Source: Thiomargarita sp. (GTDB lineage Bacteria > Pseudomonadota > Gammaproteobacteria > Beggiatoales > Beggiatoaceae). Taken from it: a DNA stretch of 41,980 nt. The notes below the pieces were generated by a model, which did no database searches, was not told the origin of the DNA, and saw nothing but the letters and a program-made list of their open reading frames with translations. The stretch is from the NCBI GenBank assembly GCA_020718845.1, contig DYRG01000024.1:1-41980 (forward strand), written 5' to 3'. Positions 1 to 41,980 of this stretch are shown piece by piece. A program made the translations under genes and the position numbers. Numbering within the stretch: position 1 is the stretch's first letter; each line of letters starts with the position of its first letter.

Positions 1-1
1 T

Positions 2-57
2 TTGAGGATTTGAGGATTTGAGGATTTGAGGATTTGAGGATTTGAGGATTTGAGGAT
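2..57. repeat. 8-bp tandem repeat (TTGAGGAT) x7
   Basis: Seven perfect head-to-tail copies of TTGAGGAT open the window; the array may continue beyond its left edge. It is non-coding and sits about 215 bp before the first gene. A single partial copy of the same motif occurs near position 17472. No function is evident. Confidence 0.9.
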
Positions 58-63
58 TGCATG

Positions 64-80
64 GCATTTCTCCGAAATGC
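64..80. other. Short hairpin beside octamer array
   Basis: GCATTTC-TCC-GAAATGC is a perfect 7-bp stem with a 3-nt loop directly after the octamer array. It is followed by GGGTTGAAAAAA rather than a T-run, so it is a weak terminator candidate at best. The remaining 190 bp to the first gene is AT-rich with nothing else recognisable. Confidence 0.4.
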
Positions 81-270
81 GGGTTGAAAAAACGCCATTC
101 TAAAATAAATTAATTTTACTGTCAAAAATAAAATCAAGATCAAGATATTAAAACGGTGTCTTTAATTTTACAAAGGATTAAAACCCAAATGATTTTTTAA
201 ATATGAAAAACGGGGATTTTTTGGTAATATACCGCTGGAGAATTTTAAATACCACTAATGAGAATTTTTT

Positions 271-1374
271 ATGAAATTTGTTTTACTTTGCAAACGCTAT
301 TATACAAACAAAGATTTGATTCTTGATAAGTTTGGAAGACTTTTCTATTTGCCTGTTGAATTAAAAAAGCAAGGGTTTGAAGTAGTGGTCATTGCAGCCG
401 ATTACAGAAACAATTTTTCTTTACATCAAACGATAGAAGGGGTTGATTTTTATTCTATTCCTTTAAATCTAGCCAATATTTTTTCTTTCTTTACGCATAC
501 TAATAAAATAATTAAAGCAAATCAACCCGATATTTTAATGGCAAGTGGAGATACTCATTTTGGTGTAATTGGTTATGTTTTATCAAAACAACTTAAAATC
601 CCCTTTCTTTTTGATATTTATGATTTCTATCCTTCTTTTGGAACGAATAAATTACCTGGAATGAAAACCGCTTTTTATACATTATTGAAACGCGCTTCTT
701 TGTTGATTTGTGCAAGTGAACCACTCAAACAAATTAGCGAACAATACAATAAATCAGTTGTTATTATAGAAAACGGTGTTGATACCCAACTATTTAAACA
801 TTTTGATAAGAAAATTGCTCGACAAGCGTTGAATTTACCTTTAGATATTAAAATCGTGGGTTTTTTTGGTTCTTTAACTGAAAGAAGTGGTCCGCAATTA
901 ATTGAAGCGTGTAAGCTAGTCAAAGAACAATATCCTAATATGTTGCTTTTATTGGCGGGGAAGTTAGATTTAGCACCAGAAATGATTGATCAACCTTGGA
1001 TCAAGTATTTGGGATTTGTTTCTCAAACTGAAGTAGTTAAAATGATTAACGCTTGTGATGTTGTTACCTTGCCTTATGAATTAAAAGGCGACAATACTGC
1101 AAAACAAATTCAAATGTCGAATGCTTGCAAAATCGCAGAATATCTTGCTTGTCAAATCCCTGTAATAAGCACACGAGTTTCAAATTATCAGGAGTTCTTT
1201 CAACACGCCCCGCAAAGTTTCTGTGAAGCAAATGATTCAAATGATATGGCAAATGCCATTATTCTTCAATTTGAAATACCTCAAATTGAGCCATTTCCAG
1301 AACATTTAACGTGGGAAAATTTAACTAAAAAATTAATTCACCGCATCGATAATTTATTTAATAAATCATTATAA
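271..1374 (+). CDS. GT4-like glycosyltransferase
   Basis: 367-aa protein with a two-Rossmann GT-B architecture. The N-terminal half begins KFVLLCKRYY. The C-terminal nucleotide-sugar half has IVGFFGSLTERSGPQLIEA, then the polar stretch NACKIAEYLACQIPVISTRVSNYQEF, which resembles the E-x7-E donor-binding region of GT4 enzymes. No signal peptide or membrane segment is visible, so a cytoplasmic or membrane-peripheral enzyme is expected. It converges on the minus-strand glycosyltransferase gene and the two 3' ends overlap by 37 bp. It probably adds a sugar to a lipid- or nucleotide-linked acceptor in the same glycan pathway as its neighbours. Substrate is unknown. There is no strong Shine-Dalgarno, only GAG about 9 nt before the ATG. 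Confidence 0.8.
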   Translation: MKFVLLCKRYYTNKDLILDKFGRLFYLPVELKKQGFEVVVIAADYRNNFSLHQTIEGVDFYSIPLNLANIFSFFTHTNKIIKANQPDILMASGDTHFGVIGYVLSKQLKIPFLFDIYDFYPSFGTNKLPGMKTAFYTLLKRASLLICASEPLKQISEQYNKSVVIIENGVDTQLFKHFDKKIARQALNLPLDIKIVGFFGSLTERSGPQLIEACKLVKEQYPNMLLLLAGKLDLAPEMIDQPWIKYLGFVSQTEVVKMINACDVVTLPYELKGDNTAKQIQMSNACKIAEYLACQIPVISTRVSNYQEFFQHAPQSFCEANDSNDMANAIILQFEIPQIEPFPEHLTWENLTKKLIHRIDNLFNKSL

Positions 1375-2549
1375 CGATTTGCAATGATTTCCCAATCATA
1401 ATGTTGTAAAACAAAATTACGCCCATTTTTGCCTAAATTTTCTCGTAATTGAGCATCTTCAAAAAGTTGTTCTAATTTATTTGCAAGTTTTTCAACATTT
1501 TTTTGAGGAACAATTAACGCATTTTGTTGATCAGTTAAAATATCTTGCATCGCCGGCAAATCCGTTGCAATGATTGCGCATTCACAACCTAATGCTTCGA
1601 CTAAAACTAACCCAAATCCTTCTCGATCACCATCTTTTCCAATAATGGAAGGAAAAACAATAATTTCATGCTGTTGATATAATGCGGGTAATTGTGTGTT
1701 TTCGATAGCACCTAGAAATCTCACTTTTTGATTTATATTTAGATTTTCAATTTGTTTTTTTAATTGAATTTCATCTGTTCCACTTCCTACAATATTTAAA
1801 ATACTTTCGGGGTAGTTTTTTATAATTTTCTCAAATGCCTCCAAAAGATAAAATAAACCTTTTTTTTCAACTAATCTTCCCACAAATAAAATACTTTTTT
1901 TAGTTCTTTGAATATGAGGATTTGGAATAAAAATGTTTTGTAAATCAACCCCCATTGAAATCACTTCAATTTTATCTTCAGAAATCCCTAACTTTAAAAC
2001 TTCTTGTTTCATTGCTTGACTAACAACAGTTATTTTATCTACTTGATTTAAAACATAAATTTTTAGTTTTTTTAATAAACCACTATTTAATCCATATAAA
2101 TCTCCACCGTGTGAAGTACATACAATAGGGATTTGTTTTTTCATTAAACGAGTCACTAAAATAGCAACCAAACCTTGAGGAATAATCCAATGTGCATGAA
2201 TTACAGAAAAATCTTTATTTTTTAATAAATTATATAATGAAATGCACTCACCTAAAATAAACAAAGGAACTAACAAATATAACCAAGGATTTCTTTTAAG
2301 ATTTGCTAAAATGCCACCGTTATAAGCTAAAGTTTGAAAACGAGTGAAAAAATACTTAAATCTTGTTATCTCAATATTAGCAATATTTTCTTTTAATTGT
2401 GCATTTGGCGAATGAGGGGCTAAAAGATGAACATTGAAATGAGTTATTAAACGCTTGGACAATTCAAAAACAAACGGCGGTTCTCTATCACCTTCCCAAC
2501 GTGGAAAGGTCGACGTTAAAACCAATAAATTAGGTTTATTTTCTATCAT
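1338..2549 (-). CDS. GT4 family glycosyltransferase
   Basis: 403-aa GT-B glycosyltransferase starting MIENKPNLLVLTSTFPRWEG. Family marks: an acceptor-side HAHWIIPQGL, a TSHGGDL segment, SILFVGRLVEKKGLFYLLEA opening the donor domain, and the EGFGLVLVEALGC (E-x7-E) motif near residue 320. The frame stays open upstream to 2600. ATG 2549 is preferred because it overlaps the 3' end of the GT2 gene by 14 bp, the usual translational-coupling arrangement, and gives a family-typical N-terminus. It is the last gene of the pilin-linked minus-strand run. Likely cytoplasmic retaining glycosyltransferase; sugar and acceptor unknown. Confidence 0.85.
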   Translation of the reverse strand: MIENKPNLLVLTSTFPRWEGDREPPFVFELSKRLITHFNVHLLAPHSPNAQLKENIANIEITRFKYFFTRFQTLAYNGGILANLKRNPWLYLLVPLFILGECISLYNLLKNKDFSVIHAHWIIPQGLVAILVTRLMKKQIPIVCTSHGGDLYGLNSGLLKKLKIYVLNQVDKITVVSQAMKQEVLKLGISEDKIEVISMGVDLQNIFIPNPHIQRTKKSILFVGRLVEKKGLFYLLEAFEKIIKNYPESILNIVGSGTDEIQLKKQIENLNINQKVRFLGAIENTQLPALYQQHEIIVFPSIIGKDGDREGFGLVLVEALGCECAIIATDLPAMQDILTDQQNALIVPQKNVEKLANKLEQLFEDAQLRENLGKNGRNFVLQHYDWEIIANRYNDLLNKLSMR

Positions 2550-3402
2550 GATCTTTTTGAATATATAAAAGCTGGGTGATTTGTTCAGAAACCAATCCAA
2601 TTAAGAAAATAAACAATGAAGTTGTAAAGAGCAACATTCCCATATTCGTAAAACGTCCAGCAGTGAGAAACGTATAAGTATAATAACCTGTTCCTAACCC
2701 TAGAAATAACAAACTTAATGGTCCGAATAATTTAAGCGGCGCGTACAAAGTTCCTATCTTAAAAATAATCATTAAGAAACGCACACCGTCTTTTAAAAGT
2801 TTTATGTGGCTTTTACCAATTCTTTGATGCGCTTTGATTGGAAGATAACCAACGCTATAACCCGCTCTAAAAAACGCCATTGTAATGGTAGTTGGATAAG
2901 AAAATGTATTAGGCAATAATGGCAAAAATTCTTTAAATTTCTTTGCATTTACAATACGAAATCCCGACGTTAAATCTAATATATTTTGACCCGTCATCCA
3001 ACTCGCTAAGTTGTTATACAAACCATTACCCAAACGACGCGCAGTATTTGCTTGAGATTCTGCACCTCTTGCTCCCACCACCATATCAAATCCTTCGTGA
3101 TATTTTTCTAATAACCGAGAAATATCTTTTGGATCGTGTTGTCCATCGGCATCCATAAAAATTAAAATATCGCCAAGTGCTTGACGTGCACCACTTTTTA
3201 TTGCTGCGCCATTGCCCATATTGTAACGATGTTGAATTATTTTTGCATATTGTTGAGCAATAACAACAGAATCATCTTCAGACGCATCATCCACTACAAT
3301 TATTTCTGCTTCTGGAAATGAAGTTTTTAATTGTGGTAGTAATGTTTTTAAACTCTCGCTTTCATTTCTGCAAGGTAGAATAATGCTTAGTAAATTGCTC
3401 AT
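2536..3402 (-). CDS. GT2 polyprenyl-phosphate sugar transferase (DPM1-like)
   Basis: 288 aa. Residues 1-210 form a GT-A domain: LLSIILPCRNESESLKTLLP at the N-terminus, IIVVDDASEDDS, then the metal-binding DADGQHDP. This is the layout of dolichyl/undecaprenyl-phosphate mannose or glucose synthases. Two hydrophobic C-terminal segments (about 222-245 and 255-275) would anchor it to the inner membrane. Such enzymes load one sugar onto polyprenyl phosphate for a GT-C enzyme acting on the periplasmic side, and a GT-C-like gene lies directly upstream with an ATGA 4-bp overlap. The sugar cannot be read from sequence. Confidence 0.88.
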   Translation of the reverse strand: MSNLLSIILPCRNESESLKTLLPQLKTSFPEAEIIVVDDASEDDSVVIAQQYAKIIQHRYNMGNGAAIKSGARQALGDILIFMDADGQHDPKDISRLLEKYHEGFDMVVGARGAESQANTARRLGNGLYNNLASWMTGQNILDLTSGFRIVNAKKFKEFLPLLPNTFSYPTTITMAFFRAGYSVGYLPIKAHQRIGKSHIKLLKDGVRFLMIIFKIGTLYAPLKLFGPLSLLFLGLGTGYYTYTFLTAGRFTNMGMLLFTTSLFIFLIGLVSEQITQLLYIQKDHDRK

Positions 3403-5306
3403 GGTGTTGATTTCTCAAGTTTGGTTATCGCAATGTTTTCTAATCGATCCAAATGTTCTTGATGAATACGATTTTGAATCATACTAAATTCTAAGCGTAA
3501 TTGTTTAATGTATTTAAGGGCTTCTTCAAACGCCCCCATTTCCATTATCCAACCGAGTTTTTGCAATTTTGCAATATCTTTTTTGGGAACATTATGTTTT
3601 AGTGCTTCCTCTATTTTTTGAAGTGCAGAAACGTAATGTCCTTGAAAGGCTTCCCAATTAGCATACCACATAGAAATTACGCCCCGATTATTCTTCATTT
3701 GAGGATTATTCCACAACAGAGAAAGAATATTTGTCATGATTTCAGGCGAGAAACGTTGGCATTTTCCACTAACATAAGTATCTAATAAATTTTGAACGCC
3801 TGTCACAGCACCATCATTATCGGGAGGATTGTTAAGCCGTTGATATACCAAGTTGAAATCAGGCGGTTCTATTTCTGGATATTCACAAGCCACATCTATC
3901 CAGAAAATATAAGGCGCAACATCCTTTGGAAATACATCAACCATGTGTTTGTAACGCTCGATACTTTTCTCAGGTTGTTTCATGTACAAATACATCGTTG
4001 AAACATGAGATTGTGCATAACGAGAAAGCGGTTTTTCTTCTGCCCAATGCACTGCTTGTAGAAATGGATCGCGCCATAAACTTATTTCTAACAACGTTGC
4101 ACTTAAAATCAGAGCAACCCAACCGATACTAAAACCTAACATTGCTTTACGAATTAATGGGGTTAGTTTCTCTGATTGTAATAATGCAAGCATTCCCAAT
4201 ACAACGCCAACCACAGGTCCTAATAACGCTAAATAATTACGATGCTCAAAATATAAAACCAAAGGAAGAAAGGTCGATTCTAATGCGTGACCAGCAAAGA
4301 ACCATAAAATCCCAAATGCTAAAATCGGGGCTTTTTTTCTAAAGATAATTGCTACAAAAAAACTCGTAATAATTGTAATAACACTAAATAACGTTGAAAT
4401 GGGCGTGAACAAATCCTTTGAAACAACATAATCGTCTTGAAATAAATTGAATTTCATAAAATACCCAGGAATAAAGATATTTCCTATGTAATTCAATAAA
4501 ATGCGGCTTTCTGTTAATAACCGTTCAGAAAACGTAAATAACCGATAACTGTAATCTCTTTCTGGATGAAAAGTAAGCGCAAAATAACTTGCAATAATAA
4601 GCAACGGTGCATAAATAAAAACTGCTTTCCAATACAACCAATAACGCGGTTTGGGTAAATTACTTAATACAGTTGCTTCAACTACCCACAAATATAATAA
4701 AATCAATACACCATTTTCTTTACTAAAAATTGCAAGTAATCCGCTTATAACAAGTCCTACAGATGCAACGAGATAACCTTGTAAGTATTTCTCTTGAATA
4801 AGTAATTCTCGCCCTTTTAAATAAAACAACAATCCAAATACAATAAACAAAATAGAGAGTTGTGCCATACGTTGAATGACATATAACACAGTAGAAACTT
4901 GAATGGGTGATAATGTCCAAATTGCGGTGCAAATAAAGCTCACTAGAAATACTGTTCTTAACGGATATTTTAATAACCGTCCAATCATCATTAAAAGATT
5001 ATAAATTAATCCCGCAATTAACAAATGAATTGCAATATTGATATATTTGAAAGAGGTTGCATTCGGATATGAGTCGGCTTGTAATGCAAAGCTAAACAGA
5101 GAAATAGGTCTTCCCAAAGGTCCAGCCGTACCCGCTTGAATAAACTCCAAAATATTCTGATGCTTTTTAACTTGCGTAAGCTCCGACAAATTCGGATCGT
5201 CATCCAGAATAAGCAGCGGACTTATTCCAAAACTATACAAACCTCCGCAAAGCATAAGAAACAAAAGAATCGCAGAAATCCGAAAAACTTTAGATTGAAT
5301 AGGCAT
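3399..5306 (-). CDS. Polytopic GT-C-like protein with helical-repeat tail; pilin glycosyltransferase candidate
   Basis: 635 aa. After TM1 (about 10-30) comes a periplasmic acidic motif LILDDDPNLSEL, in the place where GT-C enzymes (PMT, ArnT, TMTC types) keep catalytic acids. About ten further hydrophobic helices run to residue 410. The last 200 residues are soluble and helical (ARYAQSHVSTMYLYMKQPEK, EEALKHNVPKKDIAKLQKLG), TPR-like in spacing. The gene follows the pilin gene after a terminator and overlaps the DPM1-like gene. By analogy with the oligosaccharide or arabinosyl transferases encoded next to pilA in Pseudomonas (TfpO, TfpW), it may transfer a lipid-linked sugar to pilin. Function is inferred. 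No good Shine-Dalgarno precedes ATG 5306. Confidence 0.7.
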   Translation of the reverse strand: MPIQSKVFRISAILLFLMLCGGLYSFGISPLLILDDDPNLSELTQVKKHQNILEFIQAGTAGPLGRPISLFSFALQADSYPNATSFKYINIAIHLLIAGLIYNLLMMIGRLLKYPLRTVFLVSFICTAIWTLSPIQVSTVLYVIQRMAQLSILFIVFGLLFYLKGRELLIQEKYLQGYLVASVGLVISGLLAIFSKENGVLILLYLWVVEATVLSNLPKPRYWLYWKAVFIYAPLLIIASYFALTFHPERDYSYRLFTFSERLLTESRILLNYIGNIFIPGYFMKFNLFQDDYVVSKDLFTPISTLFSVITIITSFFVAIIFRKKAPILAFGILWFFAGHALESTFLPLVLYFEHRNYLALLGPVVGVVLGMLALLQSEKLTPLIRKAMLGFSIGWVALILSATLLEISLWRDPFLQAVHWAEEKPLSRYAQSHVSTMYLYMKQPEKSIERYKHMVDVFPKDVAPYIFWIDVACEYPEIEPPDFNLVYQRLNNPPDNDGAVTGVQNLLDTYVSGKCQRFSPEIMTNILSLLWNNPQMKNNRGVISMWYANWEAFQGHYVSALQKIEEALKHNVPKKDIAKLQKLGWIMEMGAFEEALKYIKQLRLEFSMIQNRIHQEHLDRLENIAITKLEKSTP

Positions 5307-5340
5307 AGTATGAATTTAAAATTAAAAGAAAATTACACAA

Positions 5341-5370
5341 ATAAAAACCCGCCCAAAATGAGCGGGTTCT
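5341..5370 (-). terminator. Rho-independent terminator after pilin
   Basis: On the minus strand ACCCGC, an 8-9 nt loop, GCGGGT and then TTTTTAT. It lies between the pilin stop (5391) and the GT-C start (5306). It would give abundant pilin mRNA with lower read-through into the glycosylation genes. Confidence 0.8.
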
Positions 5371-5390
5371 ATTACACTGAACAGATTAAA

Positions 5391-5789
5391 TTATTTCTTA
5401 CATGCGGTTGGCAAATAAGCAGGAGAAACAGTACTATTTGAACAAGTCCAAGTTTTAGCAGCTGAATCATAAGTTAATTTGATGTCACCAGAGATGCTTG
5501 CATCTTTCATGTTAGCTTTATAACCCATACCATCAATAGCAACAGCAGTGGTGTATTTACCGCTTAATTTACCACCCAATTGATCTTTGATGTTAGTAGG
5601 CCATGTGCCTCTGCTTCCGAACCATTCTTCGGTTGGGGTTTTTAAGCCCGCTAATAAGCCTAAAGCTTCAGCAACTTGTGAACGTTTCAAGTAATCACTG
5701 TATGCTGGGATAGCAACGGCTGCCAAAATACCGATAATCGCCACAACGATCATCAATTCAATTAAGGTAAAACCTTTTTGAGTTTTCAT
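5391..5789 (-). CDS. pilA: Type IV major pilin
   Basis: 132 aa. Leader MKTQKG is followed by [20 protein letters not shown], the class III signal cut by PilD after Gly6. It has Glu5 of the mature protein and the hydrophobic N-terminal helix of type IVa pilins. Cys116 and Cys130 would close the C-terminal D-region loop; the loop residues SNSTVSP are Ser/Thr-rich and could carry a glycan. A strong GGAG Shine-Dalgarno sits 8 nt before the ATG. Glycosylation-type genes follow downstream, and a 10-bp repeat array lies upstream. Major versus minor pilin cannot be proven, but length and sequence fit PilA. Confidence 0.93.
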
Positions 5790-5970
5790 GGTAATACTCC
5801 TTCAATAATTGTTTCTAGGAAAATCTAACATACGCCATCTAAATACGGGTACGTCAGTAATGATTGCAGATAATGCCTTCGTAATCAATACAAGCAAATT
5901 GTATGCCAATAATTAACTATCTAATTTTTAAACGATTTTTTTAAGCAAATATTCAACTATTCAAAATAAG

Positions 5971-6018
5971 TGTTCAAAAATGTTCAAAAGTGTTCAAAAG
6001 TGTTCAAAAGTGTTCAAA
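5971..6018. repeat. 10-bp tandem repeat (TGTTCAAAAG), short array of 5
   Basis: Five head-to-tail TGTTCAAAAG units (the first ends AA, the last is partial). They lie about 180 bp upstream of the pilin start, in the pilin promoter side of the intergenic region. Confidence 0.9.
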
Positions 6019-6090
6019 CATAATTCATTGATTTAAAATGATATTTTCCAATATAAAAATTAATATATTGATTTTTAACGATTAAAAAAG

Positions 6091-6220
6091 TGTTCAAAAG
6101 TGTTCAAAAGTGTTCAAAAGTGTTCAAAAGTGTTCAAAAGTGTTCAAAAGTGTTCAAAAGTGTTCAAAAGTGTTCAAAAGTGTTCAAAAGTGTTCAAAAG
6201 TGTTCAAAAGTGTTCAAAAT
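6091..6220. repeat. 10-bp tandem repeat (TGTTCAAAAG) x13
   Basis: Thirteen units, twelve perfect and the last TGTTCAAAAT, ending 4 bp before the protease terminator hairpin. The A4 tract recurs every 10 bp, close to one helical turn, so intrinsic curvature is expected. The array is open in frame on the plus strand but encodes only a low-complexity artefact. Separated from the 5-unit array by 72 bp of AT-rich DNA. Confidence 0.92.
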
Positions 6221-6243
6221 AAAAAAGGGGCTTACGCCCCTTA
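6221..6243 (-). terminator. Terminator of degP
   Basis: AAGGGGC-TTAC-GCCCCTT, a 7-bp stem 6 bp after the protease stop codon. On the minus strand the stem is followed by a T-run (complement of A6 at 6221-6226). Confidence 0.85.
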
Positions 6244-6247
6244 GTTT

Positions 6248-7753
6248 TTACTCTTTATCTTTCTTGGGCTTAGGGGTTTTGATTGCTAAAAACAGCGCAG
6301 AGCCTTGCCGTTGAATTAACAAAGGAATGGTTTGACCTGCCGTTAAGCCTTCGGTTAATTCCATGAAATGTTTAACGTTTTCGACTTTTGCACGATTAAA
6401 TTGAGTAATCACGTCGCCGATGCGCAAACCAGTATCACCCGCGGGGCTGTCGGAGTCGATTTTACGCACGATCACGCCACCTTCTGCTAAATCGAGCTTT
6501 TTACGCTCTTCATCGGTTAAATTTGCGACAGATAAGCCCAAACGCTCATCTTTTTCTCCTCTCATTTTGCCACCCGATGGTGAATTCATGCTTTCGAGTT
6601 TGCTGTCGGCGGGCAATTCAGCGACGGTGACTTGTAAAGTGATTTCTTTGCCTTGGCGCATCACTTTCACAGGAACGGCAGAACCAACGGCGGTCGAACC
6701 CACAATTGGGGGTAAATCGTGAGAATAAACGACATCTATCCCATTGAATTGTAAGACAATATCGCCCACTTCGAAACCAGCGGTTTTCGCAGGACCGTCC
6801 ATAATTTTAGAGATTAAAGCACCGTAAGGCTTTGACATTCCAAAAGATTCTGCCAAATCACGGTTCACATCTTGAATTAATACGCCCAACCAACCGCGTG
6901 CGACTTTGCCTTTTTCTTTAATTTGTTGTAACACGCTCACCGCGATATCGATGGGGATCGTGAAAGATAAGCCCATAAAACCGCCCGTTCTGCTGTAAAT
7001 TTGAGCATTTACGCCGACCACTTCGCCTTGTAGATTAAAGAGCGGACCGCCAGAATTACCTGGGTTAATCGCAACGTCGGTTTGGATGAAAGGAATGTAA
7101 TTGCTGTTTCCGTCGGGCAAACTGCGACCTTTCGCGCTGACGATGCCAGCCGTCACTGAGTGATCAAATCCAAACGGTGAACCAATCGCCAACACCCATT
7201 CGCCGACTTTGAGTTTTTGAGAAGACCCTAATTTAACAGTGGGCAAATTGGTTGCTTCGACCTTTAATAAAGCCAAATCGCTGCGTTCATCGCTGCCGAT
7301 CAATTTCGCTTCTAATTCACGACGATCACTTAATTTAACAACAATTTTTTCAGCATTATCAATAACATGGTGATTAGTGACGATATAACCGTCTGCTGAC
7401 ATAATAAAGCCAGAACCTAATGCCAAACCTTTGCGGCGCGGAGAAGGCATGGGATTTTCGCTGTGATTGTCGTCGTCTTCATCCATGAATTTGCGGAAAA
7501 AATCAAAAAACGGGCTGTTTTCTGGAATTCCAAAATCACGAGGTGAAGGACGTTGTTTTCCCGAATCACCTTTTTTTTCTTTATCTTTGCTTTCAGAAGA
7601 GGATTTGACGGCGGTCGTACTAATATTAACGACAGCGGCACTATTTTGCTCAACTAATGCAGTAAAATCAGGGAGTTCCTTTGCTGGAATACCCGCGCAC
7701 GAACTCGTTGACCAAATGGTTAACACACTAAATAAAAAGAGAAGTTTTCGCAT
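6248..7753 (-). CDS. degP: DegP/MucD-type periplasmic serine protease (Do family)
   Basis: 501 aa. Signal sequence RKLLFLFSVLTIWSTSSCAG at the N-terminus, then a long low-complexity linker (about 50-105) rich in K, E, S and P. The trypsin-like domain carries the triad His129 (IVTNHHV), Asp159 (RSDLALLKV) and Ser234 (NPGNSGGPL). Two PDZ domains follow (about 275-370 and 405-495). The start of the mature chain (LPDFTALVEQNSAAVVNIST) resembles MucD closely. Expected role: degrading or refolding damaged envelope proteins. Shine-Dalgarno AAGGAG lies 7 nt before the ATG. Cys19 is not in a canonical lipobox, so lipidation is not claimed. No two-component or sigma-E genes are adjacent. Confidence 0.93.
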   Translation of the reverse strand: MRKLLFLFSVLTIWSTSSCAGIPAKELPDFTALVEQNSAAVVNISTTAVKSSSESKDKEKKGDSGKQRPSPRDFGIPENSPFFDFFRKFMDEDDDNHSENPMPSPRRKGLALGSGFIMSADGYIVTNHHVIDNAEKIVVKLSDRRELEAKLIGSDERSDLALLKVEATNLPTVKLGSSQKLKVGEWVLAIGSPFGFDHSVTAGIVSAKGRSLPDGNSNYIPFIQTDVAINPGNSGGPLFNLQGEVVGVNAQIYSRTGGFMGLSFTIPIDIAVSVLQQIKEKGKVARGWLGVLIQDVNRDLAESFGMSKPYGALISKIMDGPAKTAGFEVGDIVLQFNGIDVVYSHDLPPIVGSTAVGSAVPVKVMRQGKEITLQVTVAELPADSKLESMNSPSGGKMRGEKDERLGLSVANLTDEERKKLDLAEGGVIVRKIDSDSPAGDTGLRIGDVITQFNRAKVENVKHFMELTEGLTAGQTIPLLIQRQGSALFLAIKTPKPKKDKE

Positions 7754-7962
7754 AATTGCTCCTTAATTTTCCAAATAAAAAATAGAGGTCATCATAGCAT
7801 GATTTTTGAAAACCACGCCTCAAACCGTTTAGTGAGAGTATAATCTTTTTATGGTTTTTCAAGCCCTCTCGTCGTTATAATTCAACCGTTCAGCGGGAAC
7901 AACACCTTTTATAAACCTTTTTTGCATTAAACTATATTTTTAAACTATTGGAGAAATTTTTT

Positions 7963-10900
7963 ATGTTTTATCTCAAATCACTATTGATTTTATTTAGCAT
8001 AATCAGTAGCTTATCAATTCAAGCAAACACTGCTTTAGAACAAGTTGGACAATTAAGTTTATCCAGCAAAACTTACCAAGTGAACGGTCAATATTTGTAT
8101 GCAGCAAGTTGCGGAGGCTTTGAAGTCTTTGATTTAGTTGATCCTTTAAAGCCAAACCTCTTAGCAAATTTACCGCTCATTTCAACCTATGATTGCACTT
8201 TTAAAATCGCTTTTAATAATTCCTATGTTTATATTTTAAATTTGCAACACATTGATATTATTGATATTAGCACGCCAAATAAACCAAAACGAGTGGGAAA
8301 TTATGAAATCCCACGAAATAATGACTATAATTCTGATTTTATTATCGCTGGGAATTATGGTTATTTAACAATATCTAATGAAATATTAGTATTAGATTTG
8401 TCAAATCCAGTTCAACCTTCGCTAGTTGCCAGTAAGACATTTGAAGGAAATACCTCTCTCAGACTAAAAGCTAATGGTGAGCAATTAGTGGTAAGAAAAA
8501 TAGTAAGCAATCACCCAAATGATCTCACTGATGAGATACTATTTTTTAATCTTAAAAAGCCTACCCAATTTGAACAACTTGGGAGTATTTCATTAGGTAC
8601 AAAGCCTTTTAACTGGGGAGGGTTTCCTCTAAGTAATCTTGAAATAAGCGATCAATATTTATACACCATTTCTCTTAATGGAGAGCTTCTTTCAATTGAT
8701 ATATCAAATCCTGCTAAACCACAGCAAGTTGGAAAATATACTTTCAACGATCAAGCATGGGGAGATAATTATGTTTTTGTGAGTGGAAAGTTCCTCTATT
8801 TTCTACGCAATAATACGGGTAATGAAGCAGCCGCTGGAGATGTTACGCATAAAGTATTTGTAATGGATATTAGTAAGCCAACTCAATTAAGCCTTACAAG
8901 CACTTATAAAGTTGATAACAACTATTATTGTTATATCAATAGCGGTTTTTTATATAAACAAAATCTTTATGTTACCAGTAGAAATGGATTACCAACGCAG
9001 ATTTTAGATATTAGTCAACCTTCACAACTTAAAGAAATAGGTAGGCTTTTGGATAGTTCTATCAATTGGAGCAGCAATTTGATTCATAAAGGAAATACGC
9101 TTTATTTCATCGATGGATCAAATAACAAAAAAACGCTTGTAACAATTGATATAAGCAATCCCGTTCTTCCTAAAATTACCAACACCTTAAATTTCGATGA
9201 ACTAATAAATTATTATTATTCTACGTTGGCTGTTGATAATAACTATTTGTATTTTTGTAATGGATTGGGTTTGTATTCTTTGGATATTAGTAACCCTCTA
9301 CAGCCTAAAAAAGTAGGTCAGCATCCTTTATCCAATGGAAATAATTGTAATGATGTAACTATTTCAGGCAAGTATGCGTATTTAATGACATCTACAATAG
9401 TTGGATTTGGGATACAATCTAGTGCTCAAATTATGGTAGTCGATATTTCTTCTCCTACGCAATTAAGTAAAGTGGGCGAGTATTCAATCGCTAATCGTTA
9501 TTTGAAAAAATTAATTGCAAAAGATAATAAAGTTTATGTTTTGGCACAATCAACTCAGTCCGTTAATTATACGGCTTATGATTACTTACATATTCTCGAT
9601 GCAAACACTCCCACTTCTTTAAAAGAACTCTCAAATTATGAGCTTCCAATTAGCTCAAATTATGGCATAGCTTTGGTTGGACAATATGCTTATTTTTCAG
9701 GGAGTTCCAGATTACACATTGTCGATATTAGTAATTCAAATTCACCTGTGGCAGCGGGTAATTATTCAAATAACAGTTGGAAATACAGCAATGGATTTAA
9801 TATTGTTTCTACAGGAAATAATATATTATATGCAAGTGATTATTATGGTCTTTTTAAAATAGACGTAAGTAATCCAGCAAAACCTAAACAAATTGCTCAA
9901 ATTCTTCCTACGTTTGATTATGGAACAATAGCTGCAAATGAACCTTATCTTTATCGTTTAACGTCCTATGGTTTGCAAGTGTTCAAATCATTAGAAGTAG
10001 AAGCCCCACAAATGACCCAAATTAAAGGCTTAGCAAATGGTGCTTGTGAGTTGAATTTGAGTGCAAAAATGCTTAATGCTGACGATGGAACAGGTAAGAA
10101 CGCAGGGGATTTCTATTTGCAATGGAAAGAAACCGGTCGTGAAAGCACTTCAAGCGGAGATGCAGTGATTGCGGGTTATTTCTACGCGTCTTCTGAAAAA
10201 GTAACGTGGGGAAGTGAAGCAAATCCTGAAGTTTATGCAAAATTATGGTTTGCAGCAAATGGAATGTTAAATGTTAATTTCTTCCATGTTGGCGTATTTG
10301 ATGTGCAATTAGCAAGTTCTTATGGTGAAGATATGCCACAATTAAATGGTGGGGCAGCATTAGACCATAACAAAATCACCATTGAGCGCAAAGCATGGCG
10401 TTATAGTCGTCATGATTACACCAATTGGAGAAGTTGTGGAAAAACAGATTCTGCTTTAGGGAGTTTAAAAATAGAGGAAGTTCCTCGCCAAACATTAAAA
10501 GAAATGGTTAATCCTAAACTTACGACTTCTGTTTTCAAATCACCGAGCACCAGTGCTGCAAAAATTATTGGACAGACAGGTTCTTGTGAATTGTTAATTG
10601 ATGCTAAAATGTTGAATGCAACAAGCGATGGAAAACCGTATGGTAATTTGAAATTGCAATGGAAAGAAATCTTACGTTCAACAACCAGTGGAGGAGATAC
10701 GGTCATTGCGGGGTATTTCTACGGTTCTCCAAATGAAGTGAGTTGGGGAAGCACTACAAATCCTGAAGCCTACGTTAAAATTTGGTATGCGAGAAATGGA
10801 ATGTTAAATATCAATTTCTTTCATGTTGGGGTATTTGATATTGAATTAACGTCGAGTTACAAAGGTGCGGTAGCAAATGCAATTGATGGGTATTTAACAG

Positions 10901-10983
10901 ACGATAACAACTTCATTAATATTTGGAGTGATGCAAATCGTTATTCTCGCCACGATTACAACAACTGGAAACTCTGTAATTAA
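7963..10983 (+). CDS. Secreted LVIVD-repeat protein with duplicated C-terminal domain
   Basis: 1006 aa from ATG 7963; the frame opens at TTG 7948, but GGAG at 7950-7953 is the ribosome site of the ATG. Signal peptide FYLKSLLILFSIISSLSIQA. Residues about 25-680 hold a dozen or more LVIVD-type repeats (Y-L-Y-V...DISNPxxPxxVG), predicted to form a beta-propeller. The last 320 residues contain two homologous copies (about 687-826 and 867-1006) of a Cys-flanked domain. Shared motifs are QWKE, VIAGYFY, WGS-x2-NPE, GMLN-x-NFFHVGVFD and RYSRHDY-x-NW. I do not recognise this domain. Expected outside the inner membrane; possible adhesion or envelope role is a guess. Confidence 0.85.
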   Translation: MFYLKSLLILFSIISSLSIQANTALEQVGQLSLSSKTYQVNGQYLYAASCGGFEVFDLVDPLKPNLLANLPLISTYDCTFKIAFNNSYVYILNLQHIDIIDISTPNKPKRVGNYEIPRNNDYNSDFIIAGNYGYLTISNEILVLDLSNPVQPSLVASKTFEGNTSLRLKANGEQLVVRKIVSNHPNDLTDEILFFNLKKPTQFEQLGSISLGTKPFNWGGFPLSNLEISDQYLYTISLNGELLSIDISNPAKPQQVGKYTFNDQAWGDNYVFVSGKFLYFLRNNTGNEAAAGDVTHKVFVMDISKPTQLSLTSTYKVDNNYYCYINSGFLYKQNLYVTSRNGLPTQILDISQPSQLKEIGRLLDSSINWSSNLIHKGNTLYFIDGSNNKKTLVTIDISNPVLPKITNTLNFDELINYYYSTLAVDNNYLYFCNGLGLYSLDISNPLQPKKVGQHPLSNGNNCNDVTISGKYAYLMTSTIVGFGIQSSAQIMVVDISSPTQLSKVGEYSIANRYLKKLIAKDNKVYVLAQSTQSVNYTAYDYLHILDANTPTSLKELSNYELPISSNYGIALVGQYAYFSGSSRLHIVDISNSNSPVAAGNYSNNSWKYSNGFNIVSTGNNILYASDYYGLFKIDVSNPAKPKQIAQILPTFDYGTIAANEPYLYRLTSYGLQVFKSLEVEAPQMTQIKGLANGACELNLSAKMLNADDGTGKNAGDFYLQWKETGRESTSSGDAVIAGYFYASSEKVTWGSEANPEVYAKLWFAANGMLNVNFFHVGVFDVQLASSYGEDMPQLNGGAALDHNKITIERKAWRYSRHDYTNWRSCGKTDSALGSLKIEEVPRQTLKEMVNPKLTTSVFKSPSTSAAKIIGQTGSCELLIDAKMLNATSDGKPYGNLKLQWKEILRSTTSGGDTVIAGYFYGSPNEVSWGSTTNPEAYVKIWYARNGMLNINFFHVGVFDIELTSSYKGAVANAIDGYLTDDNNFINIWSDANRYSRHDYNNWKLCN

Positions 10984-10990
10984 TTCATTA

Positions 10991-11032
10991 AAAAAGGCAT
11001 TTGTAAAATATTATAAGTGCCTTTTATTTTTC
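10991..11032 (+). terminator. Rho-independent terminator
   Basis: AAAAGGCA (10992-10999) pairs with TGCCTTTT (11018-11025) and is followed by ATTTTTCTT. It lies just after the LVIVD gene stop. Confidence 0.75.
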
Positions 11033-11085
11033 TTAAAATTACTTAATTAAAATTCATCGACTTGATTTTTTAATCCCGCTAAATC

Positions 11086-11214
11086 ATGATTGACATCATA
11101 AAATTTAAATATAGAATATGTACCAATAATAATGCTAAAGGCGGTGATATTGATTTATTTATTGAATCAAATCAAAAAACGACATTGATGGATAAATTAA
11201 AATTGATATTGTAA
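11086..11214 (+). pseudogene. Fragment of MNT-type nucleotidyltransferase
   Basis: A 42-codon frame from ATG 11086 to TAA 11214 reads NNNAKGGDIDLFIES, the GDIDL active-site neighbourhood of minimal nucleotidyltransferases (MntA antitoxins, usually G-S-R-x5-GGDIDL). The upstream GSR motif has decayed (YRICTNNN) and most of the protein is missing. The 11033-11409 stretch holds nothing else I can assign. Confidence 0.6.
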
Positions 11215-11409
11215 TTAATCTAAATATCAACCTCTTTTTGATATAGCTAAAACGACAGGCTGCTTATTGTAATACGAGATATTTTAACCACCATTTTATT
11301 CCTGAAAGCGAACGCAACGAATGAACGGATTAAAATGAGTTGTCATTTGTTTTAGAATAAATTTATGATGTTGCAAAAACGCTATTATTTTAAACTATAG
11401 GATTGAATT

Positions 11410-12012
11410 ATGCCATTTAGCTCTTATAAAAATTTGGGTAATGTGATTAAAAAATTTCAGCTTTCTTATCATGAAGAAAATTTCATTACACCCATAGAAA
11501 TTAAACCGAGCGAATATTTGCGGTCTGAATTACAATTTGTGTTAGAAGAATTAGTTACAAATAATTCAGAAGCATCGGTTTGTGAGAATCTAATTTATCC
11601 GATTTTAAAAGATTTGTGGAAACCGCATCGTGATAAACTAATGTTGTGGAGTCATGAACCATTGCAATATGATGAAGATTTGTCGGGCACACCCGATTAT
11701 ATGATTGCTAAAAAATCACCCTTAGGAAAAGTGGTTTGTGATCAGCCCTATTTATTAGTGGTTGAAGCAAAGAAAGATAATTTTCAAGAAGGTTGGGGAC
11801 AATGTTTAGTTGAATTAGTAGCGGCTCAAAAATTAAACCAAACAGAATCAACCATTTTTGGAATCGTTTCAAATGGTGATAAATGGGAGTTTGGAAAATT
11901 AGAGAACAATCAATTCACTAAAAATAAAACTTCTTATACTTTACAAACCTTAACTATTTTATGCGGTGCTTTGGAGAATATTTTAGTACAATGTGAGCTG
12001 CAACTGGGATAA
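11410..12012 (+). CDS. PD-(D/E)XK nuclease-like protein
   Basis: 200 aa, cytoplasmic. The central core GTPDYMIAKKS followed about 18 residues on by LLVVEAKKDNFQEGWGQCLVE matches the D...E-x-K pattern of PD-(D/E)XK nuclease folds. The preceding helix VCENLIYPILKDLW resembles the N-terminal part of type I restriction HsdR-like domains. Length suggests a stand-alone domain. Shine-Dalgarno AGGA precedes ATG 11410. It is flanked on both sides by broken toxin-antitoxin pieces, so it may be an accessory or defence leftover. Nuclease activity is inferred only. Confidence 0.6.
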   Translation: MPFSSYKNLGNVIKKFQLSYHEENFITPIEIKPSEYLRSELQFVLEELVTNNSEASVCENLIYPILKDLWKPHRDKLMLWSHEPLQYDEDLSGTPDYMIAKKSPLGKVVCDQPYLLVVEAKKDNFQEGWGQCLVELVAAQKLNQTESTIFGIVSNGDKWEFGKLENNQFTKNKTSYTLQTLTILCGALENILVQCELQLG

Positions 12013-12106
12013 ATAAAAAAATTAAATGAATCAATTGTCATTTTTTGGGGGTATGAAATGAATGTAGCATCATCAAAAAGAGATTATTTTAGGGAAAGCG
12101 CATTAA

Positions 12107-12389
12107 ATTCACTTGATTTTTAAATTTCCGTCAAATTTAACTTGGCAAAAACAACGATTCACCACAGATTTACGCCTATTTAAACAACCATTTACACTCA
12201 AGCAAGCAGTACAACTTGAAGATGACCATGCGCAACCTTAGAAATCAAATGGTGCACGAATATATTGAAGACTTTGCAGTGCTGGTGAATGCTTTACAAA
12301 TCGGGCATTCTTATGTACCCAACCTTGTTGCAACCGCTAATAATATGCTTGCTGAAATTGAACAACGCGGGTGGATTCAACACAGTTAA
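12107..12389 (+). pseudogene. Frameshifted HEPN-like gene remnant
   Basis: Two overlapping frames look like one former gene. The first (about 12107-12241) reads LTWQKQRFTTDLRLFKQPF and then stops. The second (ATG 12222 to TAA 12389) reads MRNLRNQMVHEYIEDFAVL and carries R-x4-H, the ribonuclease signature of HEPN toxins. A +1/-1 shift near 12222 would join them. A further 21-codon frame from 12060 (MNVASSKRDYF) may be another fragment. This fills the 12013-12391 gap. Confidence 0.5.
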
Positions 12390-12391
12390 TT

Positions 12392-12817
12392 ATGGAAACA
12401 ACGATGTATCAAGATAAATTCAAACAATTTGAAAATGTAGAAAATCTAGCGGGTAAAGCGTGGGAACACGCGGTTGCTATTGATGTGCTGAATAATACTA
12501 ATATAAAAGATTGTTCAATTCATTGTTTTCATTATCAACAAATGTTAGAACTTTTTTTTAAACATTTATTAGAAGTTAAAACCCAGTTTGGTTCATATAG
12601 CAAAACACATAAGCTACAAAGATTATTAGAAGAACTTATTGCCAATACTGAATTTAAAACAAACAAAAGTCAATATTTTATGGCATTGCAAGTAATCACG
12701 GTTTGTGCAGAAGAATATCGCTATAATTTTCTAATAGATTGTGAAGGATACAAGCAAAGTGTTGCCGTTGTGGATATCCTTTTAGATGAATTACTTGAAT
12801 TTGAAGGTGTTAAATGA
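12392..12817 (+). CDS. HEPN-domain protein
   Basis: 141 aa from ATG 12392; the frame opens at GTG 12371, but that part overlaps the preceding remnant. Helical protein with CSIHCFHYQQMLELFFKHLL, then YSKTHKLQRLLEEL. This is the FH-x-QQ-x-E...TH-x-L pattern of HEPN domains that pair with MNT nucleotidyltransferases. A clear R-x4-H ribonuclease motif is not seen. Downstream DNA (12818-13103) carries only short broken frames, including DYRLDVLVEENKK before 13103. The nucleotidyltransferase partner may therefore have been lost. Confidence 0.6.
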   Translation: METTMYQDKFKQFENVENLAGKAWEHAVAIDVLNNTNIKDCSIHCFHYQQMLELFFKHLLEVKTQFGSYSKTHKLQRLLEELIANTEFKTNKSQYFMALQVITVCAEEYRYNFLIDCEGYKQSVAVVDILLDELLEFEGVK

Positions 12818-13103
12818 AAAAAACCGATTTATTATACAAAACAATCTATGACAGAGCTAGAAATAAAGTATGCTACTGACGCTTGCCTAGTCAAGAATCT
12901 ATTATCTTTGAGAACATCGGATTTATGCCAATAGAGATAAAACAATGCGACATTTTTTCATTGAATAGATACTAGTTGGTTTAATGATATAAAATTAAGT
13001 TTTCTACAACAGCAAAACAATTAGTTACTCCCGCCGATCCAAGAAAAATTTTCTTTGGATTTCATGATTATCGTTTGGATGTATTAGTCGAAGAAAATAA
13101 AAA
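12818..13103 (+). pseudogene. Decayed coding debris
   Basis: Short frames interrupted by stops. One begins MKKTDLLYKTIYDRARNK after the HEPN gene. Another ends FFGFHDYRLDVLVEENKK with its TGA overlapping the moxR start. They read like pieces of a lost partner gene, but no family can be named with confidence. Confidence 0.35.
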
Positions 13104-14006
13104 ATGATTATGAACAGTATTATCGAACAAGTGGGCGAAATTATTTTAGGGAAACCTCATCAAATTCGCTTAATTTTCAGTTGTTTATTAGCGAAAGGTC
13201 ATGTTTTAATTGAAGACATCCCTGGCGTTGGAAAAACCACGTTAGCGCACGCTTTAGCGCAGGTTTTAGGGTTAAGTTTTCAACGCATTCAATTTACCAG
13301 TGATTTGTTGCCAGCCGATATTTTAGGGGTTTCAATTTACGATCGAGAAACCGCAAAATTTAAATTTCACGAAGGCGCAATTTTTACCCAAATGTTGCTC
13401 GCCGATGAAGTGAATCGTGCAACCCCAAAAACTCAAAGCGCGCTATTAGAAGCAATGGAAGAACGGCAGGTCACAATCGATGGAGAAACGCGGATTTTAC
13501 CTCAACCTTTCTTTGTGTTAGCAACTCAAAATCCATTACATCAAATTGGTACTTTTCCGCTTCCTGAATCGCAATTAGATCGTTTCATGATGCGGATTTC
13601 ATTGGGTTATCCCAATCCAGAAGCAGAGAAAGAATTATTGAAAGGAAAAGATCGTCGATCTTTAATTCAAAATTTAGAGAAAAATCAATTGAGCAAACAA
13701 ATCATTGAATGGCAAAATACCGTTCCGAATATTATTGTTCGTGATCCGTTAATCCATTATGTGCAAGCGATTTTACAACACACGCGCCAATCCCCTGATT
13801 ATAAAAGCGGTTTGTCGCCGCGAGCGGGTTTAGCGTTGTTGAGAAGTGCGCAAGCGTGGGCGATGTTGGCGGGTCGTGATTTTGTGATTCCTGAAGATAT
13901 TCAATGCGTTATGTCGGGCGTGATTAATCATCGACTTTCTCCAACCACACCTCAATCTTTTGAGCAACTTGCGACCCGTTTGATCGAACAAGTGCCCATT
14001 CCTTAA
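13104..14006 (+). CDS. MoxR family AAA+ ATPase
   Basis: 300 aa. Walker A GVGKTTLAHAL near residue 41, Walker B LLADEVNRATPKTQSALLEAMEER, and sensor 1 FVLATQNP. The C-terminal lid contains GLSPRAGLALLRSAQAWA, diagnostic of MoxR ATPases. They act as chaperone-like remodellers, usually with DUF58 and von Willebrand factor proteins encoded next door. None follows here; iscR is 135 bp downstream. ATG 13104 and ATG 13110 are both possible starts and neither has a good Shine-Dalgarno. Substrate unknown. Confidence 0.88.
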   Translation: MIMNSIIEQVGEIILGKPHQIRLIFSCLLAKGHVLIEDIPGVGKTTLAHALAQVLGLSFQRIQFTSDLLPADILGVSIYDRETAKFKFHEGAIFTQMLLADEVNRATPKTQSALLEAMEERQVTIDGETRILPQPFFVLATQNPLHQIGTFPLPESQLDRFMMRISLGYPNPEAEKELLKGKDRRSLIQNLEKNQLSKQIIEWQNTVPNIIVRDPLIHYVQAILQHTRQSPDYKSGLSPRAGLALLRSAQAWAMLAGRDFVIPEDIQCVMSGVINHRLSPTTPQSFEQLATRLIEQVPIP

Positions 14007-14062
14007 ATTTCCCTTCATTTAAAAAGATTATTAAATACCCTTACGAAAAAATTTGTGGTTAA

Positions 14063-14095
14063 ATACTTGACTGATTTAGTGGGATAAGTAACAAT
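14063..14095 (+). promoter_or_regulatory. iscR promoter with IscR type 1 site
   Basis: The stretch 14063-14086 starts ATACTTGACTGATTTAGT and ends GGGATA, close to the E. coli IscR type 1 consensus (ATASYYGACTRWWWYAGTC...). It overlaps a -35 TTGACT (14067-14072), and AACAAT (14090-14095) lies at the 17-bp -10 spacing. This fits autorepression by [2Fe-2S]-IscR as in E. coli; binding itself is inferred. Confidence 0.75.
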
Positions 14096-14141
14096 ACAGT
14101 CACTAGTTTTTTTACACGACACATATCAAGGGGGATTCGCC

Positions 14142-14627
14142 ATGAGATTGACCACAAAAGGTCGTTATGCTGTGACCGCGATGTTGGATTTAGCCTTAAA
14201 TAGCACACAAGGTCCGATTACACTCGCTGATATTTCAAAAAGACAAGGAATGTCATTATCTTACTTAGAACAACTTTTTTCAAGATTGCGCAAAAAAGCA
14301 CTCGTCGATAGCGCACGCGGACCGGGCGGTGGATACCGTTTGAGCCGTGACGCGCACCAAATTGCGGTCGCCGACGTGATCACCGCCGTCGATGAAAATG
14401 TCGACGCAACTCGTTGTCAAGGCAAGCAAAATTGCCAAGATTCAAATGAATGTTTAACACACGAATTGTGGGTCGATTTGAGTGAACAAATCCATGATTT
14501 TCTTAGTAAAATTTCGCTCGGCGAATTGGTTGATCGTAGCCACGACCGCCCCAAACAAGAGTGTGAAGGCAAAAATAACGCTGACAAAACCGTGAAAAAA
14601 GTTCAGCGTTCTAAAGCAACTGCCTGA
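14142..14627 (+). CDS. iscR: Fe-S cluster assembly regulator IscR (Rrf2 family)
   Basis: 161 aa. N-terminal winged helix ([19 protein letters not shown]) and recognition region [18 protein letters not shown], with the GPGGGYRL wing. Cluster ligands Cys92, Cys98, Cys104 and His107 are at the E. coli positions. It senses [2Fe-2S] supply and represses isc when loaded. The extra lysine-rich tail ([13 protein letters not shown]) is common in proteobacterial IscR. Shine-Dalgarno AAGGGGG precedes ATG. First gene of the isc operon, 27 bp before iscS. Confidence 0.97.
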
Positions 14628-14654
14628 TTTTAATTAACTTTATGAGGTGCTGAG

Positions 14655-15869
14655 ATGCAATTGCCTATTTATCTGGATTATGCCGCCACTACGCCTGCCG
14701 ATCCGCGGGTTGCCGAAAAAATGATGGAATATCTGACACCTACGGGTAAATTCGGAAATCCCGCATCGCGTTCTCATTCGTTTGGATGGGAAGCCGAAGC
14801 CGCCGTCGAAGAAGCGCGGGAGAACGTTGCCGCGTTGATTAACGCCAATTCGAAAGACATCGTCTGGACATCGGGCGCGACCGAATCCAACAACCTCGCC
14901 ATCAAAGGCGCGGCGCATTTTTATCAGAAAAAAGGCAAACATCTCATCACTTGTAAAACCGAGCATAAAGCCGTGCTCGACACTTGCCGTCAATTAGAGC
15001 GCGAAGGTTTTGAGGTTACTTATCTCGATCCAGAACCTAACGGTTTGATTAATTTGAATAAATTGTCCGATGCAATCCGTAAAGACACCAGTTTAGTGAG
15101 TTTAATGCACGTCAATAATGAAATTGGCGTAATTGCGGATATTGCGGCGATTGGTGAGCTAACCCGTTCAAAAGGCGTGCTTTTTCATGTCGACGCAGCG
15201 CAAAGCACGGGCAAAGTTGCGATTGATGTTGAAAATATGCAAGTCGATTTGATTTCAATGTCTGCGCATAAAACCTACGGTCCAAAAGGCGTGGGCGCGT
15301 TGTATGTGCGCAGAAAACCTCGCGTCCGCATCGAACCTCAAACGCACGGCGGTGGACACGAACGCGGCATGAGATCGGGCACATTGGCGACGCATCAAAT
15401 CGTCGGAATGGGTGAAGCCTTTCGTTTAGCAAAATTAGAAATGGCAGAAGAACAAACCCGACTTTTAGCGTTAAGAAATCGTTTCTGGGATGGTTTGAAA
15501 GATTTAGAGGAAATTTATATCAACGGCGATTTAGAACATCGAATTGCTGGTAATTTAAATATTAGTTTTGCCTTTGTTGAAGGTGAATCGCTCATTATGG
15601 CATTGAAAGAACTTGCGGTTTCTTCGGGTTCGGCGTGCACTTCGGCAAGTTTAGAACCGTCGTATGTATTGAGAGCAATTGGTCGTCCCGATGAATTAGC
15701 GCACAGTTCAATTCGCTTTAGTTTTGGACGTTTCACCACTGTGGAAGAAATTGATTACGCAATTCCTTTAATTCGCAGTAAAATCAACAAATTACGCGAA
15801 CTCTCGCCTTTGTGGGATATGTATAAAGAAGGCATTGATTTAAATACAATTAAGTGGGATTCTCATTAA
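14655..15869 (+). CDS. iscS: Cysteine desulfurase IscS
   Basis: 404 aa, the standard length. PLP-binding Lys206 in [12 protein letters not shown] and the mobile-loop persulfide Cys328 in [14 protein letters not shown] carry E. coli numbering. It takes sulfur from L-cysteine and hands it to IscU, and to tRNA thiolation and other acceptors. Shine-Dalgarno GAGG lies 9 nt before the ATG. Cytoplasmic homodimer. Confidence 0.98.
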
Positions 15870-15886
15870 GTAATGTAGGAGGCTGT

Positions 15887-16270
15887 ATGTCTTATGGAAC
15901 TAAAGTATTAGAACATTATGAGAATCCTCGTAATGTCGGCGTTTTAAATAAAGACGATCCAAATGTAGGAACGGGAATGGTTGGTGCGCCCGCGTGTGGT
16001 GATGTCATGCGATTACAAATTCGTGTAAATGACAGCGGTATCATCGAGGAAGCAAAATTCAAAACTTATGGTTGCGGATCAGCGATTGCATCGAGTTCTC
16101 TTTTAACCGAATGGGTAATGGGAAAAACTTTAGAGGAAGCGGCGAAAATTAAAAACACCGAACTCGCAGAGGAACTTGCATTGCCACCCGTTAAAATTCA
16201 TTGCAGCGTTCTCGCCGAAAGTGCGATTAAAGCTGCGATCAAAGATTTTCAAGATAAACAAACAATTTAA
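15887..16270 (+). CDS. iscU: Fe-S scaffold protein IscU
   Basis: 127 aa from ATG 15887 (the frame opens at 15854, but AGGAGG at 15877-15882 selects [10 protein letters not shown]). Cluster ligands Cys37, Cys63 and Cys106, plus the cluster-release Asp39 (ACGD), are all present. LPPVK (99-103) is the HscA recognition motif. It lies 17 bp after iscS. Confidence 0.98.
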
Positions 16271-16281
16271 AGGAAAGAACC

Positions 16282-16605
16282 ATGAGCATTTCTTTAACTG
16301 AAAACGCCGCTAAACATATTCGTAAATCATTAGATAAACGAGGAAAAGGTATTGGTTTACGTTTAGGCGTTAAAACCAGTGGTTGTTCTGGAATGGCTTA
16401 TACTTTAGAATTTGCCGATCAATTAGAAGAACAAGACCAAGTCTTTGAATCTCAAGATGTAAAAGTCATCATTGATCCTAAAAGTCTGGTGTATTTGAAT
16501 GGCACTGAATTAGATTATACTCGTGAAGGTTTGAACGAAGGTTTCAAATTCAATAATCCTAACGTTCAAAATACCTGCGGTTGTGGAGAGAGTTTTACGG
16601 TTTAA
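16282..16605 (+). CDS. iscA: A-type Fe-S carrier IscA
   Basis: 107 aa, E. coli length. The three invariant cysteines are Cys35 (SGCSGMAY), Cys99 and Cys101 (NTCGCGESF). It receives or delivers clusters or iron downstream of IscU. It starts 11 bp after iscU with Shine-Dalgarno AAAGGA. In the usual isc order hscB would follow directly; here it is 2.5 kb away. Confidence 0.97.
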
Positions 16606-16611
16606 GTTTTA

Positions 16612-16645
16612 GGTAGCGGTGCATTTACTATTCTGCATCACTACC
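16612..16645 (+). terminator. Strong hairpin after iscA
   Basis: GGTAGCGGTGCA (16612-16623) and TGCATCACTACC (16634-16645) form a 12-bp stem with one mismatch and one G-U pair. It is followed by CAAATTTTAT. It could end most iscRSUA transcripts before the inserted genes. The T-run is short, so an attenuator or mRNA-stabilising role is possible. Confidence 0.5.
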
Positions 16646-16698
16646 CAAATTTTATATGGTTCTCTAAATGACTGGTTTTATTTCGGGAGGGTGTTTTT

Positions 16699-17364
16699 AT
16701 GGCGATGAATAGAGTTGTTGTTTCTTGTGCAATGGTGTTGGGTGTTTTAAATGCGGCGAGTGTTCATGCGGCAGAAATAACCAAAGTGGATTTGAATGCA
16801 ATCTTAGGTGCAATTGATGTTAATTTACCTTCTTTGATGGGTGACTGTGCTTCACCGATTGATCGTGGAATACTCCCTTATCCGTATGAAAATTTGACTG
16901 GTAATGGTCTTTTCTTTCACTGGGAAGATAAAAATTATTATACACCTTACAAGGAATTTTATGATAAGACGTTCAATTATTCTCAGCAAGTACTAAAAAT
17001 GATGAATAACGAGGCTTTTGTAAATCATAATCTTTCGCTTTATGGGCTTGAAAATAAACTTAGTCAATCAGAGAAAGTTACATGTTTAACTTATAGTGGA
17101 AAGATTAAAGATTTAACTTTTAATTATGATAAAAATACTCGTAAAACTTCTGCTCAATATACACAACAATTGGATAATGGTAAGTTTGACGTTTATACTT
17201 CTCCATCGGTTGATGAAAATGGGAGAGTGCAGCAAGTTTTTCAATTCAGAACCAATGACAATACAATTCATGATGGGCTTTCTGTAGAGGATACGTTAAA
17301 AGTTATGAAAGATAACAATCCTTATGCGAATGGTTTGCCCACCGTAGTTGAATCTCCAATGTAA
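16699..17364 (+). CDS. Secreted protein of unknown function
   Basis: 221 aa. Signal peptide NRVVVSCAMVLGVLNAASVHAA with a predicted cut before EITKVD. The mature part is polar and aromatic-rich (YPYENLTGNGLFFHWEDKNYYTPYKEFYDK), with two cysteines (GDCASP and VTCLTY) that could form a periplasmic disulfide. GGAGGG 8 nt upstream supports ATG 16699; ATG 16705 is the alternative. I do not recognise the family. It is the first gene of the block separating iscA from hscB and has no evident Fe-S connection. Confidence 0.7.
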   Translation: MAMNRVVVSCAMVLGVLNAASVHAAEITKVDLNAILGAIDVNLPSLMGDCASPIDRGILPYPYENLTGNGLFFHWEDKNYYTPYKEFYDKTFNYSQQVLKMMNNEAFVNHNLSLYGLENKLSQSEKVTCLTYSGKIKDLTFNYDKNTRKTSAQYTQQLDNGKFDVYTSPSVDENGRVQQVFQFRTNDNTIHDGLSVEDTLKVMKDNNPYANGLPTVVESPM

Positions 17365-17513
17365 AGATAGATGCATTTTCTCGTTCTCCCGCACGATAGT
17401 TATTAAGGAATAAAAAGAGAAAAGGTCGTAAATCCCCTCCTAAAAGAAGGCGGATGTAACCGCATCATTTATTTGAGGATTTAATGTAGTTTTGTTTTTA
17501 GAAAGGAATGACA

Positions 17514-17765
17514 ATGATAACTAAACAACAACTTTATGCAGAAATTGACAATATTAGTGAAGAAAATCTTGATGATTTTTATCAATTACTAAAACATTTC
17601 ATTCAGACAAAACAAAAAACTAAGAAAGCAGGATTATTAAGTCGTTTACAACCAATCAAAATCGATGCGCCTGAAGATTTCACCACAAACCTCGATTTTT
17701 ATATGAACGGTAGCAAAGATGCAATAGCCAATCTTCGTTTCTTCAACATTCTATTTTTTAGATAA
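17514..17765 (+). CDS. Small antitoxin-like protein
   Basis: 83 aa starting MITKQQLYAEIDNISEENLDDFYQLLKHF, a helical N-terminus typical of small DUF2281-like or VapB-type antitoxins. The C-terminus (APEDFTTNLDFYMNG) resembles the disordered toxin-binding tails of such proteins. No toxin gene follows directly. AAAGGA gives good spacing to ATG 17514, although ATG 17508 is in frame. Assignment is tentative. Confidence 0.5.
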   Translation: MITKQQLYAEIDNISEENLDDFYQLLKHFIQTKQKTKKAGLLSRLQPIKIDAPEDFTTNLDFYMNGSKDAIANLRFFNILFFR

Positions 17766-17778
17766 GAGATTAAATAAG

Positions 17779-18225
17779 ATGAATGCGTTACAATTAGAAT
17801 ATGATCAGGATTTCTACAGTTGGATTTATAAAAACATTGATTTATTAAAACAACGTAAATTCTCAGAAATCGACGTGGATATTTTAATTGATGAATTAGA
17901 AAGCATGGCAAAACGTGATAGACGAGAATTAACCAGCCGTTTAATGATTTTAATTGCGCATTTATTAAAATGGCAATTTCAACCCGAACAACGTAGTGGA
18001 AGCTGGCAGGGTTCAATTGATGAACAACGTGTTAAAATTGTTAAACAACTTGAAGAAAGCCCCAGTCTTAAAAATCAATTAATTGAAGGCATTAAAGCTG
18101 CCTTTCCTGATGCTTTAAAACTTGCAATAAAAGAAACAAAATTACCTTCTAAAATGTTTCCCAAAGAATGCCCCTATTCAATGGAACAACTGTTAGATGA
18201 AGATTTCTATCCTCATATCCAATAG
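17779..18225 (+). CDS. DUF29 family protein
   Basis: 148 aa. The pattern YDQDFYSWIYKNIDLLKQRKFSEIDVD, followed by LIDELESMAKRDRRELTSRL and LLKWQFQPEQRSGSWQGSI, is that of DUF29 proteins. These are common in cyanobacteria and sulfur bacteria. No catalytic motif is known to me and no function is assigned. It starts 13 bp after the antitoxin-like gene. Confidence 0.8.
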   Translation: MNALQLEYDQDFYSWIYKNIDLLKQRKFSEIDVDILIDELESMAKRDRRELTSRLMILIAHLLKWQFQPEQRSGSWQGSIDEQRVKIVKQLEESPSLKNQLIEGIKAAFPDALKLAIKETKLPSKMFPKECPYSMEQLLDEDFYPHIQ

Positions 18226-18234
18226 GACAAAAAT

Positions 18235-18282
18235 ATGAATTGGCAAGAAGTAATTGAACATTCCTTAATAAGAGTTACTTAA
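18235..18282 (+). pseudogene. Truncated start of an Uma2-like gene
   Basis: ATG 18235 encodes only MNWQEVIEHSLIRVT and stops. MNWQEVxEHP is a common opening of Uma2-type PD-(D/E)XK proteins in related bacteria, so this may be a 5' stub left by deletion. It lies 9 bp after the DUF29 gene and 3 bp before the DUF2442 gene. Confidence 0.4.
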
Positions 18283-18285
18283 AAA

Positions 18286-18519
18286 ATGACTTGTAACGTA
18301 AAAAATATTTCTAAGCATGGGATTTGGTTATTAGATAAAAATCAAGAATGCTTTATGCCTTTTGAATCTTTTCCTTGGTTTAAACAAGCGAGTGTAGAAA
18401 ATATATTACAAGTTGAGGAAATCTCGCCTGATCATTTTTATTGGTCAGCATTAGATATTGATTTAACACTTGAAATGATAAAACATCCAGCACGTTTCCC
18501 ATTACAGGCATTATTGTAA
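18286..18519 (+). CDS. DUF2442 domain protein
   Basis: 77 aa. NISKHGIWLLDKNQECFMPFESFPWFKQAS and FYWSALDIDLTLEMIKHPARFPL match the DUF2442 layout. This family is often the antitoxin-like partner of DUF4160. No DUF4160 partner is adjacent; only the truncated stub precedes it. Confidence 0.75.
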   Translation: MTCNVKNISKHGIWLLDKNQECFMPFESFPWFKQASVENILQVEEISPDHFYWSALDIDLTLEMIKHPARFPLQALL

Positions 18520-18539
18520 ATTTAGGGAGGGAGTTTTTT

Positions 18540-18761
18540 ATGTTATTAGCCGAGAAAATTCAACAACGGGTTTCACAATTACCCAATAGTTTGCAATCAG
18601 AAATTATTGATTTTATTGATTTTATTGAATGCAAATATAAAGCAAAAATTTGTCACATAAATGAAAAAAGTGATAATTTTTTAGATGAGTTAATTAAAAA
18701 TCCTCGTAAAGTAAATTCTTTTAAGTTATATAGTAGAGAAGAAATTTATGATGATAGATAG
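18540..18761 (+). CDS. DUF2281-like antitoxin (VapB-type)
   Basis: 73 aa. LLAEKIQQRVSQLPNSLQSEIIDFIDFIECKY is the helical dimerisation part seen in DUF2281 antitoxins. The tail NPRKVNSFKLYSREEIYDDR would bind the toxin. AGGGAGGG Shine-Dalgarno. Its 3' end overlaps the PIN toxin gene by 14 bp, the classic coupled antitoxin-toxin order. Likely autoregulates the pair. Confidence 0.75.
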   Translation: MLLAEKIQQRVSQLPNSLQSEIIDFIDFIECKYKAKICHINEKSDNFLDELIKNPRKVNSFKLYSREEIYDDR

Positions 18762-19158
18762 TGTATTTGTAGACAGTAACATTTGGTTATATGCTTTTTT
18801 GGATAAACAGGATAAGCAAAAACAGTTAATTGCCCAAAATATTGTACAAACTCAAAATATAATTGTAAGCGTGCAAATTATTAATGAGGTTTGTTATCAA
18901 TTGTATAGAAATAAAATATTTTCAGAAGATGAGTTAAAAAGATTAATTGCTGGATTTTATGAAAAATACCAAATTATCGGGTTAGAACAAGACATTTTAA
19001 TTGCTGCAACTGAGTTAAGAAAAAATCGTAAGTTTTCATTTTGGGATAGTTTAATTGTTGCTTGTGCATTAAAAACAAGTTGCTCAGTTTTATACTCAGA
19101 AGATATGCAACATGGTTTTATAATAGATCAATTGCAAATTATTAACCCATTTCTATAA
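18748..19158 (+). CDS. PIN-domain toxin (VapC-like)
   Basis: 136 aa. PIN-fold acidic residues appear in order: VFVDSNIWLYAFLD (Asp near residue 9), IINEVCYQL (Glu), FSFWDSLIVACAL (Asp near 99) and SEDMQHG (Asp near 118). Such proteins are Mg-dependent ribonucleases acting on tRNA, rRNA or mRNA and are held silent by the upstream antitoxin. hscB begins 10 bp after its stop, so the pair is transcriptionally embedded in the isc locus. Confidence 0.82.
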   Translation: MMIDSVFVDSNIWLYAFLDKQDKQKQLIAQNIVQTQNIIVSVQIINEVCYQLYRNKIFSEDELKRLIAGFYEKYQIIGLEQDILIAATELRKNRKFSFWDSLIVACALKTSCSVLYSEDMQHGFIIDQLQIINPFL

Positions 19159-19168
19159 GTTGTATAAT

Positions 19169-19666
19169 ATGAACTATTTTGAGTTATTACATTTGCCGAT
19201 GGATTTTGAGGTAGATTTGGCGGTTTTGAATGAGAATTATCGGCAAGTTCAAAAAACTGTGCATCCTGATAATTTTGCAATGGGAAGCGATGCCGAACGT
19301 CGTTTCGCAATGGAGCAAACCACCGAATTAAATCAAGCATTACAAACTCTTAAATCTCCTTTGAAAAGAGCGCAATATTTATTGCAATTGAATGGTTTTG
19401 AATATCAAGAAGGCGTTAAAAACATTGCGGAAGATTTTTTATTCGAGCAATTAACTTTGAGAGAAACTTTATCAGAAATCAATGATTTTACCGAATTAAA
19501 TGTTTTCTTAGCTGAGTTAGAAAACAAGATTCAAAATTTATTAAATGAATTTAAGCAATTTTATCAAAACAAAGCATTACATTCCGCGCAAGAAACCGTC
19601 GATAAATTACAGTTTCTCTACAAATTACACGAACAAGCCATGCAATTAGAAGAAACGCTGGCTTAA
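19169..19666 (+). CDS. hscB: J-domain co-chaperone HscB
   Basis: 165 aa from ATG 19169 (the frame opens at TTG 19160). Starts NYFELLHLPMDFEVD, typical of HscB. HPD motif at residues 32-34 (KTVHPDNF) stimulates the HscA ATPase, and the C-terminal helical bundle binds IscU. It has no Shine-Dalgarno of its own and lies just behind the PIN gene, so it may depend on read-through or coupling. Confidence 0.95.
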   Translation: MNYFELLHLPMDFEVDLAVLNENYRQVQKTVHPDNFAMGSDAERRFAMEQTTELNQALQTLKSPLKRAQYLLQLNGFEYQEGVKNIAEDFLFEQLTLRETLSEINDFTELNVFLAELENKIQNLLNEFKQFYQNKALHSAQETVDKLQFLYKLHEQAMQLEETLA

Positions 19667-19681
19667 AAGGGCATTTCTCCA

Positions 19682-21535
19682 ATGGCATTGTTACAAATAA
19701 GTGAACCAGGATTAAGTTGCGCGCCCCATCAACATCGTTTGGCGGCGGGGATTGATTTAGGAACGACGCATTCGTTGGTCGCGTGTGTGCGCAGTGGCGT
19801 TTGCGAAACTCTGCCCGACGAACAGGGGCGACATTTATTGCCATCGGTCGTGCATTATCAGACGGGCGGGGGCTGCCAAGTTGGCTACGAAGCGCAAATT
19901 TTTGCCGATGCCGATCCTCTAAATACGATTGCGTCGGTGAAACGTTTGATGGGACGCGGATTAGCAGATGTCAAAGCAATCGGATCGCGCTTACCCTATG
20001 ATTTTGTTGAAGAATCTGGAATGCCACGTTTAAAAACGGCAGCAGGTTTGAAAAGCCCCGTTCAAACATCGGCACGAATTTTATGGGAATTAAAAACCCG
20101 TGCAGAACAATCACTTGGCGGCGATTTGACGGGCGTGGTGATCACCGTTCCCGCGTATTTTGACGATGCCCAACGCCAATCCACCAAAGATGCCGCAACC
20201 TTAGCAGGGTTAAAAGTGTTGCGTCTTTTAAGCGAACCGACGGCGGCAGCGATTGCGTATGGTCTTGATAAACAAGCAAAAGGTATTTACGCAATTTACG
20301 ATTTAGGCGGCGGAACATTTGATATTTCGATTTTGAGATTGCAACGCGGCGTGTTCGAAGTGTTGGCGACGGCGGGCGATTCGGCGTTGGGCGGCGATGA
20401 TTTTGATCGTGAAATTGCCCATTGGATCATGCAACAAGCTGAAATTCCTGAAGATGCAGCGCACACGCGAATTCGAAGTATTTTAACTATTGCACGTCAG
20501 GCAAAAGAAAAACTCACCGATCAAGAAAGCTATCCCATTGAATTTGAAGGCTGGTGTGGTTCGTTAAGCCGTTCACAATTAGAACAACTCTTAAAACCCC
20601 TCATTCAAAAAACCCTTCCCGCGTGTCGACGAGCATTACGCGATGCTGGCTTAAATAATCAAGATATTCAAGAAGTTGTGATGGTCGGTGGTTCGACTCG
20701 AGTGCCGTTGGTTCGCAAAATGGTCGAGGACTTTTTCCAACGTCCTCCGCACGTCGATATTGACCCTGATAAAGTCGTGGCGATTGGCGCGGCAATTCAA
20801 GCCGATATTTTGGCGGGCAATAAACCCGACTCTGAGATGCTTTTGTTGGATGTCACGCCGTTGTCGTTGGGTTTGGAAACGATGGGTGGATTGGTGGAAA
20901 AGATTATTCCGCGCAACACCCCGATTCCGACCGCCAAAGCTCAAGATTTCACGACATTCAAAGATGGTCAAACCGCGATGGCGTTGCATATTTTGCAAGG
21001 CGAACGCGAATTAGTGACGGATTGTCGGTCGTTAGCGCGATTTGAATTGCGAGGATTGCCGCCGATGGTTGCGGGCGCGGCGCGAATTCGTGTGACTTTT
21101 CAAATAGATGCAGATGGTTTATTAAGCGTCACCGCCCAAGAACAAGCCAGCGGCATTAAAAGCGAAATCGTCGTCAAACCCTCATACGGATTAAGTGATA
21201 ACGACATCGAACAAATGCTCCGTGACGCGCTCGATCACGCAAATGACGATGTGGAAACGCGCAATTTACGCGAGCAACAAGTCGAAGCTGATAGAGTAAT
21301 CAATGCGTTACGCGCCGCTTTGAAAGCAGATGGTCATAAATTATTGCGCAAAGACGAATTCAACAATATCAACGCAGGTTTAGATAAATTGCTCAAAACA
21401 ACTCGAGGAAAAGATGCGGGCGCAATTGCACAAGCCATTGAAGAACTTAATAAAATTACTCAAACTTACGCTGCCCGTCGGATGGATGCTGCGATTTCTC
21501 AGGCAATGCAAGGTCATCGCGTCGATGAATTTTAA
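19682..21535 (+). CDS. hscA: Hsp70-type chaperone HscA
   Basis: 617 aa, usual length. [14 protein letters not shown] phosphate loop, [28 protein letters not shown] and [17 protein letters not shown] complete the Hsp70 nucleotide-binding domain. The substrate-binding domain and lid follow to residue 617. It works with HscB on IscU (LPPVK motif) to release clusters. It starts 15 bp after hscB. Codon and base use here is clearly more GC-rich than in the inserted genes upstream. No fdx or iscX follows. Confidence 0.97.
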
Positions 21536-21621
21536 GGTAGTTGCAATGTGAGTGATAAGATGTGTTTAGAAAGCAGCAAAACAGGCATCGATTTAAACGA
21601 ATTCAGGTTTTTTAGCCCCAC

Positions 21622-21664
21622 AAAAAAAGCCCTTTCAATTCAAACTTGGAAGGGCTTTTTCTTT
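21622..21664. terminator. Bidirectional terminator after hscA
   Basis: AAAAAAAGCCCTT, a 15-nt loop and AAGGGCTTTTTCTTT. It serves hscA on the plus strand and the converging SLOG-SLATT gene on the minus strand. Nothing coding is seen in 21536-21621; fdx is absent. Confidence 0.85.
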
Positions 21665-21673
21665 ATTAATTTT

Positions 21674-23398
21674 CTATTTTGGCAAATCAAGCGGACGGTC
21701 ACGATGCAATAAAAGCCATTCACTATTTTCTTCTAAAGCGGCTTTACCTAATTCAAACAATAATTTCTGATAATGTTCTTTGTCTTTGCTATTTTTTAGT
21801 TCTTCATCTGCACGTTCAAACAATTCAACCATTGGTTCATACCGTTTTATATCATGTTCATATCCCATTTTCTCTGCATAACCGTCTAATGCTGCGCCAA
21901 TAGCGGGCAATAAAACCATTGCAATAATTAAACTGCTTTGTAATCCATGATAGTCATGTAAATAATGAGAAAAGATTAACAAAACACTTGCAACCAAAAA
22001 TCCACTTATGAAAAATACTGTAGTTGTAATTTCAAGCCATTTTAGAGTAAAGCGTTTTTCTTCCACTTGATTAGTAAAATACCCAATTTGTTTTTTTATC
22101 CACCTTTCATGCACTAAATCTTTGCATTCCTCTTGATTAACCCAATTATGCAAAGAAAGTGCTCTCAAACTACTTCTAATCCAACCTAATTCTCGGCGAT
22201 ACTTTCGTGAATAGTGATCGGCTAAAGATTCATTTAATCCACTTAATAGCCAAAAAACCTGAATGCGCATTGCTTCTGACAATGCTCGATAATGCAAATA
22301 TTTTAGATGAATTTCTTGCTTATTTGCTTGCCAAAGCATTAGATAAGCAACTAAAAATAAAATCAAATAAATAGCTAATAAATACAGAGGATGTCCCTCA
22401 ACTGCAACATTTAACCAAGGCGGATGAGCATATAATTCAATAGAGAAAGCCATTGCAATACCTAATAACAAAATATGCAAGATTGTTTTATCAGTAGGAC
22501 GATGATTTTCTACACTTAAAGCACTCGATACTTCATATAAACGAGTAATAGTTTGAAAGGCGGGCACTGTTCTTAACCGTTCAATTAAATCATTTTTAAA
22601 GATTGATTTAAATTTAATACGTCCATTATGCTCAACATATTTATCGACATCACAATTAAATTGTTCAATCAAGGTGAAATCTTTAATACGCAAATCCTTT
22701 AAGTCGGTTGTAAAATCACTAAGAGATTCTGGTGATAAAATACGGTATTCACCATAATTAAGTAATTGTTTGCTTTGAGGAAAACGTGGATCAGGGGCGC
22801 GCGAAACATAAATATGACAAACCTTTCCCGTATCGACAATATCTAATGGATTATTTGAAGGACGATATTTCTCTGGCAAACCTTTCATATCGCCTTTCAA
22901 ACGATATTGTAAGACTTGAGATGTTCCACCAACGGTTTCAAGTTCGATCCCATCCCATAAAGAAATTAAAATATGTGAATGTCGAGCAACATAAGCACCC
23001 ACAATTGCGTATTGTTTATGACGTGCTTCGCTATTTTTGATTTCAATTCCAGCGTTCAAAACAGGCAATTCAAAATGATCGGTTGCTTTCGCTAATAATT
23101 CATTAAATTCTTCTTTGCATTCTTTGGTTTTGAAATCACGGCGATATTCGCTTTCTGGTAAAGGAAATGGCACAATAAAACGGATATTTTCCTCAATCGC
23201 TACTTGAGCAACTAATCGATCCGCGCCTTCTGCTAAAGGTGAAATTAATAATAAAGGCGTGTGGGGATAATTGCTTCTAAAAAAATCAAAGACTTCTTTT
23301 ATTCTTTTTTTAAGCAATGGGATTTCATCGGGGTGCAAATTACGATGTCCTGTTACGCCAATCACCAAAGGAATTTTATCGTCAATTAAAGTATCCAT
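21674..23398 (-). CDS. SLOG-SLATT membrane protein, defence-effector candidate
   Basis: 574 aa. Residues 1-150 form a SLOG/DprA-like Rossmann domain: LVIGVTGHRNL, SPLAEGADRLVAQVA and SHILISLWDG are the nucleotide-binding signatures. A middle region (about 200-300) is unassigned. Hydrophobic helices follow at about 305-328, 338-358, 447-470 and 485-503. The tail ends ENSEWLLLHRDRPLDLP, the conserved finish of SLATT (DUF4231-like) domains. Comparative work has proposed SLOG as a nucleotide sensor and SLATT as a pore-forming effector in conflict systems. It neighbours a STAND-like gene, a nuclease-like gene and a toxin-antitoxin pair. Activity is inferred from domains only. Confidence 0.72.
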   Translation of the reverse strand: MDTLIDDKIPLVIGVTGHRNLHPDEIPLLKKRIKEVFDFFRSNYPHTPLLLISPLAEGADRLVAQVAIEENIRFIVPFPLPESEYRRDFKTKECKEEFNELLAKATDHFELPVLNAGIEIKNSEARHKQYAIVGAYVARHSHILISLWDGIELETVGGTSQVLQYRLKGDMKGLPEKYRPSNNPLDIVDTGKVCHIYVSRAPDPRFPQSKQLLNYGEYRILSPESLSDFTTDLKDLRIKDFTLIEQFNCDVDKYVEHNGRIKFKSIFKNDLIERLRTVPAFQTITRLYEVSSALSVENHRPTDKTILHILLLGIAMAFSIELYAHPPWLNVAVEGHPLYLLAIYLILFLVAYLMLWQANKQEIHLKYLHYRALSEAMRIQVFWLLSGLNESLADHYSRKYRRELGWIRSSLRALSLHNWVNQEECKDLVHERWIKKQIGYFTNQVEEKRFTLKWLEITTTVFFISGFLVASVLLIFSHYLHDYHGLQSSLIIAMVLLPAIGAALDGYAEKMGYEHDIKRYEPMVELFERADEELKNSKDKEHYQKLLFELGKAALEENSEWLLLHRDRPLDLPK

Positions 23399-23420
23399 TT
23401 GAGTGTTTTCCTTTCAAAGA

Positions 23421-24149
23421 TTAAAACGTGAGAATATTTTGAGAAGTTAATTCGAGACATTTGCCTTGTTGGGTCAATAAGAACAAACCTTGTTCTGCGG
23501 TTTTTTCTTTTAATTCGTCATAAGTGATCATGCTTGCGATGCCCGCATAGATTTTGTAATGAGCAAATTGAGGAAATAAGATTTTAAAATTAGGAATTTT
23601 TTTCTCTAACATTTGATCAACTAATTTTAAATGGGCTTTATTTTTAGTTTCGATAATTGCCAAAGAATCACCATTAATTAAAACCAAATCAAACTCATCT
23701 TGAATCTTACCTTTTGAACCGTGTAAATTACGATGAACGGTTTCAAATTTAATTCCCGCAATCATTGGTTTTTTCTTTAAACTCGTAAAGAAAAATTCTT
23801 CTGCCATTTCACCGCGATTATTGTTCACATCACCAAACAATTTTGCTATTTTGTTTAATTTAGCATCGGTTTTCGCCAATTGAGCATCGGTTTTAGCGAG
23901 TTGCGCATCGGTTTTTGCTAATTGAGCATCGGTTTTAGCGAGTTGCGCATCGGTTTGAGCCAATTGCGCATCGGTTTTGGCGGATTGAATAGCGAATTGT
24001 TCGGCGAGTTGTGCTAATTTGGCATCAGTTTGAGCCAATTGCACATCAGTTTTGGCGAGTTGTTCGTCGGTTTTGGCGGATTGAATGGCGAGGTTTTGAA
24101 CGCTTATAGCGATGTTTGCCACTAAATCTTTAAGTTCTTGATCTGTCAT
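23421..24149 (-). CDS. Coiled-coil PD-(D/E)XK-like protein with QLAKTDA repeats
   Basis: 242 aa from ATG 24149 (MTDQELKDLVANIA). AGGTGG 7 nt upstream favours this over the frame's earlier opening at 24185. Residues about 25-110 are a heptad coiled coil built from QLAKTDA/QLAQTDA units. The C-terminal half has EMAEEFFF, then DEFDLVLINGDSLAIIETKNKAH, matching the D...E-x-K nuclease core. Proteins of this design (possibly DUF3782) are multi-copy in Beggiatoa-like and cyanobacterial genomes. Cytoplasmic; substrate unknown. Confidence 0.7.
   Translation of the reverse strand: MTDQELKDLVANIAISVQNLAIQSAKTDEQLAKTDVQLAQTDAKLAQLAEQFAIQSAKTDAQLAQTDAQLAKTDAQLAKTDAQLAKTDAQLAKTDAKLNKIAKLFGDVNNNRGEMAEEFFFTSLKKKPMIAGIKFETVHRNLHGSKGKIQDEFDLVLINGDSLAIIETKNKAHLKLVDQMLEKKIPNFKILFPQFAHYKIYAGIASMITYDELKEKTAEQGLFLLTQQGKCLELTSQNILTF
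23859..23984 (-). repeat. 21-bp in-frame minisatellite (x6)
   Basis: Six contiguous 21-bp units of the type TTGxGCATCGGTTTTxGCxAx, each one coiled-coil heptad of the encoded protein. More diverged units extend to about 24090. The second and fourth units are identical in sequence. Confidence 0.88.
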
Positions 24150-24188
24150 GATTAACCACCTTGTTGAAGGCATATTATAATACAAGTT

Positions 24189-24230
24189 GTTTTAATTAAG
24201 AAAGTTTGCCGTGACATTGTTTGTGTTTTT
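24189..24230 (-). pseudogene. Orphan 3' end of a SEC-C protein gene
   Basis: On the minus strand this reads KKHKQCHGKLS and a stop. It is nearly identical over about 42 bp to the last codons of the TPR-SEC-C gene (25016-25057, [11 protein letters not shown] plus the following TTAATTAAAACAA). The rest of the gene is missing. Confidence 0.65.
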
Positions 24231-24260
24231 TAATACGGATAAACACCGATTAATTCAAAT

Positions 24261-24294
24261 AGATAAACACTGATGTTTTAATCCGTGTTTATCT
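24261..24294. repeat. Inverted repeat within degenerate GTGTTTATC motifs
   Basis: AGATAAACAC (24261-24270) pairs with GTGTTTATCT (24285-24294). Further relatives (ACGGATAAACACCGAT before it, CATCTGTGTTTTC after it) make a cluster of four related motifs between 24232 and 24330. It lies between the PIN gene and the SEC-C remnant. It has no T-run. Confidence 0.55.
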
Positions 24295-24345
24295 CTCTTT
24301 TAACTCATCTGCGTTCATCTGTGTTTTCTGATTATCCTCTAAATT

Positions 24346-24744
24346 TTATAGTAATGTAATAGGATATTTTAAATTGATCAGGTTTGCTTTATTGTAAATT
24401 CCTCTATCAAAAGTTGCAAATGTTTCTGCTTTATTAAAACAACCTGCCAAATGAAGAGCGTCGGCAAAATCCATTCCTTGTTGATGCCACTGTAGTGCTG
24501 AAATAATAGCAGCTTTATTTTCAATGCTAACATTATCTAAAGCAAGCAAGTTAGATAATGCAAATATAATTCTTTCAACCGAGAAATGATAGCTAAAACG
24601 CAAAACCCATTCGGTTTCTAAAATAACGGTTGTTGAAATAAAAATATGTTCTGAAAGAGCAAAAATTTGATACGCTTTTTGATATTGTTGCTCATCATCT
24701 CTTGTTAGAAAGCGAACGATAATATTCGTATCAATGGCGATCAT
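24346..24744 (-). CDS. PIN-domain toxin (VapC-like)
   Basis: 132 aa from ATG 24744 (the frame opens at 24762). MIAIDTNIIVRFLTRDD, TTVILETEWVLR, GMDFADALHLA and FATFDRGI provide the PIN acidic residues in order. A ribonuclease toxin is expected. The start overlaps the 3' end of the AbrB-type antitoxin gene by 14 bp, as in the pair near 18.7 kb, although the two toxins are clearly different in sequence. Confidence 0.85.
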   Translation of the reverse strand: MIAIDTNIIVRFLTRDDEQQYQKAYQIFALSEHIFISTTVILETEWVLRFSYHFSVERIIFALSNLLALDNVSIENKAAIISALQWHQQGMDFADALHLAGCFNKAETFATFDRGIYNKANLINLKYPITLL

Positions 24745-25003
24745 TATTTCCCCACTCTGCAATAATACCTTCCTCGATGGCTTTATCCATTTCTTCTAAG
24801 GTTTTGGGTTTGCCTTGATAAGCTAAACAACCCGCAACATCATCGATAGTTACTTTTTTGAGAAAAGTAGGCGCAGTTTTTAATAAAATACCTTGAGAAG
24901 TTAATTCAATTTCTAAGGTTTGTCCAATCGTTAAACGATAGGCTTCACAAATGGTTTCTGGAAGCGTGATTTTTCTATCTGGTGATAAAAGAACCGTTTG
25001 CAT
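24731..25003 (-). CDS. AbrB/MazE-type antitoxin
   Basis: 90 aa. TVLLSPDRKITLPETICEAYRLTIGQTLEIEL is a SpoVT-AbrB swapped-hairpin DNA-binding domain. The C-terminal part (DDVAGCLAYQGKPKTLEEMDKAI) should neutralise the PIN toxin. Excellent AAGGAG Shine-Dalgarno 8 nt before the ATG. Expected to repress its own promoter, which would lie in the 21 bp to the TPR gene stop or inside that gene. Confidence 0.82.
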   Translation of the reverse strand: MQTVLLSPDRKITLPETICEAYRLTIGQTLEIELTSQGILLKTAPTFLKKVTIDDVAGCLAYQGKPKTLEEMDKAIEEGIIAEWGNNDRH

Positions 25004-25024
25004 CTTTATTGCTCCTTGTTTTAA

Positions 25025-28000
25025 TTAAGAAAATTTGCCGTGACAGTGTTTGTATTTCTTTCCTGAACCGCACGGACATGGATCATTACGATTAATTTTA
25101 GTTGTTTCGTTTTTAAACCTGACAGGTTTCGAAAACCTGTCAGGTTTCTCTAGGTTTTTTGATGCCGCTAAACAACTCTCGTAATTCTCCTTATATAATT
25201 TTGTATCGGGATGTTCTTCTCCTAAAATTTTCCTAACAATCTTCAAACTTTCTTCATACAACGGCAAGGCTTGCTCGGGCTTTCCCATTGTTTTATACAA
25301 TAAAGCTAAATTGTTGAGATCAGTTGCAACTTTAGGGTGATTTCTACCATAAACTTTTTCATCTATTTTTAAGGCTTCTTCAAACAACGGCAAGGCTTTC
25401 TCATATTTTCCTTGAGAATAATATAAACCCGCTAAATTGTTGAGAGAACTGGCATAATAGGGATGCTGTGTGCCTAAGACTTCTTTATAAATCTTCAAAC
25501 TTTCTTCAAACAACGGCAAGGCTTCCTCATACTTTCCTTGAGAATAATATAAAATCGCCAGATTGTTGAGGCTGGTTGCAACATCGGGATGTTCTGTACC
25601 TAAGACTTTCTCCCTGATTTCTAAAGCCCTTAAATACAACGGCAAGGCTTCCTCATACTTTCCTTGATTTCTATATAATTCCGCCAGACCGTTGAGACTG
25701 GCTGCAACATCGGGATGTTCTTTTCCTAACACGTTCTCCCAGATTTCTAAAGCCCTTAAAGACAACGGCAAGGCTTCCTCATACTTTCCTTGATTCAAAT
25801 ATAAATCAGCCAGATTGTTGAGGCTTTGTGCAACATCGGGATGTTCTTTACCTAAGACTTTCTCCAAGATTTCTAAAGCCCTGACATACAACGGCAAGGC
25901 TTCCTCATACTTTCCTTGATTCTTATATAACAACGCCAGACTGTTGAGGCTTAATGCAACTAAAGGATGTTCTTTACCTAACACTTTCTCCCTGATTTCT
26001 AAAGCCCTTAAATACAACGGCAAGGCTTCCTCATACTTTCCTTGAGAATAATATAAAATCGCCAGATTGTTGAGGCTTTGTGCAACATCGGGATGTTCTT
26101 TACCTAAGACTTTCTCCCTGATTTCTAAAGCCCTTAAAGACAACGGCAAGGCTTGCTCATACTTTCCTTGAGAATGATATAAAGCCGCCAGATTGTTGAG
26201 GCTGGCTGCAACTTCAGGGTGATTTCTACCATAAACTTTTTCATCTATTTTTAAGGCTTCTTCAAACAACGGCAAGGCTTTCTCATATTCTCCTTTTGAT
26301 TTATATAAAATAGCCAACCCAGCTAAGGAAGTGGCAGTTTTCTCACTTTGTTTTCCAAAGCGTTTTTGATTTACTTTGAGGATTTGTCGACGCAAGATAG
26401 TTGTTGCCTGACCATAACGCCCCGCAGTTTCTAATAAATCCGCTAATTTTCCCGAATTCAAATACACGGGCGGACGTTTGGATAAATGTAATTTTCGCAT
26501 TAAATTAAACCAACGTTCTTTTAACCCTACTTTCAAAAAATCCCAAGCATAAATTTCCTCCATATCTTCATAATCAGAAACCTGCCGCCAATATTTCAAT
26601 AATTCATATTCATTATTATGCGAACTCATTAATGAAGCTGAACTAATGCAGGTTTTTAAATCTTCCCAGTGTTGCGCTTCAAATAAATGATGCGGTAATT
26701 CATTCGCAATTCTTTCATCGAGCGGTTGGGTTTTGAAATACATTGCCAAATCATAATGCGCAGCTTTTTTTAACTCTTCATTGTTCAAATAATGTTGTTC
26801 GACCGCTTGTTGTAAATAACTATGATAAAAATTAAGCAATCCATTACGATTAACCAATGCCAAGACTTGATCAAAAGCCGCCGAAATAATCAACCATTCA
26901 TATTGAGGAATATTAAGAATTTCTAATAATTCATGTTCAGACAAACCCCGTCGAGAAATCCAAATCAAACGCATTGCATTACAAATGCTCTCTTTACCAT
27001 AACTTTCCTCAAAACGTTGCAACACTTTAATGTATAACTCAGAAATGGTTTCCGCCGCTAAATAATGTTCTAATTGTTCCTTTAAACGAAGATGCTCACC
27101 CACCACTTGCATTTCTTTTAATAAAACTTTCAAATACAAAGGATTGAGCGTTTGCGGTTGTTTTGCAATCAATTTTAAATGATCAGAATGTAAATCTTTT
27201 CCGCCTAATTCACGCTGTAAAATGCTTTTAACAATTAAGTCACGTTCTTGAGCATTTAATAACGCAATTTCAAAAGATTGCCAATCTTTGCGTTGTTGTA
27301 AAATTTCAAATTGAGAATGATCGGTTAAAGTTGAAAGATACAAACGCACTTTCTCAGGAATAAAAGTCGGCAACCAGAGTAATTTTTGCGCCTCTTGTTC
27401 TAATTGATTTAACCCATCTAAAATCAACACTATTTTCTCTGGAACATTTGCTAACCATAACGGCAATTGTTTAATGAGTTTCTCTGTTGAGGTGGGCAAA
27501 TTTTCTTGCGTATAAATTAAAGGAAAACGGCTTTTTAATTCCTCAAATAATCGCCGCAATAAATGATCTAAATTCGTGCTTTCTGCGGAACTTCCAATGA
27601 AATGCCAAATAATAAAAGTATTAGGTGTTTTCTCTTGTAATTGAAATGCCCAATTTGCTAACAAAGAAGTTTTACCAGAACCCGATTCACCCACAATCAC
27701 CAACGGCAGGTTAGTTTCTACAAAATGTTGATCTAAACGTTGAAAATCGGTTTCTCTTTTCAAATAAACCCATTGTCTTGAATAGGCAAATCCATCGTGA
27801 CTTGATCGAGTGCGTTCTAATTCAGTGGGGATTTCTGATTCGGGAAAAAGTTCATCAACTACTGTTTTAAGATGCTCAAAAACTAAATCACTTAAATCCG
27901 TTGGTTTTTGATAATCCGTAATAGGTAAGTTTTTCTCTCGAATTTGTTGCTTTAATTGCTCTAAACGTTCTTTTTTAATCGGATCGGTTTCAGCAAATAA

Positions 28001-28198
28001 ATCTTCATTTTTTTCATCAAAACGTTTTGCAGGTGATAAACTTTCTAAAAATACTGCATCACGAAAATAGAAGTGCATGGTTTGATTGAGATTTTTATCA
28101 CCTTGTTCACGAAACAACGCATGATAAATTTCTAATTCTGTAACGCTCGATTCTGGATAATCTTTTAACCACTCAAATTCATCATAACGATTTGCCAA
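25025..28198 (-). CDS. NTPase-TPR-SEC-C protein, 3' part of a nonsense-split STAND gene
   Basis: Open for 1057 codons from TTG 28198, which is a poor start. P-loop [14 protein letters not shown] at about 170-180 and Walker [13 protein letters not shown] near 255 mark a NACHT/STAND-like NTPase. Next comes a helical region (about 370-600), then about nine 42-residue kinesin-light-chain-type TPRs (630-1000) and a C-terminal zinc-binding SEC-C motif [17 protein letters not shown]. The frame continues without shift into the DUF4062 gene upstream, separated by one TAA and one AAC codon. The N-terminus ([19 protein letters not shown]) is the normal continuation of DUF4062-NTPase proteins. STAND NTPases often act as defence sensors. 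A 33-bp palindrome is inserted near residues 1018-1028. Confidence 0.8.
25115..25147. repeat. 33-bp palindromic element inside a coding region (copy 1)
   Basis: Two perfectly complementary 15-nt arms, the left one AAACCTGACAGGTTT, separated by CGA. It lies in frame within the TPR-SEC-C gene and encodes about [11 protein letters not shown] between the last TPR and the SEC-C motif. It is identical base for base, and in orientation, to the copy at 41501-41533. Confidence 0.93.
25250..26330 (-). repeat. 126-bp tandem coding repeat (TPR units)
   Basis: The motif CAACGGCAAGGCTT recurs about nine times at 126-bp spacing (42 codons). Several neighbours are near-identical at DNA level (TCCTCATACTTTCCTTGA). 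This points to recent expansion or homogenisation of the TPR array. Confidence 0.85.
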
Positions 28199-28201
28199 GT
28201 T

Positions 28202-28495
28202 TTAATATTTTTCTCTCTTTTGAATGCCACCATAACGTTGCCCTAGAAATCCTAAAAAATATGGATGACAATTCTTTACTTCTATCAAACAAATTTCTAA
28301 CGCTTGTTCTAATTTTGTTTCATCTGGCACACCCCAAAACAAATTAACCGCCATAAATTCCACACTTCGCGTTTGACAAAGCCAACGAATGTGAGGAAAA
28401 ACCTTTTCTTCCAACACCTTACGATCTTCAAACATATCCGCAAATGTTGAAGAAACGAAAACCCGCAACGAACGATTTTGATAAATGGGGCGCAT
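28202..28495 (-). CDS. DUF4062 domain, 5' part of a nonsense-split STAND gene
   Basis: 97 aa. SLRVFVSSTFADMFEDRKVLEEKVFPHIRWLC is the hallmark of DUF4062, a TIR-like Rossmann domain. VNLFWGVPDE and CHPYFLGFLGQRYG complete it. In known DUF4062-NTPase proteins the chain continues through the position of this stop. Here TAA (28202-28204) is followed in the same frame by AAC and then the NTPase-TPR part. Either the gene is broken, the stop is read through, or two polypeptides cooperate. No strong Shine-Dalgarno is seen before ATG 28495. Confidence 0.8.
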   Translation of the reverse strand: MRPIYQNRSLRVFVSSTFADMFEDRKVLEEKVFPHIRWLCQTRSVEFMAVNLFWGVPDETKLEQALEICLIEVKNCHPYFLGFLGQRYGGIQKREKY

Positions 28496-28693
28496 TTTTT
28501 ATCCTCTAAAATTTAAAGTTCATCAAAATCTTACTCAATGCCCTAAAAATTAGCAAGCCTATCTTTTAAGCAACAAATAAAGAGGATTTCTCCCCTTTAT
28601 AATGCGATTAGTTTAGTAATTTATACCGAATATAAATGAAGAAGAAGAAAGAAATGGAAAAGGAAAGAGATAGTCGGTTTATTGAAAGTAAGA

Positions 28694-28882
28694 ATGGAAA
28701 AAGATTGGGCAATTACTTGTTTAAATTTTGCTCCAAATACTCTGCAAGAAAATCCTGTAGAAGATATTTGAAAATTAAATCAGATTTTTGAGAAATTAAA
28801 GGTAAATCCTCAAGTTCAAATTGAGTTTTTACTTGTAAAATTAGCATTGCTTTATTCCTTTGAAAACCCGTTTCTTGAATGA
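28694..28882 (+). pseudogene. Short reading frame interrupted by TGA
   Basis: A 62-codon stretch reads MEKDWAITCLNFAPNTLQ..., has one TGA after VEDI, and continues KLNQIFEKLKVNPQVQIEFLL to a second TGA at 28880. The amino-acid composition looks protein-like on both sides of the stop. I do not recognise it. The rest of the 28496-28904 gap is AT-rich with no other feature except the leuC terminator. Confidence 0.35.
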
Positions 28883-28894
28883 AAGGAAACGGGC
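28863..28894 (-). terminator. Terminator after leuC
   Basis: On the minus strand CCCGTTTC, an 11-nt loop, GAAACGGG and then TTTTC, starting 11 bp after the leuC stop. Confidence 0.78.
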
Positions 28895-28904
28895 TTGAGT
28901 TGTT

Positions 28905-30308
28905 TTAAAGATTGTTTAAATCGGTGAAATGTCCAGCGATTGCAGCGGCGGCAGCCATCGCGGGGCTGACTAAATGGGTGCGTCCGTTAAGTCCTTGACG
29001 ACCCTCAAAATTTCGATTCGAAGTCGACGCGCAACGTTCAAAAGGCATTAAACGATCCGCATTCATCGCCAAACACATCGAGCAACCTGGTGAACGCCAT
29101 TCAAAACCCGCGTCGAGGAAAATTTTGTCCAAACCTTCTTTTTCAGCTTGTTGTTTGATCAAGCCCGAACCAGGCACAATTAAGCCTTGAATCAAAGAGT
29201 TAGCGATTTTTTTACCTTTCACGACTTCGGCAGCTGCGCGTAAATCTTCGATCCGAGAATTCGTGCACGATCCAATAAACACTCGATCCACTGTTATTTC
29301 AGTAATCGGAGTATTTGCAGATAATCCCATATAATTCAATGCTCTACGCATACCTTCTGCTTTGATCGGATCGGCTTCTTGATCGGGATCGGGAATTTTG
29401 TCGCCGATCGAAATCACCATTTCTGGCGACGTTCCCCAAGTCACTTGTGGTTTTAAGTTACTGAAATCTAAGCGAATTTCACGATCAAAAATAGCCTCAT
29501 CATCGCTGTGTAAATTTTTCCAATCGGCAACGGCTTTGTCCCATAAATCGCCTTTCGGGGCAAACGGACGATCTTTAACATAATCAATGGTTTGGTCATC
29601 AACCGCGACCATTCCCGCCCGCGCACCGCCTTCGATTGCCATGTTGCATAAAGTCATCCGACCTTCGACGGATAAATTGCGGATTATTTCTCCAGCAAAT
29701 TCAATCGCATAGCCCGTTCCGCCAGCCGTGCCGATTTCGCCGATGATCGCTAAAATTACGTCTTTTGCAGAAACGTTTTTAGGTAATTTTCCTTCGACTA
29801 ATATTCTGAAATTCTTAGATTTTTTCTGCAATAAACATTGAGTTGCGAGAACGTGTTCGACTTCGGACGTGCCGATCCCGAACGCCAACGCCCCCAACGC
29901 GCCGTGCGTGGACGTGTGCGAATCGCCGCAAACCACTGTCATTCCTGGTAAAGTTGCGCCTTGTTCGGGTCCGATGACGTGGACGATGCCTTGTCGAATA
30001 TCGTTCATTTTCAATTCGTTAATGCCGAAAGAATCGCAATTTTGGTTGAGTGTGTCGACTTGCAAACGCGCGACTGGATCGACGATGCCGTGTTCGAGAT
30101 CGGCGGTCGGAACGTTGTGATCGGGGACGGCTAAATTCGCGTCCAAACGCCAAGGTTTTCGATCCGCCAAACGTAATCCTTCAAAGGCTTGGGGTGACGT
30201 AACCTCATGAATTAAATGACGATCTATATAAAGTAACGCCGTTCCGTCTTCCGACATTCTAACCACGTGCGCATCCCATAATTTGTCATATAATGTTTTT
30301 GCAGCCAT
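28905..30308 (-). CDS. leuC: 3-isopropylmalate dehydratase large subunit
   Basis: 467 aa, full length. [13 protein letters not shown] start, [32 protein letters not shown], and the [4Fe-4S] ligands in [14 protein letters not shown] and [11 protein letters not shown]. With LeuD it isomerises 2- to 3-isopropylmalate in leucine synthesis. leuD normally follows; here a terminator follows and no leuD is in the window. It starts 15 bp after the double-LprI gene. Shine-Dalgarno AGAGGAA. The Fe-S cluster makes it a client of Isc. Confidence 0.97.
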
Positions 30309-30323
30309 GAAATAAAAGTTCCT

Positions 30324-31244
30324 CTAATTGTTAATACGTTGATAATCTAACCGTGCACCGTCAGTTTCATGCAAAGAAAGTGTTTGATCATTAATAACAA
30401 ATTTTACATAACGATGCAATACTCGACCGTCCGAATTTGTAATCTGTAATTCGCCATTATTTTGGATTTGCCATTGACCCGCTTCAAAAGGGAGTTTCTC
30501 TAAAGTTGAAGAATAGAAATGAATACCATTTTTCTCACCAAAATTCAATTGAACAGCGGCTTCTCCTCCAATCCCTTGCCAACTCCCCATAATTTGAGGT
30601 TTTTTTTCAGCATTTATAACCTTTTTTGTAATAGTTTTTTGAGCATTTTCCTCGCCATACAAAGCCTCTAATTCATTTAAACGATATTGCGTATGAATAC
30701 CCAAGCAGGCTTGATTTTTAATCCCAACTTTTAGTTGAGCTGCGCAATCACTATCCCGAAACGCCAGCCAAGCACGTTGGGCTTCGCGTAAATTTTGAGC
30801 TTGCGCGGGCACTAACTTTCCAATGATTTGTTTGTAATGCTCATTTAATTGCGCATCAATTGCTTTGAAATCTGGCGCGCTTTCATTAATTACATTCGCA
30901 TCTTGAGTTTGATAGGTTTTTTGCAATGTTTGAACCCGACGATCGGTAGTTTCCATTAAACAAATTGCTCGTGATTTATTTTGTAAATTATCAACCGCAC
31001 TGCAATGCGCATCTCGATAAGAAATCCACGCACGCTGTCCACTGGCTAATGCGGGTTTTAATTTAGCATTTCCAATCAGTTTCTTATACACATTATTTAA
31101 GGCTTGATCGCTTTGTTGATATAATTTTTGCTCACATTGTGGATTATCACTTCCTTTAACACCTGCGCAATTTTCTTCGGTTTTATCCATTGCAAAAGCG
31201 AAATGGAAAATGCTCCCCATCATTATTATTACTAACCATTTCAT
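30324..31244 (-). CDS. Secreted protein with two LprI-like (DUF1311) domains
   Basis: 306 aa. Signal peptide MKWLVIIMMGSIFHFAFA. Two LprI/DUF1311-type modules at about 25-115 and 125-195. Each has an AxRAWIxYRDxxC or AQRAWLAFRDSDC core and paired cysteines (NCAG...CEQ, HCSA...CLM; DCAA...CLG). The C-terminal 100 residues form a beta-rich domain (MGSWQGIGGEAAVQLNFGEKNGIHFY). Family members include lysozyme-inhibitor-like lipoproteins, but inhibitor function here is not shown. Periplasmic. It may be cotranscribed with leuC. Confidence 0.8.
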   Translation of the reverse strand: MKWLVIIMMGSIFHFAFAMDKTEENCAGVKGSDNPQCEQKLYQQSDQALNNVYKKLIGNAKLKPALASGQRAWISYRDAHCSAVDNLQNKSRAICLMETTDRRVQTLQKTYQTQDANVINESAPDFKAIDAQLNEHYKQIIGKLVPAQAQNLREAQRAWLAFRDSDCAAQLKVGIKNQACLGIHTQYRLNELEALYGEENAQKTITKKVINAEKKPQIMGSWQGIGGEAAVQLNFGEKNGIHFYSSTLEKLPFEAGQWQIQNNGELQITNSDGRVLHRYVKFVINDQTLSLHETDGARLDYQRINN

Positions 31245-31275
31245 AGCGCGAATCCTCTCTTTAAGAAATTTGGGT

Positions 31276-31281
31276 TATAAT
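31276..31281 (+). promoter_or_regulatory. Possible -10 box for hypF
   Basis: A perfect TATAAT lies 31 bp before hypF ATG 31312, in the 67-bp divergent gap. No convincing -35 hexamer is visible at 16-18 bp spacing. Confidence 0.3.
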
Positions 31282-31311
31282 AACGTTAATTCTTATTTCA
31301 ATGCAAGTAAA

Positions 31312-33498
31312 ATGACCGCATCGCAGCACGAATGTAACCTCATGATTTCTGGGCAAGTTCAAGGCGTTGGCTTTCGCCCGTTCGTGTTTCGTTTGGCACA
31401 ACAATATCATTTGAAAGGTTGGGTTCAAAATCGCATCGGACAAGTTTTTATTTTAATTCAAGGGCAACTTATTGATTTAGAACATTTTTTAGAAGATGTT
31501 ATTCACAAATGTCCACCTTTAGCAAAACCTATTTTAGATCAAGCAACTTTTAAAGAAATCTCTTCTTTTTTAGATCATTTCAAAATTTTGGAAAGTAATG
31601 AGAGTGGAGAAATTCAAGTCCATGTTCCGCCTGATTATTTTACTTGTTTAGAATGTTTAAAAGAATTAAATGATCCGCACGATCGGCGATTTGAATATCC
31701 TTTCATTAATTGCACGCAATGCGGGGCGCGTTACACGTTAATTAAAAAACTTCCTTACGATCGTCCAAATACCACGATGGCGGATTTTCCTTTGTGCGAG
31801 AAATGTCGGGCGGAATACGAAAATCCTTTAAATCGACGTTTTCATGCTCAACCCATTGCTTGTCCAGATTGTGGTCCTCAAATTCAATTTAATGATAAAA
31901 AAGGTAAGCAAGCCTTAGACTTAGCAATTTCAGAATTACAAAATGGTAAGATTTTAGCGGTTAAGGGAATTGGCGGTTATCATTTGATTTGTGATGCAAC
32001 AAATAATCAAGCAATTCAACGACTAAGATTAAAAAAGCCTCGTCCGCATAAACCTTTAGCGATCATGATGTTAGCTGTTGATTTAAATAAAGAAAAGAGT
32101 GATTTTTTACAAAGTCCATTGCGTCCGATTTTATTAGTCGATAAAAAACACTTTTCTGATCTTTCTGAGCACGTTGCACCCAATTTAAACGAAATCGGCG
32201 TAATATTACCTTATAGCCCTTTACATTATCTTTTAATTCAAAAACTTGGTAAACCGATAATTGCAACTTCCGCCAATATTAGCGGCGAACCTGTTTTAAC
32301 AGAAAATCACGAAGTCGAGCGCAAATTATCCCATATTGCAGATAGTTTTTTGCATCATAATCGCCCGATTGAACGCCCCGCTGACGATCCAGTTTTTCGG
32401 TGGATTGCGGGCAAACCTCGTCCGTTGCGTTTGGGACGCGGCAATGCGCCGTTAGAGCTTGATTTACCTCACAAATTACCGCATCCCGTGTTGGCGGTTG
32501 GCGGACACAATAAAAATACCATTTGTTTAGCATGGGAAAATCGTGCGGTGATTTCTCCGCACATTGGCGATTTAACCAGCCCGCGCAGTATATCAATTTT
32601 TACACAACTCATTGAAAATTATCAAAAACTTTATCAAATTACCCCACAAAAAATCCTTTGTGATGCGCATCCAAATTACGCGAGCACACGTTGGGCGATG
32701 AAATCGGGTTTGCCCGTCCAAAAAATCTTTCATCATCAAGCACATGCAGCGGCTTTAATGGGTGAAATTAATCAAGACAACGGTTTAATTTTTACTTGGG
32801 ACGGCGTGGGATTAGGTGAAGATGGCAATTTGTGGGGCGGAGAAACCTTTTATTATTCAAAGGATTATTTTAAACGAGTCGCAACTTTCAAACCTTTTCG
32901 TTTAATCGGCGGAGAAATCGTTAGCAAACAAATTTGGAGAAGCGCGGCGGCATTATGTTGGGAGAGCAACTTACCCTTTCAAACTGAAGAAATAGTATTT
33001 CAAGCATGGAAGAAAAATCTAAATTGTCAAACCACGCACGCGGTAGGAAGATTATTTGATGGAGCGGCAAGTTTGCTCAATATTTTGCAAGAAACTTCCT
33101 TTGAAGGGCAAGCCCCGATGTATTTGGAAAATATTGCTCATAAAATTTCTATTTCAACTCATTTACCTATTATAGAAAGAAATGAAATAAAAGAGATAGA
33201 TTGGTTTCCTTTAATCTCCATGCTTTTAAATGGTAAAAAAAACATTTCTGAACGAGCGAGCATTTTTCATCAAAGTTTAGCGCAAGTTATTCTCGATACA
33301 ACTCAACAGCTTTCAAAAGAACTAAAAATAAATTATGTGGGATTATGCGGAGGAGTTTTTCAAAATCGTTTATTAACCGAATCCACAGTGGAATTATTAG
33401 AAAAAGCTGATTTTAAAACCTTTATTCCTTCTCAAATTCCAATGAATGATGCGGGTTTAAGTTTTGGACAAGTGATTTGTTATCAAAATATGAAATAG
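31312..33498 (+). CDS. hypF: Carbamoyltransferase HypF
   Basis: 728 aa from ATG 31312; the frame is open from 31210, but that part crosses the divergent gene. Domains in order: acylphosphatase (ISGQVQGVGFRPFVFRLA, about 10-95); two zinc-finger-like CxxC pairs (CLECLKE/CTQCGARY and CEKCRAEY/CPDCGPQ, about 110-190); YrdC-like (about 200-390); and Kae1-like with HHQAHAA and YVGLCGGVFQNRLL. It makes the carbamoyl group that becomes the CN ligands of [NiFe] hydrogenase. No other hyp or hydrogenase genes are in the window. Confidence 0.95.
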   Translation: MTASQHECNLMISGQVQGVGFRPFVFRLAQQYHLKGWVQNRIGQVFILIQGQLIDLEHFLEDVIHKCPPLAKPILDQATFKEISSFLDHFKILESNESGEIQVHVPPDYFTCLECLKELNDPHDRRFEYPFINCTQCGARYTLIKKLPYDRPNTTMADFPLCEKCRAEYENPLNRRFHAQPIACPDCGPQIQFNDKKGKQALDLAISELQNGKILAVKGIGGYHLICDATNNQAIQRLRLKKPRPHKPLAIMMLAVDLNKEKSDFLQSPLRPILLVDKKHFSDLSEHVAPNLNEIGVILPYSPLHYLLIQKLGKPIIATSANISGEPVLTENHEVERKLSHIADSFLHHNRPIERPADDPVFRWIAGKPRPLRLGRGNAPLELDLPHKLPHPVLAVGGHNKNTICLAWENRAVISPHIGDLTSPRSISIFTQLIENYQKLYQITPQKILCDAHPNYASTRWAMKSGLPVQKIFHHQAHAAALMGEINQDNGLIFTWDGVGLGEDGNLWGGETFYYSKDYFKRVATFKPFRLIGGEIVSKQIWRSAAALCWESNLPFQTEEIVFQAWKKNLNCQTTHAVGRLFDGAASLLNILQETSFEGQAPMYLENIAHKISISTHLPIIERNEIKEIDWFPLISMLLNGKKNISERASIFHQSLAQVILDTTQQLSKELKINYVGLCGGVFQNRLLTESTVELLEKADFKTFIPSQIPMNDAGLSFGQVICYQNMK

Positions 33499-33577
33499 TT
33501 ATTACACTATTTTTTAAGTAGATCAATTATATTTTTGAGATATTTATTTTCATCTACTTTTACTGTTTATTTTCCTC

Positions 33578-33616
33578 AAAAAAAGCCGATATAAAAATAT
33601 AGTATCGGCTTTTCTG
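33578..33616. terminator. Bidirectional terminator between hypF and EF-G-like gene
   Basis: AAAAAAAGCCGATA, an 11-nt loop and TATCGGCTTTTCTGTTT form a 10-bp stem with T-runs on both strands, between converging genes. Confidence 0.85.
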
Positions 33617-33625
33617 TTTGTTAAA

Positions 33626-35674
33626 TTAATCTTGGTCGTCTTTGGGTTTGTAAAGTGAGCAGATTTGTTGTTGGATCGGGAGAGGAACGGCTTCGTAACG
33701 GCTTAATTCCATTGTGAAATAGCCTTGTCCGCCCGTCATTGATTTCAAGCGCGTGGTGTAATCATTTAATTCGGCTAAAGGGATTTCTGCGCGGATAACA
33801 ACCATGTTAGAAACTCGTCCGCCTGAATCTAAAACTCGACCGCGTTTGCTCGCCAAATCGCCCGTAATTGCGCCCATGTTGCTTTCTGGAACAATGATTT
33901 CAACGTTCACTAAGGGTTCTAACACTAAAGGCGTGGCTTTTTTAATCGCTTCTAAAAAGGCTTTTTTGCCCGCCGATACAAACGCAATTTCTTTAGAATC
34001 AACAGGATGGTGTTTGCCGTCAAATACAATTACGCGAATATCTTGCATTTTGTAACCCGCAATTGCTCCAGAATCAAGGACTTGGCGAACACCTTTTTCA
34101 ATCGCAGGTAAATATTGTGAAGGAATCGCCCCGCCGACAATTTCATCAACAAAATCAAACCCTTCCCCGCGTTTTAACGGTTCGATCCGCAAATGCACTT
34201 CTCCAAATTGTCCCGCACCGCCCGATTGTTTCTTATGTCTATGAAAAGCCTCAGCATTTTTACTAATCGTTTCACGATACGCAATCTTCGGCGGACGCGT
34301 GTCAATATCGATATTAAATTCGCGTTGCAATCTTTCTAACGTAATGCGCAAATGTAATTCGCCCAAACCCCGTAAAACCGTTTCATTCAAATCCACATGA
34401 TGCTCAATTTGCAAACAAGGGTCTTCATCCGCTAAACGTTGCAAAGCTGAATTGATTTTTTGCTCATCGCCTTGACGTTTGGTAATGATCGCCAAACCAT
34501 ACATCGGTTCAGGAAAAGGTAAGGATTTCAAATGCAAATAATCTTCATCATGCGAATCGTGTAAAACCGCATCAAAATGCAAGACATCAACCTTTGCAAC
34601 CGCACAAATATCCCCAGGAATTCCTTTAGAAATTTCAACTTGTTGCTTACCTAATAATTTAAACAAATGATTGACTCGAAAAGGTTTCTTTCCGTCGCCG
34701 ACAAATAACTGACTTTCTTTGGTAATTGTACCTTGATGAACCCGAAATAAACCAAGTTTTCCTAAAAACGGATCAGCAGTAACTTTGAAAACATGAGCAA
34801 CTACATGATCGTCATCTTTTGCAGTTAAAACAAAAGGTTGTGCCTCTTTTCCTTCGCCTTTTAAAAAGGGTCGTGGATTGCCTTCTAATGGGTTTGGCAT
34901 TAAACGTTCGATAATGTCCAAAAGCTCTTGAATACCCGCACCAGATTGTGCAGATACAAAACAAATTGGCACTAAATGTCCATCTCTTAATGCTTTCTCA
35001 AAAGGATCGTGAAGTTGCTCTGGGTTTAAGGCTTGACCTTGCTCTAAATATAATTCCATTAATGCTTCGTCAACTTCCACGACTTGATCGATGATTTGAT
35101 TATGCGCTTTTGAAACCGATGAGAAATCAGAATGTCCATCAGGTGTAAAAAAGCAATCCACAACCTCTGTTCCATTATTTGCGGGTAAATTGATCGGCAA
35201 ACATTCTCCGCCAAATTCTTCTCGAATTTCTTCAACTAATTCTTCTAAATTCAAATCGGTTTGATCGATTTTATTAATGATGATCATCCGACACCATTTC
35301 AACGAAGCCGCGCTTTCTAACATTCTGCGCGTGACCATATCAATACCCGTGTGAGCATCAATTACAACGGCAATGGTTTCAACCGCTGGAAGAACGCTTA
35401 AGGTATGACCAAAGAAATCTGGTTTCCCAGGAGTATCTAAGATATTGATATGCTTACCATTATGATCGAGGCTGACTAATGATGCTGCGAGCGAATGACC
35501 GTGTTCTTTTTCGAGCGGAGAAAAATCGCTAACGGTGTTTCCTTTCGTAACATCACCGAGATGATTAATCACGCCCGCTTGTAATAATAAGCGCTCGGTT
35601 AAAGTGGTTTTGCCCGCACTGCTTTGCCCAACCAGTGCGAGGTTACAAATATCTTGCGTTTGATAATGAGGCAT
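33626..35674 (-). CDS. EF-G-like translation GTPase (FusA2-type paralogue)
   Basis: 682 aa, close to EF-G length. G1 is VGQSSAGKTTL (canonical EF-G has GHVDAGKTT), G3 DTPG and G4 NKID. The switch I region reads NTVSDFSPLEKEHGHS rather than the usual ATMDWMEQERERGIT. Domains II-V follow, with FAGQFGEVHLRIEP-like HKKQSGGAGQFGEVH and a C-terminal SMTGGQGYFTMELSRYEAVP. The divergence places it among EF-G paralogues rather than the housekeeping fusA of the str operon, and no ribosomal genes are adjacent. Specific role is unknown. Good GGAG Shine-Dalgarno. Confidence 0.85.
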   Translation of the reverse strand: MPHYQTQDICNLALVGQSSAGKTTLTERLLLQAGVINHLGDVTKGNTVSDFSPLEKEHGHSLAASLVSLDHNGKHINILDTPGKPDFFGHTLSVLPAVETIAVVIDAHTGIDMVTRRMLESAASLKWCRMIIINKIDQTDLNLEELVEEIREEFGGECLPINLPANNGTEVVDCFFTPDGHSDFSSVSKAHNQIIDQVVEVDEALMELYLEQGQALNPEQLHDPFEKALRDGHLVPICFVSAQSGAGIQELLDIIERLMPNPLEGNPRPFLKGEGKEAQPFVLTAKDDDHVVAHVFKVTADPFLGKLGLFRVHQGTITKESQLFVGDGKKPFRVNHLFKLLGKQQVEISKGIPGDICAVAKVDVLHFDAVLHDSHDEDYLHLKSLPFPEPMYGLAIITKRQGDEQKINSALQRLADEDPCLQIEHHVDLNETVLRGLGELHLRITLERLQREFNIDIDTRPPKIAYRETISKNAEAFHRHKKQSGGAGQFGEVHLRIEPLKRGEGFDFVDEIVGGAIPSQYLPAIEKGVRQVLDSGAIAGYKMQDIRVIVFDGKHHPVDSKEIAFVSAGKKAFLEAIKKATPLVLEPLVNVEIIVPESNMGAITGDLASKRGRVLDSGGRVSNMVVIRAEIPLAELNDYTTRLKSMTGGQGYFTMELSRYEAVPLPIQQQICSLYKPKDDQD

Positions 35675-35873
35675 AACTCCATCCTAAAGTTGTTTTACCT
35701 AAAAATTTAAGTTTAGCATTATTTTTTGAGATCAACTTTTTTTGCTTTTGCTGCACCTGCACAATTTTTTTGATTTTTGGGCGTTAAACGCTTGACAGGG
35801 GTCGTTTTTTGGCTTATTGTGCACTGCATCAAATCCGCATATTTTAACCCAACAACTGACAAGGACTTATGCC

Positions 35874-36230
35874 ATGCAATCAAATGAAATGCTCCAACAA
35901 TGGACTGAAATGAACAAAGGCTTTATGGAATCATTAAAGCAATTGGGCGAAATCAACACCTCGATGATGAGCAAATTAACCGAACGTCAAATGGCGGCAG
36001 CAAACGCTTATGTTGAAGGAATGTCCAAACAAATGGAAAACATCGGCGAAGTTAAAAATGCACAGGACGTGGTGGCTTTACAAGCTAAATTAGCCAAGGA
36101 TTTCGGCGAGAAAATGATGGAAAACGCGCGTCAAACCATGGATGTATTGACGCAAACGCGCAGCGATTTAGCCGCTTGGGTGGAAAAAGGCATGGATGCC
36201 GCCTCTCAAGCTGCTAAGAAAAAAGCCTAA
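35874..36230 (+). CDS. Phasin family protein
   Basis: 118 aa from ATG 35874 (AAGGA 9 nt upstream; the frame opens earlier at 35817 without a ribosome site). All-helical and amphipathic: MLQQWTEMNKGFMESLKQLGEINTSMMSKLTERQ, then QDVVALQAKLAKDFGEKMMENARQ and a lysine-rich end AAKKKA. This is the Phasin_2 pattern of small proteins coating polyhydroxyalkanoate granules. No PHA synthase or depolymerase genes are nearby, so the granule link is inferred from family. Confidence 0.85.
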   Translation: MQSNEMLQQWTEMNKGFMESLKQLGEINTSMMSKLTERQMAAANAYVEGMSKQMENIGEVKNAQDVVALQAKLAKDFGEKMMENARQTMDVLTQTRSDLAAWVEKGMDAASQAAKKKA

Positions 36231-36248
36231 TTAATTTAAGGCTTTACG

Positions 36249-36276
36249 AGCGTGATCTTCGGATCGCGCTTTTTTT
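36249..36276 (+). terminator. UUCG-tetraloop terminator after phasin
   Basis: AGCGTGATC-TTCG-GATCGCGCT then TTTTTT: a 9-bp stem capped by the extra-stable C(UUCG)G loop. The following 36277-36420 holds nothing recognisable. Confidence 0.93.
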
Positions 36277-36420
36277 ATGCCCATGCACCTATAGCAGTAT
36301 TACATCATATATAGATTAATTGCTAGTAGTTCATATTGACTTTAACTTTTTTTAAGAAACTCATCAACTATCTTGGATCATTGATGCCGCTCTTTAAACA
36401 TCTCCTATCGTTTCCTACCA

Positions 36421-37689
36421 TTAATTCAAATCACTTAAATCGATTTCTCGGCGTTCAGAAAATGCACCAGTGTGGGTGAGCAATTCGCCTAATTGTTGTC
36501 CAAAGGCTTCACATTCTTGCAATTCGTGATCGGTGGGGATGAGCTTGACTCGCAAACCTTCTAATGGCACGCGCAGTTTTAAACCCCTTAAACGGTCGGA
36601 AACCATTCGCACTGCTTCGCCGCTCCAACCATACGACCCAAATGCCGCGCCTAATTTGCCCGTTGTATTGATTAATGCTAACGAAGCTAACAAATCCCAA
36701 ACAGGTTTCACCGCATCGCCATTTATAGTTGGACTTCCAAACGCCAACGCATCAGATTCCTCAATTAAATCTACAAATGGAGAAATCTCTCCACCTTGCA
36801 AATCAAACAAAGAAGCTCTTACCCCTTCGACAGTGCTTGCACCTCGATAAACGGCTTGTGCCATTTTAGCGGTATTTCCATATGAACTTAAATAAAAAAT
36901 TAACAAACTTTTCTCTTGATTTAATTCATTTTTCAAACGCGGGGTCGACATTTGTTTATAACGTTCAATGTAATCTAAAGGTCGATCTCTTAAAATAGGT
37001 CCATGCGCGGGTGCAATTAATTGAATTTGAAGGTTTTTTATAAGTTGTAAAGCGGTTAAAACGTGCTGTTTGAAAGGTCGCATGATATGCGCATAATAAT
37101 ATTCAAATGAGAAACGAAAATCTCCCACCACATCATTAAACAAACGTCCATCGCAGAAATGACACCCAAAAATATCTCCAGAAAACAAAATTTGTTCTTC
37201 TTCTAAATAAGTACATTGGGTATCGGGCCAATGAAGAAAAGGAGTCGTAAAAAAATAGAGTTTTTTATTACCTAAACTAATAGAATCTCCCGTTTTAACG
37301 GGGTGGGCTTTAAACTCCTCATTTTTAATTAAACCTTTCAACATCGACAAACCACGCGGAGAAATGTGAACTTTCGCTTGTGGTGTTCGACGCAATAATT
37401 CTGGCAATGCGCCCGTGTGATCGGGTTCTAAATGATTTAAAACAATGTATTTGATTTGATCATAAGTCGTAATTTCCTCAATTTTCTTAAAAAATTCCTC
37501 TGAAAATTGTTCTTTCACCGTATCGATAATCGCAACGCCATCTTCACCTTTCACCAAATACGCATTATAGGTCGTTCCATTTGCGGTTTTTAAAATAATA
37601 TCAAATACTCGCAAATCAGGGTCTAATGCACCAATCCAATACACCTCATTGGCAATTTTAACCGCGTGTTGATTATCGATGGTGAACAT
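36421..37689 (-). CDS. Flavodiiron protein (FprA/ROO type)
   Basis: 422 aa. Beta-lactamase-like diiron domain with the H-x-E-x-D-H ligand set (LNHLEPDHTGAL, His86/Glu88/Asp90/His91) and later FSGDIFG and APAHGPI. A flavodoxin domain follows from about 260 (LLIFYLSSYGNTAKMAQAV), FMN-binding. No rubredoxin domain. These enzymes reduce O2 to water and/or NO to N2O. It is the last gene of the nifB operon, just after the truncated ArsC-like frame. This suggests O2 or NO protection of nitrogenase maturation; that role is inferred. Confidence 0.92.
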   Translation of the reverse strand: MFTIDNQHAVKIANEVYWIGALDPDLRVFDIILKTANGTTYNAYLVKGEDGVAIIDTVKEQFSEEFFKKIEEITTYDQIKYIVLNHLEPDHTGALPELLRRTPQAKVHISPRGLSMLKGLIKNEEFKAHPVKTGDSISLGNKKLYFFTTPFLHWPDTQCTYLEEEQILFSGDIFGCHFCDGRLFNDVVGDFRFSFEYYYAHIMRPFKQHVLTALQLIKNLQIQLIAPAHGPILRDRPLDYIERYKQMSTPRLKNELNQEKSLLIFYLSSYGNTAKMAQAVYRGASTVEGVRASLFDLQGGEISPFVDLIEESDALAFGSPTINGDAVKPVWDLLASLALINTTGKLGAAFGSYGWSGEAVRMVSDRLRGLKLRVPLEGLRVKLIPTDHELQECEAFGQQLGELLTHTGAFSERREIDLSDLN

Positions 37690-37698
37690 AATTATTTC

Positions 37699-37806
37699 CT
37701 AAGTTTCTTTACACGATGAATGTTGATGCCCTTCTTTCTCAAGCAATTGTTTTTGCTTAGTATTATTTCCACAGCCAACCTTTTCATAAAACAAAACTTC
37801 TGCCAT
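37699..37806 (-). pseudogene. Truncated ArsC-like nitrogenase-associated protein
   Basis: 35 codons: MAEVLFYEKVGCGNNTKQKQ continuing LLEKEGHQHSSCKET and stop. The opening matches the N-terminus of the ArsC/Spx-fold 'nitrogenase-associated protein' (NifO-like; FYEKPGCxNNTKQK), normally about 120-140 aa. Everything after the first helix is missing. It still has a good GAGG Shine-Dalgarno and sits in the operon, 5 bp after the ferredoxin and 9 bp before the flavodiiron gene. It could be a dead remnant or a kept micro-ORF with two cysteines. Confidence 0.7.
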
Positions 37807-37811
37807 AAATA

Positions 37812-38090
37812 TTACCTCGCTTGGATTTCTGCCATTGCGGAAGCAAGTTTCTCTGGTGGAATTCCCGTTAAAGAACCCAAAGGATTAAACGGTGTTCCAA
37901 ACGCATTCACAATTGCTTCCTCAATCGGACAAATGTTTGCACATTGAGGATCAGCAAAATGTCCTTCACATTCGGTACATTTCTTTTGATCGATTAAAAA
38001 ATGAGGTTTTGCTTCATAAATTGCTTCAGTTGGACATAACGGCATACACGCCCAACAATTCGTGCATTTTTCAACAATTTGCAATGCCAT
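37812..38090 (-). CDS. 2[4Fe-4S] ferredoxin, nif-associated
   Basis: 92 aa from ATG 38090, which overlaps the nifB TGA (TGATG). First cluster CTNCWACMPLCPTEAI; second CTECEGHFADPQCANICPIEEAI, with the longer insert typical of FdxN-type ferredoxins encoded next to nifB. It probably donates electrons to NifB or nitrogenase. The C-terminal extension (PPEKLASAMAEIQAR) is conserved in such ferredoxins. Confidence 0.9.
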   Translation of the reverse strand: MALQIVEKCTNCWACMPLCPTEAIYEAKPHFLIDQKKCTECEGHFADPQCANICPIEEAIVNAFGTPFNPLGSLTGIPPEKLASAMAEIQAR

Positions 38091-39541
38091 CACGCCACCT
38101 CAGAAATCTGTTCTATTAACAGCCCACTTTCTAATATTTTTTGATACATATCTGCAACCGCAGTTTCAATATTTTCAAATGCGTGAGTGTTATCAGGTTT
38201 AATGCCCGCTTTCTCTAATTCGCTCCAAGGTTCAAAACCGATTTTTGAACACAATACCACTTCACAACCTTGCAAAGTTTTTAAAGTAGTTTGTAATGTG
38301 AATTCGGTTTCTCCACAACTTTCACTTCCTTCACAATATTGAGCGACTTTTCTTATCCCCACAAAACGCACACCTTCACTCGAACCTTCATAAATTAAAA
38401 ATTCTTTCGCGTGTCCAAAGTGTTGATTTATAAGACTTTGTCCTTTGCTTGCGACAGCCATTAAAACAGGGCGCGTTTGACGTTTGATGCGGGTAATTTT
38501 TTGTAAAGGAATCACCGCCGCGACGTTGCGTTTTTGTTCGATTTCCGCGTGAACTTTCGCCCGTTTTTCCATCACTTCGGCATAATTCACTTCTAAATCA
38601 GCAACTTTGTCCAACGAAAACTCTGCGCCGCGATCTTCGCCCAACATTCCGACCGCATCCGCACGACATTGTCGACAATGCCGCATCATGTTCATATCGC
38701 CAGCACATTGATCTTGAAGGGATTGTAGCTCTTCGTGGCTTGGCGAACGCTGTCCCATCAACCCAAAAAACGTCCCGTGTTCGGCTTCAGCAATCAACGG
38801 CATCACATTGTGCAAAAACGCGCCTTTGGCTTTGACGGTTTTGCTAACCTCTTGAAGATGTTGATCATTTACACCCGGGATCATTACTGAATTTACTTTC
38901 ACCAACACACCGCGCTCGACCAACATTTCTAAGCCAAGTTGTTGTTGTTGAATGAGAATTTCAGCGGCTTTCTTTCCGCGTATGCGTTTGTTTTTCCAGA
39001 AAATCCAAGGATAAATTTTCGCGCCCACGTCGGGATCGATGCAATTAATCGTGATCGTGACGTGATCGACTTTTAATTTAAAAATTTCATCAACATACTG
39101 CGGAAGATTGAGTCCATTTGTCGACAAACATAATTTAATATCGGGGGCAATTTCCGCCAACGCTCGAAAAGTCGAAATTGTTCGTTCGGGATTCGCCAAC
39201 GGATCGCCGGGACCCGCAATGCCGACAACGGTCATTTGTGGGATTGCCGACGCGACCGCTAAAATCTTTTTAACTGCTTGATCGGGTTGTAATAATTCCG
39301 ACACCACACCCGGACGCGATTCATTCGCACAATCATAACGACGATTGCAATAATGGCACTGAATGTTGCACGCAGGCGCAACCGCAACGTGCATTCGAGC
39401 ATAATGATGATGCGCGGATTCAGAATAACAGGGGTGATTGTGAACTTTTTCCCGAATCAAATCAGGTAGATGCGCCATTTGTTGCGCAGAACTGCCGCAG
39501 CTTGATTTGCTGCAACCGCTTGAAGTTGTTGTAGTTTGCAT
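38090..39541 (-). CDS. nifB: Nitrogenase cofactor biosynthesis protein NifB
   Basis: 483 aa from ATG 39541; the frame also offers ATG 39559, but GGGAG just inside it is the ribosome site for 39541. Radical-SAM Cys58, Cys62 and Cys65 (PACNIQCHYCNRRYDC). IAGPGDPLANPE is the NifB GDP motif, and the extra ligands HNHPC and CRQCRADAVG are present. A C-terminal NifX-like domain (RPVLMAVASKGQSLINQHFGHAKEF, about 360-465) would hold NifB-co. It builds the [8Fe-9S-C] precursor of FeMo-co from Isc/Nif-made clusters using SAM. First gene of a NifA-type operon. Confidence 0.96.
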   Translation of the reverse strand: MQTTTTSSGCSKSSCGSSAQQMAHLPDLIREKVHNHPCYSESAHHHYARMHVAVAPACNIQCHYCNRRYDCANESRPGVVSELLQPDQAVKKILAVASAIPQMTVVGIAGPGDPLANPERTISTFRALAEIAPDIKLCLSTNGLNLPQYVDEIFKLKVDHVTITINCIDPDVGAKIYPWIFWKNKRIRGKKAAEILIQQQQLGLEMLVERGVLVKVNSVMIPGVNDQHLQEVSKTVKAKGAFLHNVMPLIAEAEHGTFFGLMGQRSPSHEELQSLQDQCAGDMNMMRHCRQCRADAVGMLGEDRGAEFSLDKVADLEVNYAEVMEKRAKVHAEIEQKRNVAAVIPLQKITRIKRQTRPVLMAVASKGQSLINQHFGHAKEFLIYEGSSEGVRFVGIRKVAQYCEGSESCGETEFTLQTTLKTLQGCEVVLCSKIGFEPWSELEKAGIKPDNTHAFENIETAVADMYQKILESGLLIEQISEVA

Positions 39542-39584
39542 GATGCCGCGATCTCCCATTAAAAAATCAATTTATGTCGAACTC

Positions 39585-39601
39585 GGCAAAACCCATTCCA
39601 A
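39585..39601 (-). promoter_or_regulatory. Sigma-54 promoter of nifB
   Basis: Minus strand TTGGAATGGGTTTTGCC: -24 GG and -12 GC separated by exactly 10 nt, with TTGC at -12 intact. The predicted start of transcription, near 39574, leaves a 33-nt leader to ATG 39541. Confidence 0.8.
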
Positions 39602-39605
39602 TCTA

Positions 39606-39618
39606 TAATTATTTGATT
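39606..39618 (-). promoter_or_regulatory. IHF-binding site candidate
   Basis: Minus strand AATCAAATAATTA fits WATCAANNNNTTR perfectly. It lies between the NifA site and the sigma-54 promoter, the usual place for a DNA bend. Confidence 0.6.
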
Positions 39619-39673
39619 TTATTGACTTTTTTAATATACAAAAAGTCCAAAATCACACAAAATAATTCTCGAT

Positions 39674-39689
39674 TGTTGCAAACCTTACA
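39674..39689 (-). promoter_or_regulatory. NifA upstream activator sequence
   Basis: Minus strand TGTAAGGTTTGCAACA is TGT-N10-ACA, the NifA enhancer consensus. It sits about 105-115 bp upstream of the predicted start, the normal distance. Confidence 0.8.
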
Positions 39690-39692
39690 AAA

Positions 39693-39737
39693 TAAAAAAC
39701 CTGCTAAATCTCAAATCAAGACTTAACAGGTTTTTTA
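39693..39737 (-). terminator. Terminator of NHL gene
   Basis: AAAAAACCTGCTAA (39694-39707) and TTAACAGGTTTTTT (39723-39736) form a stem of about 14 bp with one mismatch. T-runs on both strands. It isolates the nifB control region from the gene upstream. Confidence 0.85.
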
Positions 39738-39746
39738 TCCTAAAAC

Positions 39747-41297
39747 TTAATGAATTTGTCGAGCACTTTCAAGGTGTAAAATTGAAGGATCAACCGCAAG
39801 GTGACGCATCACAACATAAAACAAAAGTGGTGGAGCTGGAATTATTATATTTGGAGGAAGAACAATTACTTGTGGAACAGAAGCACATAAAGTTAATTTT
39901 CCACCATTTCCATAAATCCCATCATTGTATTGGTAATAAGCGTGTGTTGGATCATGCGTTGGAATATAATTGAGAAAATTAAAGCTAGTAATTCGAAAAT
40001 CATCAATACCAGCTAACTTATAAAGTCCACCTGAAAAAACACCGATTCCACTTTGTGTTCCACTAAAAGGATCAAGGATAGGAACATCAATTTTTGGAAT
40101 AGTCACAACCCCAGTATTAATATCGTACACCGCAGGATTTCTACACATAGTTGGAGATAACAACTTTATTTTGAGAATGCGGTCACCTACAGAAAAGTAA
40201 AAATTACCCTCCTTATCAAATACGCCACTATTTGGAGCACCGATGCCAGTTTGGGTTGCAAGACCGCCGTCCCCAGTAAAAGTGTTGCTACCTGTTCCAG
40301 CTACTGTTGACATGATGCCATTTTGGTCAATCATCCTAACGCGGAAATTAGCTAAATCCATAATAAAAACTCTACCCAAATGATCAGGAATAGCGGTTTC
40401 TGGTTGGTTGATTTGGGCATTTAGTGCTTGTTGACCATCGCCCCCAAATCCACACGCCCCATACCCATGCGGGCAAGTTGCACCTGCAAGTGTGCTAATA
40501 GTGTCGTCGCCAGAAATCCCATCTTGAATATTGCCGTTGGCGTTGCTTCCCGAAAGCGCGGTAATTTTGCGAATTCGATTGGCGGCATTATCCGCAATGA
40601 TCATATTGTTACTTTCGTCAAAATTAATTCCGACAGGAGTCCCCAACCTTGCCGCATACGCCTTTCCGCCATCACCCGAACTTCCCCAACCGCCCGCGCC
40701 TGCGATGGTGGTAATAATTTTGGTGGTGTGATGAATTTTGCGAATGGTGTGACCTTCATCGCCACCGACATAAACATTGTCAAATTTATCAATGCCTAAG
40801 CCGTGATTCCACAATAACTTTGCGTTTGTTGCCAAACCACCTTCACCTTCACCTGGGAATCCCGCTTGTCCGCATTTGCCCGCAAATGTAGTAATAATGT
40901 TGGTAGCTTTATCCACTTTGCGAACGCAGTGATTGTAATAATCTGCAATATAAACATTATCTTGGCTATCGATGGCGAGATTGTTAGGTTGATTCAATTT
41001 AGCTTGCGTAGCAGGAATGTTGTCACCGGAGAAGCCGCATTGTCCAGACATGCCAGCAAAGGTAGAAACCACACCCGCCGAGGTAATCTTGTGAACAGTA
41101 CAGTTCCACATATTTACAGCATAGAAATTGCCTTGACTATCGATGCGCAACGCACCTAGAGAGCCTTCAACAAATGTAGTTATTATGGGTTCTTCAGCAA
41201 ACGCTGACATAGGTAATGTCATATAACCAATACTCAAACCAATCGTCGCCACTTTTAGGTAATTTACGAGCGACAAGGGTTTCTTAGAAAATTTCAT
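39747..41297 (-). CDS. Secreted NHL-repeat beta-propeller protein
   Basis: 516 aa. Signal peptide with cleavage after MTLPMSAFA. Residues about 38-385 contain six NHL-type repeats, for example LAIDSQDNVYIADYYNHCVRKVD and FDKEGNFYFSVGDRILKI. Linkers of the form ITTFAGxxGxxGFxGDGGxAxxAxLxxP are typical of cell-surface NHL proteins. The C-terminal 130 residues are of unknown fold. Shine-Dalgarno AAGGAG 7 nt before the ATG. Function unknown; probably periplasmic or surface. Confidence 0.85.
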   Translation of the reverse strand: MKFSKKPLSLVNYLKVATIGLSIGYMTLPMSAFAEEPIITTFVEGSLGALRIDSQGNFYAVNMWNCTVHKITSAGVVSTFAGMSGQCGFSGDNIPATQAKLNQPNNLAIDSQDNVYIADYYNHCVRKVDKATNIITTFAGKCGQAGFPGEGEGGLATNAKLLWNHGLGIDKFDNVYVGGDEGHTIRKIHHTTKIITTIAGAGGWGSSGDGGKAYAARLGTPVGINFDESNNMIIADNAANRIRKITALSGSNANGNIQDGISGDDTISTLAGATCPHGYGACGFGGDGQQALNAQINQPETAIPDHLGRVFIMDLANFRVRMIDQNGIMSTVAGTGSNTFTGDGGLATQTGIGAPNSGVFDKEGNFYFSVGDRILKIKLLSPTMCRNPAVYDINTGVVTIPKIDVPILDPFSGTQSGIGVFSGGLYKLAGIDDFRITSFNFLNYIPTHDPTHAYYQYNDGIYGNGGKLTLCASVPQVIVLPPNIIIPAPPLLFYVVMRHLAVDPSILHLESARQIH

Positions 41298-41410
41298 GTT
41301 TAACTCCTTATTAAAAAATAAAATTTAATATCTATCAAAATCATTTGAGTAGATGGGTAAATGATATAAAATTTTATTTGAAATAAAAAGGAGGTGGTTA
41401 TTACTAACTG

Positions 41411-41469
41411 TTTATTACTAGATGGTAATAACTAGAGTAGTTAGTACTAGGGTAGTAATAACTAGGTAG
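41411..41469. repeat. 14-15-bp degenerate tandem repeat (x4)
   Basis: Units at 41411, 41426, 41441 and 41456 follow TAATAACTAGRGTAG with a few changes. The array is rich in TAG/TAA in several frames. It lies between the NHL gene promoter region and the palindrome. Confidence 0.75.
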
Positions 41470-41500
41470 TTGTTTTAATTATAAAAAAAATAGCGCACAA

Positions 41501-41533
41501 AAACCTGACAGGTTTCGAAAACCTGTCAGGTTT
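41501..41533. repeat. 33-bp palindromic element, intergenic (copy 2)
   Basis: Identical to the element at 25115-25147: two 15-nt complementary arms around CGA. Here it lies 18 bp after the stop of the winged-helix gene. On the minus strand it is followed by a T-rich stretch (TTTTGTGCGC, then TATTTTTTTTA), so it could serve as that gene's terminator. Confidence 0.93.
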
Positions 41534-41551
41534 AATTATCGTTTTAGCGAG

Positions 41552-41899
41552 TTAGATTTGATTAGAAGAAAGCGGTTTGGGTGTTTGTTTTTTATGTTTT
41601 AGCAAAGCAAGTTGATCGATTTCTAATGGCGTTAAAGGTAAGACGGGTTTTAGAAGCGTAAAGAAATTAGTCAAATAACCACCATGATCGGCGATGTCGG
41701 ATTCTTTTTTAAGAAAACCATTGGCAATCAACGAGTTAATACGATTTATAATGTAAGGTTTGCTCAAACCCGTTTCGTCTTTAAGTTGATTAAGGCTCGC
41801 ATAACCCGTGTGAGCGTGTGTTGCTAAACCTTTGTTTTTATTAAAGATAAGTAAAAGGGCATTTAAAATAATTCGATCATTCTTTGCAGACGTGAACAT
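41552..41899 (-). CDS. Winged-helix DNA-binding protein
   Basis: 115 aa from ATG 41899 (MFTSAKNDRIILNALLLIF); the frame opens at 41938, but purine-rich GAAGAAGA lies just before 41899. Residues about 30-75 (YASLNQLKDETGLSKPYIINRINSLIANGFLKKE) form a winged helix-turn-helix. A short C-terminal tail (LTPLEIDQLALLKHKKQ) follows. Could be a MarR-like or plasmid/phage-type regulator; target unknown. No neighbour inside the window explains it. Confidence 0.65.
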   Translation of the reverse strand: MFTSAKNDRIILNALLLIFNKNKGLATHAHTGYASLNQLKDETGLSKPYIINRINSLIANGFLKKESDIADHGGYLTNFFTLLKPVLPLTPLEIDQLALLKHKKQTPKPLSSNQI

Positions 41900-41980
41900 G
41901 ATGGTCTTCTTCCTCTTGTTTTTTAGGTAGTGATGCAAAATGTAGTGATAGGATATATTTAAAGAGCGGCAAGGTACGCA

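Follow-up and report, generated by a model that had tools for sequence, protein, structure and literature searches.

The isc operon of gammaproteobacteria, represented by that of Escherichia coli (locus L048 of the present comparison), has the order iscRSUA-hscBA-fdx-iscX. The isc locus of Thiomargarita sp. described here lies in a stretch of 41,980 nucleotides, referred to as the window, which is contig DYRG01000024.1 (C90) of assembly GCA_020718845.1, the source genome (G000; 2.98 Mb, 123 contigs). It has in common with the E. coli operon the core genes, their order and an IscR-type box before iscR, but its iscA and hscB are 2,563 bp apart, with accessory genes in the gap, and its fdx and iscX are on other contigs.

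Part of the insert resembles type II VapBC modules, with which it shares a small upstream open reading frame overlapping the gene of a PIN-domain protein; it differs from them in that the antitoxin candidate scores below curated cut-offs, which makes the pair a putative module.

Disruption of metabolic operons by mobile elements has been described for dsrA and hupL of Candidatus Thiomargarita nelsonii (PMC4853749). In both cases the hosts are related and accessory or mobile DNA interrupts core operons or genes, but iscU does not appear in that paper, and the insert described here bears genes and no recognised mobile element. A literature search found nothing on the present locus.

Layout of the locus and content of the insert

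The genes iscRSUA (14142–16605) and hscBA (19169–21535) are all on the + strand. The first unit contains iscR (14142–14627; TIGR02010, 217.3 bits), iscS (14655–15869; 798 bits with an IscS model built in this analysis), an uninterrupted iscU (15887–16270; TIGR01999, 220.1 bits) and iscA (16282–16605; TIGR02011, 177.1 bits), in the usual order and, for the three TIGR models, over the cut-off. The second contains hscB (19169–19666; TIGR00714, 115 bits against a cut-off of 46.75) and hscA (19682–21535; TIGR01991, 891.7 bits, over the cut-off), which are intact and adjacent, with 15 bp between them. The separation of iscA and hscB, which the earlier note had put at about 2.5 kb, is confirmed at 2,563 bp (2,569 bp by model edges). 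The HscA records nearest to that of the source genome are from Thiomargarita, Parabeggiatoa, Venteria and Albibeggiatoa (70–74% identity). In a scan of family loci, the HscB of the source genome scored lowest of those detected (171 versus 188–232 bits), although the HscA beside it is ordinary.

The position 3′ of hscA is occupied not by fdx, in agreement with the earlier note, but by an intrinsic-terminator-like site (21624–21660, + strand) with a 15-pair stem, a loop of 7 and a T-rich tail, the only such site on the + strand between 13900 and 21800. An intact fdx, which that note had suggested looking for elsewhere, is found at C104:28966–29295 (TIGR02007, 177.9 bits, over the cut-off), and an intact iscX, which does not follow fdx, at C32:50359–50547 (PF04384, 107.2 bits, over the curated cut-off). 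The description of the locus as lacking fdx and iscX is therefore correct for the locus and incorrect for the organism.

Directly after iscA there is a hairpin (16612–16645, + strand). The stretch 16600–16660 folds at −16.1 kcal/mol (z −3.34), which none of 200 shuffles equalled, so that its strength is as first noticed; it has no T-run and is not called a terminator, and a search of the whole window with Rfam, hairpin included, gave no match at the gathering score.

The insert genes are likewise on the + strand. The first (16699–17364) encodes a 221-residue protein with a signal-peptide-like start, which does look secreted, as had been proposed, but matches no Pfam or NCBIfam family; it is present in one of 40 family genomes, the source genome itself. 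The 85-residue open reading frame that follows (17508–17765) resembles an orphan antitoxin by its look only, with no convincing family over the cut-off. The presence of DUF29 and DUF2442 genes is borne out by matches to PF01724 (17779–18225; 176 bits) and PF10387 (18286–18519; 43.3 bits, over the cut-off), and between the two lies a 15-codon frame (18235–18282), read from the sequence and possibly an Uma2 remnant.

The last two insert genes had been described as a VapB/PIN pair. The toxin-like gene pin (18748–19158) is over the cut-off (PF01850, 44.4 bits against 23.6) and is overlapped by 14 bases by the small upstream frame (18540–18761), whereas this VapB-like frame stays under the cut-offs, with 26.2 against 26.5 for PF10047 (DUF2281) and 28.1 against 60 for NF050009 (TA_VapB). 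The sole PADLOC result was a weak match of the same frame to a CARF model (E 0.0047), which was disregarded. The PIN protein has a full-length relative in the PDB, PcrIIC1 (8wmm, E 1.8e-11), and, read by eye against the PIN motif, it has the conserved acidic residues D9, E47, D100 and D119 of a PIN toxin. It ends at 19158, the stated 10 bp before hscB at 19169. From the 85-residue frame to hscA the successive spacings are 13, 9, 3 and 20 bp, the overlap, 10 and 15 bp. PIN genes occur at 31 places in the genome, so the position of pin next to hscB does not call for a particular explanation.

The insert genes are AT-rich (24–34% GC, compared with 45% for iscS and 48% for hscA), and the GC contents of iscA (35%) and hscB (33%) are near theirs. 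No transposase or integrase families were found in the insert. In a DNA search of 40 family genomes with the insert, the matches were scattered; most were to the DUF29 gene, some were to its other genes, none spanned the 2,563 bp, and no second place had the whole arrangement. Within the source genome the only DNA-level copies are of the DUF29 gene and a PIN stretch, both on contig C4, where the DUF29 and PIN C-terminal stretches are 68–71% identical to those of the insert. This DUF29 copy (C4:5768–6236), the only other one in the genome, lies about 13 kb from a PIN gene (18668–19060) that has decayed and contains two stops; both are related to the insert genes.

Downstream of the locus, on the − strand, the stretch 21674–25003 encodes a 574-residue protein with a weak SLATT_1 match below the cut-off, a 254-residue repeat-rich protein and a second PIN protein (24385–24738) with a small open reading frame beside its gene. 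Farther on, also on the − strand (25025–28495), are open reading frames of 1057 and 97 residues, 3 bp apart; by eye the shorter could be the beginning of a longer protein of NTPase type, perhaps in a broken frame.

Comparison with other isc loci

A set of 73 further loci (L016–L088) was fetched by similarity to HscA; one of them, L080, is probably the contig of the family genome G008. Outside the family, the iscA-hscB gap is at most 269 bp in all 69 measurable loci and the iscU-iscA gap at most 234 bp in 66 of 66, and the hscA-fdx gap exceeds 500 bp in three of 72 (788–813 bp). The insertion in the source genome thus exceeds the background, where the iscA-hscB gap is never above 269 bp in the 69 measurable loci.

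Within the family, the search for hscB covered 40 genomes, one of them the source genome and none of the others of its genus, and gave a match over the cut-off in 35. In 27 of these 35 iscA ends no more than 500 bp upstream of hscB, in seven, including the source genome, it does not, and one (G050), with 249 bp covered upstream of hscB, is counted neither way. The view that iscA and hscB are normally adjacent holds both outside and within the family, and the comparison with relatives that the earlier note had called for indicates that the insertion is not universal and probably not ancient. So far it is seen only in the lineage of the source genome and is one of several isc interruptions in the family.

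The other broken iscA/hscB junctions hold different genes. The gap in G015 is 728 bp and contains a hemerythrin gene. No iscA was found upstream of hscB within 4917 bp in G020, 2398 bp in G021 and 8166 bp in G047, nor within 972 bp in G001 and 1,085 bp in G007, where contig ends limit the stretch. The genes at these places are a Schlafen/AlbA_2 fragment in G001, a PDDEXK_2 nuclease in G007, an LprI-domain protein in G020 and a gene that by eye is purM-like in G021; in G047 nothing was recognised. The operon is also broken between iscU and iscA (2.1 kb in G002) and between hscB and hscA (1.2 kb in G014, 1.0 kb in G043). The latter two genes are on different contigs in G005, G008, G019, G020 and G021, and in G005, G008 and G019 iscRSU, iscA-hscB and hscA-fdx are fully separate units. 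A full-length hscA was detected in 23 family genomes, and in 21 of them fdx lies no more than 100 bp beyond its 3′ end, the exceptions being the source genome and G020.

In the HscA tree the source genome groups with G013 and G015, its two nearest relatives (support 96/94). The tree has 24 inner branches, 14 of them weak, and its group table set broken rows only against the outgroup and left 17 rows ungrouped; the table is therefore no test of independence, and only this grouping is used. The gaps of 308 bp in G013, 728 bp in G015 and 226 bp in G045, which is of the same genus as G013, suggest that the iscA/hscB junction may have loosened before the insert genes of the source genome accumulated.

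Interrupted iscU genes in relatives

Matches to iscU were obtained in 36 of the 40 family genomes. The gene is whole and over the cut-off in 25, carries a group I intron in nine and an intein in one, and is matched only below the cut-off in one (G004). Eight introns are confirmed by Rfam RF00028 with 52.5–91.9 bits (gathering score 50), at loci L181–L188, which belong in this order to G016, G046, G051, G006, G022, G017, G054 and G007; for the ninth, in G052 (C476), a match of 80.1 bits to the same family adjoins the 3′ fragment of iscU. In G006, G016, G022, G046 and G051 the intron directly follows the codons of Cys37-Gly38, and in G007, G017, G054 and probably G052 it lies a few codons before Cys106. 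The intein-bearing iscU (G021, locus L189) is an open frame of 483 residues, where the insert before Cys63 begins with Cys, ends with His-Asn and has weak Hint-domain matches below the cut-offs. The introns and the intein are thus mobile elements in a central gene, and each sits no more than a few codons from the codon of a conserved cysteine. No report of introns in bacterial iscU was found in the literature searched, and in the source genome no group I intron was present among the 37 of 448 candidates that were scored.

Where an iscU with an intron or intein is followed by about 1 kb or more of available sequence (G006, G007, G016, G017, G021 and G051), no iscA follows, and where iscU and iscA are no more than 500 bp apart (G000, G003, G010, G013, G014, G015, G018, G042 and G045), iscU is whole, the comparison being one of raw genomes that ignores relatedness. 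G006, rated 99% complete and one of the intron carriers, has no HscB and no isc-type ferredoxin over the cut-off, and its HscA-like matches are weak.

Transcription and origin of the split locus

The box before iscR (14063–14086, + strand), which resembles an IscR type-1 site, is the sole match in the window, with no mismatch to the family consensus and 0.03 matches expected. In 13 of the 14 family genomes scanned for it, a type-1-like box with at most five mismatches precedes iscR, the best in G020 having eight; the box model was built from these iscR sites, hence it is no evidence for them, and it describes the type-1 pattern only. The scan (family genomes G000–G054, loci L123–L143, L190–L196 and L225–L236) covered 300 bp upstream of 23 other starts, those of hscB, hscA, fdx and iscX of the source genome and 19 of iscA, hscB, hscA or fdx in relatives. 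In 22 of the 23 stretches no box beat the best of 200 shuffles, and the one exception, before hscB of G021, is marginal (13.1 versus 13.0). The stretch before hscB of the source genome scored −0.3, compared with 3.8 ± 3.0 in shuffles. The idea that an IscR box had moved with hscB was rejected, the window having one box. The detached units may have left direct type-1 IscR control.

The locus is best read, with a probability of about 0.8, as an ordinary isc operon opened in this lineage by accessory genes, with fdx and iscX moved, in a recurrent dispersal of the operon among genomes that carry many accessory genes. The iscRSUA-hscBA-fdx-iscX operon would have been opened at the iscA/hscB junction, where a patch of the antitoxin-like frame, the DUF29 gene, the stub, the DUF2442 gene, the VapB/PIN-like pair and the gene for the lineage-specific, probably secreted protein would have built up, and fdx and iscX would have been relocated elsewhere in the genome. 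None of the core genes is damaged in sequence, so the dispersed units probably still make up a working ISC pathway. The hscBA genes form the tail of a same-strand run and probably owe their transcription to read-through that starts at the iscR promoter, to promoters in the insert, or to both. The unbroken + strand run, with its sole terminator-like site after hscA, makes read-through from the IscR-box promoter possible, transcription from within the insert is possible too, and, given how closely pin, hscB and hscA follow one another on one strand, their co-transcription is plausible. The sequences show the gene order, the intact frames, the family comparison and the single IscR-type box at iscR, whereas the insertion history, the transcription and the function are inferred.

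The earlier note had proposed instead that expression of hscBA may depend on the toxin–antitoxin promoter, tying Fe-S chaperone supply to an addiction module; in such a circuit an autoregulated vapB-pin promoter would be the main driver of hscBA. The overlap of vapB and pin and the short distances through hscB to hscA, on one strand and with no + strand terminator-like site between, are in line with this, as are the hairpin separating iscA from the insert and the lack of an IscR-type box in the 300 bp before hscB. However, a T-run is missing from that hairpin, the genes on the same strand continue up to iscR, the VapB-like protein is below curated cut-offs, and promoter-like sites are not in excess in the region, where 19 are found compared with 21.2 ± 4.6 in shuffles, a chance level at which none was assigned. 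The whole arrangement occurs at no second place in the 40 family genomes, the other broken junctions holding different genes, and the proposal appears improbable. A promoter of hscBA itself at the 3′ end of pin, independent of iscR and of the toxin–antitoxin genes, is a possible but still unlikely explanation. Its candidates are a TATAAT (19163–19168) that abuts the ATG of hscB and a 9-of-12 promoter-like match at 19069–19096, and in several relatives a detached hscB or hscA must have some promoter; yet such matches are at chance level in an AT-rich region, and from a −10 box at the ATG one would expect either a leaderless transcript or a start inside hscB. The 123 contigs of the assembly, and the further accessory genes that adjoin the locus, could point to an artefact that joined two unlinked contigs and so produced the gap. 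This is very improbable, given the intact frames on both sides within a single contig, the DUF29 and PIN copies too distant for repeat collapse, and comparable breaks in the single-contig relatives G002 and G043.

Under the preferred reading, an operon opened by accessory genes, the layout is a local instance of the isc operon coming apart more widely in the family, and it probably does not represent a new control circuit. A bolder and rather doubtful extension is that the ISC system of the family has no single-operon control, with the IscR-type box only on the iscRSU or iscRSUA unit and the chaperone, carrier and ferredoxin units on nearby promoters, in the source genome that of the toxin–antitoxin module; if so, its Fe-S chaperone supply would follow the level of the antitoxin. 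One split locus is a minor matter, and the family-wide pattern is more useful: the operon is unbroken in almost all outside loci measured, yet in this single sulfur-bacterial family it is split at varied points, and nearly all scanned detached pieces have no IscR-type box nearby. The dispersed loci are natural replicates for the question of whether ISC stoichiometry needs one transcript.

Follow-up and report, generated by a model that had tools for sequence, protein, structure and literature searches.

The window, by which we mean the whole 41,980-nucleotide stretch of Thiomargarita DNA that was analysed, contains the same 33-bp palindrome at two sites, once inside a protein-coding gene and once between genes. 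The features around the two copies are as follows.

25025 to 28198, minus strand: host gene of about 1057 aa, with a NACHT ATPase, TPR repeats and a C-terminal SEC-C motif; the frame reads through the element
25028 to 25114, minus strand: coding tail past the element, 29 residues including the SEC-C motif, frame kept
25115 to 25147, no strand assigned: putative REP element, copy 1, AAACCTGACAGGTTT-CGA-AAACCTGTCAGGTTT, in frame in the TPR-SEC-C gene (residues 1018-1028)
25148 to 25157, no strand assigned: CTCTAGGTTT beside copy 1, with an additional AGGTTT hexamer
41501 to 41533, no strand assigned: putative REP element, copy 2, identical to copy 1; intergenic, 18 bp past the stop codon of ORF 41552-41938
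41552 to 41938, minus strand: gene with its 3' end at copy 2; weak MarR_2 match, under the cut-off

Both copies lie in one orientation, and the sequence-only reading of this window, which had reported the same 33 bp as an inverted repeat with a CGA centre at two sites, was exact in sequence and coordinates at both. The element is a perfect inverted repeat with 15-bp arms and a 3-nt centre, and each arm is in turn a palindrome about its own central base. As single-stranded DNA the 33-mer is predicted to fold into a 15-bp hairpin of approximately -15.8 kcal/mol (z -6 to -7.7), and its copies are short stem-loop palindromes with a common consensus, as is usual for REPs. Judging by its letters, the AGGTTT hexamer in CTCTAGGTTT is possibly a decayed extra half-unit. 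Rfam gave no match in the window, plasmid and phage searches with the element gave none, and a literature search on its exact sequence returned no relevant paper.

The NACHT ATPase forms the N-terminal part of ORF 25025-28198, and the element, which is in phase, encodes residues 1018-1028 of the linker that joins the last TPR to the SEC-C motif (residues 1037-1055); this bears out the earlier claim that about 11 residues are encoded between two domains. The unit is 33 bp long, which makes 11 codons, and two of the three phases on each strand contain no stop, so an insertion into a coding linker lengthens the protein by 11 residues and leaves the frame intact. Most likely the TPR-SEC-C linker gained its 11 residues in this way.

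The sequence-only reading had proposed that the whole genome and its relatives be searched for the 33-mer, and such searches revealed a dispersed family. The exact arm motif is found 16 times on each strand of the 2.98-Mb Thiomargarita genome, in pairs, and doublets number 10 at two mismatches or fewer and 14 at three or fewer. The exact 33-mer with a CGA centre occurs only twice; the other copies differ mainly in the 3-nt centre. Relatives of the same family carry from 0 to 699 copies each (699 in G032), 21 genomes from other families of the class carry none, and a reversed control pattern gave zero matches in every genome searched, so that the recurrence of the element exceeds chance. In a species-level genome collection the exact 33-mer was found in 34 contigs, mostly from Bacteroidota (Flavobacterium and others), with further records labelled Chlorobiota, Cloacimonadota, Balneolia and Anaerolineales; many of these come from metagenome bins, in which an individual contig may have been misassigned. 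Among 296 evenly drawn Bacteroidota genomes, nine had the strict motif. The statement that similar palindromes occur in other phyla was therefore sound, the exact 33-mer being present in Bacteroidota and four other groups. However, a recent or actively spreading element cannot be read from the two identical copies, as had been suggested: the same 33 letters are also identical between phyla, so that identity of copies is not a clock. An element with a TAA centre was also seen in one IMG/VR viral contig of 28,997 bases (L088:2864-2896), a possible vehicle between hosts.

In many of the contigs with the 33-mer, a gene whose product has NHFH and YIHNNP motifs either contains the element or lies next to it. 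A look for a REP-type (TnpA-REP) transposase, likewise proposed at the outset, found one RAYT in Thiomargarita with the element inside its gene. This is the sole Y1_Tnp gene of the genome (C119:10090-10653); it holds AAACCTTCTAGGTTT-TCA-AAACCTAGAAGGTTT, 33 bp, in frame between NHFH and the Y motif, with no flanking copy. The HuH motif is NHFH, and the Y...NP motif is YIHRNP in Thiomargarita and YIHNNP in Bacteroidota. A profile of the RAYT had a single PDB match, 4ER8, which is E. coli TnpA_REP bound to REP (E 8.7e-6). Moreover, an AlphaFold model (pLDDT 87) of the Bacteroidota homologue L073, approximately 50% identical to the Thiomargarita RAYT, had the same structure as its top match (E 2.7e-8, TM 0.60/0.71), which places it in the TnpA_REP fold; the lowest-confidence residues of the model fall in the REP-encoded stretch. 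Of the curated models, NF047646 scored 45.6 of 80 bits, which is significant and below its cut-off, and PF01797 scored 25 bits with a cut-off of 23.

The position of the element within the RAYT gene recurs. All nine same-family RAYTs of this subfamily that were examined (L194-L202) bear it at the HuH-Tyr site, mostly as the 33-bp doublet and, in G033, G003 and G027, as a 15-bp single arm. The doublet or the single arm is also present there in seven Bacteroidota/Chlorobiota RAYTs, which were reached through the 33-mer and are hence ascertained by the motif. The step from singlet to doublet is 18 bp and keeps the frame. RAYTs with no insert at this site exist as well (L064, L060 and L084). Element copies flank the RAYT gene in G033 (L124), as in a REPtron, and arrays of elements adjoin it in G032, G003 and G027. 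The arrays beside RAYT genes at L317 (about 5279-5407), L200 and L201 have a regular spacing of 48 or approximately 66 bp and related spacers. Many copies in G032 (L304-L323) and G033 (L124) have common longer asymmetric flanks, approximately GCC-element-TAAATCC, and the -1/+1 bases are complementary in few of them; some lineages may amplify a larger unit than the 33-mer.

Copy number was then compared with the presence of the RAYT subfamily. Among 36 same-family genomes, copies were far more numerous where the subfamily was present (Mann-Whitney p 1.6e-4; p 0.009 with one genome per genus). The exceptions were G001 and G006, which have 258 and 65 copies and no recognisable RAYT of the subfamily; G024 has RAYT fragments and zero copies. 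In the 296 Bacteroidota genomes the strict motif and RAYT presence were not significantly associated (4 of 9 versus 77 of 287, p 0.21).

It is highly probable, in our judgement, that the 33-mer is a REP-type hairpin and the likely substrate of a RAYT/TnpA_REP protein, that is, a Y1 HUH single-strand transposase. We infer that the RAYT is the mobilising enzyme and that mobility proceeds through single-stranded DNA. A strand in the single-stranded state, for example the lagging strand, would expose the 15-bp hairpin, which the RAYT would recognise and cut next to its foot. The cut hairpin would be copied or excised and then joined elsewhere, and a unit that landed in a coding linker would add its 11 residues with the frame intact. 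The sequence-only reading knew of no established mechanism for such palindromes, but this was too pessimistic, since the RAYT/TnpA_REP model exists (PMC6006769, PMC3733652).

The placement of copies was assessed in 1.25 Mb from four relatives, in which approximately 85% of bases are coding. The elements in this sample were many and mostly extragenic, with 126 of 133 lying outside called ORFs, and copy 2 of the window, 3' of a gene, is in a typical REP position. Intergenic copies were enriched at convergent junctions (32 versus 17.8) and depleted at divergent ones (13 versus 23.6; p 2.8e-4). The enrichment between convergent genes would also suit a bidirectional transcription terminator or an mRNA-stabilising hairpin, kept for gene regulation and not mobile. 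The element would form a strong RNA hairpin of -22 to -23 kcal/mol, and copy 2, just past a stop codon, was found by a terminator scan, but on the other strand. We nevertheless regard this explanation as improbable, because copies occur within ORFs whose frame continues, including the transposase gene in distant phyla, and because terminators that evolved independently would not be expected to share their letters across several phyla or to range from 0 to 699 copies within one family. Any termination may instead be a by-product of where copies are tolerated.

Seven elements of the sample were in called ORFs, two of them in a short doubtful ORF; the proportion of insertions that are in frame is not readable from these, because ORF calling hides frame-breaking insertions. 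The copy in PurL lies between the AIRS_C and PurM_N-like domains and that in a 1775-aa protein between Pkinase and AAA_16. Further firm copies are in a caspase-domain protein, a 261-aa protein and the RAYT itself. In the PurL gene of G027 (L287/L289), the linker that holds the REP in G003 is occupied by another tandem repeat in frame, NGGFRLHSTHPTSNS, so that linkers serve as tolerated sites for more than one repeat.

What is constrained in the element was examined with a pairing test on 80 distinct elements from four relatives, whose selection was blind to the three central positions of the arm. These positions pair between the arms in 91-93% of cases, versus 36-58% expected. In 21 of the 30 elements with two departures from the template, the departures fall at opposite positions of the two arms and pairing is restored, and in none do they fall within one arm; 20 of the 21 compensatory cases are one change, at position 2, and may therefore share ancestry. 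Elements from other phyla keep the interior AGGTTTNNNAAACCT and differ in their outer bases, which change together as several kinds of complementary pair, and in the G022 RAYT copy, AGAGATGACAAGTTT-TGA-AAACTTGTCATCTCT, sequence and peptide have diverged and the palindrome is still perfect. The compensation between arms and the G022 palindrome indicate that the long hairpin is the constrained object. Mini-hairpins within an arm were considered as the functional structure and rejected, since compensatory changes occur between arms and none within an arm.

The elements also turn over in orientation. A 175-bp sequence is duplicated (95%) at two loci of the Thiomargarita genome that lie 3 kb apart, and the two copies carry the element in opposite orientations with respect to the flanks. 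Between G003 and G027 the loop is inverted (TTA/TAA) at two of four common sites, one of which also has a T-A to A-T arm swap, and the loop is likewise inverted between the Flavobacterium loci L054 and L082. This pattern fits hairpin inversion or replacement by another copy. Such loop flips at sites that otherwise match mean that two identical copies in the window are no evidence of a recent event.

The paired changes could owe something to gene conversion or template switching as well. A stronger form of this idea is that the hairpin spread with no dedicated enzyme, through template switching or gene conversion at replication, and that the copy in the RAYT gene is one more target. Hairpin template switching is expected to leave inverted loops and pairing-restoring changes in the arms, and some copy-rich genomes have no recognisable RAYT of the subfamily. 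We hold this explanation to be about as improbable as regulatory retention, given the specific site inside the RAYT gene across phyla, the arrays beside RAYT genes and the correlation of copy number with the RAYT. REPs that lack their RAYT gene have, moreover, been reported for other REP families (PMC3733652).

It is also conceivable that a short linker peptide (NLTGFxNLSGL or KPDRFxKPVRF) is what is selected and that a chance palindrome encodes it, and the RAYT copies do mostly use one frame, [ND]LTGFxNLSGL. However, the frames differ by gene, with KPDRF in the window gene and a G027 gene and NLTGF in PurL and the RAYT; the peptide of the G022 RAYT became MTSFENLSSL while its palindrome stayed perfect; and the majority of copies are non-coding. 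We therefore consider peptide selection very unlikely.

Empty sites were sought in five ways, and no clean 33-bp empty allele was found among them; the compared sites were occupied, rearranged or held another repeat. An alignment of TPR-SEC-C homologues, which had been proposed as a way to see a clean insertion, did supply a homologue and a paralogue without the element but no clean empty allele. The best homologue in 42 same-family genomes (G058, 50%) has a different linker of 29 residues and no clean 33-bp difference, and the paralogue in the same genome (C102) has a stop before SEC-C and likewise no clean empty allele. The recJ locus of Flavobacterium, compared in 249 genomes, showed intergenic turnover, with other hairpins or a gene in the place of the element. 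Several sites were occupied in both G003 and G027, with the different in-frame repeat in the G027 PurL, and a flank search across all collected loci gave no clean empty case. An IS-derived MITE of the ordinary DDE kind, which would also be a short, dispersed inverted repeat, can be set aside almost entirely, because the unit consists of a single hairpin that encloses no interior, the flanks of the occupied sites examined show no consistent target-site duplication, and the associated enzyme is Y1 HUH and not DDE.

With a RAYT-mobilised REP as the favoured reading, the element and its enzyme were compared with known systems. TnpA_Y1 subclass 2.4, or Bertels RAYT group 4, occurs in Bacteroidetes and scattered phyla (Quentin et al. 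2018, PMC6006769), and its REPs have a GT[AG]G foot, with double-foot forms GT[AG]G...C[TC]AC (PMC6006769). Like that subclass, the RAYT described here is a Y1 HUH protein of approximately 190-200 aa with NHFH and, in Bacteroidota, YIHNNP, and has a REP in frame between its HuH and Y motifs. Unlike it, the present RAYT has F-[E/Q] where the guide-binding site of that subclass has W-Q, and the 33-mer has no GT[AG]G foot. We file the pair as a REP/RAYT-type system but, since the element has neither tag and the RAYT has F-[E/Q] for W94-Q95, do not assign it to subclass 2.4. For subclass 2.6 (Bacteroidetes, YIH[QN]NP, NH[LIV]H, REPs without GTAG), the Y motif of the Bacteroidota RAYTs and the missing tag fit, whereas NHFH does not fit NH[LIV]H.

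The GTAG- and CGTC-tagged REPs described by Di Nocera et al. 2013 (PMC3733652) have convergent or 3' locations and include REPs inside genes. The present family resembles these superfamilies (PMC3733652) in being made of 20-40 bp palindromes in many copies, 3' of genes and between convergent ORFs, with some in ORFs, and in its RAYT association, which GTAG REPs share (PMC3733652). It differs in its symmetric 15+3+15 hairpin with the conserved interior AGGTTTNNNAAACCT; the 33-mer contains no GTAG (GT[AG]G) or CGTC tag, and neither tag forms a common foot in the flanks in the Thiomargarita genome. The earlier likening to Rickettsia palindromic elements was apt by analogy, and RPE-4/6 have been equated with CGTC-tagged REPs (PMC3733652). 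By their description those are also palindromes in frame in protein genes at tolerated sites, but the present family is mainly intergenic and comes with an associated RAYT. E. coli TnpA_REP (4ER8), the best profile match and best fold match of the RAYT, is only approximately 15% identical over the structural alignment; its GTAG guide contacts are not conserved, with F-[E/Q] where E. coli has W94-Q95, and E100, H101 and R104 not conserved. REPINs, a name that reportedly goes back to Bertels and Rainey in 2011, are said to be inverted pairs of REP units that act as one unit. The 15-bp singlets in the RAYTs of G033, G003 and G027 and the 33-bp doublets recall this arrangement, but the doublet spacer is 3 nt and the pair is one continuous hairpin.

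REPs, REPs within RAYT genes and REPs within other genes are already published; what sets the present family apart is the absence of a GTAG or CGTC tag, F[E/Q] for W94-Q95 and near-identity across phyla. A broader reading, which we put forward tentatively and rate slightly short of an even chance, is that it represents a REP superfamily outside the GTAG and CGTC groups. Its hairpin would be a tagless 15+3+15 unit, its RAYT lineage would have lost the guide-binding residues and kept its own substrate in frame, and it would have moved between phyla with the hairpin nearly unchanged, leaving 11-codon inserts in linkers of housekeeping and signalling genes. The favoured reading, a REP with its RAYT, explains palindromes that recur across phyla and ties them to a specific enzyme lineage. 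Processing of REPs without a GTAG guide, if it occurs, would mean that the current recognition model is missing something, and guide-free recognition is directly testable because both partners have changed together (a REP without the tag and a RAYT with an altered guide pocket). The favoured reading also offers a route to 11-residue linkers in bacterial proteins, as in the NACHT-TPR-SEC-C protein, PurL, the kinase-ATPase and the caspase-domain protein.

Other repeats were noted near the host gene and elsewhere in the window. Positions 24187-24231 are a 45-bp, 91% copy of 25016-25060, the 3' end of the SEC-C gene, 829 bp away, and contain half a SEC-C motif and a stop. Adjoining this copy, at approximately 24232-24330, is a second dispersed repeat (ACAGATGAACGCAGATGAG ... 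GGTGTTTATCCGT). The TPR-gene paralogue (L364, G000:C102), on the minus strand near the contig start, terminates in NYESCLEEMK followed by a stop, and past this stop there are two tandem copies of the second dispersed repeat with a SEC-C half, which suggests that another repeat disrupted the same linker in this paralogue. Finally, two runs of a 10-bp tandem repeat (AAAAGTGTTC) occupy an intergenic region at 5936-6229.
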